Shown: positions 1 to 64,000 of the stretch, piece by piece
Numbering within the stretch: the stretch's first letter is position 1
Layout of the letters: each line of letters starts with the position of its first letter
Source of the DNA: Gammaproteobacteria bacterium
GTDB lineage: Bacteria > Pseudomonadota > Gammaproteobacteria > HK1
NCBI GenBank assembly: GCA_021773795.1
Contig: JAJFJT010000028.1
Span: 1-64,000, forward strand
DNA: 64,000 bases
Direction: 5' to 3'
Notes under the pieces: model-generated
Told to the model about the DNA's origin: nothing
The model's input: the letters and a program-made list of their open reading frames with translations, nothing else
Database searches by the model: none
Translations under genes and position numbers: made by a program

Positions 1-354
1 AATTGCCGCGCTGTGGATGTCGTAGTCAAGCATCAGGGCGAACAAAAGGGACACGCCCCCAAACACTGCCGATGTGCCGAATGTAAGGACAGCCGTCTTT
101 CGAAAGAGGTGGAGAAACTTAAGGGGCTGCAGATTAAGGCCGATGAGAAAGAGCAGCAGAATAACGCCGAAGTGAGCAATTTCCTCGATATGTTTCGTGC
201 TTCGAATCAGCGCAAACCCGTTAGGCCCTGAGGCAAAGCCAACGGCGATGTAGGCTATCAATATCGGCTGCCTGGCGTAGAGAAAGAGCGTGCCCAGAAC
301 GGTGGCGCCAACAATAATCAGGCTCAACTCGAATATAATGCTTTCAAGATTCAT
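1..354 (-). CDS. CPA2-type cation:proton antiporter (Kef-like), N-terminal fragment cut by window edge
   Basis: Reading leftward from the ATG at 354, an open frame of 118 codons runs off the window. It is very hydrophobic, with about four membrane segments, and contains YIAVGFASGPNGFALI followed by HFGVILLLFLIGLNL. This helix-glycine-helix pattern is typical of the N-terminus of CPA2 monovalent cation:proton antiporters (KefB/KefC/RosB type), inner-membrane proteins exchanging K+ or Na+ for H+. Only the first part is present, so the regulatory TrkA-N domain cannot be assessed. It follows the Crp/Fnr regulator on the same strand after a 153-bp gap, so co-regulation is possible but not shown. 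Confidence 0.75.
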   Translation of the reverse strand, partial: MNLESIIFELSLIIVGATVLGTLFLYARQPILIAYIAVGFASGPNGFALIRSTKHIEEIAHFGVILLLFLIGLNLQPLKFLHLFRKTAVLTFGTSAVFGGVSLLFALMLDYDIHSAAI

Positions 355-507
355 GGGCTTCAGTTATCGATTGTGTGCTCCGCTCGCGTGGTGTTGGAAT
401 AAAGATACGATATTAGCGCAGCCAATCCACTAACCGCCTGGACCGAGTTGCACTTACGAGTTGAATTCACGTGATGGCTACTGCCAATTCCATCGTTTTA
501 TAAAAGC

Positions 508-1185
508 CTAGCGCCTCCGCAGCAATTCCCTCAAGGGCGCCGGCTCAATCAAATCGATGCGCCGGCGCCGCAGCCGCAGCCAGCCACGGCGCTCAAATTC
601 CTTTAGCTGGCGGCTCACGACTTCCCGGGCGGTACCCAGCTCCACCGCCAGTTCGCGGTGGCTCAGCATCACCTCGCCGCCATCACTCATACGTTCCAGC
701 AGACACTGGGCGAGGCGGGCATCAACGCGCCCGAAGGCCACTTCCTCCACCCGTTGCATCAGGCCGGACAGCCGGATTGCCCACACATTAAAGATAAAGG
801 TGCGAAAAACTTCGGAGCTTTCCATCAAGGCACGGAAGCTCTTTCCCCGTAGCACCACGGCGGAGACATCTTCCTCTACAAGTCCCGCCGCAGCGTAGTC
901 CGTGTTACCCAGCAGGCAGGCGGTGGTGAGAATGCAGGTCTGGCCGGGGCCGACTCGGTAGAGCACGATCTCACGGCCACTTTCGCTGTTCTGGTGAACG
1001 CGCACGCTGCCGGCCACCACAAACAGATAATCGGAACAGGCGTCCCCGGGTTGAAAAAGGATGGTACCGGCGGGTGCGGTGATGGACTGTGTGCCAGCCT
1101 GTAATACCTCAAGATCTGCAGTGGAGAGATGCGAAAGGGCTGGAAACTCTAACAGCCACACGTCCCCTGTCGCAGTGGGGCTCAT
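508..1185 (-). CDS. Crp/Fnr family transcriptional regulator
   Basis: A 225-residue protein with an N-terminal cyclic-nucleotide-binding-like beta roll (about residues 20-120, PGDACSDYLFVVAGSVRV) and a C-terminal winged helix-turn-helix (HRELAVELGTAREVVSRQLK) of the Crp/Fnr type. It lacks the N-terminal cysteine cluster of true FNR, so an oxygen-labile iron-sulfur cluster is unlikely; the ligand cannot be told. It directly follows alanine dehydrogenase: the ald stop TAG overlaps a possible GTG start at 1188, and ATG at 1185 is the more likely start. The tight linkage suggests translational coupling and that it regulates ald or the downstream antiporter; this is inference. Confidence 0.88.
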   Translation of the reverse strand: MSPTATGDVWLLEFPALSHLSTADLEVLQAGTQSITAPAGTILFQPGDACSDYLFVVAGSVRVHQNSESGREIVLYRVGPGQTCILTTACLLGNTDYAAAGLVEEDVSAVVLRGKSFRALMESSEVFRTFIFNVWAIRLSGLMQRVEEVAFGRVDARLAQCLLERMSDGGEVMLSHRELAVELGTAREVVSRQLKEFERRGWLRLRRRRIDLIEPAPLRELLRRR

Positions 1186-1187
1186 CA

Positions 1188-2315
1188 CTAGCTGCCTACA
1201 TGCCGCAGCGCCTCAAGAGGATCCATCAACTCAAGGTCGTGAGCAGCGGCAACCTCCGGGGAAGTGATCTTGCCGGCACAGACATTTAGCCCGGCGCGCA
1301 GATGAGGGTCCGCCTCCAACGCCACTCGATAACCTCGTTCTGCCAGAGTCAACACATGGGGCAAGGTGGCGTTATTCAGGGCGAAGGTGGAGGTGCGGGG
1401 TACACCCCCCGGCATATTGGCGACGCAGTAATGGATCACCCCGTCCACCACGTAAGTCGGATCGGCGAAGGTGGTGGGGCGCGAGGTTTCGCAACAGCCA
1501 CCCTGGTCAATGGCCACATCGACAATCACCGAACCGGGCTTCATCCCCTTGACCATTTCTGCGGTGACCAGCTTGGGTGCAGCGGCCCCGGGGATCAGCA
1601 CGCCGGCGACTACCAGGTCGGCACTGAGCACGTGTTTTTCAACGGCGTCACGGGTGGAGTAGACGGTGTTGATATCACGCCCAAACTGTCGCCACAGTCC
1701 CCGCAGCACATCCAGCGAACGATCGATCACCACCACATCAGCACCCATGCCAACGGCGATATGGGTGGCACTGGTGCCCACCACGCCGCCACCGAGAATG
1801 ACCACCTTGGCCGGATCGACTCCAGGCACCCCGCCGAGGAGTACTCCGAGGCCACCGTGGGGTTCTTCCAGACAGTAGGCGCCGGCCTGAATCGCCATCC
1901 GCCCCGCCACCTCGGACATGGGCGCCAGCAAAGGCAGGCCACCTCGGGCTGAGGTCACAGTCTCATAGGCAATGCACACCGCCCCGGTATCCATAAGCGC
2001 CTGGGTAAGCACCCGATTGGGGGCAAGATGCAGGTAGGTAAACAGTACCTGACCCGGGCGCAGCAGAGCATATTCCGACTCTTGTGGCTCCTTGACCTTG
2101 ACGATCATATCCGCGCCAGCAAAAATCTCGGGGGCCGTTTCCACCACCTCGGCTCCGGCAGCACGATACTCCGCATCATCAGCACCAATGCCGGTCCCCG
2201 CATTGTGCTCCACCAGCACCTGGTGACCGTGATGCACCAGTTCCCGCACACTGGCAGGCGCCAGCCCTACCCGGTATTCCTGGGTCTTGATCTCCGTCGG
2301 TACGCCGATGTGCAT
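1188..2315 (-). CDS. ald: Alanine dehydrogenase
   Basis: A 375-residue enzyme interconverting L-alanine + NAD+ and pyruvate + ammonia + NADH. The N-terminus MHIGVPTEIKTQEYRV is typical of the family. Catalytic Lys75 (KVKEP) and His96 (YLHLAP) fall at the standard positions, and the NAD-binding loop is GGGVVGTSATHIAVGMGADV near residue 174. The ATG at 2315 has a GGGAG ribosome site 8 bases upstream. Length is normal (about 370). It is followed without a gap by a Crp/Fnr regulator. Likely role: use of alanine as a carbon/nitrogen source or NADH reoxidation under low oxygen. Confidence 0.96.
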   Translation of the reverse strand: MHIGVPTEIKTQEYRVGLAPASVRELVHHGHQVLVEHNAGTGIGADDAEYRAAGAEVVETAPEIFAGADMIVKVKEPQESEYALLRPGQVLFTYLHLAPNRVLTQALMDTGAVCIAYETVTSARGGLPLLAPMSEVAGRMAIQAGAYCLEEPHGGLGVLLGGVPGVDPAKVVILGGGVVGTSATHIAVGMGADVVVIDRSLDVLRGLWRQFGRDINTVYSTRDAVEKHVLSADLVVAGVLIPGAAAPKLVTAEMVKGMKPGSVIVDVAIDQGGCCETSRPTTFADPTYVVDGVIHYCVANMPGGVPRTSTFALNNATLPHVLTLAERGYRVALEADPHLRAGLNVCAGKITSPEVAAAHDLELMDPLEALRHVGS

Positions 2316-2402
2316 CCGTGTTCTCCCGCTTGCGTGACCCTGTTGCAGCCCTCTACCGAGAGCATAGTACCTTCCGGATACAGACTCGTCTTATTGCCAC
2401 CC

Positions 2403-3254
2403 TTATGTCGGCAGGTTCATGATCACAATACCCGTCGCCACCACCGCGCCGGCGATGATGCGGAACATACCAAAAGGCTCTTTCAACATACGCGCTCCGA
2501 TAATGGCCGCAAAGAAAACGCTGGTCTCCCGCAATGCAGTGACATGGGCCATGGCACCCAGGCTCATGGCCCACACCACCATGCCGTAGGCCAGTGCGCA
2601 CATCGTTCCACCAGCGAGACCGGGCTTCCAGTAGGCACGGAAATAAGCCCCGAACTGCCTGCGCCGCCAGCACCAGACATAGACGCAAAGAGGCACGGCA
2701 TCGAATACCAGCAACCAGGCAATATAGGCCAGCGGGCTGCCCGCAACCCGGATACCCATGCCCGCGGCCACCGAATAGCCGCTGATGAACAACGCGGTGC
2801 AGAGGCTAAAGGCGAGTGGTCGAAGATTGCGACTGCTGGGCGGCCCTCCCAACAGCGCCAGACTCGCAATCGCCGTGGAGGCAATGCCAAGCCCGAGCAA
2901 ACCGCTAGCATTGAGTACTTCCCCAGCAAACAGCCAGGCCCAGCAGGCCACCAGCAGGGGTGCCGAGCCACGGGCAATGGGATAGACGTGGCTCAAATCT
3001 CCCACCTGATAGGCCTTGAGCAAAAAGAAAAAATAGCCAACGTGCAGCAATGCAGAGAGCAGCAGAAAGGGCCAGCTTGCAGCGGCCGGAAAGCCCACCC
3101 AGGGCGCGACCACCAGCCCCATGACGGCGGTGCTGCCGAGTACGATGGAAAGGGTAAGGGAGCGATCGTTGCCCATCTTTACTAGCGCGTTCCAAGCCGC
3201 ATGCAGGACTGCGGCTACCAGAACCAATAGCAACAGATTAGGAGAAAGTGGCAT
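2403..3254 (-). CDS. EamA/DMT superfamily permease
   Basis: A 283-residue protein with about ten hydrophobic segments in two repeated halves, as in EamA (DUF6) drug/metabolite transporters. Recognisable parts are the first-half HAAWNALVKMGNDRS and VYPIARGSAPLLVA and the second-half VWAMSLGAMAHVTALRETS. The substrate cannot be inferred. A TTG lies one codon before the chosen ATG at 3254; no good ribosome site is visible for either. A strong hairpin separates it from ubiB upstream on the same strand, so it is probably transcribed separately or at a reduced level. Confidence 0.85.
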   Translation of the reverse strand: MPLSPNLLLLVLVAAVLHAAWNALVKMGNDRSLTLSIVLGSTAVMGLVVAPWVGFPAAASWPFLLLSALLHVGYFFFLLKAYQVGDLSHVYPIARGSAPLLVACWAWLFAGEVLNASGLLGLGIASTAIASLALLGGPPSSRNLRPLAFSLCTALFISGYSVAAGMGIRVAGSPLAYIAWLLVFDAVPLCVYVWCWRRRQFGAYFRAYWKPGLAGGTMCALAYGMVVWAMSLGAMAHVTALRETSVFFAAIIGARMLKEPFGMFRIIAGAVVATGIVIMNLPT

Positions 3255-3263
3255 CAATAAATA

Positions 3264-3284
3264 ACGCGTAGCGGCGCTACGCGT
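3264..3284 (-). terminator. Hairpin between ubiB and the EamA gene
   Basis: A perfect 9-bp stem (ACGCGTAGC / GCTACGCGT) with a 3-base loop lies 10 bases past the ubiB stop. On the minus strand it is followed by TATTTATTG, a weak U-rich tail rather than a clean T run. A terminator or mRNA-stabilising hairpin for the ubi operon is the simplest reading. Confidence 0.45.
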
Positions 3285-3293
3285 GCAGGCGTT

Positions 3294-4964
3294 TCAATCG
3301 TGGGTATCGGGCCAGGCCGAGAGAATACAGAAGACTCCCAAGCCACCCAGCACCCAGCTCACTACGGGCATCCCGGCCAGCATCAGCGGACTGTATCCAT
3401 CCAGACCAAAGATCACCGCCGCGCTAACCATCAAGGCGGCACCAACGATGGCCATGATGGTGTGCTGATTACCCGCGCGCATTTCACGGCGCAAGGCCTT
3501 CAGTTCATCGGAGCCCAGGCGCACGCGCAGACGGCCATCCCGCGCCTGTTCCAGCACATCGGATATCTGCCCGGGCAGGCGCGGTAGGGATTCTCCCCAG
3601 CGGGGTGCATTTTTTTTCAGCTCTCGTAATAGCGCCTTTCCCCCAAGCTGCTGCTTCATCCAGTCCTCGAAAAAGGGTTTGGCGCTCTGCCAAAGATCGA
3701 GATCGGGATAGAGCTGGCGACCGAGGCCTTCAATATTCAGCAGGGTCTTTTGCAGCAACACCAATTGCGGCTGCACTTCCATGTCGAAACGACGCGCAGT
3801 CTGAAACAGCCGTACCAGCAGGTGTCCAAAGGAGATGTCTTTCAGGGGGCGCTCAAAGATGGGCTCACAGACACTACGAATGGCGGCCTCAAATTCATCT
3901 ACCCGGGTGCCCGCCGGCACCCATTCCGATTGCACGTGTAACTCCGCTACACGCTGATAATCGCGATTAAAAAAGGCGAGGAAATTTTCCGCCAGATAAT
4001 GCTGATCTGCCGGCATGAGGCTGCCCATGATGCCAAAATCCACGGCTATGTATTGCGGGTTACTGACGCTCTCCGGGGCAATAAAAATGTTGCCCGGATG
4101 CATGTCGGCGTGGAAAAAATTATGCGTGAAGACCTGGGTGAAAAAGATATCCACCCCGCGTTGTGCCAGCACTTTGAGATCGAAGCCCTGCTTGCTCAGG
4201 GTCTCAGTATCACTAATGGGGATGCCGTAGATACGCTCCATCACCATCACCCTGGAGCGCGTATATTCCCAGTAAATCTCCGGCACCTTGAGCTCGCTGG
4301 CATCCTCGAAATTTCGCCGTAGCTGGGAGGCCGAAGCCGCCTCACGCATCAGATCCAGCTCGTCAAGAATGATTTTCTCGTACTCTGCCACCACCTCTCG
4401 CGGACGCAGGCGCCGAGCATCACGCCAGTAGAGCTCGGCCAACTCGGCAATGGTGTAAAGCAAGCCCACATCGCGGCGGATAATGCGCTCTATACCCGGA
4501 CGCACCACCTTGACCACCACGTCCTCGCCACCGTGCAGCCGGGCACCATGCACCTGGGCAATAGATGCCGAGGCAAAGGGTTCCCGGTCAAACTCCAGGA
4601 AGGCCTCATCCAGCGGGCGCCCCAGCGCCGTGGCCACCAGCGCCATGGCCTCCTTGCCAGCAAAGGGCGGCACCCGATCCTGCAAACGGGCCAGTTCCGT
4701 AGCGATATCTTCCGGCACCAGATCCGGACGTACCGAAAGGGCCTGCCCGAACTTGACGAACACCGGGCCTAACTCCTCCAGGGCGCGACGGATACGAACA
4801 CCACGCGGTGGCAGGGGGCCACGCACCCAGTTCCACGGCAAGACATAAAGCAGGAAACGCAGTGGGCGAAACAGGTGGATATCGAGGATGATTTTGTCCA
4901 GGCCGTGACGCACCAGCACCCGGTTGATGTGCAGCAGGCGCCAGCTTTGCAGCAAACGATTCAC
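3294..4964 (-). CDS. ubiB: UbiB, ATPase/kinase-like ubiquinone biosynthesis factor
   Basis: A 556-residue atypical kinase-like protein of the ABC1/ADCK family, required for aerobic ubiquinone synthesis. The family-specific KFGQ motif is at residues 71-74, followed by the kinase-like HADMHPGNIFI and DFG (VDFGIMGSL). Two hydrophobic segments at the C-terminus anchor it in the inner membrane. The start is GTG, overlapping the ubiJ stop as GTGA, which indicates translational coupling. It is the third gene of the ubiE-ubiJ-ubiB operon. Length matches E. coli UbiB (546). Confidence 0.96.
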   Translation of the reverse strand: MNRLLQSWRLLHINRVLVRHGLDKIILDIHLFRPLRFLLYVLPWNWVRGPLPPRGVRIRRALEELGPVFVKFGQALSVRPDLVPEDIATELARLQDRVPPFAGKEAMALVATALGRPLDEAFLEFDREPFASASIAQVHGARLHGGEDVVVKVVRPGIERIIRRDVGLLYTIAELAELYWRDARRLRPREVVAEYEKIILDELDLMREAASASQLRRNFEDASELKVPEIYWEYTRSRVMVMERIYGIPISDTETLSKQGFDLKVLAQRGVDIFFTQVFTHNFFHADMHPGNIFIAPESVSNPQYIAVDFGIMGSLMPADQHYLAENFLAFFNRDYQRVAELHVQSEWVPAGTRVDEFEAAIRSVCEPIFERPLKDISFGHLLVRLFQTARRFDMEVQPQLVLLQKTLLNIEGLGRQLYPDLDLWQSAKPFFEDWMKQQLGGKALLRELKKNAPRWGESLPRLPGQISDVLEQARDGRLRVRLGSDELKALRREMRAGNQHTIMAIVGAALMVSAAVIFGLDGYSPLMLAGMPVVSWVLGGLGVFCILSAWPDTHD

Positions 4965-5581
4965 CGGCCACTCCCGATGCCGGCCCCAACGCCGATACTG
5001 AACCGCTGGATCCGCTGTTCCAGGCGCGCCACATCGTCTCTCAAACGATCCACGTTGGCAGCGAAGACATCGACCTCGTGCGGTCCAAGCACCATCTGGA
5101 CCTCCTCGGTCAGATACTCACCGAGGTCAGTGAGAACCGCCTCACGGGCACGTTCGCCCCAGCGCCAGGTGGAACGCAGCACGTTACCTAGCTGGTGGGC
5201 AGCAATGTCTCCCATGACCCGGGAAAGGCACTCCTCCCAGTCCAGATCGAGCCGCCCGGCAAAGTCCTGTAGCTGATGCAATACTTCGGCATCGCCTTCG
5301 ATGCCAACACCCCGGGGGGTAACCCCATCTCCGCGCACACCGCGCAGCAGTGCCAGCAACTCAAACGGTGTGCCGGTGACGGTGACGTCGGCCGGCCCGG
5401 GAGTAAAAGAAAAACTAATGCCATGGGCATTGGGAAGCAGATAAACCGCCAACTCCGTATCACGCACCGCCACGGCGATAAGCTTGCCCGAGAGCCCTTC
5501 CAGCAAATGCCCGCTATCCGGGTCGAGAGATAGCAAGCGATTGATGGCCGCAGTAATCAGATTTTCCACCGTGGGGATCAA
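4961..5581 (-). CDS. ubiJ: UbiJ, SCP2-domain ubiquinone biosynthesis accessory factor
   Basis: A 206-residue protein with an N-terminal SCP2 sterol-carrier-like domain (ISFSFTPGPADVTVTGTPFELLALLRG, split here by description only) and a C-terminal helical segment ending in a coiled-coil-like VDVFAANVDRLRDDVARLEQ. UbiJ organises the soluble Ubi complex and binds lipid intermediates. The only start that fits is TTG at 5581, overlapping the ubiE stop as TTGA. With ubiE before and ubiB after, the assignment is firm even though the sequence family is weakly conserved. Confidence 0.88.
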   Translation of the reverse strand: MIPTVENLITAAINRLLSLDPDSGHLLEGLSGKLIAVAVRDTELAVYLLPNAHGISFSFTPGPADVTVTGTPFELLALLRGVRGDGVTPRGVGIEGDAEVLHQLQDFAGRLDLDWEECLSRVMGDIAAHQLGNVLRSTWRWGERAREAVLTDLGEYLTEEVQMVLGPHEVDVFAANVDRLRDDVARLEQRIQRFSIGVGAGIGSGR

Positions 5582-6324
5582 AACTTGTAACCTACGTGCA
5601 GGGCCACCACGCCACCGGCGAGATTAAAGTAATGGCAACGTTCGAAACCGGCTGCCTTCATAAGGGATTTCAAGCTCTCCTGATCAGGATGCATACGGAT
5701 GGATTCCGCCAGGTAACGGTAGCTGTCGGCATCGCCGGTAATGCGTTCACCGAGAAAAGGGATCCACTGGAAAGAATAGCGCTCGTACAGCTCTTTCAAC
5801 ACCGGCAAAGCCACGGTGGAAAATTCGAGAATCAGCACCTTGCCGCCCGGGCGCAGCACACGCTGCAGGGAGGCCAGTGCCCGCTCCATACGTGTGACAT
5901 TGCGTAGGCCAAAGGCCATGGTGATGCGGTCAAAAAAATTCGAACGAAAGGGCAGGCTTTCCGCATCCGACTGACAATAACTGAGGTTAGCCGCAAGCCC
6001 ACGGTCGAGCAGCCGGGATCGTGCCCGGCCCACCATACCAAGGTTAATGTCGGTGGCTACCACCGCGCCCTTGGTGCCAACCCGGCGTGCCAGTGAAGCC
6101 GCCAGATCGCCCGTGCCGGTGGCCACATCCAGTACCCGGTGACCGGGACGGATGCCGCCGGTGTCGAGGGCAAATCGCTTCCAGCAACGATGCAAGCCCA
6201 TGGACATCAGATCGTTCATGAGATCATAGCGTCCCTGTACCGAATCAAAGACGCCGCGCACGCGCCGGGTCTTCTCTCCCGGAGAGACGTTCTCAAAACC
6301 GAAGTGGGTTTGGCCTTCCGTCAT
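5578..6324 (-). CDS. ubiE: UbiE, C-methyltransferase of ubiquinone/menaquinone biosynthesis
   Basis: A 248-residue class I SAM-dependent methyltransferase that C-methylates demethylmenaquinol and the benzoquinol intermediate of ubiquinone synthesis. SAM motif I is VLDVATGTGDLAASLARRVG near residue 65, and the family segments GRYDLMNDLMSMGLHRCWKR and ITMAFGLRNV are present. The C-terminus HVGYKF is typical. The ATG at 6324 overlaps the stop of the DUF971 gene (ATGA). First of three coupled ubi genes. Confidence 0.97.
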   Translation of the reverse strand: MTEGQTHFGFENVSPGEKTRRVRGVFDSVQGRYDLMNDLMSMGLHRCWKRFALDTGGIRPGHRVLDVATGTGDLAASLARRVGTKGAVVATDINLGMVGRARSRLLDRGLAANLSYCQSDAESLPFRSNFFDRITMAFGLRNVTRMERALASLQRVLRPGGKVLILEFSTVALPVLKELYERYSFQWIPFLGERITGDADSYRYLAESIRMHPDQESLKSLMKAAGFERCHYFNLAGGVVALHVGYKF

Positions 6325-6689
6325 GTTCGTGGGTGGCCAGCCTGTTCCAGGCGCTCAAGGTAGTCTGCCCAATTGCTCTCCCCGTTGATGCCCAGTTCAT
6401 AGAACGTTTCCCAGGAGTAGATCCCGCTATTGTGGCCATCATCAAAATGCAGGGTCACCCCGTAATGACCCACCGGCTCAATCCGACTGATAGCCACCTC
6501 TTGTTTGTCTAGCTGCAACACCTCCTGTCCCGGGCCGTGACCACGGACCTCTGCAGAAGGTGAATAGACGCGCAGATATTCGGCGCTAAGACCAAAACGC
6601 TGATCGTCGGCATAGACCAGCTCCAATATCCGTGACTGGCTGTGGTACTGCACCTCAATGGGGACTGGCGGGGGAATCTCTTTCATCAT
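6321..6689 (-). CDS. DUF971 (gamma-butyrobetaine hydroxylase N-terminal-like) protein
   Basis: A 122-residue protein of the DUF971 family, which resembles the N-terminal domain of gamma-butyrobetaine hydroxylase. Seen here: SRILELVYADDQRFGLSAEYLRV, HYGVTLHFDDGHNSGIYSW and YELG near the end. Such genes commonly sit between hslU and ubiE in gammaproteobacteria; the function is unknown, with a role in iron-sulfur handling having been proposed for relatives. Two adjacent ATGs (6689, 6686) follow a GAGG ribosome site. A fragment of repeat element I lies directly upstream. Its stop overlaps ubiE. Confidence 0.88.
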   Translation of the reverse strand: MMKEIPPPVPIEVQYHSQSRILELVYADDQRFGLSAEYLRVYSPSAEVRGHGPGQEVLQLDKQEVAISRIEPVGHYGVTLHFDDGHNSGIYSWETFYELGINGESNWADYLERLEQAGHPRT

Positions 6690-6704
6690 CGGCTACCTCG
6701 TGAT

Positions 6705-6765
6705 GCGCTCAACTTTTTTACTCTTGCCTTGTCTTGCCTGGAAACTTGAATTTTTAGAGGCACCC
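6705..6765 (-). repeat. Element I, half copy (one terminal repeat)
   Basis: On the minus strand this reads GGGTGCCTCTAAAAATTCAA, then continues with the same bases as the first 60 positions of the full copies at 34780-34920 and 40377-40516 and stops at GAGCGCA. The other end is absent. It lies between hslU and the DUF971 gene. Confidence 0.8.
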
Positions 6766-6785
6766 TGAATTCCATGATCAGGCTC

Positions 6786-8114
6786 CTAGAGGATGTACTT
6801 ACTCAAGTCCTCATCCTCCACCAATTCGCCCAGGTGTTCATCCACATAGGCCGCATCCACCACTATTTCGTCATCACCGAGCTCCGGTGCATCGAAGGAA
6901 ACGGCCTCCAGCAGACGCTCCATCACCGTGTGCAAGCGCCGCGCACCAATATTTTCGGTACGTTCGTTGACCTGCCAAGCCACCTCGGCAATACGCTCGA
7001 TGCCATCCTCGGTATAGCGAATTTCGGGACCCTCAGTCTTAATCAGCGCGGTGTACTGCTCGGTCAGTGAGGCGTCAGGTTCGGTGAGTATGCGTACGAA
7101 ATCTCCCGCGTCCAGTGCATCCAGATTAACGCGAATCGGCAGCCGTCCCTGTAGCTCCGGGATGAGATCCGAAGGCTTGGCCAGATGAAAGGCCCCGGAG
7201 GCAATAAACAGGATGTGATCGGTGCGCACCATGCCAAATCGAGTGCTCACGGTGGAGCCCTCCACCAGGGGCAGCAGATCCCGCTGCACACCCTCGCGGG
7301 ACACATCAGCTCCGGCCTGATCGTGACGCTTGGTGACCTTATCAAGCTCGTCGAGAAAGACGATGCCATTTTGTTCCACGTCGTCCACCGCGCGCAATTT
7401 CAGATCCTCATCATTAATGAGCTTGCCCGCCTCCTCCTCACTCAACAGCTTAAAGGCCTCGCCCACGGCCAGCTTGCGGGTTTTGGTGGAACCGCTGCCG
7501 GATAGATTTTGGAACATGCCCTGCAACTGGTTGGTCAGTTCTTCCATTCCCGGTGGCGCCATGATCTCCACGCCCACACTGGGGGAACTCACCTCTATTT
7601 CCACCTCGCGCTCATCGAGCTTGCCCTCACGCAGCATCTTGCGGAATTTCTGCCGGGTTTCGGCCCCCTTGGCATCCTCGCCCTCATTCGCATCCCTGGC
7701 GGGACGCAGCAAAATATCAAGGATGCGATCCTCCGCGGCATCTTCAGCACGGTGGCGGACCTTTTCTACTTCCTGCTGGCGATTCATGTTAACCGCCACA
7801 TCCAGAAGATCGCGTACGATGGACTCAACATCACGACCGACATAACCCACTTCAGTAAATTTAGTTGCCTCGACCTTGATAAAAGGTGCATTGGCCAACT
7901 TTGCCAAACGTCGCGCAATCTCAGTCTTGCCCACACCCGTCGGGCCGATCATCAGAATGTTTTTCGGTGTGATTTCCGCCCTCAGGCTTTCATCCACCTG
8001 GCCGCGCCGCCAACGATTTCTAAGCGCGATAGCCACCGAACGCTTGGCGGCACCTTGACCAATGATGTGTTTGTCCAGCTCGTGGACGATCTCGCGTGGA
8101 GTCATTTGTTCCAT
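6786..8114 (-). CDS. hslU: HslU, ATPase of the HslVU (ClpYQ) protease
   Basis: A 442-residue AAA+ unfoldase that feeds substrates to the HslV peptidase. The start [20 protein letters not shown] is family-typical. Walker A GPTGVGKT is at residues 57-64, Walker B is [11 protein letters not shown] near 250, and the C-terminal tail DEDLSKYIL, which inserts into HslV, is intact. It is separated from hslV by 103 bp that include a collapsed copy of element I, which is unusual, since the two genes are usually almost adjacent. Confidence 0.98.
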
Positions 8115-8178
8115 AGTGATTGTTTTGGCTCGAATCGGTGATGGCCGCGGGCAGATAACAACTCGCGCGGCGAGTGAA

Positions 8179-8213
8179 GGGCACCTCTAAAAACTCAATT
8201 TTTAGAGCCACCC
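8179..8213. repeat. Element I, minimal copy (two terminal repeats only)
   Basis: A 35-bp near-palindrome GGGCACCTCTAAAAA...TTTTTAGAGCCACCC consisting of the two ends of element I fused with the interior lost. It starts four bases after the hslV stop codon on the minus strand. It can form a hairpin of about 14 bp and may slow or stop transcription between hslV and hslU. Confidence 0.78.
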
Positions 8214-8217
8214 TAAA

Positions 8218-8766
8218 TCAGGAAGAGCGGCTTTCCAGCTCCTCAATAACCAGCTGCTGGTTGGTGTATATACAAATATCAGCGGCAATGGACATGGCTT
8301 TTTCAACCACATCGCGAGCACCCAATTCACTGTGCTCCAACAACGCACGGGCCGCCGCCAAAGCATAGGAACCGCCCGAGCCGATGGCCGCGGTAGCGTG
8401 CTCCGGTTCAATCACATCGCCATTCCCGGAAATGATTAGAGAGGACTGGGCATCGGCCACCAGCAGCAGCGCCTCAAGACGACGCAGCATACGATCCGTG
8501 CGCCAGTCTTTGGCGAGTTCCACCGCCGCACGGGTAAGGTTTCCCTGATGCTTTTCCAGCTTGGCTTCAAAACGCTCAAACAGGGTGAAGGCATCGGCGG
8601 TGCCACCAGCAAAACCGGCAATTACCTGATCATGGAACAGGCGCCGTACCTTGCGTGCATTACCCTTGACCACGGTATCACCCAGGGTCACCTGACCATC
8701 CCCCCCAAGGACCACCCGGTCCCCCCGGCGAGCCAGCAAAATCGTCGTACCATCAAACTGCCGCAA
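8218..8766 (-). CDS. hslV: HslV, peptidase of the HslVU protease
   Basis: A 182-residue proteasome-like threonine peptidase. The active N-terminal Thr lies in [20 protein letters not shown] (Thr7 or nearby), so a short leader must be removed. The only suitable start is TTG at 8766, with AGAGGA placed 8 bases upstream. Length is normal (174-185). It forms a dodecamer capped by HslU in the cytoplasm. I found no convincing heat-shock promoter in the 95 bp upstream. Confidence 0.97.
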
Positions 8767-8861
8767 ATCAAATTCCTCTAAGTAATTTCAACGAGCCGCG
8801 AACAGCTCGGGGGGAGCGCCTCCGGGGCGCAGATTGTACCGTATCGGGATGAAACCCTGGT

Positions 8862-9137
8862 CTAAAGAGCTTGCCCGTATACCGCACCACGATGCCGAAT
8901 GCGCAGAACGAGAATGGCCAGTTTTTGGTCCTCAATACGACAGATAACGCGATAATCCCCGATGCGATATCGCCATAACCCGACATAATTGGAGCTAAGT
9001 CTCTTACCAAATTTTCGGGGATTGTCTAACGGAGCGATACGTTCGTCCAGATAGTCGAGAATTGTCCGCTGCATCTGGCGATCAATCTTTTTCAATTCCT
9101 TGACGGCACGGACATCGTACTCAATTGTCCAAGGCAA
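8862..9137 (-). CDS. RelE/ParE-superfamily toxin
   Basis: A 91-residue basic protein, WTIEYDVRAVKELKKIDRQ at the N-terminus and LWRYRIGDYRVICRIEDQ in the core, then a LVLRIRHRG strand. This is the RelE fold and motif set of ribosome-dependent mRNA endonuclease toxins. It overlaps the antitoxin gene by 17 bp, as expected for a co-translated toxin-antitoxin operon with the antitoxin first. The C-terminal catalytic region (HRGAVYG) resembles active family members (typical end H-R-x-x-VY). It is inserted between xerC and hslV. Confidence 0.9.
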   Translation of the reverse strand: MPWTIEYDVRAVKELKKIDRQMQRTILDYLDERIAPLDNPRKFGKRLSSNYVGLWRYRIGDYRVICRIEDQKLAILVLRIRHRGAVYGQAL

Positions 9138-9333
9138 GTTCCCGCCTCACTTGTTCACTGCTCAACCGCTTGGTGGGGTTTTCCAGGCGTTGCTCGGCGA
9201 GATAGCGATCCTCAAGCTGGTCAATATTATCTTCGACGAGCTGACGGATATAAAAGCTTTTGCTGCGGCCTGTCAGTTGCGCGAGGTTTTGCAACCGGGT
9301 CTCCAATTCCTCTTTGAAACGGACATTAGCCAT
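9121..9333 (-). CDS. Ribbon-helix-helix antitoxin (RelB/DUF6290-like)
   Basis: A 70-residue protein beginning MANVRFKEELETRLQNLAQL, a ribbon-helix-helix DNA-binding N-terminus, followed by TGRSKSFYIRQLVEDNIDQL and an acidic/basic toxin-binding tail. ATG at 9333 has GGAGG and AGAGGA motifs just upstream; longer upstream extensions are not plausible. It should neutralise the neighbouring RelE-type toxin and repress the pair's promoter, as known for RelB-type systems. Confidence 0.88.
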   Translation of the reverse strand: MANVRFKEELETRLQNLAQLTGRSKSFYIRQLVEDNIDQLEDRYLAEQRLENPTKRLSSEQVRRELALDN

Positions 9334-9523
9334 TCCTCTTCTACCTCCGCACGATAGTTGCGCCACTTGTGTCACAAGCGTTACATGGAACCAGAGGTGG
9401 ATCAAGGAAAACGCAGCGAAACGTGGCCGCTTTGCAGGAGGGGCCTCCCTATATCTACGCCAAGGTTATTGAGGTGCCCTTGAGCCGTTAGCCTCGGACG
9501 CAGCCCAACGCTTCGACAGATGG

Positions 9524-10432
9524 CTATTTTCGCGCTTGCTTCTTTGCCCGTGGATGGGCGCAATCATAGACCGTCGCCAGGTGCTGAAAATCCAGATGGG
9601 TGTATACCTGCGTCGTGCTGATGCTGGCGTGCCCCAGCAGCTCCTGCACGGCACGCAGATCACCGCTCGACTCCAACAGATGGGTGGCGAAAGAATGGCG
9701 CAGCATGTGCGGATGCAATGCCCCCCCGGTTCCGGTCTCCAACCCCCATTTACGCAAACGCATCTGTAACGCCCGAGGGCTCAAGCGGCTGCCGCGACGG
9801 CTCACGAAGAGCGCAGGCTCATCCACCGCGGCAAGACAAACACGCGCCCGCAACCAAGCCTCCAGCGCTCTTACAGCGGCACCGCCGATGGGCAATATCC
9901 GGGTCTTGTGGCCTTTACCCGTGACCCTCAGTTCCCGGGCACCTGCTACCACATGTTGCTGATCGAGACCGATGAGCTCCGCCAGACGCAGGCCACAGGA
10001 ATAGAGCAGCTCCAGCATGGCACGATCCCGCAGCGCCAGCGGATCATTGCCAGGAAAGGCCAGCAATTGAGTAATGCGATCAACATCGAGGGTCTCGGGC
10101 AGACGTGCGGGTACCCTTGGAGCGGTCACTCCCTGGGCAGGATTACGGGTAATCAAACCCTCGCGCAACAGATAGGTGAAAAAACTGCGTACGGCCGATA
10201 GCAGTCGCTGCAGGCTGCGCCCGCTCAGCCCCTGGCGATGACGCCAAGCCAGCAGAGCCCGTACCGCGGCCGGATTGATGGCAGCCCAATAGCGGATCTC
10301 CCGCTGCTCACAAAAGCCTTGTAAACACGCTAGATCACGCCGGTAGGCGGCGATGGTATGGGGCGAAAGGCGCCGCTCCGTGTGCAGATGATGGAGAAAC
10401 TGCCCTGGCCAACTTTGCTGCTCCGCATCCAT
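9524..10432 (-). CDS. xerC: XerC, site-specific tyrosine recombinase
   Basis: A 302-residue recombinase that with XerD resolves chromosome dimers at dif. The N-terminal SAM-like domain covers residues 1-100. Catalytic residues are seen in order: Arg in YSCGLRLAELIGLD, Lys in GKGHKTRILPIG, His/Arg in HMLRHSFATHLLE, His in LGHASISTTQ and the nucleophile Tyr in VYTHLD. It follows dapF and the DUF484 gene in the conserved dapF-DUF484-xerC order, which separates it from phage integrases. It begins at ATG 10432, 10 bp after the DUF484 stop. Confidence 0.95.
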   Translation of the reverse strand: MDAEQQSWPGQFLHHLHTERRLSPHTIAAYRRDLACLQGFCEQREIRYWAAINPAAVRALLAWRHRQGLSGRSLQRLLSAVRSFFTYLLREGLITRNPAQGVTAPRVPARLPETLDVDRITQLLAFPGNDPLALRDRAMLELLYSCGLRLAELIGLDQQHVVAGARELRVTGKGHKTRILPIGGAAVRALEAWLRARVCLAAVDEPALFVSRRGSRLSPRALQMRLRKWGLETGTGGALHPHMLRHSFATHLLESSGDLRAVQELLGHASISTTQVYTHLDFQHLATVYDCAHPRAKKQARK

Positions 10433-10442
10433 GGTGAAGTCC

Positions 10443-11138
10443 TCAAATCCAGCGGGCCAATACCGCCGTCAGCACACCGCCCAACTGCTGCAGGAAGGCG
10501 TTACCCATCGCCGGATGGAAATGCTCCGGGTCGCGGCTACCGATAGCCAGCAGGCCTGGCATGGTGTCGTCGCCCAAGGGCTGCAAAGCGGCCGATCCCG
10601 ACTCTTCCCACTGTGCCGAGAACAGGTAATCCCATTGCTCTGGCCGAAGATGACCACACACCGTGTCACCGCTGTCCGAAATAGCCTTGAAAAGAGCCGC
10701 ACCCGCTCCGTCGGCACCGACGAACTGCGGCAGATTCATGCCCGGCTTTGCGGGTGGAGGCACAAACAGCTGGATAACCACAAAATCGGCTCCAAAATCC
10801 TCCATCAGACCCGCTGAAACCTTGTCGAATACCTCGGCGGCGGTCTCGCAGGCCAGCAAGGCCAAAGTCAGGCTGTGCAGTCGTGCATAGAGCGCCTCAT
10901 TTTCACGCGCACGTTCAATGAGAGACTGGAACTCACGACGCAGGCGATGATTGTGATCCCGCAGCACGCTCACCTGATGCTCCACCAGAGAAACCGCCGC
11001 ACCGCAGCGATGTGGGACGTGCATTTTTTCTACCAGCTCCGGATGCTCGCACAGGAAGTCCGGATGGCTACGCAGGAAACGCACTATCTCTTCCGTTGCC
11101 CCGACATCTGTCACCATCTGCTCGGCATTCACCTTCAT
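10443..11138 (-). CDS. DUF484 family (GAF-like) protein
   Basis: A 231-residue protein of the DUF484 family. It has an N-terminal helical part (IVRFLRSHPDFLCEHPEL, then a coiled region) and a C-terminal GAF-like domain ending in LLAIGSRDPEHFHPAMGNAF. The function is unknown; the gene is widely conserved between dapF and xerC (E. coli yigA position). ATG at 11138 overlaps the dapF stop (ATGA). An upstream in-frame ATG exists but would lie inside dapF. Confidence 0.9.
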   Translation of the reverse strand: MKVNAEQMVTDVGATEEIVRFLRSHPDFLCEHPELVEKMHVPHRCGAAVSLVEHQVSVLRDHNHRLRREFQSLIERARENEALYARLHSLTLALLACETAAEVFDKVSAGLMEDFGADFVVIQLFVPPPAKPGMNLPQFVGADGAGAALFKAISDSGDTVCGHLRPEQWDYLFSAQWEESGSAALQPLGDDTMPGLLAIGSRDPEHFHPAMGNAFLQQLGGVLTAVLARWI

Positions 11139-11965
11139 ATTTCTATCCTCCCCTCGTAAACCCGAGTCGCCGCTCCGGTCATCAACACGGAACCCTGTTC
11201 CCCATCCCATTGGATGCGCAGGTGCCCCCCCGTCAAAGCCACATCAACGGCAGCATCCAACAGCCCCTGCTGTCGACCCACCACCACGGCGGCACAGGCG
11301 CCGCTGCCACAGGCTTCGGTCTCCCCCACACCCCGCTCAAAAACCCGCAGACGAATCGCCCCCGGCCCAAGAATTTGCATGAAGCCCACGTTGACCCCCT
11401 CGGGGAAACAAGCCTCAGCCTGAATCGCGGGTCCCAGGCTTGCTACCGGTGCATTATCCACATCAACTACCTGCAGCACTGCGTGTGGATTTCCCATGGA
11501 GACAACCCCGACTTCCACCTCCATACCAGCAAGGCCAAGCGAATATTGAGGGGCTGACTGCGCACTGATAAAGGGGATTTTTTCGGGTTCAAAACATGGG
11601 GCTCCCATATCTACCGTGACCTCACCATTAGGCTCCAAGCGAGTACGAATCACCCCGTTGATGGTCTCAAAGACCAGTTCATCACGCTCACACAGGCCGG
11701 TCTCGTGGGCAAAACGTGCAACACAGCGAGCACCGTTACCGCACTGCTCCACCTCAGCGCCATCCGCGTTGAAGATGCGATAGCGAAAATCGGCGGCAGC
11801 ACCCGCAGCCTGCTCCAGCAACAACAGCTGATCACAGCCCACACCACGGCGGCGATCGGCCAGAAAACGCACCAGGGAGGCATCAGCTTGTAACCGCCCG
11901 GAACGGTTATCGATGACAATGAAATCATTGCCCAAGCCATGCATTTTACTAAAAGTCAGTTGCAC
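11135..11965 (-). CDS. dapF: DapF, diaminopimelate epimerase
   Basis: A 276-residue enzyme converting LL- to meso-diaminopimelate for lysine and peptidoglycan synthesis. The two catalytic cysteines are in EQCGNGARC (Cys75) and EACGSGAC (near 219). The N-terminus MQLTFSKMHGLGNDFIVIDN is family-typical. First gene of the dapF-DUF484-xerC operon, divergent from the Ser/Thr kinase gene across about 200 bp. Confidence 0.97.
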   Translation of the reverse strand: MQLTFSKMHGLGNDFIVIDNRSGRLQADASLVRFLADRRRGVGCDQLLLLEQAAGAAADFRYRIFNADGAEVEQCGNGARCVARFAHETGLCERDELVFETINGVIRTRLEPNGEVTVDMGAPCFEPEKIPFISAQSAPQYSLGLAGMEVEVGVVSMGNPHAVLQVVDVDNAPVASLGPAIQAEACFPEGVNVGFMQILGPGAIRLRVFERGVGETEACGSGACAAVVVGRQQGLLDAAVDVALTGGHLRIQWDGEQGSVLMTGAATRVYEGRIEI

Positions 11966-12104
11966 CTATCGGCACTCCATCATTGCGACCACGCCACAAC
12001 AATTCACTACGCTCTCCATCAGCCCCGGTTGCCCCCTATTTACGGGGCCTGCCCAAAGGCTATCCCAACAAGACGAAAGGGCATCTCTAGAAAGGTTTTT
12101 TATC

Positions 12105-12134
12105 TTGTATATTCAGCATAATATGACCTATAGT
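12105..12134 (+). promoter_or_regulatory. Candidate sigma-70 promoter of the kinase-phosphatase operon
   Basis: TTGTAT, an 18-base spacer and TATAGT, placed 30 bases before the chosen GTG start. The upstream in-frame ATG at 12123 lies inside this promoter, which supports the GTG at 12165. Prediction only. Confidence 0.4.
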
Positions 12135-12164
12135 TGTTCCATTACAAGAACTGGGGAGCATGGG

Positions 12165-14903
12165 GTGAAGAAAGGCTTCTGGACTAAGGATTGGTTTGCG
12201 GGCGTCGTTATCACGCTGATTTTCCTCATTGCCGGGCGCGGTGAGTTCCTCCAGGGACTGGAACGAAGTGCCTACGATTTCGGTGTACGTGCCTCCACGG
12301 CAGAGCCCAGCGACAAGGTGGCGGTTATTGCCATCGATGACGAAAGCATCAACAACCTTGGACGCTGGCCTTGGCCCCGCGACCTCCACGCCCGCATTAT
12401 TGAGCTGCTGACCCAGGCCCAGGCCAAGGTCATCGGCAACACGGTCTTTTTCCTCGAACCACAGATCGATCCCGGTCTTGCCCATATCACCGAACTGGGC
12501 GCCTTCGTGGTGGATTCCCATCTCTACCAGGATGTACCCGGTGAAGTTGAATTACTCCAGGCCTTGATGGAGGAGCTGCCGGCTAACAACGAGGCTGTGA
12601 CCCAGCTCCGTGAATTTTTGGCTGACTCCGCGCTGGCCAAAAGCCTGCAAGATGAGGTGGATATCCTAGCGGCCGTGCTTGGCGAGGCGGAACAGGCCCT
12701 CAACACCGACCGCAAGCTGGCCGAGCAACTAGCAAATGCGGGCAATGCGATCCTGGCCATGCCCTTCGTTATTGGCGAGCCCCTGGGCAATCCGGACCAG
12801 GATTTGCCGGAATACGTGACCCGCAATGCGCTCCCCAACGTTATCGATAGAACGGAGGCCCTGGTCAACGGCCTGCTGCCCCTGCCCACGGTGGCCGCCA
12901 TTCCGCCCATAGAGGAACTGGGCACGACGGCACTGGCCATTGGTCACCTGAATGCCAACGTCGACGTGGACGGCGGCATCCGCTCCGAGCCGCTGGTATT
13001 ACGCTATTTCGATAACTATTACCCGTCCCTGTCGCTGCTGCTCGCGGCCAAAAGTCTTAATCTGAAGAACAAGGATATTGAAATCCGTCTCGGCGAAGGC
13101 GTGAGACTGGGCAATCTGCAGATTGCCACCGACGCTGCACTGCAGATGCAGACCTTCTTCTACAGCGAGATGGATGGCATCCCGGCCTTCTCGGTGGATT
13201 CCTTCTACGACGTCATCAGTGGCAAAATCCCGCCGGAAAAATATCGTGGCAAGGTGGTATTGATAGGGGCAACCGCAACCGGCGTAGGTAGCCCACAGGT
13301 CACACCGGTGTCTCCCGCCATGGCACCCGTGCTCACCCTGGCCCACTCGGTCTCCAGCATTCTGAATGAGGACTTCTTTGTGGTCCCGACCTGGGGCTAC
13401 TGGGCCGAGTTGGGTGCCTTACTGTTTATTGCCCTGTATCTCATTGCCCTGCTACCTCGGCTAAAAGCAGCCGCTGGCGCCTCTGTCACGGCGCTTTTGT
13501 TCATTGCCCTGATGGTGACCCATTTCGTCCTCATGACCACTCAGGGCATGTGGTTACAGCTCATGGTGCCAGCTTGCTTGCTACTCGGTGGCCATCTGCT
13601 ACTCACCACCAAGCGCTACTTGGCCACGGAGCGCGGCAAGCTCGTCTCAGACGCGGATTCCGCCGAAACCAATCGCATGCTGGGGCTCGCCTTCCAGGGA
13701 CAGGGCCAACTGGATATGGCCTTTGACAAATTCCGTAAGTGCCCGCTGGACGACTCGGTCATGGACCTGCTGTACAACCTGGCCCTCGACTATGAACGCA
13801 AGCGGCAGTTCAACAAGGCTGGGTCGGTGTACCAGTACATGGCCGACTTCAATCCGAAGTTCCGCGATCTGGAATCGCGCATGTCGCGCAGCAAGGTGAT
13901 GGAAGACACGGTAATGCTCGGCAGCGCCGGTGGTGGCGCCCAGGCAACCATGATCCTCTCCGGAGAGGGCGTACAAAAACCCATGCTCGGTCGTTACGAG
14001 GTAGAAAAAGAACTTGGCAAGGGCGCCATGGGTATCGTGTATCTCGGCAAGGATCCCAAGATCAATCGCGTGGTCGCGATCAAAACCATGGCCCTGGCCC
14101 AGGAATTTGAGGGTGACGAACTCCAGGAAGTGAAGGAGCGCTTCTTCCGCGAGGCGGAGACGGCGGGCCGACTCAACCATCCTAATATTGTCACCATTTT
14201 CGATGCCGGCGAGGAACACGATCTTGCCTATATCGCCATGGAGTTCCTCAAAGGTGGCGACCTCGCCCCTTACACCAAACCCGACAAGTTATTACCAGTT
14301 GCCACGGTCATCGATCTGGTGGCGCAATCAGCGGACGCACTGGACTACGCCCATAGCCAGAACGTGGTACACCGCGACATCAAGCCTGCTAACCTGATGT
14401 ACGACGCTGAAAGCGAGACCATGAAAATTACCGATTTTGGTATCGCCCGGATTACGGATTCCAGTAAGACCAAGACCGGAATGGTGCTGGGCACCCCCTC
14501 TTACATGTCTCCGGAGCAGCTTGCAGGCACTAAAGTGGGCGGCCATTCCGACCTCTTCTCTCTCGGGGTCATGCTGTTTCAGATGCTTTCCGGGCAACTG
14601 CCCTTTACCGGCGACTCCATGGCCACCCTGATGTACAAAATTGCCAATGACGCCCATCCGGATGTACTCGGCATACGCCCTGATCTGCCCCCTTGCCTCA
14701 AGGCCATCATCGACAAGGCCCTGAAAAAGGATTTGGAAAAACGCTATCAGCGGGGCTCCGAGATGGCACGCGACCTGCGGGCTTGTGCCTCACGCGTAGG
14801 TGCTGTCCCAAGCACCCCTGTCACCGATAACTCAAGCACCGCCACCACCGACAACGATGCGCAACCGCGTGGAGAGGATGGGCGATTTGTACCTCGTGGC
14901 TAA
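12165..14903 (+). CDS. CHASE2-sensor serine/threonine protein kinase
   Basis: A 912-residue membrane kinase. After one N-terminal membrane helix comes a large extracytoplasmic CHASE2 domain (about residues 30-400; VAVIAIDDESINNLGRWPWPRD is its hallmark), then three membrane helices (about 408-480), a short TPR-like stretch and a Hanks-type kinase from about 607: GKGAMGIVYLG, the Lys in VVAIKTMAL, HRDIKPANLM, DFGIARI and GTPSYMSPEQ are all intact, so it should be active. The C-terminus is a low-complexity Ser/Thr tail. GTG at 12165 is preceded by GGGGAG. The CHASE2 domain is unusually long, with an inserted helical segment. It is followed by a PP2C phosphatase 27 bp downstream. Confidence 0.93.
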   Translation: MKKGFWTKDWFAGVVITLIFLIAGRGEFLQGLERSAYDFGVRASTAEPSDKVAVIAIDDESINNLGRWPWPRDLHARIIELLTQAQAKVIGNTVFFLEPQIDPGLAHITELGAFVVDSHLYQDVPGEVELLQALMEELPANNEAVTQLREFLADSALAKSLQDEVDILAAVLGEAEQALNTDRKLAEQLANAGNAILAMPFVIGEPLGNPDQDLPEYVTRNALPNVIDRTEALVNGLLPLPTVAAIPPIEELGTTALAIGHLNANVDVDGGIRSEPLVLRYFDNYYPSLSLLLAAKSLNLKNKDIEIRLGEGVRLGNLQIATDAALQMQTFFYSEMDGIPAFSVDSFYDVISGKIPPEKYRGKVVLIGATATGVGSPQVTPVSPAMAPVLTLAHSVSSILNEDFFVVPTWGYWAELGALLFIALYLIALLPRLKAAAGASVTALLFIALMVTHFVLMTTQGMWLQLMVPACLLLGGHLLLTTKRYLATERGKLVSDADSAETNRMLGLAFQGQGQLDMAFDKFRKCPLDDSVMDLLYNLALDYERKRQFNKAGSVYQYMADFNPKFRDLESRMSRSKVMEDTVMLGSAGGGAQATMILSGEGVQKPMLGRYEVEKELGKGAMGIVYLGKDPKINRVVAIKTMALAQEFEGDELQEVKERFFREAETAGRLNHPNIVTIFDAGEEHDLAYIAMEFLKGGDLAPYTKPDKLLPVATVIDLVAQSADALDYAHSQNVVHRDIKPANLMYDAESETMKITDFGIARITDSSKTKTGMVLGTPSYMSPEQLAGTKVGGHSDLFSLGVMLFQMLSGQLPFTGDSMATLMYKIANDAHPDVLGIRPDLPPCLKAIIDKALKKDLEKRYQRGSEMARDLRACASRVGAVPSTPVTDNSSTATTDNDAQPRGEDGRFVPRG

Positions 14904-14930
14904 GCGCCACCGAAGCCCAAGATCGATAAT

Positions 14931-15752
14931 ATGAACCTGGAGGGAAAGCTTGAAATAGTGGGTGTTTCGGATGTGGGGAGCAAACGCGACCACAACGAGG
15001 ACAGTATCGGCACCGATACCCGCACGGGCATCGTGATTCTCGCCGACGGCATGGGGGGATATAAGGCGGGGGAAGTCGCCAGTGCCATCGCCGTTAACCT
15101 GATGATGGAGGAATTGCGTGCGGATCCCCGGGCCTTGGGTGCGGGAGAAATAGATGAGGAAAGCGGTTATAGCCAGGAAACCCTGCTACTCAAGGCGGCG
15201 GCAGAAAAGGCCAATGAGACCATCTACCAGACAGCCCAGAGCCAGCCACAATGTCGGGGCATGGGAACCACCCTGGTGGCAGCAGTGTTTTACAACAACC
15301 GCCTCAGCATCGCTCATGTGGGGGATTCCCGCCTCTACCGCGTACGCAGCAATGTGCTTGAACAAGTTACCGTTGACCATTCTCTGCTGCAGGAACTGAT
15401 CGACAAAGGTTTTTATACCCCGGAGGAAGCGAAGGAATCACTGAACAAAAATCTGGTCACCCGTGCGGTAGGTATCGACCAACACGTGGAGGCTGAGGTG
15501 CAGGAGGATGTGGCCCTGCCAAGAGATATCTATCTCCTCTGTTCCGATGGCCTTACTGACCTGGTGAACGATGAAGCGATCCACTTAACCCTGACGAAAG
15601 ACAGTGATAACCTTCAGCAAGCAGCGGAAGTCCTGGTGAAGATGGCCAATGATGCGGGCGGCAGGGACAATATTTCTGTCATCCTTGTGCGCATACTAAG
15701 GCCGTTTCCCGTGAAAACAGGCTGGTACACGAGATTATTTGACTGGTTCTAA
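14931..15752 (+). CDS. PP2C-family serine/threonine phosphatase
   Basis: A 273-residue Stp1/PppA-like phosphatase. Metal-binding aspartates are in RDHNED, ILADGMGGYKAGE, LLCSDGLTD and GGRDNISVILV; the segment AHVGDSRLYRVRS is also typical. It has no membrane segment, so it should act in the cytoplasm, most likely reversing phosphorylation by the kinase encoded just upstream. The two genes are 27 bp apart and surely co-transcribed. Slightly longer than minimal PP2C (about 240) through a C-terminal PVKTGWYTRLFDWF tail. Confidence 0.95.
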   Translation: MNLEGKLEIVGVSDVGSKRDHNEDSIGTDTRTGIVILADGMGGYKAGEVASAIAVNLMMEELRADPRALGAGEIDEESGYSQETLLLKAAAEKANETIYQTAQSQPQCRGMGTTLVAAVFYNNRLSIAHVGDSRLYRVRSNVLEQVTVDHSLLQELIDKGFYTPEEAKESLNKNLVTRAVGIDQHVEAEVQEDVALPRDIYLLCSDGLTDLVNDEAIHLTLTKDSDNLQQAAEVLVKMANDAGGRDNISVILVRILRPFPVKTGWYTRLFDWF

Positions 15753-15814
15753 ATATGCTACAACGGTCTTTACATGCTATTTATCGACGGGCGGAAAGCA
15801 TACGCCTGGTCCCG

Positions 15815-15840
15815 TTTTCCGGACTTCAGTGCCCGGAAAA
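15815..15840. other. Hairpin between the phosphatase and FHA genes
   Basis: An 8-bp stem TTTTCCGG/CCGGAAAA with a 10-base loop lies in the 178-bp gap. A second CCGGAAAA at about 15871 could compete for the same left arm. It may reduce read-through into the FHA gene or be a remnant of a small repeat. No clean T run follows. Confidence 0.35.
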
Positions 15841-15930
15841 TGCTATTTCAATCGCAAACCTTGTACATACTGCCGGAAAACGGAATTTTCAGCAGCCTGT
15901 TAACCCATCCCGGTTCGGGTAGGACGTCCA

Positions 15931-16653
15931 ATGCCTGCAAAGCTCATACTCAGCCTCAATGCATCGGTCCTCGGAGAGTTTGATCTCGAAAAGGAACGCA
16001 TAACTATCGGGCGGCGCCCCGACAACGATATACAAGTGGATAATCTTGCGGTCAGCGGCAAGCATTCTGCCATTATTACCATCCTGAGCGACTCCTTCCT
16101 GGAGGATTTGGATAGCACTAACGGCACTTACGTCAACGGCAAGCTCATCAAGAAGCATGCTTTGAAAAATAACGACGTTATCAGTGTCGGCAAACACGAA
16201 CTCAAATATGTCAATGATGCAGCCTCGGCCGATGAGGATGACTTTGAGAAAACCATGATCATTCGCCCGGGGATGGTGGGCCATGCGGCGGCAGCGGAAA
16301 AGGCTGCAGAAGCTCCCGGAACCAGCACTGGCGATGTGGCCGCCCCGGCACCAACACCCGGGGCTGCTGCCCAACCAGCACCGACCGCATTACCCCTGGG
16401 CAAGATTCGGGTATTAAATGGCCCAGCGACCGGCAAGGAACTGGAACTAAAGAAAGCATTGATCACTCTGGGGCGGACCGGCATCCAGGTAGCAGTGATT
16501 ACCCGCCGCCCACAAGGCTATTTCATCACCCACGTCGAGGGAACCCCTCCCATCGTCAACGGCAACTCTATTGGTGGGCAGGCCCACGCCCTGAAAGATC
16601 GTGACGTGGTAGAGCTGGCCAGCATCAAAATGGAGTTTTCTGTCGACAGATAG
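15931..16653 (+). CDS. Double FHA-domain protein
   Basis: A 240-residue soluble protein. Residues 1-95 form a clear forkhead-associated domain that binds phosphothreonine: ITIGRRPDNDIQVDN, VSGKHS and DLDSTNGTYVNG hold the conserved Gly-Arg, Ser-x-x-His and Asn-Gly. A Pro/Ala-rich linker follows, beginning DFEKTMIIRPG, which looks like a phosphorylatable Thr motif as in GarA/Fha proteins. Residues about 150-240 look like a second, degenerate FHA domain (LITLGRTGIQVAVITRRPQG) that lacks the clean Ser-x-x-His. It is probably the reader/effector of the upstream kinase-phosphatase pair. Confidence 0.9.
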   Translation: MPAKLILSLNASVLGEFDLEKERITIGRRPDNDIQVDNLAVSGKHSAIITILSDSFLEDLDSTNGTYVNGKLIKKHALKNNDVISVGKHELKYVNDAASADEDDFEKTMIIRPGMVGHAAAAEKAAEAPGTSTGDVAAPAPTPGAAAQPAPTALPLGKIRVLNGPATGKELELKKALITLGRTGIQVAVITRRPQGYFITHVEGTPPIVNGNSIGGQAHALKDRDVVELASIKMEFSVDR

Positions 16654-16684
16654 GGGTCTGTCGAACTTAGGACTGCTCTGCTGC
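16654..16684. repeat. Element II, end fragment
   Basis: Starting at the FHA stop, GTCTGTCGAACTTAGGACTG continues into CTCTGCTG. This matches, with few changes, the reverse complement of the right end of the 159-bp element at 55181-55339. Only about 30 bp remain. It lies in the convergent gap between the FHA and cyclase genes. Confidence 0.65.
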
Positions 16685-16749
16685 GGGAACTCGGTACAGG
16701 GAAGAGCTTCCTTCAGCTAAAATACCGGCCACAGGCCGTTATTCGGTGC

Positions 16750-18990
16750 TCACTTGGTCTGGTGGGTGAAGACCCCATCCCAATCGCTCCCGGGCGACTC
16801 TGCCCGGAAATGGGCAATACGCTCGGCATAGAGGTGGTACAGACCCCGTTCTGTGGTCTGCTGGAGATTGAGGAACTGGATCTCCGCCATATCCCAACTC
16901 TGCTGACGATAGAGTTTCAAGGCCTGTCGGTAGAGTTTTAGTTCATTGTGCAGCTCTTTGGATACCTCATCCTTCGGTCCCAGCGGCTCATAGATAGTAA
17001 CCGGCTTATCCTTCCCCTTCACTCGAACCTTATCCAACTCCCGGAATGCATAGCCTGACACTTCTGCCCGGGTGGTCTCATTGACGATCATATCCACCCC
17101 GTACTGCTTGGTCAGCCCCTCCAGACGTGAACCCAGATTGACCGCATCACCGAGCACGGTATAGGCCATGCGAAATTCGGATCCCATGTTGCCCACGCTC
17201 ATGGAGCCGGTATTGACCCCCACACCGATACGAATCTCTGGCCAACCCCGGGACTTGAACTCTGCATCCATGGATTTCAGCGTCGCCAGCATATCCAACC
17301 CAGCCTCCAGCGCATGCAGGGCATGCTCCGGATCGTGCAAGGGCGCACCCCAGAAACACATCACGGCATCCCCCATGTACTTATCGATGGTGCCCCGATG
17401 ATTGTGAATGACCCGCGTCATCGGGGTCAGAAACTCACTCATGAGCTGCGTGAGCTCCTGTGGATCCAGGCCTTCTGAAATGGTGGTAAAGCCACGCACA
17501 TCGGTAAACAGCACGCTCATCTCTCGGCTCTCACCTTCCAGCGAGAAGGCATCCGGGTCACCACTCATCTCATCTACCAGCTCAGGCGGTATGTATTGAC
17601 CAAACAGGCCAGCCAGTTGCCGTTTTCCCCGGGACTCGACAAAGTAGCCGTAAGACATATTGAACAGAAACAACAGCAGCACCATCAACAGGGTCGAGGC
17701 AATGGGCACCACCAGATTTCCATGTTCCCAGATAAGCAGGTTGGCCTTGCCCACCACCAACAGCAACGCCAACGTCGCCAAAGCGGCTCGTAACGGCCCC
17801 ATGAGCGGCAAGGCAATAATCATCAACAGGCCCGAAAGCACCAGGATGACGACCTCTGCCCCCAGAGTGTAGGCCGGATTTTCGCGCAGATTATTTTCCA
17901 GGATGCCGGCAATCAGATTGGCGTGGATTTCCACTCCCGGGAATATCCGTTGCACTGGCGAGGCCCTCAGATCAAGCAGACCGGGGGCCGAGGTACCCAC
18001 CAGCACAATGGCATTTTTTAGCTGTGCCGCATTCGCCTCGCCATTAAGCACGTCGGTCGCTGAAATATAGGGAAAACTGCCTTGTTTGCCACGGTAAGGC
18101 ACCAGAGTTCGTACTTGCTCATCCACCGGAACGACCCGGTCGCCAACCTGCAACCATTCCAGACCGGAATAACCCTTACCTACCCGTCCCTCGGTCGCGA
18201 AACCCGGCTCCACCCGGTCCACGCCCAGATAGGTGCGCGCTATCTTGAGTGCAAGAGATTCATAGTAAGCACCCTCGAATTCATAGATCATCGGAACCCG
18301 GCGCACGATACCGTCTGCATCCACAAAGGGATTGAAATGACCGGCACCCAGGGCCTTGGACTGAAGTGCTTCCAGGTTCGCCCCATAACCCCGAGCGCCA
18401 ATAAATTTGACCTTACGGCCCGTAAAGGCTCCGGCGGCGAAGGTAGCTTGGGGCAGACTGCCACTGGCAAGGGACTCCTCTGACTCACCCGCATCACTGA
18501 AGTAGTATCCAAGGATGACCCGGCGGTTCTCCATACTACTGGCAAACAGGGCATCCCGGTCCATTTGTGGGCGCACTGCTTCGAGATGCTGGCGAAAACG
18601 CTCATCCCCCTTGAAGGCCCCCTCGGAAAGCGCCTCCAGCACCTTGAAACCAGAGCTCTCATCCGGTTCCGCGAAGACCACGTCGAAGCCTACGAGATTG
18701 ACCCCGTAACGATCGAACAGCAGATCCATGAGCCGCGCAAGCTTGTCCCGACCCCAGGGCCAACGACCCTCTGCAGCGAGACTCTTCTCATCGATATCGA
18801 GGATAACAATGCCGCCGGGATGGGGCTTGTCGGGCATGGTGAAGCGCAGCCGTTCATCGTAGGCCTTGTGCTCCAGAGTGTTAATAAAACCCCACTCCTG
18901 GTAGCCAGAAACGTGACCGAGAAAAAACAGCAGAATGAGAAGACTAAGTCCCATGCGCGCCGCATGGTGTTTGAATAACTCCAGTATCAC
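16750..18990 (-). CDS. CHASE2-sensor class III adenylate/guanylate cyclase
   Basis: A 746-residue membrane cyclase. One N-terminal helix, an extracytoplasmic CHASE2 domain (IVILDIDEKSLAAEGRWPWG near its start), three membrane helices (about 385-460) and a C-terminal class III catalytic domain: metal Asp in FTDVRGFTT and DKYMGDAVMCFWG, then YTVLGDAVNLGSRLE with the transition-state Asn and Arg. The Lys/Asp pair favours ATP, hence cAMP. GTG at 18990 is chosen because AGGAGGAAG lies 5 bases upstream; a longer frame to 19047 has no such site. It converges on the kinase-phosphatase-FHA genes and shares their sensor type. Confidence 0.94.
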   Translation of the reverse strand: MILELFKHHAARMGLSLLILLFFLGHVSGYQEWGFINTLEHKAYDERLRFTMPDKPHPGGIVILDIDEKSLAAEGRWPWGRDKLARLMDLLFDRYGVNLVGFDVVFAEPDESSGFKVLEALSEGAFKGDERFRQHLEAVRPQMDRDALFASSMENRRVILGYYFSDAGESEESLASGSLPQATFAAGAFTGRKVKFIGARGYGANLEALQSKALGAGHFNPFVDADGIVRRVPMIYEFEGAYYESLALKIARTYLGVDRVEPGFATEGRVGKGYSGLEWLQVGDRVVPVDEQVRTLVPYRGKQGSFPYISATDVLNGEANAAQLKNAIVLVGTSAPGLLDLRASPVQRIFPGVEIHANLIAGILENNLRENPAYTLGAEVVILVLSGLLMIIALPLMGPLRAALATLALLLVVGKANLLIWEHGNLVVPIASTLLMVLLLFLFNMSYGYFVESRGKRQLAGLFGQYIPPELVDEMSGDPDAFSLEGESREMSVLFTDVRGFTTISEGLDPQELTQLMSEFLTPMTRVIHNHRGTIDKYMGDAVMCFWGAPLHDPEHALHALEAGLDMLATLKSMDAEFKSRGWPEIRIGVGVNTGSMSVGNMGSEFRMAYTVLGDAVNLGSRLEGLTKQYGVDMIVNETTRAEVSGYAFRELDKVRVKGKDKPVTIYEPLGPKDEVSKELHNELKLYRQALKLYRQQSWDMAEIQFLNLQQTTERGLYHLYAERIAHFRAESPGSDWDGVFTHQTK

Positions 18991-19045
18991 CGCTGCTTCC
19001 TCCTGGAAATCTCGACGGCAGCCAATATACACCACCTGCCAAAGC

Positions 19046-19072
19046 AATCAATGGGGTCAGACTCGATTGATT
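19046..19072 (+). repeat. RAYT-flanking 27-bp repeat, left copy
   Basis: A 27-bp sequence with core GGGGTCAGACTCGATTG between AATCAAT and ATTGATT-type arms. It is the exact reverse complement of 19835-19861. The two copies bracket the transposase gene. Confidence 0.9.
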
Positions 19073-19124
19073 GCCGACTCGCGTTACCGTACCATAGCCG
19101 ACCTATCTCATCGGATACGCCTCC

Positions 19125-19850
19125 ATGGCCCGACTACCCCGCTTCGTGTTGCCAGGACACCCACAGCATGTCGTGCTTCGTGGTAATAATCGGGAGCCTA
19201 TCTTCCACGCTGAGGCGGACTATCGGTTCTATCTGGAAAAACTTAAACAAGCCTGTGACAAACATGACTGCGCCGTACACGCCTATGCCTTAATGACCAA
19301 CCATGTCCATCTGCTGCTCACACCCTACAAAAATGATGGGCTACCCAAAACCATACAAATGCTTGGACGCTACTACGTCCAGTACTTTAATTATCGCTAT
19401 AAACGGACGGGAACTTTATGGGAAGGACGCTACAAGGCCACGTTAATAGACAGCGATGCCTATGCACTAACCTGCTACCGCTATATTGAACTCAACCCCG
19501 TCCGGGCTGCCGGGATGGTTAGCCATCCCAGCGAATACGCTTGGTCTAGCTATCGGTGCAACGCCTTGGGAGAAGCTGATTCACTGGTCGTTCCCCATGA
19601 ACTATACCAATCCCTCGGCGGTTCAAATTCGGAACGCCAAGGAGCCTACCGTGCCCTATTCCGAGCGCATATTGCTGATAAAACATTGGACGAAATCAGA
19701 GAGGCCACCAATAAAGCCTGGGTACTGGGCAGTGGCCAGTTCAAGGATAAAATAGACGCTCAACTCAATCGAGCCTCCGCCCCCAGAGCAAGGGGCGGAG
19801 ATCGAAAGTCAGATCAATATCAGGCTGGCAAGAGAATCAATCGAGTCTGA
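19125..19850 (+). CDS. REP-associated tyrosine transposase (RAYT, Y1/HUH type)
   Basis: A 241-residue IS200-like transposase. The family N-terminus MARLPRFVLPGHPQHVVLRG is followed by the HUH metal-binding motif H60-V-H62 (MTNHVHLLLTP), then YNRYKRTGTLWEGRYKATLI-type conserved residues and YRYIELNPVRAAGMV; the catalytic Tyr is expected near residues 113-120. Such enzymes cut and join single-stranded REP palindromes and usually exist once per genome rather than as true insertion sequences. The gene is bracketed by perfect 27-bp inverted repeats and its stop codon lies inside the right one. Confidence 0.95.
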   Translation: MARLPRFVLPGHPQHVVLRGNNREPIFHAEADYRFYLEKLKQACDKHDCAVHAYALMTNHVHLLLTPYKNDGLPKTIQMLGRYYVQYFNYRYKRTGTLWEGRYKATLIDSDAYALTCYRYIELNPVRAAGMVSHPSEYAWSSYRCNALGEADSLVVPHELYQSLGGSNSERQGAYRALFRAHIADKTLDEIREATNKAWVLGSGQFKDKIDAQLNRASAPRARGGDRKSDQYQAGKRINRV

Positions 19851-19861
19851 CCCCATTGATT
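19835..19861 (-). repeat. RAYT-flanking 27-bp repeat, right copy
   Basis: Exact inverted copy of 19046-19072. It holds the stop codons of two genes on opposite strands: TGA of the RAYT (19848-19850) and TGA of the PEP-CTERM gene (19837-19839). Confidence 0.9.
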
Positions 19862-20532
19862 CTCCATTGATTCTTGCGCGACACACCGATAGAAATTATT
19901 CCCAAAATCACAAGCAGCAGACTTGTGGGCTCAGGCACGTTGGCAGGCAACCCTGCAACTGTCAGATCCCAAGAATAGTTCCAGCCAACACGACCTGACC
20001 CCGCAAAGCCGAGACTCGCCGCTTCGGCGTACATTAAGTACGTCCCTGCGGAAAGTGTGATCGCTGGAATGTAGTTGTAAGAACCATTCACAAGAGGCGT
20101 AATAAATCCAGGATTTGCGGGTGAGCCCGTTCCTGTTTCATCCCAAATTCTAAAATCCACACCTACAGCGGAGTTGGTCTGAATCAAGTCAGTTACGGTG
20201 TATTGAAACGCGACCGTTGCAGTATCAGACAATGAAAATGTGAAGTGATCTCTTTCCCAGGTAAAAGGTGTCCCGCTTCGGGGATCATCCTTTTGAAAAA
20301 AGCTTGATCCCAATATTAGATTGGAACCATTGCTGAGCGCACCCACCGCTGTTCCGGTGTTAAGGGCACTAATACCGGATGACGGTGTAAAACCTGAAAG
20401 ATCTCCGTTTACTGCTTCGTCATATATGACACCTGCCGTGGCGTGGGTCGCGTGTAATAGGAAAGTTATGAAAATGATACGGGTTATAAAAGTTTGCTTT
20501 GCCATTGAGGCAAGGGCTCGCAAGTAGTCCAT
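19837..20532 (-). CDS. PEP-CTERM sorting-domain exported protein
   Basis: A 231-residue exported protein. A signal peptide is seen near ITRIIFITFLLHATHATAG, then a beta-rich domain of unknown function, and a C-terminal VPEPTSLLLVILGIISIGVS plus basic residues: the PEP-CTERM signal recognised by exosortase (EpsH/XrtA), which sends proteins to the cell surface or matrix. ATG at 20532 has AAGGAC 7 bases upstream; an in-frame extension to 20595 only reads through a repeat. The last ten residues (RINGVRLD region) are encoded by the RAYT-flanking repeat, so the native C-terminus has been replaced. No exosortase gene is in the window. Confidence 0.88.
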   Translation of the reverse strand: MDYLRALASMAKQTFITRIIFITFLLHATHATAGVIYDEAVNGDLSGFTPSSGISALNTGTAVGALSNGSNLILGSSFFQKDDPRSGTPFTWERDHFTFSLSDTATVAFQYTVTDLIQTNSAVGVDFRIWDETGTGSPANPGFITPLVNGSYNYIPAITLSAGTYLMYAEAASLGFAGSGRVGWNYSWDLTVAGLPANVPEPTSLLLVILGIISIGVSRKNQWRINGVRLD

Positions 20533-20555
20533 TGATAGTCCTTTATAGTCAGCGT

Positions 20556-20580
20556 TCAATGGGGTCAGACTCGATTGATT
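20556..20580 (+). repeat. RAYT-flanking repeat, third copy
   Basis: Twenty-five bases identical to the left copy (19046-19072), same orientation, 24 bases upstream of the PEP-CTERM start. The PEP-CTERM gene is thus bracketed by the same repeat as the RAYT gene. Confidence 0.88.
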
Positions 20581-20595
20581 TTCATCGTCAAGCAT

Positions 20596-20997
20596 TTCAT
20601 TTGCCTGCGAGGACTCGTCTCAAGCCTTCACCTCACAATCCTATAGGCAAAAAAAGGGCCAACTATATAATATTCTTATTTTTCAATCTATTACGTTAAC
20701 CCCGCTATAGGAGCGGGATTAAACTGTAAAAATATCTGACACTTTTCGAGTGTTTTTAGACTGAAATTCCTGAATAACGCCATCTTTTTAGAGAGGTTTG
20801 TGATTAAACTGTTGGAATTCCAATAGTTGGAATAGAAACAGACCAGTAAAAAATCCTGACAAAGGGCAAGGTTGTTAAAAAGGCGGAGGCAGATGAGGCC
20901 TCAGCATAGCCGCTCCCGGACTTCCTGCCCTCCGCGACATAAATCCATCCGTGGATAAAAGCTCACCCCTGTGCAAAACGCACAAGATTGATCCGCC
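20596..20997. other. 402-bp region without a gene
   Basis: AT-rich compared with its surroundings. It holds a small hairpin CCCGCT-ATAGG-AGCGGG at 20701-20717, a repeated TTGGAAT/ATTCCAA motif near 20812-20832 and a degenerate REP-like unit at 20909-20950. I see no credible coding frame and no clear promoter. Confidence 0.6.
20909..20950 (-). repeat. REP-like unit (type III), degenerate
   Basis: On the minus strand: GGATGGATTTATGTCGCGGA followed by a GGGCAGGAAGTCC...GAGCGGC arm. Matches the consensus GGATGGNNTTATGTCGCGAA but with diverged inner stem. Just downstream of the DUF1841 gene. Confidence 0.6.
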
Positions 20998-21441
20998 CTA
21001 CGAAAAGTCTCCGTTCCGCCCCAAACGCCGAATACAAGCAAGATAGCGCGCTTCGTCCGGTGCTTCGCTGCGGGTTTGGGCTCGGGAAAGGCAAGCCCCA
21101 AGACACTCCATCATGGCGTGCTCAAGGTCATGGGCATCGCCGTGTTTCGGGAGCAGGCTTTGGTAAGCAGTACATATCCCTGGGGGGCGGTCGGCCTGTA
21201 GTTGTTCACGGATGGCGATGTGCATGCCGAGATGGAGGAAGGGATTCGACTCCCCCGCGGCACCGTGAAACTCCCGCTCCAGTGCGGCCTCACCGAACAA
21301 ATCTGCGTGATACTCCGGATGCTCTTCCAGCACCCCGGCCACCAGCGCCTCCAGGGGTTCCAGTGGGGCCTCATGCTGGTGCTTGTTCCAGGTCTCCGAG
21401 AAGAAGCGGCGCATGCTGGTACGATCATTCTGAAAAAGCAT
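20998..21441 (-). CDS. DUF1841 family protein
   Basis: A 147-residue protein, MLFQNDRTSMRRFFSETWNK at the start, then HPFL-like NPFLHLGMHIAIREQL and HDLEHAMMECLG, the marks of the DUF1841 family, whose function is unknown. Its His/Glu-rich pattern (H...E...H) could bind metal, but this is only suggestive. ATG at 21441 follows the nth stop by 5 bp, so it is in the metG-ferredoxin-nth transcription unit. A reading frame extending to 21549 would overlap nth and is not likely. Confidence 0.85.
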   Translation of the reverse strand: MLFQNDRTSMRRFFSETWNKHQHEAPLEPLEALVAGVLEEHPEYHADLFGEAALEREFHGAAGESNPFLHLGMHIAIREQLQADRPPGICTAYQSLLPKHGDAHDLEHAMMECLGACLSRAQTRSEAPDEARYLACIRRLGRNGDFS

Positions 21442-21446
21442 CGGCG

Positions 21447-22079
21447 CTACTCCGGCTTGTCTTTGAAGCGGCAGAGGTCTTCCACCAAACAGGCGCCACA
21501 GCGCGGCTTGCGGGCCACGCAGACATAACGCCCGTGGAGGATCAGCCAATGGTGGGCATGCAGGCGAAATTCCTGGGGAATCACCTTGAGCAACTTGTCC
21601 TCCACCTGCCGAACATTTTTCCCCGGAGCCAGCCCGGTGCGGTTAGAGACCCTGAAGATATGTGTATCCACCGCCATGGTGGGCTCTCCAAAGGCAACAT
21701 TAAGCACCACATTGGCAGTCTTGCGCCCCACTCCCGGCAACGCTTCCAGAGCCTTGCGATCCCGCGGCACCTCACCATCGTGCTGCGCCAGCAGCATTTC
21801 GCAGGTAGCCAGTATATTGCGCGCCTTGGTATTAAACAGACCGATGGTGCGGATGTGCGCCTTCAGGCCGTCCTCGCCAAGCGCCAGCAGCGCCGCTGGC
21901 GTACTGGCCTCACGGTAAAGCCCCCGGGTGGCCTTGTTAACACTGATATCGGTGGCTTGGGCGGAGAGGATAACGGCTATCAATAATTCAAAGGGGGTTT
22001 TGTAGATCAGCTCTGATTTGGGTTCCGGATCCTCCGCCCGCAAACGGGAAAAGAATTCGACGCGTGCTGCCAGCTTCAA
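21447..22079 (-). CDS. nth: Endonuclease III (DNA glycosylase/AP lyase)
   Basis: A 210-residue base-excision repair enzyme removing oxidised pyrimidines. The helix-hairpin-helix [17 protein letters not shown] holds the catalytic Lys, and [12 protein letters not shown] the catalytic Asp. The C-terminal 4Fe-4S loop is complete (C-x6-C-x2-C-x5-[18 protein letters not shown]). The start is TTG at 22079, overlapping the stop of the ferredoxin gene (TTGA). Length matches E. coli Nth (211). Confidence 0.97.
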
Positions 22080-22546
22080 AGTTTAGTGCCTCCCCTGGAT
22101 GATCTGCGCTGATCTAGCCGCCGGCCACGCACCCGGGCAAGCGCCGCCGCCACCGCCGCTTGACGCGCTGCCACCGAGTTGGTCCCGCTTTCCATCTTGC
22201 CCCGCCGTAGCCGTCGCGCTTCCTGTTCACGGTGCAAACGCTGGTTCCGCGCCTGATAACGCCAGCGTGCCATATTAGCGCCTGGAACCGGGCTATCGGC
22301 TCGGGGCAGCATCGCAATGCAGTCCACCGGACAGGCGGAGACACAGTGCTCGCAGCCGATACATTCCCCCTGCAACACCACATGCATCTGTCGTGGCGCA
22401 CCGAGAATTGCGTCTACCGGACAGGCCTTAATGCAGCGGATACAGCCGATACACCAGTCCTCGTCTACTTGCGCCAACAACGGAAGCGTTGCTCCATCAG
22501 GCAGCAATGCCTCCAGCTCTAACGCCTTAAGGATGAGATTTTTCAT
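22076..22546 (-). CDS. Short RnfB/RsxB-like two-cluster ferredoxin
   Basis: A 156-residue protein with two adjacent 4Fe-4S motifs, [16 protein letters not shown] and [16 protein letters not shown], most like the C-terminal half of RnfB/RsxB. The usual N-terminal membrane helix and the Cys-rich (CTRCGYPGC-type) domain are missing; instead there is a 30-residue leader ([16 protein letters not shown]). The C-terminus is very basic (about 60 residues rich in Arg). It lies between metG and nth, a known position for RnfB-like genes, where it may supply electrons or cluster chemistry to nth. Truncation of an RnfB gene is the alternative. Confidence 0.85.
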
Positions 22547-22558
22547 GCGAAACGAATA

Positions 22559-24607
22559 CTATTTAATCCGCATGCCCGGCACAGCGCCCGCATCCGGAGC
22601 CAGCAACCATAAGTCATCACCACCCGGCCCCGCTGCCAGCACCATGCCCTCGGAGATGCCAAAGCGCATCTTGCGCGGTGCCAGATTGGCCACCATCACC
22701 GTATGCCGGCCAATGAGATCGGCGGGCTCATAGGCGCTCTTGATGCCGGCCAGCACGGTACGTTCTTCACCGCCAAGGTCGAGGCAAAGGCGAAGCAATT
22801 TGTCTGCCCCCTCCACCGCCTCGGCTGCGGCAATACGGGCGACCCGCAAGTCGATTTTGGCAAAGTCCGCAAAGCTGATTTCCTCAGCCAAGGGCTCATC
22901 CACCAACGGACCGGCAGCGGCAACCACGGCAGGCTCAACCGGCATTTCTTCCCGGGAAGCTGCCACCATGGCCTCCACCTGCGCATCCTCCACCCGTACC
23001 AACAGGGCCTTGAAAGGAGCGACCCGATGATTGAGCAAAGGCGTCCCCAATTGTGACCAGTCCAAAGCAGGTACCTGCAGAAAATCCTCTGCCCGCGCCG
23101 CCATGGCCGGCAATACTGGCTTGAGATAAAGCAACATAACGCGAAACAGATTGAGCCCCATGCTGCACACCGCCTGAACTTCAGCTTCCTGGTCTCCTGC
23201 CTTTGCCAGCACCCAGGGTTTTTTCTCGTCGATGTACTGATTGGCGCGATCCGCCAGCGCCATGGTCTCGCGTACCGCCTTGCCAAATTCCCGCCCCTCA
23301 AACAGCGCGGCAATGGGTTCTCCACGGGAAACGAAATGTTGGAACAGCTCTGGCTCGGCCAGTTCGGCGCTCAACATGCCGTCGAAACGTTTATTGATAA
23401 ATCCGGCGCAGCGCGAGGCGATGTTGACCAACTTGCCCACCAGGTCTGAATTCACCCGCTGGCTAAAATCCTCAAGATTGAGGTCGAGATCATCGATGCC
23501 GTTACCCAACTTGCAGGCAAAGTAGTAGCGCAGGTACTCCGGATTCAGGTGTTCCAGATAGGTCCGGGCACGGATAAAGGTGCCGCGCGATTTGGACATT
23601 TTCTGCCCGTCCACGGTAAGAAATCCGTGACAAAACACCGCGCTGGGGGCACGAAAGCCCGCTCCCATTAACTGCGCCGGCCAGAACAGGGTGTGAAAAT
23701 AGGCGATGTCCTTACCGATGAAGTGATACAGCTCCGCCTCGCTGTCCGCCCCCCAATAGGCATCAAAATCGAATTGATCATCGCGATCACAAAGCTGTTT
23801 GAAGCTCGCGATATAACCAATCGGCGCATCCAACCAGACATAAAAATATTTTCCCGGCGCATCGGGAATTTCAAAACCAAAGTAGGGGGCGTCACGGGAA
23901 ATATCCCAGTCCCGCAGACCGGTGGAAAGCCAGTCCTGCAACTTGTTGGCAATCTCCGGCTGCACCGGCGACACCCCGTCCTTGCCCGCCAGCCACGCCT
24001 CCAGCTCCGCACCAAAATCGGCAAGCTGGACAAAATAATGTTCTGACTCTCGTTCCACCGGGGTCGCGCCGGAGAGCACCGAACGGGGATTCTTCAACTC
24101 CGTCGGATCGTAGGTAGCGCCACAAACCTCACAGCTATCCCCATACTGATCCGCGGCCTGGCAACGTGGGCAGTCCCCACGGATAAAGCGATCCGGCAAG
24201 AACATCTCACGCTCAGGATCGTAGGCCTGGGAAATCGTACGGCGCGAGATATGGCCGCCGTCGCGCAGACGCTCATAGATGAGATTCGCGTACTCGCGAT
24301 TCTCTTCGGAATGGGTGGTGTGATAGTTATCGAATTCGATGTGAAAATCATCGAAGTCCGCCCGATGTTCCTGCCATATCCGCTCCAGCAAGGTCTCGGG
24401 GGAAATACCCTCGGCGTCGGCCCGCAGCATGATGGGTGTGCCATGGGCGTCATCGGCGCAGACATAGCAGCACTGGTGACCGCGCAGCTTCTGAAAACGC
24501 ACCCAGATATCGGTCTGCAAATATTCCACCAAATGGCCGATGTGGATCGGTCCATTGGCGTAGGGCAGCGCGCTGGTGACAAGAATGGTTCTCGATATAG
24601 CCGACAT
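22559..24607 (-). CDS. metG: Methionyl-tRNA synthetase
   Basis: A 682-residue class I synthetase charging tRNA-Met. HIGH-like [12 protein letters not shown] near residue 20, the zinc-binding [18 protein letters not shown] insertion near 145, KMSKS (GQKMSKSRG) and a C-terminal tRNA-binding (Trbp111/EMAP-like) domain starting at [14 protein letters not shown] are present. ATG at 24607 is chosen over the upstream 24655, because known MetG proteins begin just before the HIGH region. Divergent from apbC, as in E. coli. Confidence 0.97.
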
Positions 24608-24675
24608 AAAGGTTGCTTCCGCATCAAAAGGGGCTGATTTTCCGTGTTTACGCACCTAAAAGCCACCATGATGCG

Positions 24676-24707
24676 CCCGCAATACAACCCAGCTAGCGGG
24701 CTTTTTT
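24676..24707 (+). terminator. Terminator-like hairpin in the metG/apbC divergent gap
   Basis: GCCCGC, a 15-base loop and GCGGGC followed by TTTTTT. It has terminator form on the plus strand but lies between divergent genes, 40 bases before apbC, so it could act as an attenuator of the apbC leader if transcription begins further left. Function unproven. Confidence 0.4.
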
Positions 24708-24746
24708 GTGTACAATTCCGCTCCCTGTTTCCCGCCGGAGCATCGT

Positions 24747-25838
24747 ATGTCCTCTCTATCGAAAGCCAAAGTCGAATCCGCATTGAAAGGCTGGACTGAA
24801 CCCAATCTTCAGACCGATCTGATTTCTGCCGGGGCACTGAGGAACCTTAGCGTGTCCGGTGGTGAAGTAGAGCTGGAATTGGAGCTGGGATTTCCAGCAG
24901 ACCGCTACGGCGCCGAGCTGGCAAAGCAACTGCGTGAGCTGCTCCTGGCAGTGCCCGGCGTTGACACTATCAAGATAGAGATAGACTGGAAGATCACCGC
25001 CCACACCACCCAGCACGGGGTTGAACCCATCACTGGCGTGAGCAATACCATCGCAGTGGCCTCAGCGAAAGGCGGGGTGGGGAAATCCACGGTAGCGGTC
25101 AACTTTGCCTTGGCGCTGGCCGCTGAAGGTGCCCGGGTAGGCCTGCTGGATGCCGATATTTATGGCCCCAGTCAGCCGCGCATGTTGGGCGCCGAGGCAC
25201 AACCGGAAAGCACCGATGGCAAAACCATGGAGCCGGTCATGAGCCACGGCATTCAGTCCATGTCCATTGGTTATCTGGTGGATGACGACAGCCCCATGGT
25301 GTGGCGCGGCCCCATGGTTACCCAGGCCCTGCAACAATTATTAAGGGAAACACGCTGGCGGGATTTGGATTATCTGGTCATCGACCTGCCACCGGGCACC
25401 GGGGATATTCAGCTGACCCTGTCCCAGCGGGTACCGGTCAGCGGTGCCGTCATTGTCACCACGCCCCAGGATATCGCCCTCATCGATGCCCTCAAGGGGC
25501 TGCGTATGTTCGAGAAGGTACAGGTGCCGGTACTGGGGCTGGTAGAGAACATGAGCACCCATGTCTGCGGCCAGTGTGGCCACGAAGAATCTATCTTCGG
25601 CCATGGCGGCGGCGCCCGCATGGCGGCAGACAACGGCGTAGAGCTCCTTGGCGAGCTGCCACTGGACATTCGTATTCGCGAAAATGTCGATAACGGCACC
25701 CCCAGCGTGGTCGCCGAACCCGATTCACCCGTGGCTGCTGAGTTTCGCTCCATCGCCCGCCGGACCGCAGCCAAACTTTCACAACGGCAGCGCAGTTATG
25801 CCCATGCGTTCCCTAAAATCGTCGTCAGCAACGACTAG
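24747..25838 (+). CDS. apbC: ApbC/Mrp iron-sulfur cluster carrier ATPase
   Basis: A 363-residue P-loop protein. An N-terminal MIP18/DUF59-like domain (residues 1-90) is followed by the deviant Walker A SAKGGVGKSTVAVNFALA, the Mrp signature LDYLVIDLPPGTGD and a CxxC pair (CGQCGHEE) that bridges a 4Fe-4S cluster between two subunits. It delivers clusters to apo-proteins in the cytoplasm. ATG at 24747 with GGAG upstream. The last 20 residues extend beyond typical Mrp. Confidence 0.95.
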   Translation: MSSLSKAKVESALKGWTEPNLQTDLISAGALRNLSVSGGEVELELELGFPADRYGAELAKQLRELLLAVPGVDTIKIEIDWKITAHTTQHGVEPITGVSNTIAVASAKGGVGKSTVAVNFALALAAEGARVGLLDADIYGPSQPRMLGAEAQPESTDGKTMEPVMSHGIQSMSIGYLVDDDSPMVWRGPMVTQALQQLLRETRWRDLDYLVIDLPPGTGDIQLTLSQRVPVSGAVIVTTPQDIALIDALKGLRMFEKVQVPVLGLVENMSTHVCGQCGHEESIFGHGGGARMAADNGVELLGELPLDIRIRENVDNGTPSVVAEPDSPVAAEFRSIARRTAAKLSQRQRSYAHAFPKIVVSND

Positions 25839-25896
25839 CAAGAACCTCATGTGGAATTATGCAACGTGAGGTTTTCACCCTGGCTTAGAGACCTTT

Positions 25897-26463
25897 ATGA
25901 GCATCAAATCAGACAGATGGATACGCGAAACAGCGGAGAAACACGGCCTCATTGAACCCTTTGAGCCGGGTCAGGTTAGGGAGCAGAATAATGCCCGTGT
26001 GATCTCCTACGGCACCTCCAGCTATGGCTACGATGTACGCTGCGCCGACGAGTTCAAGATCTTCACCAACATTAACTCGGCGGTGGTGGACCCGAAAAAT
26101 TTTGATGCCAACAGCTTCGTCGATATCCAGTCCGACGTATGCATCATTCCCCCTAATTCCTTCGCGCTGGCCCGTACCGTGGAATACTTCCGCATCCCGC
26201 GCAACATCCTTACCCTGTGCCTGGGAAAATCCACCTACGCGCGCTGCGGCATTATCGTCAACGTCACCCCGCTGGAACCTGAGTGGGAGGGGCACGTCAC
26301 CCTCGAGTTTTCCAACACCTCACCGCTACCGGCCAAAATCTACGCCAATGAGGGTGTTGCCCAAGTACTGTTTTTTGAATCCGACGAGGCCTGTGAAACC
26401 TCCTATAAGGATCGTGGCGGCAAGTATCAGGGACAGCGGGGCGTGACCCTGCCCAAGGCCTGA
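25897..26463 (+). CDS. dcd: dCTP deaminase
   Basis: A 188-residue homotrimeric enzyme converting dCTP to dUTP for dTTP synthesis. The segment [15 protein letters not shown], the catalytic [15 protein letters not shown] and [19 protein letters not shown] are family-defining; the C-terminal lid is [19 protein letters not shown]. Length equals the typical 188-193. It sits 58 bp after apbC, as in many gammaproteobacteria. Confidence 0.97.
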
Positions 26464-26471
26464 AACCCACC

Positions 26472-26924
26472 GTGATCGACGGGGAAAACCTGCAGCGACC
26501 AGGGCCGATGCGCTATCTGGCGGCGATGCTCTACGACGCCCTGCTGCTCATCGCCATCCTCTTCTGCGCCACCGTCCCACTGCTTTTTATTACCGGTGGA
26601 ACCGCCATTCGCACCGGCCATCCGGGCTACAACCTCTACCTCTTCAGTATCGCCTTCGTCTATTTCACCTGGTTCTGGACGCGCATAGGCCAAACCCCGG
26701 GGATGCGCTGCTGGCGAGTACGGATTCAAAACAAAAATGATGCCCTGCCCGACTGGCGGCAAGCTGGCTACCGATTTCTAAGCGCCACCGTCGGACTAAT
26801 TGCCGGCGGCCTTGGCTTTTTATGGGCCTTTATCGACAGCGAGCACCGCACCATCCACGATCGATGTTCGGACACGACCCTGATGCTGATGGAAAAACCG
26901 GACTGCGGGAAGAAACAGGACTAA
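26472..26924 (+). CDS. RDD family membrane protein
   Basis: A 150-residue protein with three hydrophobic segments and the RDD pattern: RYLAAMLYDALLLIAILF near the N-terminus, WTRIGQTPGMRCWRVRI in the middle and DRCSDTTLMLM at the end. Function of the family is largely unknown. It starts at GTG 26472, nine bases after dcd, or at the ATG 26508. Its stop TAA overlaps, on the opposite strand, the stop of the convergent lptG. Confidence 0.88.
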   Translation: MIDGENLQRPGPMRYLAAMLYDALLLIAILFCATVPLLFITGGTAIRTGHPGYNLYLFSIAFVYFTWFWTRIGQTPGMRCWRVRIQNKNDALPDWRQAGYRFLSATVGLIAGGLGFLWAFIDSEHRTIHDRCSDTTLMLMEKPDCGKKQD

Positions 26925-27985
26925 CGGTTACTGCGCAACATCCATAGGCCCACACCAAGAAACAACAGGGTTGGCGTGAGGGTGCTGAAAAATGGGCTGA
27001 GGCCATAAACCACCCCCATCTGCACGGAAGTTTGATGTGCCGTGTGAAAGCCGATCCCCACCAGTGCGCCCACCAGCATGCGGGTTCCCATGGTAGCCGC
27101 CCCAAGCTGACCCAGCACCATGGCCACCCCAAGGAAGATCATCACTCCGGTGGCAAGCGGATAGACCAGCTTGCCCCAGAAGGCGACTTCATAACGCTCG
27201 GTGCTGAGATCGTTATCACGCAAGTAATTCAGGTAGCGATACAAACCAAAGGCAGAGAGACTCTCCGGCTTTACCGAAACCACCTCTGCCAGTTCCGGCA
27301 CGAAGAGCGAATTCCAGGCGGCACTGGCTATCTTTTCCCCCTCAACCCGCTCATCACCGATGCGGCTTTGCAAAATATCCTCCAACAGCCACTTGCCATC
27401 CTGAAAACGCGCATGATCGGCCTTGGTCACCACCCGCAAACGATTGTCCTTATCGAATTCGTAGATATAGAGATCCGCCACCTCATCCCCGGAAAGCAGC
27501 CTGCGCACGTGGATGAAACTCCGGCCGTCCCGAATCCAGAAGCCGCTCTGGGTACGCAGGGCCATCTGCCCCGTGATCGCCAGCGAACGCTGCTGCTGGG
27601 CCACTCGCTCACTCACCGGCGCCAATAACTCGCCAATGGCCAGTACCAGCAACATAATTAAAGCGGCAGCCTTGAGCACCGCCAGCAGCAAACGCCGTAA
27701 CGACACCCCCGAGGTGCGAATGACGGTCAACTCTCCGCTGGCAGCCAAACCACCCAGGCCCACGACACTGCCCACCATGGCCGCCAATGGAAACAAATCG
27801 AAGCTGCGCCGAGGCAAACGTAGCAACTGGTATTCCAGAGCCTGGCCCAAGCTGTATGTACCGCGCCCCACGGTGCCAAGATCGTCCACCAGGTCGATAA
27901 AGGTAAACAGGCCCACCAGCACCAGTAGTACCAGCAAGCTACTACTGAGTACCTGCTTGCCTATGTAGCGGTCCAGAATTTTCAC
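26921..27985 (-). CDS. lptG: LptG, LPS export permease subunit
   Basis: A 354-residue inner-membrane subunit of the LptB2FG ABC transporter that extracts lipopolysaccharide for transport to the outer membrane. Six membrane helices in two groups of three flank a periplasmic beta-jellyroll (about residues 130-270). N-terminus MKILDRYIGKQVLSSSLLVL and the coupling region SGVSLRRLLLAVLKA are typical. The ATG overlaps the lptF stop by 4 bp. Confidence 0.96.
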   Translation of the reverse strand: MKILDRYIGKQVLSSSLLVLLVLVGLFTFIDLVDDLGTVGRGTYSLGQALEYQLLRLPRRSFDLFPLAAMVGSVVGLGGLAASGELTVIRTSGVSLRRLLLAVLKAAALIMLLVLAIGELLAPVSERVAQQQRSLAITGQMALRTQSGFWIRDGRSFIHVRRLLSGDEVADLYIYEFDKDNRLRVVTKADHARFQDGKWLLEDILQSRIGDERVEGEKIASAAWNSLFVPELAEVVSVKPESLSAFGLYRYLNYLRDNDLSTERYEVAFWGKLVYPLATGVMIFLGVAMVLGQLGAATMGTRMLVGALVGIGFHTAHQTSVQMGVVYGLSPFFSTLTPTLLFLGVGLWMLRSNR

Positions 27986-29115
27986 GCAGCATCCTCACTG
28001 CGAGGCGTACGCCGCCAGCGCCGGCAGAGGGCCGCCCAGTACCACTGTCCCGAACGGTGATAGAACAACAGGCCAAAACTCACCAGCGCGAAACCGATGT
28101 GCACCCAGCCAAGCCCTACGGTAGTGCCGATCTCTCCCCGCTCCACCAGACTACGGGCAACGCCCAGCAGGTTGGTGTAACCAAAGTACACCACCACTGC
28201 GGTAAAAAAGCGGGCATATTTCCCCTGCCGTGGTGCGCTTTGTGATAGCGGCACTGCCAGCACGGCGAGGATGATGACGGAAAGCGGCAGCGAGAACCGC
28301 CACTGCAACTCGGCGAGATGCGCCGGGTTATCGCTTTTAGTCAGCTCGGCATTGCTCCAGGCCGTGATTTTGCGATGGCCGCTACCAACGGCCCCTTCCT
28401 CAATGCGCAAACCGTGGGTGCGAAAGCGGGTAATCACATAGTCCGCCCCCCCGGGCTCACCACCATAGCGGTAACCATCCTCCATGATCATAAAGCGATC
28501 GCCATTTTCCACCACTTGCTGAGAGGCGCGCTGAGCGTAGAGCACATCCATGCGCTCGCCCCCGTCAGTATCCCGGGCCTGGGCAAACACCCCCTCCATC
28601 CTTGCCTCCTGCAAGCGCACCCGCTCCACATAGAGCACCTGTTCACCATCGGAAAACTCGGTAAAGCGCCCCGCTTGGATACCGCCGAGACTGGGTGAAT
28701 CCTTTGCCTGCAGGTAGATTTCTTGCACCGTACTACGGGCGAGTGGTGAAAGATAAAGGGTCAATACGGCGACGGGTACTGCGAAGAGTATCCCCAGCAC
28801 CCCCACCACACGAACCAAGCGCATCATGCCGAGACCGCCAGCACGGATGGCGGTAATCTCCGAGTCCCGGTGCAAACGTCCGAGGGCCAGAATAACCGCC
28901 AGAAAGAAAATCAGGGGTAGCAAAAATCCCAGGCTGCCCACCAGCTTGAGCCCCAGCAGTTGTGGCACCAGATCACTGGAGATCCGCCCCACCGCCGCTT
29001 CAGCCAGAATACGCACCAAACGATGGCTGACAAAGATGAGAATCAGCACGCTGCCCACCGCCGCCAGGGTGTAGGCCACTTCACGAAATAGATAACGGCT
29101 AATAATTTTGTACAT
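27982..29115 (-). CDS. lptF: LptF, LPS export permease subunit
   Basis: A 377-residue partner of LptG with the same topology. N-terminus MYKIISRYLFREVAYTLAAV, the coupling helix SEITAIRAGGLGMMRLVRVV, a periplasmic jellyroll (about 130-260) and a second set of helices with WRFSLPLSVIILAVLAVPLS are visible. It is the first gene of the lptF-lptG pair and is divergent from pepA, as in E. coli. A REP-like unit abuts its start. Confidence 0.96.
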   Translation of the reverse strand: MYKIISRYLFREVAYTLAAVGSVLILIFVSHRLVRILAEAAVGRISSDLVPQLLGLKLVGSLGFLLPLIFFLAVILALGRLHRDSEITAIRAGGLGMMRLVRVVGVLGILFAVPVAVLTLYLSPLARSTVQEIYLQAKDSPSLGGIQAGRFTEFSDGEQVLYVERVRLQEARMEGVFAQARDTDGGERMDVLYAQRASQQVVENGDRFMIMEDGYRYGGEPGGADYVITRFRTHGLRIEEGAVGSGHRKITAWSNAELTKSDNPAHLAELQWRFSLPLSVIILAVLAVPLSQSAPRQGKYARFFTAVVVYFGYTNLLGVARSLVERGEIGTTVGLGWVHIGFALVSFGLLFYHRSGQWYWAALCRRWRRTPRSEDAA

Positions 29116-29128
29116 GGATTTTATCCAC

Positions 29129-29172
29129 GGATGGATTTACGTCGCGAAGCACATGGATGTGCGAGAGCGACG
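29129..29172 (+). repeat. REP-like unit (type III), well preserved
   Basis: GGATGGATTTACGTCGCGAA then GCACATGGATGTGCGAGAGCGACG. The double stem GTCGC...GCGAC around GCAC...GTGC is complete. A partial second unit (ATATGTCGCGAGAGC) follows at 29179-29193. It lies 13 bases upstream of the lptF start. Confidence 0.75.
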
Positions 29173-29248
29173 AATGCCATATGTCGCGAGAGCAGTACCC
29201 GCTTGGCGGCTCCTGTGTGATAGGTTGCTTTGGCGCTTTGCTTGGCAG

Positions 29249-29262
29249 CCCTTGTACAAGGG
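29249..29262. promoter_or_regulatory. Perfect 14-bp palindrome in the lptF/pepA divergent region
   Basis: CCCTTGTACAAGGG, a perfect dyad 74 bases before pepA and 133 before lptF. Its position is right for an operator shared by both genes, but no regulator is implied by the sequence itself. Confidence 0.35.
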
Positions 29263-29336
29263 AATACACTCTGGCGCGGCGGCGATATTGTAACAGCATG
29301 GCGTCTGGTCCCCCCGATTAACCCCAGGATTTAAAG

Positions 29337-30935
29337 ATGGAATTTAGCGTTAAAAGCCGCTCCGCAGCGGCACCGCGTACTGCTTGTTTGGTACTTGGCG
29401 TGTATGAAAACGGCAAGCTACCCGCCACCACCGCCGCCATTGATCGCACGACGGATGGTTATCTCAGCAAGATCATCAAAGGCGGCGACCTGGAGGGCCA
29501 ACCCGGCCAAAGCCTCTTGCTGCACGCGGTGCCCGGCATCCCCTGTCAGCGCCTGTTGCTGGTGGGTGCGGGTCCAGAGGGCACGCTTAATGATCGGGCC
29601 TACGGAAAACTGCTGGGCTGTACCTTTAGCACGCTGGCGAGTAGCGGCACCCGGGAGGCCATGTTTCAGCTCGCCGAACTTGAGGTTGAGGGGCGTGACA
29701 CCGCATGGAAGTTAAGCCAGACGATTGCTGTCGGCCAGCAAAGTCTGTATCGATTTGATCGCCTCAAAACCGCTCTCGCACGCCCTGTGCTTCGCGGGGT
29801 AAGTCCATCCCTGGAAAAAAGTCGTGCGCCAAAGCGGCCCGCTCTTCGCCGTGTGTGTTTGCTGGTGGAACGCAAGGAACTGGCCAAGGCAAAGAAAACC
29901 CTTGCGCAGGCAGCAGCCACTGCCCATGGCGTGGACCTTGCCCAGGATCTTGCCAACCTGCCGGCCAATATCTGCACCCCGAACTATCTACTCAAGGAAG
30001 CCCGGAAAATTGCCCGTGGTCATAAGTCGGTAACAGTCCGTGCGCTGAATGAAGCCGCCATGAAAAAGCTGGGGATGGGCGCGCTGCTGTCTGTAGCCCA
30101 GGGCAGCCGAACCCCCCCACAGCTCATCATTATTCAATATAAGGGCGCAGCTGCCCGCCAAAAACCCGTGGCCCTGATAGGCAAGGGCGTCACCTTTGAC
30201 TCCGGCGGAATTTCCCTCAAGCCGGGTGCCGCCATGGATGAAATGAAGTTTGATATGTGCGGTGCAGCGACGGTACTGGGCACCATGGCCGCAGTAGCCG
30301 AAATGAAACTGCCGCTCAATCTGGTGGCCCTCATCCCGGCCACAGAAAACCTGCCGGATGGTAATGCCAGCAAGCCCGGCGATGTGGTCACTACCCTTTC
30401 CGGCCAGACCGTGGAAATTCTTAATACGGATGCCGAGGGCCGTCTGATCCTGTGCGATACGCTGAGCTATGCTGCACGCTTCAAACCAGAGCTAATGATT
30501 GACGTAGCCACCCTGACCGGTGCCTGCATGGTGGCCTTGGGCGGGCATCCATCAGGACTATTTAGCAATCACCCGCCGCTCGCCGCAGCGCTGTTAAAGG
30601 CGGGCACCTACAGCCAGGATCGAGCCTGGGAATTACCCCTGTGGGATGAATACCAGGATCAGCTAAAGAGTAATTTTGCAGACATGGCGAATATCGGCGG
30701 TCGCCATGGTGGTGCCATTACCGCCGCTGCCTTTCTCTCGCGTTTTGCTACCCACACCCATTGGGCACATCTGGATATTGCCGGTACTGCCTGGAAATCA
30801 GGTGCCAAAAAAGGCGCCACCGGGCGCCCGGTACCACTGTTGACGCGCTTTTTACTGGAGCACTGTGGAGTTTTGGCCAGGGATGGCCTTATGTCGCGAA
30901 GCACAGGACGTGCGAGAGGAACGCTTGGCCAGTGA
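29337..30935 (+). CDS. pepA: Leucyl aminopeptidase (M17) with REP-derived insertions
   Basis: A 532-residue cytosolic di-metal aminopeptidase removing N-terminal residues. The catalytic domain is complete: GKGVTFDSGGISLKPG, the signature NTDAEGRLIL and DVATLTGACMVALG. It is about 30 residues longer than usual (about 500) for two reasons visible in the DNA: a REP-like unit in reverse orientation at 29771-29814 is translated in frame (ARPVLRGVSPSLEK) in the linker between the N- and C-terminal domains, and a second unit at 30875-30924 supplies the last 20 residues (ARDGLMSRSTGRARG). Neither touches the active site. The ATG at 29337 has AGGA upstream. Confidence 0.95.
   Translation: MEFSVKSRSAAAPRTACLVLGVYENGKLPATTAAIDRTTDGYLSKIIKGGDLEGQPGQSLLLHAVPGIPCQRLLLVGAGPEGTLNDRAYGKLLGCTFSTLASSGTREAMFQLAELEVEGRDTAWKLSQTIAVGQQSLYRFDRLKTALARPVLRGVSPSLEKSRAPKRPALRRVCLLVERKELAKAKKTLAQAAATAHGVDLAQDLANLPANICTPNYLLKEARKIARGHKSVTVRALNEAAMKKLGMGALLSVAQGSRTPPQLIIIQYKGAAARQKPVALIGKGVTFDSGGISLKPGAAMDEMKFDMCGAATVLGTMAAVAEMKLPLNLVALIPATENLPDGNASKPGDVVTTLSGQTVEILNTDAEGRLILCDTLSYAARFKPELMIDVATLTGACMVALGGHPSGLFSNHPPLAAALLKAGTYSQDRAWELPLWDEYQDQLKSNFADMANIGGRHGGAITAAAFLSRFATHTHWAHLDIAGTAWKSGAKKGATGRPVPLLTRFLLEHCGVLARDGLMSRSTGRARGTLGQ
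29771..29814 (-). repeat. REP-like unit inside pepA (in-frame)
   Basis: On the minus strand: CCAGGGATGGACTTACCCCG, then CGAAGCACAGGGCGTGCGAGAGCG. It encodes about 15 residues of the pepA interdomain linker. Confidence 0.75.
30875..30924 (+). repeat. REP-like unit at the 3' end of pepA
   Basis: GGCCAGGGATGGCCTTATGT continues CGCGAAGCACAGGACGTGCGAGAG. It encodes the tail of PepA and pairs with an inverted unit at 30961-31006, giving a BIME-like arrangement. Confidence 0.78.
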
Positions 30936-30960
30936 CTGCTCTCCGGCGTCCTTGCACTCT

Positions 30961-31006
30961 TCGCTCCCGCACGTCCTTGCGCTTTGCGACATAAGTGCAT
31001 CCATGC
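30961..31006 (-). repeat. REP-like unit upstream of holC (inverted)
   Basis: On the minus strand: GCATGGATGCACTTATGTCG followed by CAAAGCGCAAGGACGTGCGGGAGCGA. It ends at the first possible ATG of holC (31003), so it forms the 5' boundary of that gene. Confidence 0.75.
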
Positions 31007-31011
31007 ACAAA

Positions 31012-31431
31012 ATGACCCAAGTCGATTTCTATATTCTTGAAAGCACCCAGGACGATGTCTCCCGCCTCGCTTGCCGACTGACGGAGAAAGCGTGGAAAGA
31101 AGGCAATAGAATCTTTATCCACACCAGTTCAGAGGCCGCGGCAGCCGCGCTCGACAAACTGCTCTGGACCTTTCGCCAGGGCAGCTTCATTCCCCATGCC
31201 CTGGCATCAGAGGTGGATGACACAGTTTCAATTTCCATTGGTCAGGGTGAAGCGCCCACGCAGCCTGCCGAGGTACTGATCAACTGTGGCGATAACATTC
31301 CAGCCTTTTTCAACCACTTCGATCGGGTGCTGGAAGCCGTAGCTGGAGACGATGACAGCCTGCAAGCAGGCCGGGCACGGTACCGCGACTATCAGACCCG
31401 GGAAATCACCCCGATTATTCACAAGATCTAA
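31012..31431 (+). CDS. holC: HolC, chi subunit of DNA polymerase III
   Basis: A 139-residue protein: TQVDFYILESTQDDVSRLAC at the N-terminus, then LTEKAWKEGNRIFIH, LLWTFRQGSFIPHAL and VLINCGD, the standard order in HolC. Chi links the clamp loader to SSB at the replication fork. The start is ATG 31012 or 31003; neither has a normal ribosome site because a REP-like unit occupies the upstream DNA. It follows pepA as in most gammaproteobacteria. Confidence 0.94.
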   Translation: MTQVDFYILESTQDDVSRLACRLTEKAWKEGNRIFIHTSSEAAAAALDKLLWTFRQGSFIPHALASEVDDTVSISIGQGEAPTQPAEVLINCGDNIPAFFNHFDRVLEAVAGDDDSLQAGRARYRDYQTREITPIIHKI

Positions 31432-31439
31432 CTCCGACC

Positions 31440-31955
31440 ATGCACAAAGAACCCAAGCCACCTGCCGACGACGGAATTACCGAAAACGGTGATGAATCAC
31501 TTCACCAGGCCATTGATGCCCTGGAGGGTATGCTGGACGGATCATCGGCCTCTTCCGAGCAAGAAACGGAGGATTTTTTCCCGGAAGCCGGTGATGAAGG
31601 TGAGCGCGAATTGCCTCTGCTTCAGGACATCGTTATGCCCGGTCATCCCGGTGTGGATAAACGTGACGACGGATGGAATGCCTACCGTGGCGGCCCCGAG
31701 GTGGAAGAGATTCGTAAACGTGTGCGCCAGCGACTAGCCAGTGAGATCGAGGTCATCGTCCAGTGTGGCTTTGAATCGGCCCTGCAGGACATCAGCAAGG
31801 AAATCCTGGCACGCCTGGAACAACACCTCGATATCGTCCTGCCGGAAATTCTCGACGAAATTTTGCCCAGGGATGGGCTTATGCAGCAAAGCTCAGGGAT
31901 GAGTGAGAGCGACGCTTTGCCTCCTGATAGCACAAAGACTCCAGATAATGGATAA
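31440..31955 (+). CDS. Uncharacterised acidic protein (DUF2486-like) between holC and valS
   Basis: A 171-residue acidic protein without membrane segments. Residues 1-75 are low-complexity and rich in Asp/Glu; residues 90-140 form an amphipathic helix-rich part ([35 protein letters not shown]). Comparable small genes occur between holC and valS and are sometimes labelled DUF2486; I cannot assign a function. The final 28 residues ([20 protein letters not shown]) are encoded by a REP-like unit and resemble the PepA tail. The end overlaps the valS start by 8 bp. Confidence 0.7.
31865..31914 (+). repeat. REP-like unit at the 3' end of the gene before valS
   Basis: GCCCAGGGATGGGCTTATGC followed by AGCAAAGCTCAGGGATGAGTGAGAGCGACG. 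The inner stem has changed to GCTC...GAGT, with the outer end GCGACG kept. Confidence 0.7.
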
Positions 31956-34761
31956 GACCTACACTCCTGAAAAGATCGAAAGCAAGTGGTACCAAAGCTG
32001 GGAGCAGCAGGGTTGGTTTGAGCCCAAGGGCAAGGGTGCGCCCTATTGCATCATGATCCCGCCTCCCAATGTCACGGGCAGCCTGCACATGGGGCATGGC
32101 TTTAACAACACGGTTATGGACGCCCTGATCCGCTACCAGCGCATGAATGGCCGGCCGACTTTGTGGCAGCCAGGCGCCGACCATGCCGGTATCGCCACCC
32201 AGATGGTGGTAGAGCGGCAGCTCAATGCAGAGGGCAAGACCCGTCATGATCTCGGCCGGAATGCCTTTATCGACCGTATCTGGGCATGGCGCGAGGAGTC
32301 CGGCGGCAATATCACTCGCCAGTTGCGCCGCCTGGGATCATCCCTGGACTGGGCCAACGAGCGCTTCACCATGGACGAGGGCCTGTCCGATGCGGTCAGA
32401 GAAGTCTTCGTGCGTTTGTACGAAGAGGGCCTCATTTACCGCGGCAAGCGGCTGGTGAACTGGGACCCAAAACTACACACCGCGGTCTCGGACCTGGAAG
32501 TGATCTCCGAGGAAGAAAGCGGCCACATGTGGCACATCCACTACCCGCTGAGCAACGGCCAGGGCCGGCTCACGGTGTCCACCACCCGCCCGGAAACCAT
32601 GCTTGGAGACTGCGCGCTGGCAGTGAATCCGGAAGATGAACGCTATCGGCACCTGATTGGGGAACTGGTAGAACTACCACTCACTGGCCGGCTCATCCCC
32701 ATCGTTGCCGATGAGCACGCGGATCCGGAATTTGGCACCGGTTGCGTCAAGATTACCCCGGCTCACGACTTCAACGACTACACCGTGTGGCAGCGCCATC
32801 GGGATGAGACGCCCATCGCCTCCCAGCCCCACGGCGGACTGATCAATATCCTCACCGTGGACGCGGCCATCCGCGACAATGAAACCGACGAAGACCAGCT
32901 CATCCCCACGGCCTATATCGGCATGGAGCGCTTTGTCGCCCGCAAGCAAATCGTTGCCGACCTAGAGGCCCAAGGGCTCCTGGAGAAAGTGGTAGACCAC
33001 CGCTTGCCAGTGCCCCGGGGCGACCGCTCCGGCGTGGTCATCGAGCCCTTCCTCACCGACCAGTGGTACGTGAAGGTCGGCCCCTTGGCAAAACCCGCCA
33101 TCAAGGCGGTGGAAGACGGACGTATTCGCTTCGTACCCGACAACTGGAAAAATACCTACTTCGACTGGATGCACAATATCCAGGACTGGTGCATCAGCCG
33201 CCAGATTTGGTGGGGCCACCGTATCCCCGCCTGGTATGACGCTGAGGGCAATATCTACGTAGGCCGCAACGAGCAGGAAGTCCGCGATCGGCACGAACTG
33301 TCCGCCGACTATCCCCTGCAACAGGACGAGGATGTGCTCGACACCTGGTTCAGCTCCGCGCTGTGGCCCTTCTCGACTCTTGGCTGGCCCGCACAAACCG
33401 AACGGCTCGAGCAATTCTATCCGGGCAACGTACTGGTCACCGGTTTCGACATCATCTTTTTCTGGGTCGCCCGCATGATCATGATGGGCATGAAGTTCAT
33501 GGACGGCCAGGTGCCCTTCCACGAGGTCTATATCCACGGACTGGTGCGCGATGCCGATGGCAACAAGATGTCCAAATCCAAGGGCAATGTGCTCGATCCC
33601 CTGGACCTCATCGACGGCATCGATCTCGAAAGCTTGGTGCAAAAACGCACCACCGGCCTGATGCAGCCGGAACTGGCACCGAGCATCGAAAAATCCACCC
33701 GCCAGCACTTCCCCGATGGCATCTCCGCCTTTGGCACCGATGCCTTACGCTTTACCTTCTGCTCACTGGCCACCACCGGCCGTGACATCCGGTTTGATCT
33801 GGGCCGCATCGAAGGCTACCGGAACTTCTGCAATAAACTCTGGAACGCTGCCCGCTTCGTGCTCATGAATACCGAAGGCAAAGGGTCGCTCTCGCTTGAA
33901 CCGGAGCTTGAGCTGGGCATTACCGATCGCTGGATCCTTTCCCTGCAGCAATGCCTCATTAGCCAGGTACGCGAGTCCATCAACGATTATCGCTTTGATC
34001 AGGCCGCCCAGGCCATCTACGAATTCACCTGGAACGAATACTGCGACTGGTATCTGGAGCTGTGTAAACCGCGACTGTTATCCGGAGATGAGAAAAGCGC
34101 GCGGGTGGTACGCCATACCCTGATCCAGGTACTGGAATCCCTGCTACGCCTAGCCCATCCGCTAATCCCCTTTATCACCGAAGAGATCTGGCAGCGGGTT
34201 GCACCGCTGGCGGACCGAGCTGCCCCCACCATCATGCGTCAACCCTATCCCCAAGCCGACGAGCAATTAATCGATGCCGCAGCAGAAGCAGAAACCGAGT
34301 GGCTCAAGGGCTTCATCCTCGGTATCCGCCAGGTGCGGGGAGAAATGGATATCCCCCCGGCCCGTCGCGTGCCGGTGTTGCTGAATCAGGGAACGACCCT
34401 CGATCGAGAACGGGTTAAAGCGCATGGGGAAAGCCTCCTCAGCCTGGCCCGTCTGGAAAGCATCACTTGGCTCGCGGAGGGCGTCGAGGCCCCGGAATCA
34501 GCCACGGTGCTTTTGGGTGAATTAAAAATTCTCATCCCACTGGCGGATCTGATCGACAAGGCCGCTGAGACCCAGCGTCTGACACGGGATATTGAAAAAC
34601 ACAGCATTGAGCTCAAACGCAGCGAGGGCAAGCTGGCCAATCCCAACTTCGTGGAACGCGCGCCCGTTGCGGTGGTGGAGCAAGAACGGGGACGGGTAGC
34701 GAAACTCACCACAACGATTGCCGAGCTGCAACAGCAGCTGGCACAGCTCGCCCGACTCTAG
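31948..34761 (+). CDS. valS: Valyl-tRNA synthetase
   Basis: A 937-residue class I synthetase. HIGH region [16 protein letters not shown] near residue 40, the CP1 editing domain (about 200-340), KMSKS ([14 protein letters not shown]) near 545 and a C-terminal coiled-coil arm (about 870-937, [19 protein letters not shown]) are all present. ATG at 31948 starts [18 protein letters not shown] as expected. It overlaps the preceding gene by 8 bp with no strong ribosome site, so coupling is likely. Confidence 0.97.
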
Positions 34762-34779
34762 CAAACTACATTCCAATAT

Positions 34780-34920
34780 GGGTGCCTCTAAAAACTCAAG
34801 TTTCCATGCAAAACAAGGCATGAGTGAAAAAGTTGGGCGCAGCATATGTCTGATATGTAAGCGAAACTTTTTTGCGAGAAACGCCGTATTGCGATGACAA
34901 TTGTGTTTTTAGAGGTGCCC
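34780..34920. mobile_element. Element I, full copy (MITE-like, 141 bp)
   Basis: Terminal inverted repeats GGGTGCCTCTAAAAA and TTTTTAGAGGTGCCC enclose a 110-bp interior that itself folds (AAAAAGTT ... AACTTTTTT around CATATG...ATATG). ATAT flanks both ends and may be a target duplication. No coding capacity. It ends two bases before the cysE start codon. Confidence 0.88.
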
Positions 34921-34922
34921 AT

Positions 34923-35720
34923 ATGTTCAAACACCTGAAAGAAGACCTGGCCTGCGTATTCGAGCGCGACCCGGCGGCCCGTAATCTGTTTGAGGTCATC
35001 ACCACCTATCCCGGTGTGCACGCCATCGTCATGCACCGCATCAGTCACCAGCTCTGGGGTTGGGGGCTAAAATGGCTGGCGCGGGTACTCTCCCTCTTTG
35101 CCCGCTGGATCACCGGCATTGAGATTCACCCGGGCGCTCGCATCGGTCGGCGGTTTTTCATCGACCACGGACTCGGGGTGGTCATCGGTGAAACTGCGGA
35201 ATTGGGCGACGACTGCACCCTGTATCAGGGCGTCACCCTGGGGGGCACCTCTTGGGACAAGGGCAAACGCCATCCCACCCTGAGCAATAATGTGGTGGTG
35301 GGTGCAGGCGCGAAGATTTTAGGCCCCATCCTCATAGGCGAGGGCGGACGTGTCGGCTCCAACGCCGTGGTGGTCAAGGAGGTTCCCGCGGGCGCAACGG
35401 TGGTAGGTATTCCCGGGCGGGTGGTGGAAAAGCGTAGCGAGGCAGACCACCAGCGCCAGGCCATCGCCAATAAGATGGGCTTCGATTCCTATGGGCTATC
35501 CAGGGAACTGCCGGATCCGGTAGCTAGCGCCATTCACCGCATGCTGGATCATATCCATGCCATGGATACCCGCATGGAACTCATATGTAACACCCTGGAG
35601 TGCTTGGGTGGAAGCGTTGAAACGGTAGAACTTCCGGACCTGGCCGGCTGCGATATCGAGGCCGGAGAAGAATTTGAGAAAAGCCCCGCCCCGCCAAAAG
35701 AGACCCCACCCAATACTTGA
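34923..35720 (+). CDS. cysE: Serine O-acetyltransferase
   Basis: A 265-residue left-handed beta-helix acetyltransferase making O-acetylserine for cysteine synthesis. N-terminal helical domain ([20 protein letters not shown]), then the hexapeptide repeat region [20 protein letters not shown] and [18 protein letters not shown] with catalytic His. It is of the shorter bacterial EpsC/NifP-like class often found next to iscR. The ATG at 34923 follows the right end of element I, whose AGAGGTG is 7 bases upstream and is the only ribosome-site-like sequence. Confidence 0.95.
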
Positions 35721-35722
35721 CT

Positions 35723-35753
35723 AAATCACTGTGATTTGAGAGCCTACAGGCTC
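35723..35753. other. Two small dyads between cysE and iscR
   Basis: AAATCAC-T-GTGATTT (35723-35737) followed by GAGCCT-AC-AGGCTC (35740-35753) fill the 53-bp gap. They could be a weak terminator for cysE or an operator for iscR. They do not match the IscR type 1 site that I know of. Confidence 0.4.
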
Positions 35754-35773
35754 GAATAGTTCTGGATATCGTC

Positions 35774-36247
35774 ATGCGCTTAACCACCAAAGGCCGCTAT
35801 GCGGTCACCGCCATGCTGGACCTTACTCTGCACCAGACCACCGGCCCGGTGACACTGGCAGATATTGCCAACCGGCAGTGCATCTCGCTGTCCTACCTTG
35901 AGCAGCTATTTTCCCGGTTGCGCAAACACGCGCTGGTTCAAAGTGTCCGTGGCCCGGGAGGTGGTTATCTATTGGCGCGTGAGGCTCCGGAAATTGCCGT
36001 GGCCGACGTCATTTGTGCGGTAGATGAATCTGTGGATGCTACCCGTTGTCGCGGCAAGGAAAATTGCCAGGGTAAGGAACGATGCCTCACCCACGACCTC
36101 TGGGATGATCTCAGCAAGCGCATTTATGATTTTCTTGGTGGCATCGATCTGGCGCAATTGGTCGAAAACTCACGCGTCAAAGAAGTAGCGGCACGTCAGG
36201 ACAAAGTCATCAACGACATTAGCAGCCAGGCCAGTTCCGCTGCCTGA
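35774..36247 (+). CDS. iscR: IscR, Rrf2-family iron-sulfur regulator
   Basis: A 157-residue regulator with an N-terminal winged helix ([20 protein letters not shown]) and the cluster ligands Cys92, Cys98, Cys104 and His107 ([20 protein letters not shown]) at the same numbers as E. coli IscR. It senses 2Fe-2S status and represses Isc genes when clusters are plentiful. It is followed by iscA; iscS, iscU, hscBA and fdx are not here. Confidence 0.96.
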
Positions 36248-36255
36248 GTCACACC

Positions 36256-36579
36256 ATGACCATTGAACTCAGTCAACGTGCCGCCGAACGTGTAAAGAAA
36301 TACCTGTCCGACAGTGAGCGGGCCATAGGGCTGCGATTAGCAGTCAAAACCACCGGCTGTTCCGGCTGGGCCTATGTCGTGCAACTCACCGACGCCATCA
36401 AAAAAACCGACCATGTCTGTGAAACCCAGGGTGTAAAAATCATTATCGATTCGGAAAGCATGCCCTATCTGGACGGCACCCGCATGGACTTTGTACGCCA
36501 GGGATTGGGCGAACGCTTCAGTTTTGCAAACCCCAAAGCCGCAGCCGAATGCGGCTGTGGTGAAAGTTTTACCGTTTAG
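36256..36579 (+). CDS. iscA: IscA, A-type iron-sulfur carrier
   Basis: A 107-residue carrier with the three conserved cysteines Cys35 (TTGCSGWAY), Cys99 and Cys101 (ECGCGESFTV). It passes clusters to target enzymes, especially 4Fe-4S proteins. Length and cysteine positions match E. coli IscA exactly. It begins 8 bp after iscR, so the two form a short iscR-iscA operon without the usual iscS-iscU between. Confidence 0.94.
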   Translation: MTIELSQRAAERVKKYLSDSERAIGLRLAVKTTGCSGWAYVVQLTDAIKKTDHVCETQGVKIIIDSESMPYLDGTRMDFVRQGLGERFSFANPKAAAECGCGESFTV

Positions 36580-36642
36580 ACCTGGCTGGCCGTTGAAAAT
36601 CCTCATGTAGCACCATTCCGCTCTTTGGCACCCATGGCCAAG

Positions 36643-36692
36643 CGTCGCTCTCGCACATCCCTGTGCTTCGCGACATAAGGCCATCCAAGGCC
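36643..36692 (-). repeat. REP-like unit (type III) after iscA
   Basis: On the minus strand: CCTTGGATGGCCTTATGTCG followed by CGAAGCACAGGGATGTGCGAGAGCGACG. One of the best-preserved copies, with both stems complete. Confidence 0.8.
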
Positions 36693-36774
36693 AAATTTTC
36701 TTAGCCGGGCTCGCACACGTATAATCATCCGATCCGTTTGTCACTAATCACCGGGAAAGTGGCAAACAATTTAC

Positions 36775-36934
36775 GGAAGCTCTGATTTATTCTGGGCGAA
36801 GTAGATTGTGATTCAAAATGTTCAGCTTTGAGGCGCTGCTCGCACGTAATAGTCAATCTATTGCGAAGAGCAACAACGATAAAGATGGACATTTTGGACG
36901 CAAGACACGAGTCTACGAATAGATCAGGGCTTCC
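36775..36934. mobile_element. Element II-like, 160-bp long-hairpin element
   Basis: Imperfect terminal inverted repeats GGAAGCTCTGATTTATTC and GAATAGATCAGGGCTTCC. Further matching arms lie inside (GTAGATTGTG/CACGAGTCTAC; TTCAAAATGTTCAGCTTT/AAAGATGGACATTTTGGA), centred on AATAGTCAATCTATT. The whole unit can fold into one long hairpin. Non-coding. Confidence 0.75.
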
Positions 36935-36980
36935 TCAACACTAGCCCCGGAAATCCAGTGGTACCTTAGGAGAAATACGA

Positions 36981-37412
36981 ATGGCGCTCGAACGCACCTT
37001 TTCCATCGTCAAGCCTGACGCGGTTGCAAAAAATGTTATCGGTGAAATTTATGCCCGTTTTGAAAAAGGCGGCCTGCGGATAGTCGCATCTAAAATGCTG
37101 CACATGAGTCGCGAGCAGGCAGAGGGATTCTACGAAGTACACAAAGAGCGCCCTTTCTATCAGGATCTGGTCGCCTTCATGACCTCCGGCCCGGTCATGG
37201 TGCAGGTGTTGGAAGGTGAAAACGCCATTGCCCGTAACCGTGAACTCATGGGTGCCACCAATCCCACCGATGCAGATGCCGGAACCATTCGCGCCGACTT
37301 TGCCACCAGTGTGGAAGAAAATGCGGCCCATGGCTCCGACGCCCCGGAAACGGCCAAGGTCGAAATCGCCTTCTTCTTTAGTGAAGAAGAGCTCTGCCCG
37401 CGCACCCGTTAA
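36981..37412 (+). CDS. ndk: Nucleoside diphosphate kinase
   Basis: A 143-residue enzyme equilibrating nucleoside di- and triphosphates. [20 protein letters not shown] is family-typical and the phosphorylated His lies in ENAAHGSD near residue 117. AGGAG is well placed before ATG. First of the conserved ndk-rlmN-pilF-rodZ series; rlmN probably starts inside its last codons. Confidence 0.97.
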
Positions 37413-38538
37413 ACCAGCCTTGTCCAAGCCCAAAACAAATCTACTCGGTCTGTCCCGCGCCGGGCTGGAGCAATTCTTTCTCGATCAGGGAGAGCAGCGC
37501 TTTCGTGCGGAGCAGATCCTCAAATGGATCCATCAACAGGGAGTGATGGACTTCGCCGCCATGACCAATCTGAGCATGGCGCTGCGGGAAAAACTGGAAA
37601 CTATTGCCAAAATCACCTTGCCTGAGGTGGCCGGCGAGCAATTGAGTACCGACGGCACCCGCAAATGGCTATTACGGGTGGACCCCCAGAATTCCATTGA
37701 AATGGTCTTCATTCCGGAAAATGGCCGGGGCACCCTGTGCGTTTCCTCACAGGCCGGTTGTGCACTCAATTGTGCCTTTTGTGCCACTGCCAAGCAGGGC
37801 TTTGGCAGAAACCTCAGCAGCGCGGAAATCATTGGCCAACTGTGGCTCGCCCGCCAATTACTGGCAGAAACCGCTGAGGCTCCAAAAATTACTAACATGG
37901 TACTCATGGGCATGGGAGAGCCGCTGCTTAACTTCGAGGCCGTTGCCCGTGCCCTGGAACTGATGATCGATGACTGTGCCTGGGGGCTGGCAAAGCGGCG
38001 AGTCACGGTAAGCACCGCGGGCCTGGTGGCAGGCATTAAGCAGCTGGCCGAGCGCTGTCCGGTTAGCCTCGCAGTCTCGCTGCATGCCCCGGATGATGCC
38101 CTGCGGGATCAACTGGTACCCATTAACCGCAGCTACCCGATTAAACAACTACTCAACGCCTGCCGAGAGTATGTGGCCGATGATCGGCGCGCCAAGATTA
38201 CCTTTGAATACGTCATGCTGGATGGGGTCAACGACTCCGCACCACAGGCCAAGGCTCTCGCCCGCCTGCTACAGGGGATTCCCTCCAAGGTAAACCTCAT
38301 CCCTTTCAATCCATTTCCGGGGACGGAATTCCGATGCTCCAGCCAAGCCAACATCGATCGCTTTCGGGAGATATTGTCGGCATCTGGCCTGACAACGATT
38401 ACCCGACGCCCACGTGGACAGGACATTGCTGCCGCCTGTGGCCGTCTGGAGGGCGACATCCTCCCCCGCAGCCAACGCATCGCCCGTTTGCGCACAGCTC
38501 AAACCCGGCACCATCCCGCTCCCGGAGTCATTGCCTAG
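37381..38538 (+). CDS. rlmN: RlmN, dual-specificity 23S rRNA/tRNA adenine-C2 methyltransferase
   Basis: A 385-residue radical-SAM enzyme methylating A2503 of 23S rRNA and A37 of some tRNAs. Cluster motif CALNCAFC, upstream [12 protein letters not shown], the [12 protein letters not shown] segment and the C-terminal catalytic Cys ([10 protein letters not shown]) are present. The start is uncertain: GTG at 37381 gives a normal 18-residue lead before [15 protein letters not shown] but lies in ndk; TTG at 37420 is the alternative. A frame opening at 37216 inside ndk is not credible. Confidence 0.94.
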
Positions 38539-38573
38539 CCGAGGGGCTGGACATTAAAAGGGATTTCAAAATC

Positions 38574-39392
38574 ATGCTGACCCGCCGTTATCATTCTCCG
38601 CAGCCAACCAACCATGAACTCTTGAGCCGGGTTACTGGCTTGTTGGCGGGCCTCACTTTTCTCCTTCTGAGCGCCTGCGAGACTATCGGCACCCAGGACG
38701 AGATGGCTACGGCTGAGCGACCGGTCAACCGCCTCGCGGAGATCCAGACCCAATTGGGTATGGCTTATCTCCAGGAAGGCAAGAAAGATCTTGCCTGGAA
38801 GCGCCTGCAGCGGGCCCTGCTTGCCGATCCTAACTATTCACCGGCCCATAACGCCTTGGCACTGTTGTCGGAGCACATGAACCGGCCGGCACAGGCCGAG
38901 CAGTATTACCGCCGGGCCATCGAATCGGATCCCCGTAACTCCGCAGCAATGAATAACTACGGTAGTTTTCTCTGCCGACAAAAAAAATGGCCCGAGGCAG
39001 AGAGCTATTTCCAGCGTGCTGCGGCCAACCCCCTCTATGAAAATCCCGAGTTTGCTCAGACCAATGCGGGATTGTGCCTGCTCCGAGCCGGCCAGATCGA
39101 GCAGGCAGAGAGCTATCTACGCACCGCGCTGAATACCAACCCACGCCTGCCCGCAGCGCTCATCGCCATGGCCGGGCTCAGCCTGAAAAAAGGGCGCCAT
39201 CTCTCGGCCCGTGCCTACCTGCAACGCTACCTTGAAAATGCCAAGCACACCCCGCGTTCCCTATGGATCGGCATTCAGACAGAACGCAAGCTCGGGGACA
39301 AAAATGCGCTCGCCAGCTATCGCATGCTGCTCAAGGGCAATTTTTCAGACTCACGAGAAACCCGCCTGCTGCTCGATTCGGAGTCAAAATGA
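38574..39392 (+). CDS. pilF: PilF/PilW-type TPR lipoprotein of type IV pilus assembly
   Basis: A 272-residue outer-membrane lipoprotein. The signal GLLAGLTFLLLSAC ends in a lipobox with Cys35, and about six TPR units follow (for example LAWKRLQRALLADPNYSPAH and QAEQYYRRAIESDPRNSAAM). PilF is the pilotin placing the PilQ secretin in the outer membrane. Its place between rlmN and rodZ is conserved. ATG at 38574; stop overlaps rodZ. Other pilus genes are not in the window. Confidence 0.92.
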   Translation: MLTRRYHSPQPTNHELLSRVTGLLAGLTFLLLSACETIGTQDEMATAERPVNRLAEIQTQLGMAYLQEGKKDLAWKRLQRALLADPNYSPAHNALALLSEHMNRPAQAEQYYRRAIESDPRNSAAMNNYGSFLCRQKKWPEAESYFQRAAANPLYENPEFAQTNAGLCLLRAGQIEQAESYLRTALNTNPRLPAALIAMAGLSLKKGRHLSARAYLQRYLENAKHTPRSLWIGIQTERKLGDKNALASYRMLLKGNFSDSRETRLLLDSESK

Positions 39393-40375
39393 AGGCCGCC
39401 GGGGAGCAGGAGAATATGGAAGAAACCATAAACAGCGTGGGGCCCAAGCTGCGTGAGGCCCGCATTGCCGCCAAGCTCAGTGTTGGCGAAGTGGCGAGTG
39501 AGCTGCACTTTGGCGAGCAAATCATCCACCAACTGGAAGATGAGGAGTTTGAGAAGTTTCCGGCGCCAGCCTTCATCCGTGGTTATTTGCGCACCTATGC
39601 CAAACTATTGGGGCTTCCTGCAGCTCCCCTGCTAAAGGCCCTGGAGCAGCATCATTTGCACGCGCCGGAACTGATTTCGGATATTGCCAAACCGCATCAG
39701 GCAAAAAGCACTGACGCGCCGATGCGCATGGCCACCTACGGCATCTTCGGCGGCCTGCTCTTATTGCTCGCGCTGTGGTGGCACAACGAATACGGCATCA
39801 GCCTTTTTGACTACGGGCCAAAGACACCGGTCCCCATCACCAACAACGCCCCAATAATAGCCCCGACACAGCCGGCAAACGTCGCTGCTCCACCAGTAGC
39901 GGAAGTCATCCCGCCACCACCCCCTCCGTCGACACCCTTAGCTGAGACCGGGCAACCTGTGCCCGACAGCACGGTGGTGCCGGAGAATGCGGCTACTACG
40001 GTGGCCCCGGTAATTGACACACCCCAACCAGAGCCACCCGCCCCGGTGGCGGAGGCCAATCCTCCGTCCCCACAACCGGCAAAGCTATCGCTCACTTTTG
40101 CACACGATTCCTGGGTTGAGGTCTATGGTGGTGACGGTAATCGTATTTATCTCGACCTGGCCCGGGAAGGCGAAACCCTGAACCTGGAAGGCATCGCCCC
40201 ACTGGACGTACTGCTCGGCTACGCTCAAGGGGCACGTATCAAGTACAATGGGCAGGATTTTGACTTCAAAACCTTTGTGCACCAGGGAGTTGCCCGCTTT
40301 CAGCTGGGTGGCCCTGAAACCGCAGACACCGATGTGGTGCCAGCGACTCTGGATAACGAAGCCACACAGAACTAA
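39389..40375 (+). CDS. rodZ: RodZ-like helix-turn-helix membrane protein
   Basis: A 328-residue bitopic protein: N-terminal helix-turn-helix (GPKLREARIAAKLSVGEVAS, residues about 18-85) that contacts MreB, one membrane helix near 112-130 (FGGLLLLLALWW), a Pro/Ala-rich periplasmic linker and a C-terminal DUF4115 domain (LSLTFAHDSWVEVYGGDGNR). It helps maintain rod shape. ATG at 39389 overlaps the pilF stop (ATGA); ATG 39416, with AGGAG before it, is an equally good start. Confidence 0.93.
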   Translation: MKAAGEQENMEETINSVGPKLREARIAAKLSVGEVASELHFGEQIIHQLEDEEFEKFPAPAFIRGYLRTYAKLLGLPAAPLLKALEQHHLHAPELISDIAKPHQAKSTDAPMRMATYGIFGGLLLLLALWWHNEYGISLFDYGPKTPVPITNNAPIIAPTQPANVAAPPVAEVIPPPPPPSTPLAETGQPVPDSTVVPENAATTVAPVIDTPQPEPPAPVAEANPPSPQPAKLSLTFAHDSWVEVYGGDGNRIYLDLAREGETLNLEGIAPLDVLLGYAQGARIKYNGQDFDFKTFVHQGVARFQLGGPETADTDVVPATLDNEATQN

Positions 40376-40376
40376 A

Positions 40377-40516
40377 GGGTGCCTCTAGAAATTCAAGTTT
40401 CCAGGCAAGACAAGGCATGAGTAAAAAAGTTGAGCGCAGCATATGTTTGATATGTGAGCGAAACTTTTTTGCGAGCAACGCCGTGTTGCGACGATAGTGT
40501 ATTTTTAGAGGTGCCC
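40377..40516. mobile_element. Element I, full copy (MITE-like, 140 bp)
   Basis: GGGTGCCTCTAGAAA and TTTTTAGAGGTGCCC ends around an interior nearly identical to 34780-34920, in the same orientation. It begins two bases after the rodZ stop. No coding capacity. An 83-bp spacer follows before hisS. Confidence 0.88.
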
Positions 40517-40599
40517 TGTAGTACGGGCCCTTGTCGCAACCGTAGCAAAAGAGGCGATACCTAAACCATCTCCACCCTATTTGGAATTTCTGTACCAGC

Positions 40600-41865
40600 A
40601 TGAAAGCGATACAAGCTATTCGCGGGATGAACGATATCCTTCCGCAAGACATCCCGTTCTGGCAGCACCTGGAAGCCACAACCCGTGCCGTGCTTGAAAG
40701 CTATGGCTACGAGGAAATCCGTACCCCGATCCTGGAGAAAACGGAGCTGTTCTCACGCTCCATTGGCGAAGTCACCGACATCGTTGAAAAAGAGATGTAC
40801 AGCTTTGAGGATCGCAATGGCGACAGCCTCAGCCTGCGCCCCGAATATACCGCCAGTTGTGTACGCGCTGGCGTAGAGCACGGCCTCCTTTTTAACGCCA
40901 TTCGCCGACTCTGGTATGCCGGCCCCATGTTCCGTCACGAACGCCCACAGAAAGGTCGTTACCGGCAGTTTTATCAGATCGGTGCTGAGGCCTTTGGACT
41001 GGCCGGACCAGAGACCGATGCGGAACTCATACTACTCACTGCACGCTTATGGAAACGCCTGGGAATTGATGGTTTACGCCTGGAAATCAACAGCCTCGGC
41101 TCAGCCACGGCACGCGCTGCCCACCGCCAGAATCTTGTGGCCTACCTGCAACAGCACATCGACGAGTTGGACAAAGATAGCCACCGGCGCCTGAAAACCA
41201 ATCCCCTGCGGATTCTCGACAGCAAGAATCCAGCCATGCAAGCACTGGTGGATAAAGCGCCCCGTCTGATCGATTATCTGGACGACGCATCCCGCACACA
41301 TTTTAAAACCGTCGAGCAGATCCTGCAGACTGCAGGCATCGATTTCACCGTCAATCCCCGCCTGGTACGTGGGCTGGATTATTACAATCATACGGTGTTC
41401 GAATGGATCACCGACCGCCTCGGCGCCCAGGGCACCGTCTGTGGCGGCGGGCGTTATGATGGTCTGGTGGCCCAGATAGGTGGCAAGGCCACTCCTGGTG
41501 TTGGCTTTTCCCTCGGCTGTGAACGGGTCATCGCACTGTTGCAGGAATCGGACACCCGTATTAGCCACCGCGCGCCCGACGCCTATCTCATTGCAGTAGG
41601 CGAAGAGGCTGCCCGGGCCGCCCATCCGCTGGCTGAAGCGTTGCGAGATGCCCTACCCAAACTGCATTTGATCGTGGATGCGGGCGCCGGCAGCTTCAAG
41701 GCAAAAATGAAACGGGCCGACCGCAGTACAGCAAAGCTGGCCTTGGTGCTCGGTGACGATGAAATGAGTCACCAGCGGATTGCTATCAAGCCGCTGCGTA
41801 GCGGTGAGGCTCAACGTAGCGTCGCCCAGCAAGCGCTGGCCGAACAGCTGAAAACACTAATTTAA
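40600..41865 (+). CDS. hisS: Histidyl-tRNA synthetase
   Basis: A 421-residue class II synthetase. Motif 1 region ([16 protein letters not shown]), motif 2 ([20 protein letters not shown]), the His-specific [13 protein letters not shown] and motif 3 ([15 protein letters not shown]) are all present, with a C-terminal anticodon-binding domain. In related genomes ispG lies immediately upstream; here element I occupies the gap. Confidence 0.97.
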
Positions 41866-41884
41866 CCCAACACGGAAATTCATA

Positions 41885-42538
41885 GTGGAACTCTACGAAA
41901 GCGAAGAACAACAGGTTGAAGCCCTGAAACAATGGTGGAAAGAGAATGGTCGCGGGATTATTTTTGGCCTCGTGCTCGGCCTTGGCGGGGTCGGCGGTTG
42001 GGGGCTGTGGCAAGACCGGACTCATGCTCGCGCCGAGGCTGCCTCGATACGCTATGAGCAGCTGTTGCAGGCCATGGAACGCAAGGATGCAGCCGCCGTC
42101 ACTGAACACGGCGAGCGCCTGCTGGCAGATTTTTCCGATACAGGCTATGCGCCACTCACACGCCTGTTGCTGGCCAAGAATGATTACCAGGAAGAGCGCC
42201 ATGAGGCCGCCGCCGCCCACTTGCAGTGGGTCATCGACAATGCCCCGGACACGGCGCTGAAAAAAACCGCACGGCTACGCCTGGCTCGACTCAAATTTGA
42301 TCGTGGTGAGACGGCAGCCGCCCGGAAATTGCTGGAGCCACCCGAGGACGGTGCCTTTTTGGCTTCCTTCGAGGAACTTCGTGGCGATATTCTGCTAACT
42401 CAAAAGGATAGCGATGGCGCCCGCGGAGCATACACCCGCGCCCTGGTTCACGTACCCGCTTCCGGGCCAGCACGGCAGCGCCTGGAGATGAAACTTGATG
42501 AACTGGGCCCGGTGGCAGCTGCCGTAACGCCATCGTGA
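41885..42538 (+). CDS. yfgM: YfgM-like TPR protein (PpiD/SecYEG-associated)
   Basis: A 217-residue protein with a short cytoplasmic start (ESEEQQVEALKQWWKENGRG), one membrane helix (IIFGLVLGLGGVGGWGLW) and periplasmic TPR-like repeats. YfgM works with PpiD at the SecYEG translocon on newly exported outer-membrane proteins. It starts at GTG 41885. The order hisS-yfgM-bamB-der is conserved. Confidence 0.92.
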   Translation: MELYESEEQQVEALKQWWKENGRGIIFGLVLGLGGVGGWGLWQDRTHARAEAASIRYEQLLQAMERKDAAAVTEHGERLLADFSDTGYAPLTRLLLAKNDYQEERHEAAAAHLQWVIDNAPDTALKKTARLRLARLKFDRGETAAARKLLEPPEDGAFLASFEELRGDILLTQKDSDGARGAYTRALVHVPASGPARQRLEMKLDELGPVAAAVTPS

Positions 42539-43695
42539 AACGGCTTGGTTTAACTCTCTGCCTTGTCCTGCTGCTTGGCGGCTGTGCCAAGGTAAGCGAA
42601 ATGTTTGGCCGGGAAAAGGAGCTGACTCCACCCGCTGCACTGCCAGAGTTTAAAGTCAGCCTCGAAATACAGACCCTGTGGCAACGGGATCTCGGTGCCC
42701 CGGCAAAGAAAAAAGTCAGCCTGCGGCTGGTACCCACCGTCTATGAAAAGCGGATCCACGCGGTAGGAAAAAAGGGGCATGTTTATGCCCTCGACCCGAA
42801 AAACGGTGAAAGCCTGTGGGAGACCGCAACCAATGCGGTAATTACCGGCGGTCCGGGCACCGGCGAAGGGCTCGTCCTTGTCGGCACCCGCGAAGGTGAA
42901 GTCATTGCCCTGGATGCAAAAACCGGCAAGCAGCACTGGCGGGTACGGGTTTCCAGCGAGGTCCTGGCAGCGCCCCGCGCGGCCGAAGGCATCGTGGTGA
43001 CACGCACTATTGATGGCAAAGTCTTTGGGCTGGCCGTCAAAGATGGCAAGCAGGTTTGGGTTTATGACCGTACCGTACCGTTGCTTAGCTTGCGCGGTAC
43101 CAGCGCCCCCGCACTGGTGCGCGGCATGGCCATTTGTGGCTTTGACAGCGGCCGTCTGGTGGCCCTCTCCCTGCAGGATGGACAACCCGTATGGGAGGCG
43201 CGCATTGCCGTCCCCCATGGCCGCTCGGAGCTTGAGCGTATGGTCGATATCGATTCCGATCCGATAGTCGCGGGCGATACCGTTTATGCGGTGACCTTTC
43301 AGGGGCGCATCGCGGCCATTGATATAGACAGCGGCAGGATCGGCTGGCAGCGAGACATGTCCTCTCATGCTGGCCTCGGAGCCGGCCCACGGGCCCTTTA
43401 TGTTACCGATGAGGCGAGTCACATCTGGGCGCTGGACCGCTTTAACAATGCCTCGCTGTGGCGCCAGCAGCGTTTACAACACCGCTCGCTCACTGCCCCG
43501 CTCCACCTGGGCAATCTGGTGGTCAGCGGTGACTTTGAGGGCTATCTACACTGGATGCGTGACAGTGATGGTCAGTTTGTCGCCCGCTCCCGGGTTGGCC
43601 GCAGTCCGTTTGATTCCCCCCCCATCAGATTTGGACAGCTGCTGCTGGCCTATGACCGCAGTGGCACCCTCACCGCATTGCGCATAAAGAAGTAA
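42535..43695 (+). CDS. bamB: BamB, outer-membrane assembly lipoprotein
   Basis: A 386-residue beta-propeller lipoprotein of the BAM complex. Lipobox LLLGGC (Cys17), then repeated PQQ-like blades such as [40 protein letters not shown] and [23 protein letters not shown] at 42535 overlaps the yfgM stop (GTGA). It helps BamA insert beta-barrels such as the porins encoded at 60-64 kb. Confidence 0.96.
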
Positions 43696-43703
43696 CGCCC
43701 CCT

Positions 43704-45104
43704 ATGCAATCCGTAATCGCCATTGTTGGCCGGCCTAATGTTGGAAAATCCACTCTGTTTAACCGTCTGACCGGCAGCAAGAATGCCCTGGTTGCCGAGG
43801 TGCCGGGCATGACCCGTGACCGTCAGTATGGCTGTGCCACCATCGGTAAAAACAACTGTTTGCTGGTGGATACAGGCGGCCTCGCCGAGGAAACAGCCCT
43901 CATCGACCAACTGGTAAGCCAGCAGTCGGAGGCCGCCATTGAAGAGGCAACACTGGTGCTGTTTTTGGTGGATGCCCGCGAGAGCCTGATGCCGGCCGAT
44001 CTTGAAATTGCCGATCTCCTGCGCCGTAGCGGTAGACCGGTCATCGTAGTGGTAAATAAAACAGAGGGGCGAGATCCGGCCTCAGCGATACTCGAGTTTC
44101 ATGATCTCGGGCTGGGGCTACCACTGGCAATTGCGGCGGCCCATGGGCGTGGCTTCGAGCCCTTGAGGGAACGCATCGCCGCGTGCCTGCCGGAGGAATC
44201 AGAGGCACTGCCTGGTAACGACACCTTGCCTGATGGCATTCGGGTGGCGGTAGCGGGGCGTCCCAATGTAGGAAAATCCACCCTTATCAACCGCCTCCTC
44301 GGTGAGGAGCGGGTGTTGGCCCACGACATGCCAGGCACCACCCGAGACAGTATCTATATCCCCTTCAACCATCGCGGCACCCCCTATGTGCTTATCGACA
44401 CCGCCGGCGTTCGGCGGCGGGCGCGGGTGGAAGGCACTGCGGAAAAATTCAGCGTGGTGCGCACCCTGCAGGCGGTAACCGCCTCTAATGTCGTCATCTT
44501 GCTAATCGACGCCAGTGAGGGCATCACCGATCAGGACGCCCACCTGCTCGGCATCACCCTGCAATCGGGCCGTGCGCTGGTAATCGCGGTAAACAAATGG
44601 GATGGCCTCGATCTCGATCAGCGGGAACTGGTACGCGATGGCCTCGAGCGCAAACTACGCTTTATTGATTTTGCCAACATCCATTTTATTTCAGCGCGAG
44701 AGGGATCTGGAGTCGGCCAGCTGTTTCGCTCGGTTGGCGAGGCTTGGCACTCGGCATCACGGGGTTTTTCCACCCCGGAGTTGAATCGTATCCTCCGCAA
44801 GGCCGTAGATGCCCATCCACCACCGCTGTCCCATGGACGCCGGGCAAAACTACGCTATGCCCACCAGGGGGGGCGCAATCCACCCATCATCGTGGTGCAC
44901 GGCAGCCAGACAGAAAAACTGGCGGATAGCTATAAACGCTATCTGTCACACGCCTTCAGCAAGGCGCTGAAGCTCAGGGGCACGCCGCTGCAAATCGAAT
45001 TCAAGACCGGGAAAAACCCCTACCAGGGAAGAAAAAATATCCTTAGCCCGCGCCAGCAACAAAAACGCAAACGCCTGATGCGCCACGTTAAGGGAAAGCG
45101 CTAA
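43704..45104 (+). CDS. der: Der (EngA), double GTPase for 50S ribosome assembly
   Basis: A 466-residue protein with two G domains: [17 protein letters not shown] near residue 8 and [17 protein letters not shown] near 184, each with DTGG/DTAG and NKxD-type motifs (VNKTEG, changed from NKxD in domain 1; VNKWDG in domain 2), and a C-terminal KH-like domain. It acts in maturation of the large ribosomal subunit. In domain 1 the NKxD specificity motif reads NKTE, a mild departure. Confidence 0.97.
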
Positions 45105-45130
45105 TCCAGCCCACGGACACGAACCCAATG

Positions 45131-45180
45131 TAGGGCGGACCATGTCCGCCGCCTTGTCCCACCGTCACCGAGGCGGACAT
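45131..45180. terminator. Inverted repeat between convergent der and bamC
   Basis: Arms GGGCGGACCATGTCCGCC and GGCGGACATGGTCTGCCT, 18 bp with one or two mismatches, around a 15-base loop. There is no T run. Its place between convergent genes fits a bidirectional terminator; the arm sequence also looks like a widespread REP-type repeat. Confidence 0.55.
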
Positions 45181-45197
45181 GGTCTGCCTGGCAAGAG

Positions 45198-46331
45198 TTA
45201 CTTCAGTTGTTTGTGCAGTAAGGCAAGAATCCTGTCCGCGGTCGAGCCCGTATCCCGTTCGCCCGCCTTGTCCAGGACCACCACCTGGGTAGCCGCCTGT
45301 TCGCCTACCAGGCTGATGAAGTACTCGATGTTCTTGGGCTTTTTATCCTTGCCCCAGAACTTCAACTTTCCAAAAAATCCCTTTTTCTTCTTTTCTGCCA
45401 CCAAGGGGTCCACGTAGCGAACAAAATACAGCCCTCGCGAACGGTCCCGGTCTTGCACCGTGAAACCAACCCGATCGAGTGCCAGTCCGGTACGTCGCCA
45501 GGCTCGGGAAAAGCCTTCCCGCAGAGAGAGCACTGTACTGCCTTGCTTGTCCTTCACCAAGTGGGCACGCGGGGCTCGACTGGCGGTCGCCGCCATGATC
45601 TCGACCACCTTCTCCTCGGTCACCCCGAAGTACAGCAGCATGCGGTTGAGCATCTCCGCTTCCAGCTCTGGATCCGCTGGCGAGGTTTGCCACATGATAT
45701 CGTCCTTGACCGCCACCTCCTCCACACGCTGATGCGAGATAAATAGCTCGGTCGTCCCCTCTAGGCTCCCACGTTCCAGCCGCACGCGGAATTTATCCCG
45801 CACTGCAAAGGAATAGATCTGCTTGGAGATCTTGCTCAGTAAACCCTGAACAAGGCCGGTGGGATGACTTTCACGCTTTTCTGCCCAATCGGTCTCCAGG
45901 ATGCCAACAGCCGGCTCCGCACTCTTGATCAGAAAACCGTTTTCGAGCCAGAAATCATGTGCCCGCGGCCACACCGCATCGGCGCTCGCCTTAATCACCA
46001 GCCAGCGCTTGTCGCCATTGCGTTCAACCCGCACCTTCTCCAGCGACGGCAATACTACGCTACGCTGCTCGCCAGCCTTTTTCTTCTCTCCCGTCCCAGC
46101 ATAGTCGGAATAACTCATAGAACCTGAAGAGTCCACCTGTGGCACCACTGCCCCATCCTTGATGGTCGCGCTACTGAGATCCGGCGGGATCTCTAGCGGG
46201 GGCAGGCTGCGGCTACTCTGATACTGGGTATCCGCGCGCGGCAGGTGCTCGTCAATGGCCTGCTGCAATCCGCCACCACAACCCGCAGCAAAAAGAGCCA
46301 GAGAGACCAGAGCAAGTCGACATATTTTCAT
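45198..46331 (-). CDS. bamC: BamC, outer-membrane assembly lipoprotein
   Basis: A 377-residue lipoprotein (NlpB family). Signal and lipobox LFAAGC (Cys18), then the conserved unstructured segment (LPPLEIPPDLSSATIKDGAV) that docks on BamD, followed by two helix-grip domains. It follows dapA as in E. coli. ATG at 46331 is chosen since it opens the signal peptide; the longer frame lies in dapA. Confidence 0.93.
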   Translation of the reverse strand: MKICRLALVSLALFAAGCGGGLQQAIDEHLPRADTQYQSSRSLPPLEIPPDLSSATIKDGAVVPQVDSSGSMSYSDYAGTGEKKKAGEQRSVVLPSLEKVRVERNGDKRWLVIKASADAVWPRAHDFWLENGFLIKSAEPAVGILETDWAEKRESHPTGLVQGLLSKISKQIYSFAVRDKFRVRLERGSLEGTTELFISHQRVEEVAVKDDIMWQTSPADPELEAEMLNRMLLYFGVTEEKVVEIMAATASRAPRAHLVKDKQGSTVLSLREGFSRAWRRTGLALDRVGFTVQDRDRSRGLYFVRYVDPLVAEKKKKGFFGKLKFWGKDKKPKNIEYFISLVGEQAATQVVVLDKAGERDTGSTADRILALLHKQLK

Positions 46332-46342
46332 CGTAGGCAAAC

Positions 46343-47218
46343 TCACGCGCGGGCCTGAGCCAGAGCCTCCCGCAGAGCCTCGTGATATTCCGCAGCCAAC
46401 GGGGTCAGGGGCAGGCGAATTCCCGGTGGGATCATGTCCATATCTCCCAACAGCCACTTGGCAGGGATGGGATTGGATTCAAGAAACAGCGTGCTATGCA
46501 GGCCCCTTAACAAACTATCTGCTTTGCGTGCACCTGCCTCGTCTCCCGCCAACGCCAGCACACACATCTCATGCATCAAATCGGGCACGATATTGGCGGT
46601 CACGGAGATGACTCCTCGTGCACCGGCCAGCATGGCATCCAGAGCCATGCCATCGTCGCCACTGAAGACGGCAAAGTCCTTGCCGCAACGCGCCACAATA
46701 TCGGTCACCCGGACCACCACCTCAGCGGAGGCCTCCTTGATAGCCACGATATTGTCTATCCCGGCAAGGCGTTCGACTGTTTCAGGCAGCAGGTCGCACG
46801 CCGTACGTCCTGGAACGTTATAAAGTATTTGGGGAATCTGGACGGCCTCGGCAATGGTCTTGTAATGCTGGTACAGACCTTCCTGAGTCGGCTTGTTGTA
46901 ATAGGGAGTCACCAGCAGGCAGCCATCGGCCCCCAGTTCTGCAGCCCGCCGGGTCAGGGCCAGTGCCTCACGAGTGGAATTGGCGCCGGTGCCGGCAATT
47001 ACCGGAATCCGTCCCTCAACCCGCTTAATAATGCGCTCCACCACCGCGCAGTGCTCAGCCTCATCCAGGGTGGCGGACTCTCCCGTGGTGCCAACCGCAA
47101 TGATGGCATCGGTCCCCGCCTCAATATGAAACTCCACCAGACGCTCCAAGGCGCCGTGATCCACCGTACCGTCCGCCTCCATAGGCGTTACCAACGCGAC
47201 CATACTGCCTTTAAACAT
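46343..47218 (-). CDS. dapA: DapA, 4-hydroxy-tetrahydrodipicolinate synthase
   Basis: A 291-residue TIM-barrel enzyme condensing pyruvate with aspartate semialdehyde, the first committed step of lysine/diaminopimelate synthesis. GTTGESATLDEAEH, LLVTPYYNKPTQEGLYQHYK-type segment with Tyr, YNVPGRTACDL and the Schiff-base Lys in IVAIKEAS are present. ATG at 47218. Together with dapF it covers two lysine-pathway steps in the window. Divergent from gcvR. Confidence 0.97.
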   Translation of the reverse strand: MFKGSMVALVTPMEADGTVDHGALERLVEFHIEAGTDAIIAVGTTGESATLDEAEHCAVVERIIKRVEGRIPVIAGTGANSTREALALTRRAAELGADGCLLVTPYYNKPTQEGLYQHYKTIAEAVQIPQILYNVPGRTACDLLPETVERLAGIDNIVAIKEASAEVVVRVTDIVARCGKDFAVFSGDDGMALDAMLAGARGVISVTANIVPDLMHEMCVLALAGDEAGARKADSLLRGLHSTLFLESNPIPAKWLLGDMDMIPPGIRLPLTPLAAEYHEALREALAQARA

Positions 47219-47395
47219 GACAACCCCCGAAAATCTGAAAACGTAGCCAAACCAATAAGGTGGAAAACAGGGCGGGAATGCTACTTGCGCGCCCTGCACT
47301 TGGCAAATGTCCCTGGCTGCATGCTAATCTGAACTGCTTCGCGTACAGGCGGAAAACCACCCCTCAATCCCACAGGATCGGTAATACCTATATAT

Positions 47396-47923
47396 ATGGA
47401 AACCTTTCTCGTCGTTTCCGTCCTCGGCAAGGATCACCCGGGCATCATCAACGCATTCTCCGCCGCCGTGATGGATTGCGGCTGTGGCATCCAGGACAGC
47501 CGTATGACGGTACTTGGTGGTGAATTCGCCATGATCTCGCTACTTAGTGGCAACTGGAATGCCATCGCCAAAATTGAACAGTCCCTGCCACGCCTGGCGG
47601 AGGAACTGGAACTCACCATACAGAGTCGCCGCACCGAGGCTCGCACCGGCACCGGCCATATCGTTCCCTACGGCGTGGAGGTGGTGGCCATGGACCACCC
47701 GGGAATCGTGCATGAGGTGGCGGAATTTTTCTCGCAGCACAATATCAACGTAGAGGATCTCTACACCAGCATCTATCCGGCCCCCCACACGGGCACCACC
47801 ATGTTCTCGCTGCACATGACCATCGGCATCCCGGCAGACAACTCTATCTCCACGCTACGCGGCGAGTTCATGGACTTTTGCGACACCCTGAATCTCGACG
47901 CCATGCTCGCGCCGGTCAAGTAA
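47396..47923 (+). CDS. gcvR: GcvR-type double ACT-domain regulator
   Basis: A 175-residue protein with two ACT domains (residues 1-80, VVSVLGKDHPGIINAFSAAV; and 90-170, VEVVAMDHPGIVHEVAEFFS). In E. coli GcvR binds GcvA and glycine to control the glycine cleavage genes and is likewise divergent from dapA. ACT domains bind amino acids, so a nitrogen or one-carbon signal is likely. It ends 13 bp before the convergent glutamate dehydrogenase. Confidence 0.88.
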   Translation: METFLVVSVLGKDHPGIINAFSAAVMDCGCGIQDSRMTVLGGEFAMISLLSGNWNAIAKIEQSLPRLAEELELTIQSRRTEARTGTGHIVPYGVEVVAMDHPGIVHEVAEFFSQHNINVEDLYTSIYPAPHTGTTMFSLHMTIGIPADNSISTLRGEFMDFCDTLNLDAMLAPVK

Positions 47924-47932
47924 TATCGTTGT

Positions 47933-47955
47933 CGGGCTAGCCCGCAGGCTTTTTC
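47933..47955 (+). terminator. Possible gcvR terminator at the convergent junction
   Basis: Palindrome CGGGCTAGCCCG followed after four bases by CTTTTTCTTCC. The stem has almost no loop, so folding would lose its centre. It contains the stop codon of the glutamate dehydrogenase gene on the other strand. Confidence 0.35.
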
Positions 47956-50900
47956 TTCCGCCGCTTGGCGACCTTCTTCGCCTTATCGACCTCCATTAAC
48001 TGCCCACTGCCACTACAGTGACGCAGGTTGCGTAACTCACCCATAGCCACGGACAGCATAGAGAAATCCGGGCTGGATCCTTGCTTCAGATCCGTCACCA
48101 CTTGCTGATAACGACCCGCCGTGTGGCCGTTGGCATCCAGCCAGCGTTCAATCCGAACCTTTAGTGTAAGGCTCTTTCCGGGCATGGCGAGAACACTGGA
48201 GGTCAAGGCGCTATGTTGCGCGTAGTGTTCATCGTGCAAGGCGGCCCGCGCCAGTGCCTGCCAGCGATTATCTCGCGGCAAGGCCACAATACCCTCGCGC
48301 AACCAATCAAGCTCCAGCTTAGCTCCGAGCTGAAAGTGCAGCTCGGCCACCTCTTTCACACTGCGATCACTGGCATTGGCGACCTCAACGATACCCAACG
48401 CGCTAAACAGATGATCAAAACCCGCCACACGCGGGATAAGCCCCTTGAGAACATCGTGGCACCCCAGAGATTCCCATGGTTCACCCTCAGTCAGGTCTGG
48501 AACCAAGCCATCTAATTGCCCTTCCAGCGCCTCGGCACCCGATGAGAAATAAGCAATGCTGGCCGCCACATCTAAAGGTGCGGGACGGTTTCTGAGCAAC
48601 CAGCGCGCCCCGCGCTCCACCAGCTTCCTGCCCTCCAGCAGTAGCCGCTTCTGAAGCTTGGCGGGGATCTTGTTATCCAGCGCGTCCACTGCGCTCCAGA
48701 AGTCCCGCATACCGAAAATCTCGCGCGCAGCCATAAAGGCCCGGGCAATATCCGGGGGCGCGGCCCCGGTTTCCTCGCCGATACGAAAGGCAAAGGTCAT
48801 GCCGGCGCGATTGACCATGCCATTGGCCACCACCGTACAGATGATCTCGCGCCGCAAACGGTGCGTGGGCATCTCCTTGCAATAACGCTCCCGTAGCGGT
48901 ACCGGAAAGTAATATTCCAACTCGCGAAAAAAGAAGGGGTCCTCGGGCAGATCCGACTGCAGCAGGGCCTGGGATATCACGTTTTTATAGTAGGCAAAAA
49001 TTAACGATAATTCTGGCGGGCTCAAGCCCATACCTGTAGCCGCCCGATCTGCCAACTCCTCACGCCCGGGGAGAAATTCAAGGTCACGCCGTAGACCACC
49101 CTCGTGCTCCAACCACAGCATCAGGCGCAGATGAACATCAGCCATGGGGAAAGCCTGCTCAGTGGCTATCCCCAGTGCCTGGTTCTGCAAATAATTGTGG
49201 CGCAGCACCAGAATCCCCACCTCATCGGTCATCTCCGCCAACAGTCGATTGCGCTGCTTTTCCGTCAATTCCCCCTTGGCAACGATGGCGTTAAGGAGGA
49301 TCTTGATATTGACCTCATGGTCCGAACAATCCACCCCGGCAGAGTTATCAATAGAGTCGGTACTAATCCGCCCACCGTTAAGGGAAAACTCTATCCGTCC
49401 CCGCTGGGTAAAACCAAGATTACCGCCCTCACCGACCACCTTGGCGCGCAGTTCCTTGCCATCTATCCGCACGCTGTCATTAGCGCGATCTCCCACCTCC
49501 GCATCACTCTCACTGCTTGCCTTAACGTAGGTGCCGATACCCCCATTCCACAATAAATCCACCGGCGCCTTGAGAATCTCCCGGATCAAGGCACTGGGTG
49601 TAAGCGCGGTCTCTTCCAAGTCCAACACCTCCCGCACCTCTGCTGATAACTTTATGGATTTGGCGGAGCGTGGGAACACCCCACCGCCACGCGAAATCAG
49701 CGAGGTCTTGTAGTCGTCCCAGCCGGAGCGGGGCAATTTGAAAAGACGCTCGCGCTCAGCATGAGCACGCTCTGGATCGGGGTCCGGATCGAGAAAAATA
49801 CTCAGGTGATTAAAGGCGGCTACCAGCTTGATATGGGGTGAACTCAACATGCCGTTGCCAAAAACGTCCCCGGCCATATCGCCAATACCCACCACATTAA
49901 AGTCGTTGCTCTGGGTATCCACACCCATTTCTCGGAAGTGGCGTTTAACGGACTCCCAAGCTCCACGGGCCGTGATCCCCATACCCTTATGGTCATAACC
50001 TACGGAACCACCCGAGGCAAAAGCATCGCCCAACCAGAAACCCTGCTCCAGGGAGATACTGTTGGCGATGTCAGAAAAACTGGCCGTACCCTTGTCCGCC
50101 GCTACCACAAAATAGGGATCGTCCTCGTCATAACGAATGGTGCGCTCCGGCGGTACCATCGCGCCATCCACAATATTGTCGGTAATCGCCAATAAACCAC
50201 GGATAAATATCTGATAACACGCGATACCCTCTTCCAGGATCATCTCGCGGTCGGCATCTACCGGCATGGCCTTGGGTACAAAGCCCCCCTTGGCACCCAC
50301 TGGAACGATGACCGCGTTCTTTACCATTTGCGCCTTCACCAGGCCCAACACCTCGGTACGAAAATCCTCGCGCCGATCTGACCAGCGGATGCCGCCACGG
50401 GCGATCTTGCCGCCGCGCAGGTGTACCCCTTCCACCCGTGGGGAGTACACAAAGATCTCGTATTGGGGCTTCGGCTCGGGCAACTGTGGAACCAGTGCCG
50501 GGTTAAATTTGAAGGATAGTGAAGGCCGTGCTTCGCCGGCCTCCGTCAGCTGATAGTAGTCGGTCCGCAAGGTGGCGCGGATGAGCCCCAGGAAGCAACG
50601 CAGAATACGATCTTCATCAAGATTGGATACCCGATCCAGGGCTTCTTCGATTTCCATCCCGGTCTGGGCCGAAGCCTCGGCGGCACCCTCACGCGCATCC
50701 GGATTAAAGCGCGCGTGAAACAGCCGTACCAGCAAAGCGGTAATCGCACCATTGGCCGACAGCGCCTGTTCTACATAACTCTGACTAAAGGTCACACCGA
50801 TCTGGCGCAAATACTTGCAGTAGGCCCGCAACAAGACCACCTCTCGCCAGCTCAGCCCGCCCCCGAGAATCAGACGATTAAGACCGTCACTTTCCACTTC

Positions 50901-52838
50901 CCCATGCCAGATACGCTCGAAACCGGCCTGAAACGGCTCCCGCACCTGCTCCAGATCCAACTCGTTATGACCACAATATTCCATCACGAAGTCATGTATC
51001 CAGATGGCCTCTCCTTCCAGTGGCCTGACGGTGCTGGGATGCTCCTCCATGACCTTTAGACCCATATGCTCGAGCATCGGCAGGGCATCAGACAGCGGAA
51101 TCGGCTGGCCCGCCTGAAAGAGCTTGAAACGCAACATCCCGTCGAGGGTTTCCATGGGACGATAGAGGCTCATGCAGCACAGCCCGCGGTGCTCTCCTAG
51201 GACCTCCATCTTCTCCACATCGGACACCGCCACCTGTGGGCTATAGCTTTCCTGGTAGTCGGCCCGAAAGGCATCGCCGTAGCAGCGATACAGGCGAGTG
51301 CCTCGCTCTTCGCCACAGTGCTCAAGCACCGCCGTATGGAAATCGTCCTTCCACACCCGAGTCGCCTCAACCAAACGCGCCTCGATGCGCTTGACGTCAT
51401 ACTCGCGCATGCTGCCCTGAGGGACACGAATCATGAAATACAGACGCGCCAGCACCGAAGCCGTAAGCTGAACGGAAAAATCATAACTCTTGCCCGCCAG
51501 TGAAGTCTCCAGGATCCCCTGGATACGCTTGCGGATGGCAGTATTGAAGCGATCCCGCGGCACGAAAATGATGCACGAGAAGAAACGTCCGTAGACATCC
51601 TTGTGGATAAACAACCGGATACGCTGGCGCTCCTGCAAATGCAGGATGCCTAGTGCTGTTTCCAATAACTCATCCCCCGGGATATGGAACAACTCATCCC
51701 GGGGAAAGGTGTCGAGGATGTGCATCAGGGCCTTGCCGGTATGACTGCTCCTCGGGTAGCCCGCACGCTCCACCGCCTGGGTCACCTTGTGGCTCAACAG
51801 GGGAATATCTGCCGGACGACTTTGATAGGCGCTGGATGTATAGAGTCCGACGAAACGACGTTCACCGATCACTCGACCATTTTTATCCAGGCGTTTGACC
51901 CCTACGTAATCCATGAAGCCAGGACGATGCACCGTGGACTCGTGATTGGCCTTGGTAATGATCAGCAACTCGGACTTGCGCGCCAGCTTGCGTACCTCAG
52001 GAGACAGTGCTGAAAAGGACTTGGAAATAGAGCCCACTCCACCACCACGCATCACCCCAAGCCCCGGCCCCGGCCCCCAGCGCAACACGTCCTCACCCTT
52101 TTCCTCCAGCAACTCGTATTCCCGGTAACCGAGGAAGGTGAAATGGTTATCCTCCATCCACTCCAAAAAGGCACGCGCCTCAGCCAGTTCCTTGGCATCA
52201 ATGGGTGGCGGGTGATCAGCCAACTCCGTCAGCGCCTCGTGCATATGCGCCCGGACCTTTGTCCAATCCTCTACCGCCGCCCGTACATCGGCTAATACCC
52301 GCTCGATCTCAGTCTGGATGGCCCCAAGCACTTTAGACTCAGTTTGGCGGTCCACTTCCACATGCATCAAGGCCTCGGTGACAAAGCCTTTTTCCTCCAC
52401 CCCCTCGGCCATCACCTCCAGTAGCAACCCGGAATCATCGCGGCGAAAAGACATCACCGGGTGGATCACCAGATGATTGGTCAACCCAAGACGATTGAGC
52501 CCCATGCGTACGGAATCGACAAGAAACGGCATATTTTCACAGGCCGTTTCAATAATGGTATGGGTGGAAATCCAGCCGTGCTGTTCTTGCCGCGGGTTAT
52601 AGACCTGGATGTGGGATTCGCCGGACTTCCGCTTGCGTGCAAAGCTCCAGTGCGCCAGCGCCGTACCATAGAGATTCTGTGGGTCGCGCTCCGCCAGATC
52701 CTCTCCCGCCACGCCGTGATAATACTGGCGGATAAAACGCTCGACGTTAGCAACCTCCTCCTTCGGCACCTTGCGTCGCGCGATGGCAACGACCTTCTCT
52801 ACCAGTTCAAGGGTCAGCTCATCCATTGCCGTCAACAT
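47937..52838 (-). CDS. gdhB: Large (180-kDa class) NAD-specific glutamate dehydrogenase
   Basis: A 1633-residue enzyme deaminating glutamate to 2-oxoglutarate with NAD+. The long N-terminal part holds ACT-like domains; the catalytic core (about 720-1200) has KNAVIVPVGAKGGFVPKAMP, DKGTASFSDIAN and the NAD-binding VGIGDMAGDVFGNGML. This is the L-GDH180 class, usually allosteric and catabolic. ATG at 52838 is preferred because GAGGAG lies 6 bases upstream; ATG 52844 directly abuts it. The gene ends in a Lys/Arg-rich tail (KVAKRRKKKPAG). Upstream, divergent, are TAXI transporter genes. Confidence 0.96.
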   Translation of the reverse strand: MLTAMDELTLELVEKVVAIARRKVPKEEVANVERFIRQYYHGVAGEDLAERDPQNLYGTALAHWSFARKRKSGESHIQVYNPRQEQHGWISTHTIIETACENMPFLVDSVRMGLNRLGLTNHLVIHPVMSFRRDDSGLLLEVMAEGVEEKGFVTEALMHVEVDRQTESKVLGAIQTEIERVLADVRAAVEDWTKVRAHMHEALTELADHPPPIDAKELAEARAFLEWMEDNHFTFLGYREYELLEEKGEDVLRWGPGPGLGVMRGGGVGSISKSFSALSPEVRKLARKSELLIITKANHESTVHRPGFMDYVGVKRLDKNGRVIGERRFVGLYTSSAYQSRPADIPLLSHKVTQAVERAGYPRSSHTGKALMHILDTFPRDELFHIPGDELLETALGILHLQERQRIRLFIHKDVYGRFFSCIIFVPRDRFNTAIRKRIQGILETSLAGKSYDFSVQLTASVLARLYFMIRVPQGSMREYDVKRIEARLVEATRVWKDDFHTAVLEHCGEERGTRLYRCYGDAFRADYQESYSPQVAVSDVEKMEVLGEHRGLCCMSLYRPMETLDGMLRFKLFQAGQPIPLSDALPMLEHMGLKVMEEHPSTVRPLEGEAIWIHDFVMEYCGHNELDLEQVREPFQAGFERIWHGEVESDGLNRLILGGGLSWREVVLLRAYCKYLRQIGVTFSQSYVEQALSANGAITALLVRLFHARFNPDAREGAAEASAQTGMEIEEALDRVSNLDEDRILRCFLGLIRATLRTDYYQLTEAGEARPSLSFKFNPALVPQLPEPKPQYEIFVYSPRVEGVHLRGGKIARGGIRWSDRREDFRTEVLGLVKAQMVKNAVIVPVGAKGGFVPKAMPVDADREMILEEGIACYQIFIRGLLAITDNIVDGAMVPPERTIRYDEDDPYFVVAADKGTASFSDIANSISLEQGFWLGDAFASGGSVGYDHKGMGITARGAWESVKRHFREMGVDTQSNDFNVVGIGDMAGDVFGNGMLSSPHIKLVAAFNHLSIFLDPDPDPERAHAERERLFKLPRSGWDDYKTSLISRGGGVFPRSAKSIKLSAEVREVLDLEETALTPSALIREILKAPVDLLWNGGIGTYVKASSESDAEVGDRANDSVRIDGKELRAKVVGEGGNLGFTQRGRIEFSLNGGRISTDSIDNSAGVDCSDHEVNIKILLNAIVAKGELTEKQRNRLLAEMTDEVGILVLRHNYLQNQALGIATEQAFPMADVHLRLMLWLEHEGGLRRDLEFLPGREELADRAATGMGLSPPELSLIFAYYKNVISQALLQSDLPEDPFFFRELEYYFPVPLRERYCKEMPTHRLRREIICTVVANGMVNRAGMTFAFRIGEETGAAPPDIARAFMAAREIFGMRDFWSAVDALDNKIPAKLQKRLLLEGRKLVERGARWLLRNRPAPLDVAASIAYFSSGAEALEGQLDGLVPDLTEGEPWESLGCHDVLKGLIPRVAGFDHLFSALGIVEVANASDRSVKEVAELHFQLGAKLELDWLREGIVALPRDNRWQALARAALHDEHYAQHSALTSSVLAMPGKSLTLKVRIERWLDANGHTAGRYQQVVTDLKQGSSPDFSMLSVAMGELRNLRHCSGSGQLMEVDKAKKVAKRRKKKPAG

Positions 52839-52844
52839 CGTCAT

Positions 52845-53150
52845 CTCCTCGGAAGTTTGGCTCGTTTCGAAGCAGTGTAGCAGTCACCGGGGACAACACC
52901 CAGACGACATCTATCTTTAAGATCCAGGCTCCTAACAGCAAAGAGAATTTGTAAACCAACGCCCAATGCTCTATTTATAGAGGTGCGGGGTGAAAACTGC
53001 ATGCTTCGCACAAGAGGCACTGGAGACGGGATTGCCTGTTCTTGGCCACACCCCCGCCCTCGGTCCATATCTTTCTGTACATATTTCCCGTATAAAAAAA
53101 TGGTATTTCCGTCTAAATAAATCAAATCGCTTAAGGAAGGAGTGGGTACG
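52845..53150. other. 306-bp divergent region between gdhB and the TAXI genes
   Basis: No gene seen. It contains a T/A-rich stretch near 53090-53125 just before the ribosome site (GGAAGGAG) of the first binding-protein gene and TTTATAGAGGTGC at 52975, resembling a decayed end of element I. It must hold the promoters for both directions, but I cannot name them with confidence. Confidence 0.5.
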
Positions 53151-54119
53151 ATGAAAACTATAATGAAAACTTTCGCAACCGTACTGTTAGGCATGCTGGT
53201 AGGCATCCCGTCAGCACTGGCGGGCCAGACCTTTGTCACCATTGGTACCGGTGGCGTTACTGGCGTCTATTATCCGACCGGTGGTTCCATCTGCCGGCTG
53301 GTAAACAAGGGCCGCAAGGCACATGGTGTCCGCTGCACCGTAGAGAGTACCGGCGGCTCCGTGTATAACCTCAATACCATTCGCGCTGGTGAGCTCGATA
53401 TGGGGGTCGCCCAATCCGACTGGCAATATCACGCTTATCACGGCACCAGCAAATTCAAGGACAAGGGTGCATTCAAAGGTCTGCGAGCGGTCTTTTCGGT
53501 TCACCCGGAACCCTTCACCGTGGTCGCACGTGCTGACTCCGGAATCAAGAACTTCATGGACCTCAAGGGTAAACGGGTCAACATCGGCAACCCGGGTTCC
53601 GGTCAGCGTGGCACCATGGAAGTGGTCATGAAGGCCCTGGGCTGGAATAAGTCCACCTTCGCCCTGGCCTCGGAGCTAAAATCTGCAGAGCAATCCAAGG
53701 CCCTGTGCGACAACAAAATCGATGCCATGGTCTTTACCGTTGGTCACCCCAGCGGCTCCATCAAGGAGGCCACCACCTCCTGCGATAGCGTTATGGTGGA
53801 AGTCAGTGGTGCGGCCATCAACAAGCTGGTAGCAGACAACGACTACTACCGCACGGCGGTGATTCCGGGTGGCATGTATCGGGGTTCTCCCAACGACACC
53901 AAGACCTTCGGTGTGGGCGCAACCTTCGTAAGCTCCACCAAGACCTCGGCCAATACCGTCTATCACATCGTCAAGGGGGTGTTCGAGAACTTTGACAGCT
54001 TCCGTAAACTCCATCCGGCATTCGCCAATCTGAATAAAAAAGAGATGATCAAGGATGGTTTGTCCGCACCACTGCATGACGGTGCCGCCAAGTACTACCG
54101 TGAAGCAGGTTTGATGTAA
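53151..54119 (+). CDS. TAXI-family TRAP transporter solute-binding protein 1
   Basis: A 322-residue periplasmic protein. Signal peptide KTFATVLLGMLVGIPSALAG, then the TAXI hallmark FVTIGTGGVTGVYYPTGGSI and the segment LKGKRVNIGNPGSGQRGTME. It carries four cysteines (CRLVNKG, RCTVES, ALCDNK, SCDSVM) that could form two disulfides. Known TAXI proteins bind glutamate or 2-oxoglutarate-like acids. ATG at 53151 is preceded by GGAAGGAG. It is followed by a second binding protein and the fused permease. Confidence 0.94.
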   Translation: MKTIMKTFATVLLGMLVGIPSALAGQTFVTIGTGGVTGVYYPTGGSICRLVNKGRKAHGVRCTVESTGGSVYNLNTIRAGELDMGVAQSDWQYHAYHGTSKFKDKGAFKGLRAVFSVHPEPFTVVARADSGIKNFMDLKGKRVNIGNPGSGQRGTMEVVMKALGWNKSTFALASELKSAEQSKALCDNKIDAMVFTVGHPSGSIKEATTSCDSVMVEVSGAAINKLVADNDYYRTAVIPGGMYRGSPNDTKTFGVGATFVSSTKTSANTVYHIVKGVFENFDSFRKLHPAFANLNKKEMIKDGLSAPLHDGAAKYYREAGLM

Positions 54120-54220
54120 GTACACCTGCATTCGGCTGGTCCGGGGGAAAGGCCGCCATGGCCCTCTCCCGGATCACTGATTTCCTCCTTCTGCAAACGC
54201 GCTACAAGGAGTGACCGTCC

Positions 54221-55180
54221 ATGTGTACCCCTATATTTCGTGCCATCGCACTGACACTGGCACTTGTCGTCTCGATTGCCGTTCCGGCAGCCGAGGAAAT
54301 CCTTATTGGCACAGGCCATGCGGCCGGTTCCAACCACGCCCTCGGTCGCGCCATCTGCCGACTGGTCAATCTTCAGAAAAGTGGCCTGAGCTGTCGCGCA
54401 ATACCCACCACCGGCCCCTTGTTCAACCTCAGTGCCGTCCGGGATGGCGCACTGGAGTTCGCCATTGTTTCATCCGAGTGGCAGTTTCATGCCCACCACC
54501 ATAGTGGCCCGTTCCGCTACACCGATGGCAATTTTAATAATTTGCGAGCGCTATTTTCTGCCCACCCCAGCAGCCTTGCCCTGGTGGCAACACGGAACAC
54601 CGGCATAAAGGAACTCAACGATCTCAATGGTGGCCGTGTAAATATCGGCAATCCCGGCTCGCTGGAGCGCGCTACCATGGATATGGTGATGGCCGCCCGT
54701 GGCTGGAGTAAAAAGAATTTCTCACTCGCCGAGGAGCTACCCGCCAGTCAGCAATCCCTCACCCTGTGCCACAAAAAAATACAGGTAGCAGCTTACGTGC
54801 GGGCTCATCCCGATCGGGCGGTAATGAAAACGCTCCGGCTTTGTGACGCACATCTGGTCAATGTCAGTGGGCCCGCTATTAACGACCTGCTTAAAACCCG
54901 CCCTTATCTGACCGCCACGGAGATTTCGCAAGGTACCTACGGCCCCGTCTCCCGAGCCGTCCGCAGCTTTGGAACACGTGCAACCTTGATCACCTCGTCA
55001 GAAGTGAGTACCGAGACTGCGGGGGCCCTGGTCTCTGCAGCTTTCTCTAATCTGCGGCGCCTACGCAAAATGCACCCCGCCTTCAGGGAGCTGGATGCCA
55101 GCACCATGGCAAAAGACACCTTGAGCGCACCCTTGCACGAAGGGGCTCAACACCACTTTCAGCAACACCACATCCGCTAG
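54221..55180 (+). CDS. TAXI-family TRAP transporter solute-binding protein 2 (diverged paralogue)
   Basis: A 319-residue paralogue of the preceding protein: ILIGTGHAAGSNHALGRAIC, CRAIPTTGPLFNLSAVRDG and GGRVNIGNPGSLERATMDMV align with it, and all four cysteines are kept. The binding loop has changed from GTGGVTGVYYPTG to GTGHAAGSNHALG, so ligand preference probably differs. A signal peptide (ALTLALVVSIAVPAAE) and AAGGAG upstream are seen. Element II lies between this gene and the permease. Confidence 0.92.
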   Translation: MCTPIFRAIALTLALVVSIAVPAAEEILIGTGHAAGSNHALGRAICRLVNLQKSGLSCRAIPTTGPLFNLSAVRDGALEFAIVSSEWQFHAHHHSGPFRYTDGNFNNLRALFSAHPSSLALVATRNTGIKELNDLNGGRVNIGNPGSLERATMDMVMAARGWSKKNFSLAEELPASQQSLTLCHKKIQVAAYVRAHPDRAVMKTLRLCDAHLVNVSGPAINDLLKTRPYLTATEISQGTYGPVSRAVRSFGTRATLITSSEVSTETAGALVSAAFSNLRRLRKMHPAFRELDASTMAKDTLSAPLHEGAQHHFQQHHIR

Positions 55181-55339
55181 GAGCCTGTCGGACTTAGGCG
55201 ATCGTAGCGAGGGGAAGCTATTTTGAGACAGATTTTTCGGTCATTTGAGGATAATAGTCAGTCTATTAGACGAAAAGGAGCGAGAAATATGGCCAAAATA
55301 GCTTTTCCACAGCAGAGCAGTCCTAAGTCCGACAAGCTC
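55181..55339. mobile_element. Element II, full copy (159-bp long hairpin)
   Basis: Terminal repeats GAGCCTGTCGGACTTAGG and CCTAAGTCCGACAAGCTC with inner matching arms (GGGGAAGCTATTTTGAGAC / GCCAAAATAGCTTTTCC) centred on AATAGTCAGTCTATT. It starts at the base after the second binding-protein stop codon. Same length and centre as 36775-36934. Non-coding. Confidence 0.82.
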
Positions 55340-55363
55340 ATAGCACTATGGAGTTAAGCGCCG

Positions 55364-57952
55364 ATGAATAATAACGACACCACACAGGCATCCCGTGAAG
55401 AACTGGAGGAAATGATTGCCCAGTCTGATACCGGTGCGCGTAGCCCGCTCGGGCTTGCCGGCAAGATCCTCATCGGCGTACCCCTGATCTGGTCGCTATT
55501 CCAGCTCTGGTACGCCTCGCCCCTGCCTTTTTTGTTGCATTTCGGCATACTCAATGATACCGAAGCGCGGGCCATTCACCTGGCCTTCGCAATCTTTCTG
55601 GCCTTTGCTGCCTACCCGGCGTTGAAGAGTTCTCCGCGCGACCACATCCCGATACAGGACTGGATCTTTGCCCTTGTGGGCGCCTTTGCCGCCGCCTATC
55701 TCTACACCGCTTATGAAGCCCTCGCCGAGCGTCCCGGCGCACCCATTACCTTCGACTTGATCGTGGCAGCGTGCGGCATGGTACTACTGCTGGAGGCAAC
55801 CCGGCGGGCGCTGGGGCCGCCACTGATGGTGGTCTGCGCGGTATTCCTGATCTACACCTTTTTTGGCGCCTACATGCCCGATGTAATCGCCCACAAAGGG
55901 GCCAGTCTCTCTAAGACCATGTCTCATCAGTGGCTTGGCACCGAAGGTGTCTTTGGCGTTGCCCTCGGCGTCTCCACCAGCTTCGTCTTTCTATTCGTGC
56001 TCTTTGGTTCGTTACTGGACAAGGCGGGTGCGGGCAATTATTTCATTAAAGTTGCCTTTTCGCTGCTCGGCCACATGCGCGGCGGCCCCGCCAAGGCGGC
56101 CGTGGTGTCCTCGGGTTTGAGCGGCCTCATCTCCGGCTCCTCCATTGCCAATGTGGTCACCACCGGCACTTTCACTATCCCGCTGATGAAACGGGTGGGC
56201 TTTCCCGGCACCAAGGCCGGCGCGGTAGAGGTAGCCGCCTCCACCAATGGCCAGCTCACTCCGCCCATCATGGGTGCTGCAGCCTTCCTGATGGTTGAAT
56301 ACGTGGGGGTCTCCTACGTTGAGGTCATTAAGGCGGCGATTCTGCCAGCACTCATTTCCTATATTGCGCTGGTCTACATCGTTCATCTGGAAGCCCTGAA
56401 GGCCAATATGCAGGGTCTGCCCAGGCGCCACGAACGCACCTTCGCTCAAAGCCTGTTTGCCTATAGCACCACCTTCATCGGCGTGGCGATCGTCACCGCC
56501 CTGGTCTACTACGGCATCGGCTGGGCCAAGGAAGCCTTTGGCGATGCAGCAATCTGGATCGTTGGCATCAGCGTGCTGGTCTCCTACGTGGGGCTGCTGT
56601 GGTACGCCGCACACTTTCCGGAACTGGAGATGGATGATCCCAATTCAGCGGTACTGGAACTGCCCGAGGTCGGACCCACGGTCAAATCCGGTCTGTATTT
56701 CCTGCTGCCGGTGGTGATCCTGGTGTGGTGCCTGACCGTGGAGCGCTTTTCCCCCGGACTCTCCGCTTTCTGGGCTACGGTCTTCATGATTTTTATTCTC
56801 CTGACCCACCGTCCCGTGCTTGCCCATTTTCGGGCTCAGGGCGGGGTATCCAATGCTGCCCGACAGGGTGGGCAGGATCTGTTTGACGGCCTGGTTGCCG
56901 GCGCACGCAATATGATTGGTATTGGTGTAGCCACGGCTGCCGCCGGCATCGTCGTGGGCACGGTCACCCTTACCGGTATCGGACTGGTGATGACCGAATT
57001 TGTCGAGTTCATCTCCGGCGGCAACATCATGCTGATGCTCGGCTTCACCGCCATCATCAGCCTGATCCTGGGCATGGGCTTGCCCACCACCGCTAACTAC
57101 ATCGTGGTGTCCACCCTGATGGCTCCGGTGATCGTTACCCTCGGAGCCCAAAGCGGGCTCATCGTTCCCCTGCTCGCGGTACATCTGTTCGTGTTCTATT
57201 TCGGTATCCTCGCCGACGATACACCGCCCGTAGGTCTGGCCGCTTTTGCCGCTGCCGCCATCGCCCAGAGTGATCCGATTCGCACCGGCATCCAGGGATT
57301 TACCTACGATATCCGTACCGCCATTCTACCTTTCCTGTTCATCTTCAATACCCAGTTACTACTCATGGGTATCGGCAGCTGGTTCGAGCTACTGGTTACC
57401 ATTGCCAGTGCGGTGACCGCCATGCTTATCTTCGCCGCTGCCACCCAGGGCTACTGGCTGGTGCGTAGCCGTTGGTGGGAAACCGCTGCCTTGCTGCTCA
57501 TCGCCTTCACCCTATTTCGACCCGGCTTCTGGTGGGACAAGGTGTACCCACCGATGGAATCGGTCGCGGCAACACAGATCGAGGAAGTCGCCGGGAAGCT
57601 GCCCGACGGGCTAGCGCTACGCATGGTGGCCGAAGGGGAGACCCTGGATGGTGACAAGGTTCGTAAAACGGTACTCCTCAGCCTGCAGCCAGGTACCGGC
57701 GGCAAAGAACGACTTGCCCAGGCCGGATTGGAAATGCGCACGGAAAATGGTCGGATGTTCGTAGATAACCTGGTGTTTGGCAGTGCCGCTGAAAAGGCCG
57801 GGCTCGACTTTGACTGGGAAATCCATAGTGTCGAGAAAAACGTAGATCGCCTACCTAAACAGCTGATGTTCATCCCCACCTTACTACTCCTTGCCGGCGT
57901 TGGTGCCATGCAACTCGGAAGACGTCGTAAACAGGCTGCTGTAAGCGCCTAG
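55364..57952 (+). CDS. Fused TRAP transporter permease (4TM/12TM) with DUF3394 tail
   Basis: An 862-residue inner-membrane protein joining the small (DctQ-like) and large (DctM-like) TRAP subunits, the usual form with TAXI binding proteins. About 16-18 membrane segments; SGLISGSSIANVVTTGTFTI and LGMGLPTTANYIVVSTLMAP mark the DctM fold. The last 130 residues form a DUF3394, PDZ-like domain (GSAAEKAGLDFDWEIHSVEK) ending in one more helix. It drives uptake with an ion gradient. ATG at 55364 with GGAG upstream. Confidence 0.95.
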   Translation: MNNNDTTQASREELEEMIAQSDTGARSPLGLAGKILIGVPLIWSLFQLWYASPLPFLLHFGILNDTEARAIHLAFAIFLAFAAYPALKSSPRDHIPIQDWIFALVGAFAAAYLYTAYEALAERPGAPITFDLIVAACGMVLLLEATRRALGPPLMVVCAVFLIYTFFGAYMPDVIAHKGASLSKTMSHQWLGTEGVFGVALGVSTSFVFLFVLFGSLLDKAGAGNYFIKVAFSLLGHMRGGPAKAAVVSSGLSGLISGSSIANVVTTGTFTIPLMKRVGFPGTKAGAVEVAASTNGQLTPPIMGAAAFLMVEYVGVSYVEVIKAAILPALISYIALVYIVHLEALKANMQGLPRRHERTFAQSLFAYSTTFIGVAIVTALVYYGIGWAKEAFGDAAIWIVGISVLVSYVGLLWYAAHFPELEMDDPNSAVLELPEVGPTVKSGLYFLLPVVILVWCLTVERFSPGLSAFWATVFMIFILLTHRPVLAHFRAQGGVSNAARQGGQDLFDGLVAGARNMIGIGVATAAAGIVVGTVTLTGIGLVMTEFVEFISGGNIMLMLGFTAIISLILGMGLPTTANYIVVSTLMAPVIVTLGAQSGLIVPLLAVHLFVFYFGILADDTPPVGLAAFAAAAIAQSDPIRTGIQGFTYDIRTAILPFLFIFNTQLLLMGIGSWFELLVTIASAVTAMLIFAAATQGYWLVRSRWWETAALLLIAFTLFRPGFWWDKVYPPMESVAATQIEEVAGKLPDGLALRMVAEGETLDGDKVRKTVLLSLQPGTGGKERLAQAGLEMRTENGRMFVDNLVFGSAAEKAGLDFDWEIHSVEKNVDRLPKQLMFIPTLLLLAGVGAMQLGRRRKQAAVSA

Positions 57953-57972
57953 CAGAAAAAAAGGAATACACC

Positions 57973-58428
57973 ATGTTCAAGAAAGTCCTCTATCCCATCG
58001 ACGTATCCGAAGGTGGCCTCTGCCGCGATGCCCTGGACGAGGTGGTGGAAGAAGTACACAAATGGGGTGCCACCCTCTATCTCATCTATGTGCTACCCGG
58101 GTTTAACATGCCGCTGGTGGCCAGCTTTTTTCCCAAGGATGCGGAAAAGAAAGCCCGTGCGACCGCCAAGACACAACTGGAAGCATATATACAGGAGCAT
58201 ATCCCCGAGGGACTGCCAGTGGAGCCAGTACTGCGTCAGGGCACAGCTTATGAAGAGATTCTGGCCGAATCCCGGAAGCAGGACATCGATCTCATTATCA
58301 TCCCTGGGCAGGATCACCCGTCTATGGAGAAGTGGCTGTTGGGAACGACCACCTCAAAAGTGGTTCGCCATGCCCGCTGCTCAGTGCTGGTACTGAGGCA
58401 CTGCGGAGAGCGCAACAAAGACACGTAG
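57973..58428 (+). CDS. Universal stress protein (UspA family)
   Basis: A 151-residue protein with an N-terminal LYPIDVSEGGLCRDAL strand-helix and a C-terminal IIPGQDHPSMEKWLLGTTTS then VVRHARCSVLVL, a modified G-x2-G-x9-G(T) nucleotide-binding loop (His replaces the second Gly). UspA genes are frequently attached to TRAP operons (TeaD-type regulators of TRAP activity); it starts 20 bp after the permease. A role in modulating transport is inferred. Confidence 0.92.
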   Translation: MFKKVLYPIDVSEGGLCRDALDEVVEEVHKWGATLYLIYVLPGFNMPLVASFFPKDAEKKARATAKTQLEAYIQEHIPEGLPVEPVLRQGTAYEEILAESRKQDIDLIIIPGQDHPSMEKWLLGTTTSKVVRHARCSVLVLRHCGERNKDT

Positions 58429-58502
58429 GGGGCAGCCCATGGCTGCCTTCCCGTCCGCCTGATAGCAATGGTTGCCGCAAGAACGCACGGCGAGAGCGGC
58501 TT

Positions 58503-58560
58503 TGGCCAGGAAGGGCCTTATATCGTGGAGCACAGGACGTGCGAGGGCATCCCGTGGCCG
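58503..58560 (+). repeat. REP-like unit (type III) after uspA
   Basis: TGGCCAGGAAGGGCCTTATA followed by TCGTGGAGCACAGGACGTGCGAGGGCATC. The inner GCAC...GTGC stem is kept, the outer is degraded. Confidence 0.7.
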
Positions 58561-58561
58561 C

Positions 58562-58603
58562 CTTCCGCATCCGGCTCCGCTACCCCCTCCGACATAACGG
58601 ACC
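58562..58603 (-). repeat. REP-like unit (type III), inverted partner
   Basis: On the minus strand: CAGGTCCGTTATGTCGGAGG and a GGTAGCGGAGCC arm. It forms a head-to-head pair with 58503-58560 and ends 8 bases before the aminotransferase ATG, removing any normal ribosome site. Confidence 0.6.
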
Positions 58604-58610
58604 TGTCGCC

Positions 58611-59939
58611 ATGAACCACCTCTTCCATCGCCACTGCCACTCTACCCTGCCCATCGCCACCGGCGGCGAAGGTCCCTACGTCTTCGACGAGACCGGAAAA
58701 CGCTACCTGGACGCCTGTGGTGGCGCCGCAGTCTGTTGCCTCGGCTACGGCCATCCCGCGGTGCGTGAGGCCATACATAAACAGACGGAAAAACTCGCCT
58801 ATATACATTCCTCCTTTTTCACCACGGAAGCAGCCGAAGCACTCGGGGATAAACTTGCTGCGGCGGCCCCACCGGGCATTGAACGCAGCTATCTCGTCAC
58901 CGGGGGCTCCGAGGCGGTGGAGGCCGCCCTCAAGCTGGCGCGTCAGTATTTCCTTGAACGCGGCGAACCCCAGCGACGCCACTTCATAGCCCGCCGCCAG
59001 AGCTATCACGGCAACACTCTGGGGGCACTGGCAGTCGGTGGCAATGCCTGGCGGCGCGAGGCCTTTCAACCGTTGTTGGTAGAAAGCCACCACATTGCGC
59101 CCTGCTACGCCTATCGTGACCAACACGCGGATGAAAACGAGACCGCCTATGGCCTGCGCGTAGCCAACGAACTGGAAGCCAAAATTGAAGCCCTTGGCGC
59201 CGAAACCGTCATCGGCTTTATCGCCGAACCCGTAGTGGGCGCCACCGCCGGTGCAGTGTCCCCCGTGCCCGGCTACTTCAAACGCATCCGCGAGATCTGC
59301 GATCGCCACGGTATCCTGCTGATACTGGACGAAGTGATGTGTGGCATGGGGCGTACCGGCAGCCTGTTCGCCTGCGAGCAGGAAGACATCGTTCCCGACC
59401 TCATAACGGTCGCCAAGGGTCTCGGTGCCGGCTATCAACCCATCGGCGCATTGTTGGCGAGCGATGAAATCTACCGTACCGTGCGCGACGGCAGTGGCTT
59501 CTTTCAGCATGGCCACACCTACATGGGCCACGCCACCGCCTGCGCCGCGTCGCTCGCAGTGCTGGAAACCATCGAGAAAGAAGGATTACTCGAGCAGGTC
59601 CGGTTGCATGGCCGACAACTCCGTGCAGCCCTGCATGACCGCTTCGACGCACACCCCCACATCGGTGATATTCGTGGCCGCGGGCTGTTTCTCGGCCTGG
59701 AACTGGTGGCCAATCGTGAAACCAAAACACCATTTGACCCCGCCCTCGGACTCCATCGGGCAGTAAAAAAAGAGGCCATGGCCCACGGACTCATGATCTA
59801 CCCCATGGGTGGCACTATCGATGGCCAACACGGTGACCATATCCTGTTGGCACCGCCCTTTATTATCGAGGAATCACATATAGGAGAAATGGTTGAAAAA
59901 CTGGCTGAGGCGGTTGATACGACCACTTTAGCTTATTAA
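58611..59939 (+). CDS. Class III (omega-type) PLP aminotransferase
   Basis: A 442-residue fold-type I enzyme. LDACGGAAVCCLGYGHPAV near residue 35, GGSEAVEAALKLARQY (PLP phosphate), the Asp in LLILDEVMCGMGRTG and the PLP Lys in ITVAKGLGAGYQPIGALL are present. Family members transaminate omega-amino acids, aspartate-like compounds or amines with pyruvate or 2-oxoglutarate; the substrate is not certain. ATG at 58611 has no good ribosome site because of the adjacent REP-like unit. It lies after the TAXI-permease-usp genes. Confidence 0.93.
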   Translation: MNHLFHRHCHSTLPIATGGEGPYVFDETGKRYLDACGGAAVCCLGYGHPAVREAIHKQTEKLAYIHSSFFTTEAAEALGDKLAAAAPPGIERSYLVTGGSEAVEAALKLARQYFLERGEPQRRHFIARRQSYHGNTLGALAVGGNAWRREAFQPLLVESHHIAPCYAYRDQHADENETAYGLRVANELEAKIEALGAETVIGFIAEPVVGATAGAVSPVPGYFKRIREICDRHGILLILDEVMCGMGRTGSLFACEQEDIVPDLITVAKGLGAGYQPIGALLASDEIYRTVRDGSGFFQHGHTYMGHATACAASLAVLETIEKEGLLEQVRLHGRQLRAALHDRFDAHPHIGDIRGRGLFLGLELVANRETKTPFDPALGLHRAVKKEAMAHGLMIYPMGGTIDGQHGDHILLAPPFIIEESHIGEMVEKLAEAVDTTTLAY

Positions 59940-60100
59940 ATCCCTCGGGCTTTTTTACAAATACAGCTATGGATGCTTCGCCCGTTTAACTCACCGCCTT
60001 TCGAGTCCTGGCACAGGGCCCCCAAAAAACCCCGGAAACAACCCCAGTGTTGCGCAAAAGCAACACTTCGCGCAGCCTGTCTCTTTTTTCGCACAAAATG

Positions 60101-60130
60101 TTGCAAACAGCGTATTGCCTCTGCCATACT
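60101..60130 (+). promoter_or_regulatory. Candidate promoter of porin 1
   Basis: TTGCAA, an 18-base spacer and CATACT, 111 bases before the ATG. Prediction by eye. Confidence 0.4.
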
Positions 60131-60166
60131 CCGTTCAGCTCTCTCTATTGTTGCGATGGAGAACAG

Positions 60167-60176
60167 CTTCGCGAAG
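60167..60176. promoter_or_regulatory. CTTCGCGAAG palindrome in the porin 1 leader
   Basis: A perfect 10-bp dyad 65 bases before the ATG. The same dyad lies 64 bases before the second porin at 63566-63575, while most of the sequence around it differs. Candidate operator or leader hairpin. Confidence 0.5.
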
Positions 60177-60241
60177 CACCCTCTTGGGCATCAACTGATA
60201 CTTGAGAGGAAACAATAAACTTTATACAGAGGTAGTTTCCA

Positions 60242-61294
60242 ATGAAGAAAAAGGCACTTGCTATTGCTATAGCCGCCGCCCTGACTGCGCCCATGGCGGC
60301 CCATGCCGTCAAGATGAAGGTCTCCGGCCAGATAAATAAGGCTCTGATGTATGCCGATGACGGCACCTTCTCCCAAACCCAGATCGTTGATAACGACAAC
60401 TCCTCCACCCGCATCCGCTTCACCGGCAGCGAGGACATGGGCAACGGCATCACTGCCGGCTTCGCCCTTGAGGTTCAGGAACAGTCCAACCCGTCCAACG
60501 ACGTCACCATGAAGCAGACTGGTGATATCGGTGATAACGGCGACGGCACTGTCCCGTTCTTTGAGCGTCGCGCCGCTGTGTACTTCAAGGGTGGCTTCGG
60601 TCGCGTCCTGCTGGGTCAGTACCAGGTAGCCGCTGATGGCGCCGTGGAAAAAGATCTCTCCGGCACCTCCCTGGCTGACTACGGCAGCCGTCAGGCCGTT
60701 GGTGGTGATATCGCCTATCGTGTCGGCGCTGCCGGCATCGGTGACATCGAAGCCAACTACAACAACTTCGATGGCCTTAGCCGTCGCGACGTCCTGCGCT
60801 ACGATACACCCAAGATTGGCCCCGGAATTGTTGGTGCGGTTTCTGGTGGTGCTGACTTCTGGGACGCCGCTGTGCACGTTAAAACCTCCTTCGCTGGTGG
60901 CAAATTTGCAGCCGGTGCTGCCTATACCAGCCAGCCCGCGCGCGACACCACGGGCCTGTCTGCTTCCTTCCTCTTCTCCCAGGGCACCAGCATCACCGCC
61001 CATTGGGCCGAGCAGGATAATGATGGTGTAGGCTCACGTGACCCGGACGTCTATGGCATCAAGCTTGGCCACAAGTTTGGTAAAAACGCCGTCTCCGTCA
61101 GCTACTCCGAGGCATCTAATGTCGCGGCAGCGGGTCGGGACGCCGAGGTCATCAGCCTGGCTTGGGTGCACAAGCTGAAGAAGCCCAAGGTTGAGCTCTA
61201 TGCCCTGTATCGTAACTGGGAACTCAATGGTGCCGGTACTGCCGGTGCTGATGAAATCGACATCGTCATGGTCGGTTCCCGGATCAAGTTCTAA
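60242..61294 (+). CDS. General porin 1 (Gram-negative trimeric porin)
   Basis: A 350-residue outer-membrane beta-barrel. Signal peptide KKKALAIAIAAALTAPMAAHA, cleaved before VKMKVSGQINKALMYADDG, the first barrel strand. GGFGRVLLGQYQVAADGAVE matches the family loop, and the terminal aromatic is Phe (MVGSRIKF), the BAM signal. About 16 strands, allowing passive entry of small solutes. Nearly identical in its start to the porin at 63640. Confidence 0.94.
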   Translation: MKKKALAIAIAAALTAPMAAHAVKMKVSGQINKALMYADDGTFSQTQIVDNDNSSTRIRFTGSEDMGNGITAGFALEVQEQSNPSNDVTMKQTGDIGDNGDGTVPFFERRAAVYFKGGFGRVLLGQYQVAADGAVEKDLSGTSLADYGSRQAVGGDIAYRVGAAGIGDIEANYNNFDGLSRRDVLRYDTPKIGPGIVGAVSGGADFWDAAVHVKTSFAGGKFAAGAAYTSQPARDTTGLSASFLFSQGTSITAHWAEQDNDGVGSRDPDVYGIKLGHKFGKNAVSVSYSEASNVAAAGRDAEVISLAWVHKLKKPKVELYALYRNWELNGAGTAGADEIDIVMVGSRIKF

Positions 61295-61313
61295 GCAAAC
61301 TTAGAACCTGTTC

Positions 61314-61352
61314 TAAAAAAGCCGCTGCCCCACAAGGGCAGCGGCTTTTTTT
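61314..61352. terminator. Bidirectional rho-independent terminator
   Basis: An 11-bp GC-rich stem GCCGCTGCCC/GGGCAGCGGC with a short loop, A6 on the left and T7 on the right, so it ends transcription of porin 1 (plus) and of the convergent methyltransferase gene (minus). Confidence 0.92.
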
Positions 61353-61385
61353 ATGCACAGTCGGTACCCGCCGAAATGCACTCCA

Positions 61386-63404
61386 CTATGCCCCGGGCTT
61401 GTGACACCAGAACATATAGCCCTCGGGTGGATTTTCCTGCCCAGCCTCCAATACTTCCCAGTTACCGAGATTACTCATTCCCAACTGACCCGGAAAGGCC
61501 TGGCGGTAGGCCTCTGCCATACCCGTTCCCTCCAAATTCTCAAAACCGATAAACTCAAGCCCAACTGCATCGAGTTCAACCTTCAGCCGCTTTGGCGTAT
61601 AGCAAACCTCCTGAACGTGAAAGAGTAAATCACGACACATACTGGTGGAAAAAAAATCGACCCGCTTCATGAAACCGGAGAAGCCCGGTGCTTGCGGCTC
61701 GGCTATCAAACGGCGACGGAAATCCACAATATCCTGACGCGTGGAACCTATACCTTCCCGTGCAATGATCTCGCGGCATTTCATCACACCCCGCCGCCCA
61801 CGTTCGGCATAGAGTCCTGCCTTAAAAACCCCACCCTCACGCAACAATCCACTTAGTACCCGCCAACCATCCAACGGTCGGTACATATGATGCAGTACAC
61901 CGATCGACTGGATCATGTCGAAAGTCCCATCAAGCAGACCCGCATCAAGGATATCGGCATGCTGGAAGTGAATATTAGCGATACCCAGCTTTTTCGCCAT
62001 CCGCACCGCATAGCAAAGCGAGGCTCGGGAAAGATCGATGGCAGTGATGTAAGCCCGGGGAAATTCAAGTGCCACCGCGGCCGCATGTTGCCCTGTTCCA
62101 CACCCCGCAATAAGGATTTTCATGTCATCTTTCAAAAAGGACGGTGGAGAAATATCCGGAAACATCTCAGCCAGCCACGGACCCGGCTGGCGCTCGATCT
62201 GCCGCGGCAAGTGGAGCCAACGCGGATAGGGATTCTCTTCATATTGCTTCTGTACAGCCCGCGATGTGTTATCAACAATTGGCTTCAAAGTTGTGATTTC
62301 CTTATCTACCGCCTTCTCCTCCCTTGCATCGCGAAGCACCAACTGGACAAGGTCTATGAGATTGGAGCCCAATTCCTCATCGCTAAAACCCTCGAGTACA
62401 CGACCTCCTTGCAGGAGGCTAAAAGGCTCGTACATAGCGAAACACAGTAATGCATCCTCCGTTTCGTCTTCGATTAGCAATTCGTTTTCCAGGAGTCTTG
62501 CCTCAATCCATAGCCTCAGACTCTCAACTTTCTTCCTTTCCCCCTCGCTGGCATAAAAAACAAACTCATTGATATAAGCCTGTCGCGCCAGCAGCATCGC
62601 CATTTTTTTACTGTTTTTCCTTTCATCACCCCACTCACTGAGTAACAACAATTTTCTTAATCGGGTGAATTCCGCCTCCAGTTCCAGGTCAATGTTGACG
62701 CACCGGGTGAGATAGCGGAGCAGCAAGGGATCATCGGGATCGGGCAACTGATCCCCCTCCGGGCCGCCTTGCCCAAATCCATACTTCAATTTCAACTGGG
62801 CGGCCGTGGCTGGTGCCAGATTGGGGTGGTAGCTATGGGGGGAATCAAAAGCACCCACCAGAGCCTCCGCAATTTCTGGCTCAAACTCCGGTGTTTGTAT
62901 CCGGCCGAGCAATTGAATCCATCCATGCTGCGCACCCACATGCTCCGGATCAAATTCCACGGCCTTTGCAAATGCAGCCAACGCTTTTCCAAATTCACCA
63001 TATCGCCGATAAATAAACCCCAGATTGGCGTACGCCACCGCCGATCGCGGCTGCAAGCTGATAATTTTTTGGTAGGTCGTTATTTCTCTTTTGGTTTGTC
63101 CCAGGCGGGCATATGTCATTGCCAGGTCAAATAGATAGGCCGTATTGCCACTATCATTTTCAACCGCTACTTCCAGATGGAATTGAGCACGTCCCAGATC
63201 GCCCAACCGGAAGGCAACGCTTGCAGCCAACTGGTGCGCAGCTGCGTCATCAGGAGATTGCTCCAGTACACCTGCTACCAGCCGAGAGGCACTATGAAAG
63301 TCTGCATCTTCAATGCAGCCCTTTGCCGCCTGCAGGTCAGCTCTTAACTGCTTTCTCAAACGAGCACGTTGCTTGCGGTACTGGCGTGGGCTTTTCTTTT
63401 CCAA
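61386..63404 (-). CDS. TPR-repeat SAM-dependent methyltransferase
   Basis: A 672-residue soluble protein. After a very basic start (RQYRKQRARLRKQLR) come about four TPR units (residues 30-180), a middle region of unknown type (about 200-390) and a class I methyltransferase: ILIAGCGTGQHAAAVALEFP (SAM motif I), AIDLSRASLCYAV, and FDMIQSIGVLHHM near 500. The substrate is not evident; related TPR-methyltransferases may act on proteins. The start is TTG at 63404 with AAGGAG 7 bases upstream. It lies reversed between the two porins. Confidence 0.88.
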   Translation of the reverse strand: MEKKSPRQYRKQRARLRKQLRADLQAAKGCIEDADFHSASRLVAGVLEQSPDDAAAHQLAASVAFRLGDLGRAQFHLEVAVENDSGNTAYLFDLAMTYARLGQTKREITTYQKIISLQPRSAVAYANLGFIYRRYGEFGKALAAFAKAVEFDPEHVGAQHGWIQLLGRIQTPEFEPEIAEALVGAFDSPHSYHPNLAPATAAQLKLKYGFGQGGPEGDQLPDPDDPLLLRYLTRCVNIDLELEAEFTRLRKLLLLSEWGDERKNSKKMAMLLARQAYINEFVFYASEGERKKVESLRLWIEARLLENELLIEDETEDALLCFAMYEPFSLLQGGRVLEGFSDEELGSNLIDLVQLVLRDAREEKAVDKEITTLKPIVDNTSRAVQKQYEENPYPRWLHLPRQIERQPGPWLAEMFPDISPPSFLKDDMKILIAGCGTGQHAAAVALEFPRAYITAIDLSRASLCYAVRMAKKLGIANIHFQHADILDAGLLDGTFDMIQSIGVLHHMYRPLDGWRVLSGLLREGGVFKAGLYAERGRRGVMKCREIIAREGIGSTRQDIVDFRRRLIAEPQAPGFSGFMKRVDFFSTSMCRDLLFHVQEVCYTPKRLKVELDAVGLEFIGFENLEGTGMAEAYRQAFPGQLGMSNLGNWEVLEAGQENPPEGYMFWCHKPGA

Positions 63405-63508
63405 GGGAACTCCTTAAAATTAGTCTTTATAATCATTGCCTTATATGACTAGTGTTGTAATTAGACAACACTTTTATATGGGCCGTTGGTTTTATTACAC
63501 AATCGGGA

Positions 63509-63538
63509 TTGATAAGCACTGCTTAATACCCATATAAT
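63509..63538 (+). promoter_or_regulatory. Candidate promoter of porin 2
   Basis: TTGATA, an 18-base spacer and a perfect TATAAT, ending 101 bases before the ATG. The best sigma-70 match I saw in the window. Confidence 0.6.
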
Positions 63539-63565
63539 TGCTGTGGACATTCGCTCTGTGAGTGG

Positions 63566-63575
63566 CTTCGCGAAG
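63566..63575. promoter_or_regulatory. CTTCGCGAAG palindrome in the porin 2 leader
   Basis: Same dyad and nearly the same distance to the start codon (64 bases) as at 60167-60176. Confidence 0.5.
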
Positions 63576-63639
63576 TGTCTCCTAGCAACGATTTTTGGGG
63601 TACGTAGTACGTTCTTATAATATTAAGGGGTAGTTTCCA

Positions 63640-64000
63640 ATGAAGAAAAAGGCACTAGCACTTGCTATCGCCAGCGCCCTGACCGTGCCAATGGCGGCTC
63701 ATGCCGTCAAGGTGAAGGTCTCGGGTCAGGTCAACAAAGCACTGCTGTATGGAGATGACGGCGTCTTCTCCCAGACACAGATTGTCGATAACGACAACTC
63801 CTCCACCCGCTTCCGTTTCACCGGCAGCGAAGATCTGGGCAACGGCATTACTGCCGGCATCCACTTCGAGGTTCAGGAACAGTCCAATCCGTCTAACGAC
63901 GTCACCATGAAGCAGACCGGTGATATCGGTGATAACGGTGATGGCACCGTTCCGTTCTTTGAGCGCGTTGCTGCGGTCTACTTCAAGGGTTCCTTCGGTA
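63640..64000 (+). CDS. General porin 2, N-terminal part (cut by window edge)
   Basis: The first 120 codons of a second porin. The signal peptide KKKALALAIASALTVPMAAHA and the barrel start VKVKVSGQVNKALLYGDDGV differ from porin 1 by few conservative changes; the stretch through NDVTMKQTGDIGDNGDGTVP is identical. The immediate leader TAGTTTCCA before the ATG is also shared. It is a recent duplicate, 2.3 kb from porin 1 with a methyltransferase gene between. Confidence 0.93.
   Translation, partial: MKKKALALAIASALTVPMAAHAVKVKVSGQVNKALLYGDDGVFSQTQIVDNDNSSTRFRFTGSEDLGNGITAGIHFEVQEQSNPSNDVTMKQTGDIGDNGDGTVPFFERVAAVYFKGSFG

Follow-up and report, generated by a model that had tools for sequence, protein, structure and literature searches.

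A recurrent CHASE2 kinase, phosphatase, FHA protein and cyclase gene cluster suggests a link between threonine phosphorylation and cAMP in Gammaproteobacteria

Can reversible threonine phosphorylation and cAMP synthesis, usually treated as separate systems in bacteria, be joined in a single membrane module? The question is raised by four intact genes in a 64,000-nucleotide stretch of gammaproteobacterial DNA (hereafter the window): a CHASE2 Ser/Thr kinase, a PP2C phosphatase and a double-FHA protein in a row on the + strand, and a CHASE2 class III cyclase that converges on them from the - strand. Matches to Pfam and family profiles, together with residue alignments, bear out the four genes, coordinates and functional residues described in an earlier note on this DNA. 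The kinase and PP2C genes are separated by 27 bp and the PP2C and FHA genes by 178 bp, while the stop codons of the FHA and cyclase genes lie 96 bp apart; being on the opposite strand, the window cyclase is not co-transcribed with the trio. By eye, the GTG starts of the kinase (12165) and the cyclase (18990) are preceded by good Shine-Dalgarno sequences, and a scan for promoters and terminators gave nothing better than shuffled sequences. Kinase and cyclase are the only CHASE2 proteins of the whole 2.56 Mb genome, which has three more class III cyclase matches lacking CHASE2.

The kinase (12165..14903, + strand, 912 aa) has a CHASE2-TM-(TPR-like)-Ser/Thr kinase architecture (PF05226, E=1.3e-50; PF00069, E=2.3e-56) with intact VAIK, HRD and DFG motifs, and its catalytic residues are invariant in an alignment of 41 relatives. 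The catalytic domain is PknB-like and its nearest solved kinases are of the Stk1/PknB type. It is not a PASTA kinase, since it lacks PASTA domains and scores 301 bits against model NF033483 (cut-off 450 bits). Two near-invariant threonines lie in the linker that joins the TPR-like region to the kinase domain: one in the motif ME[ED]T-x-x-L (codon 13908..13910, + strand; Thr in 37/41 kinases), with a hydrophobic +3 residue in a Gly-rich linker that otherwise varies among the 41 kinases, and one in the motif T-[LM]-x-L (codon 13947..13949, + strand; Thr in 40/41). The PP2C phosphatase (14931..15752, + strand, 273 aa) belongs to the Stp1/PrpC type (247.4 bits against NF033484, cut-off 230), with metal-binding aspartates invariant in 41 relatives.

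The earlier note's description of the third gene product (15931..16653, + strand) as a double-FHA protein holds for its fold: the AlphaFold model has two separate FHA-like beta-sandwiches (pLDDT about 90) joined by a disordered linker. Only FHA1 is canonical, however (PF00498, E=1e-20), with GR, SxxH and NG motifs that are all present and invariant in relatives; the second domain has no Pfam call and lacks the SxxH motif, making it a degenerate FHA domain. Just after FHA1, the linker carries the motif FE[KQR]TM[IV]I (FEKTMII in the window), whose Thr108 (codon 16252..16254, + strand) is a predicted phospho-switch site; the threonine is found in 39/41 FHA proteins and the +3 Ile in 37/41. The protein matches GarA/OdhI both by sequence and by fold (Foldseek) and shares with that type the canonical phospho-binding residues and an adjacent conserved threonine, scoring 50.8 bits against the OdhI family model NF041660 (cut-off 200 bits). 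FHA domains favour phosphothreonine (pThr) with a hydrophobic or acidic residue at +3, and the linker threonines of the kinase and the FHA protein therefore look like docking and switch sites. On this basis we predict that the FHA protein docks at the two kinase threonines and operates a GarA-like switch.

The cyclase (16750..18990, - strand, about 746 aa) is a CHASE2-3TM-class IIIb adenylyl cyclase by its domains (PF05226, E=2e-57; PF00211, class III catalytic domain, E=3e-23) and putative specificity. The two metal-binding aspartates (D516 and D560), the base-selecting Lys and Thr (K556 and T630) and the transition-state Asn and Arg (N637 and R641) are all present (residue numbers count from the TTG at 19047); the catalytic residues are conserved in 33/34 sequences and align with CyaB and CyaC. 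Lys and Thr at the base-selecting positions form the class IIIb adenylyl pattern, and by its residues the enzyme falls into class III and its IIIb adenylyl type. The AlphaFold model is confident over the CHASE2 and TM part only.

To see how the four genes are arranged elsewhere, we searched 369 evenly sampled gammaproteobacterial genomes with PF05226. A CHASE2 protein was present in 201 of them, and a CHASE2 kinase and CHASE2 cyclase lay within about 12 kb of each other in 31 of the 369, a hand count that omits G050, in which the cyclase sits beside a decayed cyclase copy. Linked loci were retrieved and mapped with profiles of all four proteins. The mapped pairs each join a kinase to a cyclase, and PP2C and FHA genes accompany the kinase in constant order, except in L154, where neither lies between kinase and cyclase; the cyclase is shortened in L144, and the reading frame is interrupted for the kinase in L157 and for the cyclase in L158. 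The linkage spans about 20 families (20 by family label, f150 being a kinase-cyclase pair without PP2C or FHA) and four geometries. The convergent arrangement of the window recurs in f1, f12, f43, f71, f92, f120, f133, f134 and f140. In a tandem arrangement (f49, f154, f108, f200 and f202) the FHA stop falls shortly before the cyclase start, with gaps of only 8-90 bp. A second tandem form (f57, f87, f94 and f155) has a 2-8 kb spacer with barA-like, pdxJ or cysM genes, and in f116 the cyclase is divergent from the kinase. In L155, from the cultivable gammaproteobacterium HTCC5015, trio and cyclase are about 8 kb apart. The member of the trio nearest the cyclase is the FHA gene in most linked loci.

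Profile searches of the same sample with strict thresholds found the FHA protein and the cyclase together in 32 genomes (5.8 expected), and in 27 of these 32 the pair lay within 12 kb, compared to about 0.3 expected by random placement; with the loosest thresholds, the two co-occurred in 41 genomes (20.7 expected, p=2.5e-8). These count tests overstate independence, because linked genomes share descent, and most of the sequences from which the FHA and cyclase profiles were built came from linked loci, a bias from which the PF05226 survey is free. The association is strong, yet not obligatory: many close cyclases stand apart from any trio, as do several trios from any cyclase, so each half can work on its own. 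Solitary cyclases have recurrent neighbours of their own (clusters 2, 3 and 7). Beyond this class, one further family, f207, often has the FHA-type trio but no CHASE2 cyclase with it; in one such genome the kinase gene of the trio is immediately preceded by a gene for another kind of class III cyclase, which lacks CHASE2 (L202:5127-6257).

Some loci are extended by genes for cAMP removal and binding. In L208 and L210 the order is kinase, PP2C, FHA, cyclase, class II-like cAMP phosphodiesterase and cNMP/rhodanese protein. The product of the fifth gene of L208 has a metallo-beta-lactamase fold and matches class II cAMP phosphodiesterase; the gene overlaps that of the cyclase by 4 bp, and the cNMP-binding/rhodanese gene follows after a 12-bp gap. 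The phosphodiesterase gene also adjoins the cyclase gene in L206, L144 and L147, and most loci of the tandem lineage have a cNMP/rhodanese gene close to the kinase or cyclase. The six-gene order of the two genomes would constitute a near-complete circuit for writing, erasing and reading cAMP. The same L208 operon continues after the cAMP genes (14246-18227) with a protein combining GAF and, by eye, a type II/IV secretion-like ATPase, and then a GAF/HD-GYP protein, a hint of pilus or secretion and c-di-GMP outputs. In L206 (6406-12312) a kinase without CHASE2 precedes PP2C, FHA, a CHASE2 cyclase and a class II-like phosphodiesterase homologue; this kinase, which has lost CHASE2 and the linker, has the sequence EEFEKT in its C-terminal tail.

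The genome of the window encodes comparable components elsewhere: a canonical CRP (L172), which lies on this contig but beyond the window, at about 78.2 kb; a cNMP/rhodanese protein (L174); and a phosphodiesterase homologue 42% identical over its full length. The Crp/Fnr protein within the window (508-1188, - strand) is an unlikely candidate: by eye it has no GE...RSA/RxA cAMP-binding signature and, lacking the canonical cAMP phosphate-binding residues, is probably not a cAMP reader.

The best explanation for these observations, in our judgement, is a two-input membrane module that couples reversible threonine phosphorylation to cAMP, and we consider the case for it evenly balanced. What we observe directly are the genes with their residues, the conserved threonine motifs, the repeated linkage, and the operon that also contains the phosphodiesterase and cNMP genes; from these we infer every phosphorylation and binding step below, as well as the contact between FHA protein and cyclase. 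The CHASE2 kinase would sense an envelope signal and autophosphorylate its activation loop and two linker threonines, upon which FHA1 of the adaptor would dock on the phosphorylated linker. The kinase would then phosphorylate Thr108 of the adaptor, whose FHA1 could bind its own pThr108 in a GarA/OdhI-like manner, with PP2C resetting both kinase and adaptor. Perhaps by way of the conserved, degenerate FHA2, the adaptor's state may raise or lower the activity of the cyclase, to which its own CHASE2 domain would supply a second, different input. The resulting cAMP would be read by CRP and the cNMP/rhodanese protein and removed by the class II-like phosphodiesterase. Somewhat more tentatively, this may be a widespread new system in which a eukaryote-like kinase and phosphatase control an adenylyl cyclase via a dedicated double-FHA adaptor, turning phosphothreonine into a cAMP signal, with complete operons adding a phosphodiesterase and a cAMP effector. 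The joint model is weakened by the occurrence of solitary halves, by the opposite orientation of the window cyclase and by the lack of any conserved pThr/FHA-ligand motif outside the catalytic fold in an alignment of the cyclase and its relatives. Distance-matrix partial correlation also gave no clear positive co-variation between FHA2 and parts of the cyclase, which argues against it.

The earlier note had proposed that kinase and cyclase carry the same CHASE2 sensor and that their two outputs may read the same or a related external signal; in a same-ligand model of this kind, both domains bind one external signal and the two outputs fire together. CHASE2 is a sensor domain whose ligand is mostly not known, and these two proteins, which score 172.8 and 195 bits against PF05226 (gathering score 26.3), are the sole CHASE2 proteins of this genome and widely co-linked, as would be expected of such an arrangement. 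Aligned with each other, however, the two domains are related (E=1e-22) but only 23% identical, and they fall into two separate clades of the CHASE2 tree with a support of 99. Their co-variation is no greater than the background of other module parts (distance-matrix partial correlation, partial r=0.12), and the linked kinase of L206 has no CHASE2 domain at all. A common ligand is thus improbable, and the data are better and more simply read as two distinct inputs that feed a single set of outputs. A sequence search turned up no solved relative of CHASE2, and neither did a fold search with the cyclase model, whose 50 best hits matched the catalytic part or whole cyclases. What stands of the joint system proposed earlier is the non-chance linkage of the cyclase and the plausible role of the FHA protein as cross-talk node, by way of a putative physical coupling to the cyclase, while the shared sensor falls away.

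Trio and cyclase might also be separate branches serving one envelope process, a shared regulon with no physical cross-talk in which proximity was selected only for co-inheritance or co-expression. We think this possible, if on the unlikely side. It accounts well for the solitary halves, for the cyclase lacking a pThr motif and for about 12 convergent loci in which an MCE/Mla-type lipid transport operon (MlaE permease, ATPase, MlaD and PqiC-like lipoprotein) ends with the cyclase gene and the trio forms an operon of its own; it accounts less well for the short-gap tandem operons, in which the cyclase gene immediately follows that of the FHA protein, and for the FHA gene being the trio member closest to the cyclase in most loci. 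That the neighbourhood reflects chance or history alone, with no functional link, is very unlikely. Some lineages do share more of their surroundings (pdxJ, barA-like and cysM genes where the tandem loci have a spacer), so that part of the proximity is inherited, but neither the spread over four geometries and about 20 families nor the roughly 0.3 close pairs expected against the 27 observed fits this account, and the survey instead favours a joint system. A type VI secretion (T6SS) threonine-phosphorylation pathway of the PpkA/PppA/Fha type, which has the same kinase-PP2C-FHA gene set in outline, has next to no probability here: the FHA protein scores 37.4 bits against the TagH-type model TIGR03354 (cut-off 120.25 bits), and a search of the whole genome found no VipB/TssC sheath gene. 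The absence of type VI secretion genes, noted earlier for the cluster, thus extends to the genome, and we reject a T6SS link for it.

The two-input module has partial precedents. The GarA/OdhI systems of Actinobacteria (PknB/PknG-GarA and OdhI; 6i2p, 4qcj) are the closest solved relatives by sequence and fold, sharing a PknB-type kinase, a PP2C and an FHA protein with a conserved threonine beside FHA1. Their threonine motif is N-terminal to the FHA domain, whereas that of the module is C-terminal, in the linker to a degenerate second FHA domain, and they control 2-oxoglutarate metabolism, with no cyclase. A precedent for FHA control of an enzyme that makes a cyclic nucleotide is Bdellovibrio DgcB, in which FHA recognition of a phosphopeptide, DgcB's own tail, gates synthesis (PMC6733907); there, the FHA domain is fused to a GGDEF c-di-GMP enzyme, in contrast to the separate adaptor, class III cAMP cyclase and dedicated kinase and phosphatase of the module. 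The alphaproteobacterial CyaD1/CyaD2/CyaK pathway of S. meliloti, with the outer-membrane partner NsrA and Clr, is, in the literature searched, the one pathway with a CHASE2 cyclase for which we found a known stimulus. Like the module, it has a CHASE2 class III cyclase whose cAMP is read by a CRP-family regulator, a combination also present in the window genome, but the paper (PMC13001267) describes no Ser/Thr kinase, PP2C or FHA partner and contains no mention of FHA, phosphatase or serine. T6SS PpkA-PppA-Fha sets (e.g. PMC5995506) likewise have kinase, PP2C and FHA in a row, with a different FHA protein, whereas the module is linked to a cyclase in a genome without T6SS. Cyanobacterial CHASE2 Ser/Thr kinases share the N-terminal CHASE2 domain of the window kinase, and the passages of PMC2176072 that we examined report no FHA/cyclase module with them. 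All parts of the module come from known families, and we found no published description of the kinase-PP2C-FHA-cyclase cluster in the open-access literature, where the joint module and full cAMP operon appear undescribed. The recurrent four-gene linkage, in several gene orders and about 20 families, suggests such an undescribed phosphorylation-cAMP signalling system.

If this reading is true, bacteria would have in this module their own equivalent of the eukaryotic cross-talk between kinases and cyclases. The module would also give CHASE2 a tractable context, with candidate threonine sites, a four-gene set and informative neighbours; the latter (MCE/Mla lipid transport, HD-GYP and type II/IV secretion-type ATPase) point to envelope or surface processes.

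Several further features of these loci deserve mention. MCE/Mla operons ending in a CHASE2 cyclase are found in L133, L135, L136, L137, L142, L146 and L148, among others, and genes for an RsbU-like phosphatase and a STAS protein often lie upstream of them. In the window, an IS200-like (Y1) transposase gene, possibly of the RAYT type (19125-19850, + strand), adjoins the start of the cyclase, followed by a gene for a secreted protein (19837-20595, - strand) with no Pfam match and a PEP-CTERM-like signal at its end (VPEPTSLLLVILGIISIGVSRK). Farther along (53142-57952, + strand), two TAXI-type solute-binding proteins precede a fused TRAP transporter, as judged by eye.

Follow-up and report, generated by a model that had tools for sequence, protein, structure and literature searches.

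The window, a stretch of 64,000 nucleotides from a gammaproteobacterial genome (G000, a draft of 36 contigs; the compared genomes are also drafts), carries the gene for a leucyl aminopeptidase, pepA, together with copies of a short palindromic repeat element. Copies were scored with a covariance model (CM). The features are as follows.

20909-20959, minus strand: intergenic copy (CM 60.2 bits).
29120-29171, plus strand: intergenic copy directly upstream of lptF, a minus-strand gene named by position (CM 79.2 bits).
29337-30935, plus strand: pepA (leucyl aminopeptidase, M17), 532 aa, two segments of which derive from the element (open reading frame; Pfam Peptidase_M17 and M17_N; NCBIfam leucyl aminopeptidase).
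29769-29819, minus strand: linker copy, a 51-nt element that forms codons 145-161 (TALARPVLRGVSPSLEK) of pepA (CM 60.9 bits; 51-bp absence in congeners; flank joining).
30872-30922, plus strand: C-terminal copy, the last ~20 PepA residues, the tail continuing to the stop at 30933 (CM 74.6 bits).
30960-31011, minus strand: partner copy in inverted orientation, lying between pepA and holC and ending one base before the holC ATG (CM 70.2 bits).
31012-31431, plus strand: putative holC (DNA polymerase III chi), 139 aa (best NCBIfam family match, below the family cut-off).
31862-31913, plus strand: copy forming the C-terminal part of the conserved open reading frame 31440-31955 (in congener G001 too; empty site in congener G002).
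36644-36695, minus strand: intergenic copy, at the matching place in G001 and G002 (CM 81.5 bits; spanning alignments).
58501-58551, plus strand: copy at the start of open reading frame 58332-59939, the true start probably lying downstream of it (CM 55.8 bits).

PepA of the window is 86% identical to PepA of the congeners G001 and G002, and both its M17 N-terminal and catalytic domains are recognized by Pfam. Residues K283, D288, K295, D306, D365, E367 and R369 of the active site are invariant among 30 homologues; the claim of a preliminary description, that the active-site motifs are intact, is thus borne out. This conservation of metal ligands and catalytic residues, with the Pfam and NCBIfam assignments, is that of an M17 enzyme, which is probably active as a hexamer. 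An AlphaFold model made with the 30 homologues has a mean pLDDT of 81. The adjoining domains fold, and values below 50 are found in both added stretches (149-163 and 515-532) as well as in two further short stretches (289-303 and 451-454). Both element-derived segments are therefore predicted to be disordered.

The linker copy is read in frame, at codon phase 0, and falls between the two domains according to the alignment with Escherichia coli PepA (1gyt), as had been described. Do near relatives have a PepA linker of equal length? Those compared, G001 and G002, are shorter: exactly 51 bp are absent at this site in both, a single gap in the DNA alignment that delimits the insert. At the protein level they read YRFDRLKS(K/D)APK, as against YRFDRLKTALARPVLRGVSPSLEKSRAPK in the window. 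Removal of TTT and the 48-nt two-hairpin core from the window sequence leaves GATCGCCTCAAAAGTCG, which aligns with GATCGCCTTAAAAGCAA and GACCGCCTGAAAAGCGA of the two relatives.

The C-terminal copy has a different character. The preliminary description gave a second unit as the C-terminal 20 residues; about 20 residues do come from the element, but the copy replaces the gene end and interrupts nothing, and an insertion that leaves the old PepA end intact was rejected. PepA ends in HCGVLARDGLMSRSTGRARGTLGQ and a stop in the window, as against HCGAAS and a stop in G002; the G001 end, HCQVAKDGSLDQ and a stop, possibly includes a decayed remnant of the element. G001 also has a related copy at the matching position between pepA and holC (L155:15600-15659). 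As the C-terminal copy pairs with the inverted copy before holC (30872-30922 with 30960-31011; RNA fold -75.2 kcal/mol, z -6.65), the tail codons of PepA serve at the same time as an arm of a long pepA-holC hairpin.

The element unit consists of TTT and two adjacent hairpins, each with a loop of the CA-(G/T)GGA-TG type. Among 33 aligned copies the stems of both hairpins covary: 91.2% of cells are paired, changes on both sides are found in 10 of 15 stem pairs, and the covariation score was reached by none of 500 shuffles; the signal is lost when pairing partners are slid. A copy nested inside another copy fixes the insert as TTT plus 48 nt, i.e. 51 nt, without target duplication. Size is not strictly constant, as copies with a 14-nt loop are 52 nt long, and this longer-loop form is also common (56 vs 73 copies when classed by match length). 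In the consensus, stops fall in a single frame and the other five are open. Individual copies have a mean of 4.3 open frames vs 3.6 in dinucleotide shuffles, a figure that is indicative only, as the copies are related. There was no match in the window to any curated Rfam covariance model at E up to 1, nor did an exact-pattern search of viral contigs or a plasmid search give a match.

In the three congeneric genomes the covariance model matches number at least 80 (G000), 47 (G001) and 52 (G002), with ~150 candidates scored per genome and a few matches being overlapping readings of nested copies. Most G000 copies are intergenic. Of 63 that were scanned by their flanks, three (~5%) are interior to genes, those in PepA, GltX and RlmD, and none is an interior frame-breaking copy. 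GltX of G000 is 51 bp longer than the empty sites of both relatives, although local indels adjoin the insertion, so that the net gain of 51 does not correspond to one clean unit. RlmD of G000 is 102 bp longer than its empty sites; the insert is a composite in which the loop of one element holds a second. Since composites of this kind are seen at several other places as well, the two elements may have travelled together. The reverse comparison is also found: ValS of G002 has 51 bp that the window ValS lacks, and a lipoprotein gene of G001 has 51 bp where the compared site is empty. Empty sites demonstrate that the element is mobile. Insertion has occurred repeatedly, both in genes and within the element itself and in both orientations, at nearly constant size and without target duplication where a boundary is readable. 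Further C-terminal cases are a four-carbon acid sugar kinase-like protein and a TPR-like protein.

Several candidates were set aside. L112 is intergenic, between galU-like and dapA-like genes, and two interior flags marked as out of frame proved to be gene-gene junctions. N-terminal cases (MMPL paralogues in L119 and L121, TsaE in L114, and open reading frame 58332) were left uncounted because the true start may be downstream; in 58332-59939 the portion preceding the copy has a negative coding score. Both MMPL-family paralogues (L119:6467-9130 and L121:444-3104) open with an element-encoded N-terminus, which may precede the real start. In two congeners a TrpC-like gene (indole-3-glycerol phosphate synthase-like, by eye) takes its stop codon from the element and ends in ELFTGM (L122:2288-3094, L158:3210-4016). 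A composite of ~102-112 nt recurs in L157, L140, L142, L220, L221, L223 and L226: a GGCC-stem copy whose loop holds a GTAC-stem variant in inverted orientation.

The window has other repeats as well. A dispersed repeat of 66-118 nt, with copies 89-95% alike and in both orientations (6701-6766, 34780-34897 and 40377-40494), has the ends TTTTTAGAGG(C/T)(G/A)CCC. A 300-nt direct duplication, 85% identical, is at 60223-60522 and 63621-63920. A Y1_Tnp (RAYT-like) match at 19167-19490 is flanked by AATCAATGGGGTCAGACTCGATTGATT copies, which represent a different repeat family (19046-20580).

How far does the element extend beyond the genus? Of 14 family mates, a single one gave a match, of one copy, to the first covariance model (R1), and G025 and G037 gave weaker matches. 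A second, wider model, made from these R1 finds, was run on 143 gammaproteobacterial genomes and gave matches in 39. The element is both widely distributed and old. G037, which belongs to another family, has 17 matches, of which at least 11 are in frame within genes and others are at gene ends. Most of its detected copies are in frame within housekeeping genes (L232, L236, L253, L254, L256, L257 and L259, and congeners). Eight G037 genes have 17 additional residues, the empty allele being present in one or more of the congeners compared (G158, G159 and G160): Alr, RibD, a NifS-like desulfurase, a Rep-type helicase, PabB, GcvT, IspE and PcnB, some of these names being Pfam-backed and the rest taken from reading the translated sequence. 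In G159 four of these genes, those for Alr, RibD, the desulfurase and IspE, have a second element within the first, with the frame still intact. Among 40 copies in eight other gammaproteobacterial genera, none was clearly inserted within a gene, and the in-gene habit is therefore limited to particular lineages and is not general. In the two genera together, the element has entered pepA and about a dozen other housekeeping genes in frame. Insertion without loss of frame had been described as uncommon, and as having happened twice in one gene; the frame is indeed kept, but that view is too narrow, as the 51-nt element is also in frame in GltX, RlmD, ValS and the lipoprotein, as well as in eight or more genes of the second genus.

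Very probably, pepA was struck by copies of a mobile hairpin, small and non-autonomous, the frame being kept and the disordered peptide tolerated. One copy inserted in the inter-domain linker and another replaced the C-terminus. The element enters without target duplication and leaves most reading frames free of stops, and since 51 nt is 17 codons, an insertion within a gene preserves the frame; at a surface loop or a gene end it might then be tolerated as a disordered peptide. Given the 17-codon size, in-gene insertions would often be survivable with no need of a selected function. The element peptides are probably translated and harmless. That the extra residues represent ordinary variation is scarcely credible. 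PepA linker and C-terminus lengths do differ among relatives, and repeat likeness might arise by chance, but the two copies score 60.9 and 74.6 bits (both were among the model's own seeds), and a DNA search with a different copy as query also recovers them, with E 1.5e-8 (linker) and 1e-7 (C-terminal). Same-size insertions of the element elsewhere also speak against this explanation, and the exact 51-bp empty sites and the nested copy refute it. An assembly artefact, conceivable in a 36-contig draft, can be given almost no weight, as the copies all differ, reading frames run through them, and independent draft genomes give equivalent insertions in other genes. Might the peptide instead be useful, so that the element is retained in genes as a domesticated source of linkers, beyond mere tolerance? 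Most detected G037 copies are in genes, one frame (VQGCTNAAGAGC..-like, small residues) predominates among them, and the GcvT, Rep, PcnB and BatB insertions are common to two or three congeners of that genus. Yet insertions differ between congeners and none is common across genera; unrelated proteins are struck, in several frames, and disorder is predicted in PepA. Retention for usefulness is thus quite unlikely.

The preliminary description spoke of two translated REP units. Two palindromic copies do lie in frame in pepA, but the REP label is loose. REPs are moved by RAYTs, and it is unlikely, if somewhat arguable, that classical GTAG/CGTC REP units moved by a resident RAYT transposase landed in pepA by chance. 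Short palindromes, inverted dimers and 11 Y1_Tnp matches in the G000 genome, which are candidate mobilizers, agree with such an origin, and intragenic REPs are on record (PMC3733652). The element, however, has no unpaired GTAG/CGTC tag: its ends are TTT and a GCGAC that is paired, the GTCG end lying in a stem. At 51-52 nt and with two hairpins it also differs from the single stem-loop of 20-40 nt of a classical REP. None of the eight Y1_Tnp loci scanned (three weaker matches were left out) is closely flanked by the element, as the gene of a RAYT-associated REPtron would be; a single element match near a Y1_Tnp gene was seen, ~1.4 kb from that of the window. Y1 transposases of the IS200/IS605 type mobilize single strands with hairpin ends and leave no duplication; by analogy, the element may be moved by an HUH/Y1-type transposase (IS200/IS605-like) that works on hairpins in single-stranded DNA.

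In-frame palindromes are already known. Rickettsial RPEs are described as mobile palindromic elements found in frame in housekeeping genes that are unrelated to one another; of the R. conorii copies described first, nearly half were in open reading frames (PMC10969869). The present element resembles them in being in frame, with empty orthologues, in several unrelated genes, i.e. those for PepA, GltX, RlmD, ValS, the lipoprotein and eight proteins of the second genus. RPEs are described as ~150 bp, with some shorter RPE-4 and RPE-6 that have a CGTC tag, whereas the element here is 51 nt with two hairpins, lacks an unpaired CGTC, is gammaproteobacterial, and has a 17-codon size and in-frame self-nesting. 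Intragenic GTAG/CGTC REPs are translated within genes of several proteobacteria, tRNA synthetases among them (Di Nocera et al. 2013, PMC3733652), and sometimes there are two inserts per gene, as in uvrA of O. terrae. These share with the present copies that they are short palindromes within genes, even twice per gene, but they are tagged single hairpins of 20-40 bp, the GTAG type being RAYT-linked (PMC3733652); the element has two hairpins and neither tag, no linked RAYT was found at the loci scanned, and empty sites are given at base level. With REPINs, BIMEs and MITEs it has in common that it is non-autonomous, of high copy number and often in inverted pairs; in apparent contrast to them, its nested copy has no target duplication. 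By comparison, the element behaves like an RPE without the defining tags of classical REPs, and what is new is an independent gammaproteobacterial sequence family.

In-frame palindromic elements have been thought a near-speciality of Rickettsia, with REP cases scattered elsewhere. Here a repeat with the appearance of a DNA parasite repeatedly supplies new segments to working proteins. The clean empty sites and the nearly constant 51 bp make tolerance, spread and protein effects testable in pairs of near-identical enzymes, PepA, GltX, ValS, Alr and RibD among others. A wider reading is possible, if rather doubtful: that of a class-wide hairpin element whose 17-codon length and scarcity of stops were selected because in-gene copies survive, and which in at least one genus is mainly in-gene and self-nesting. 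If so, such a genus would continually draw new protein segments from the element.
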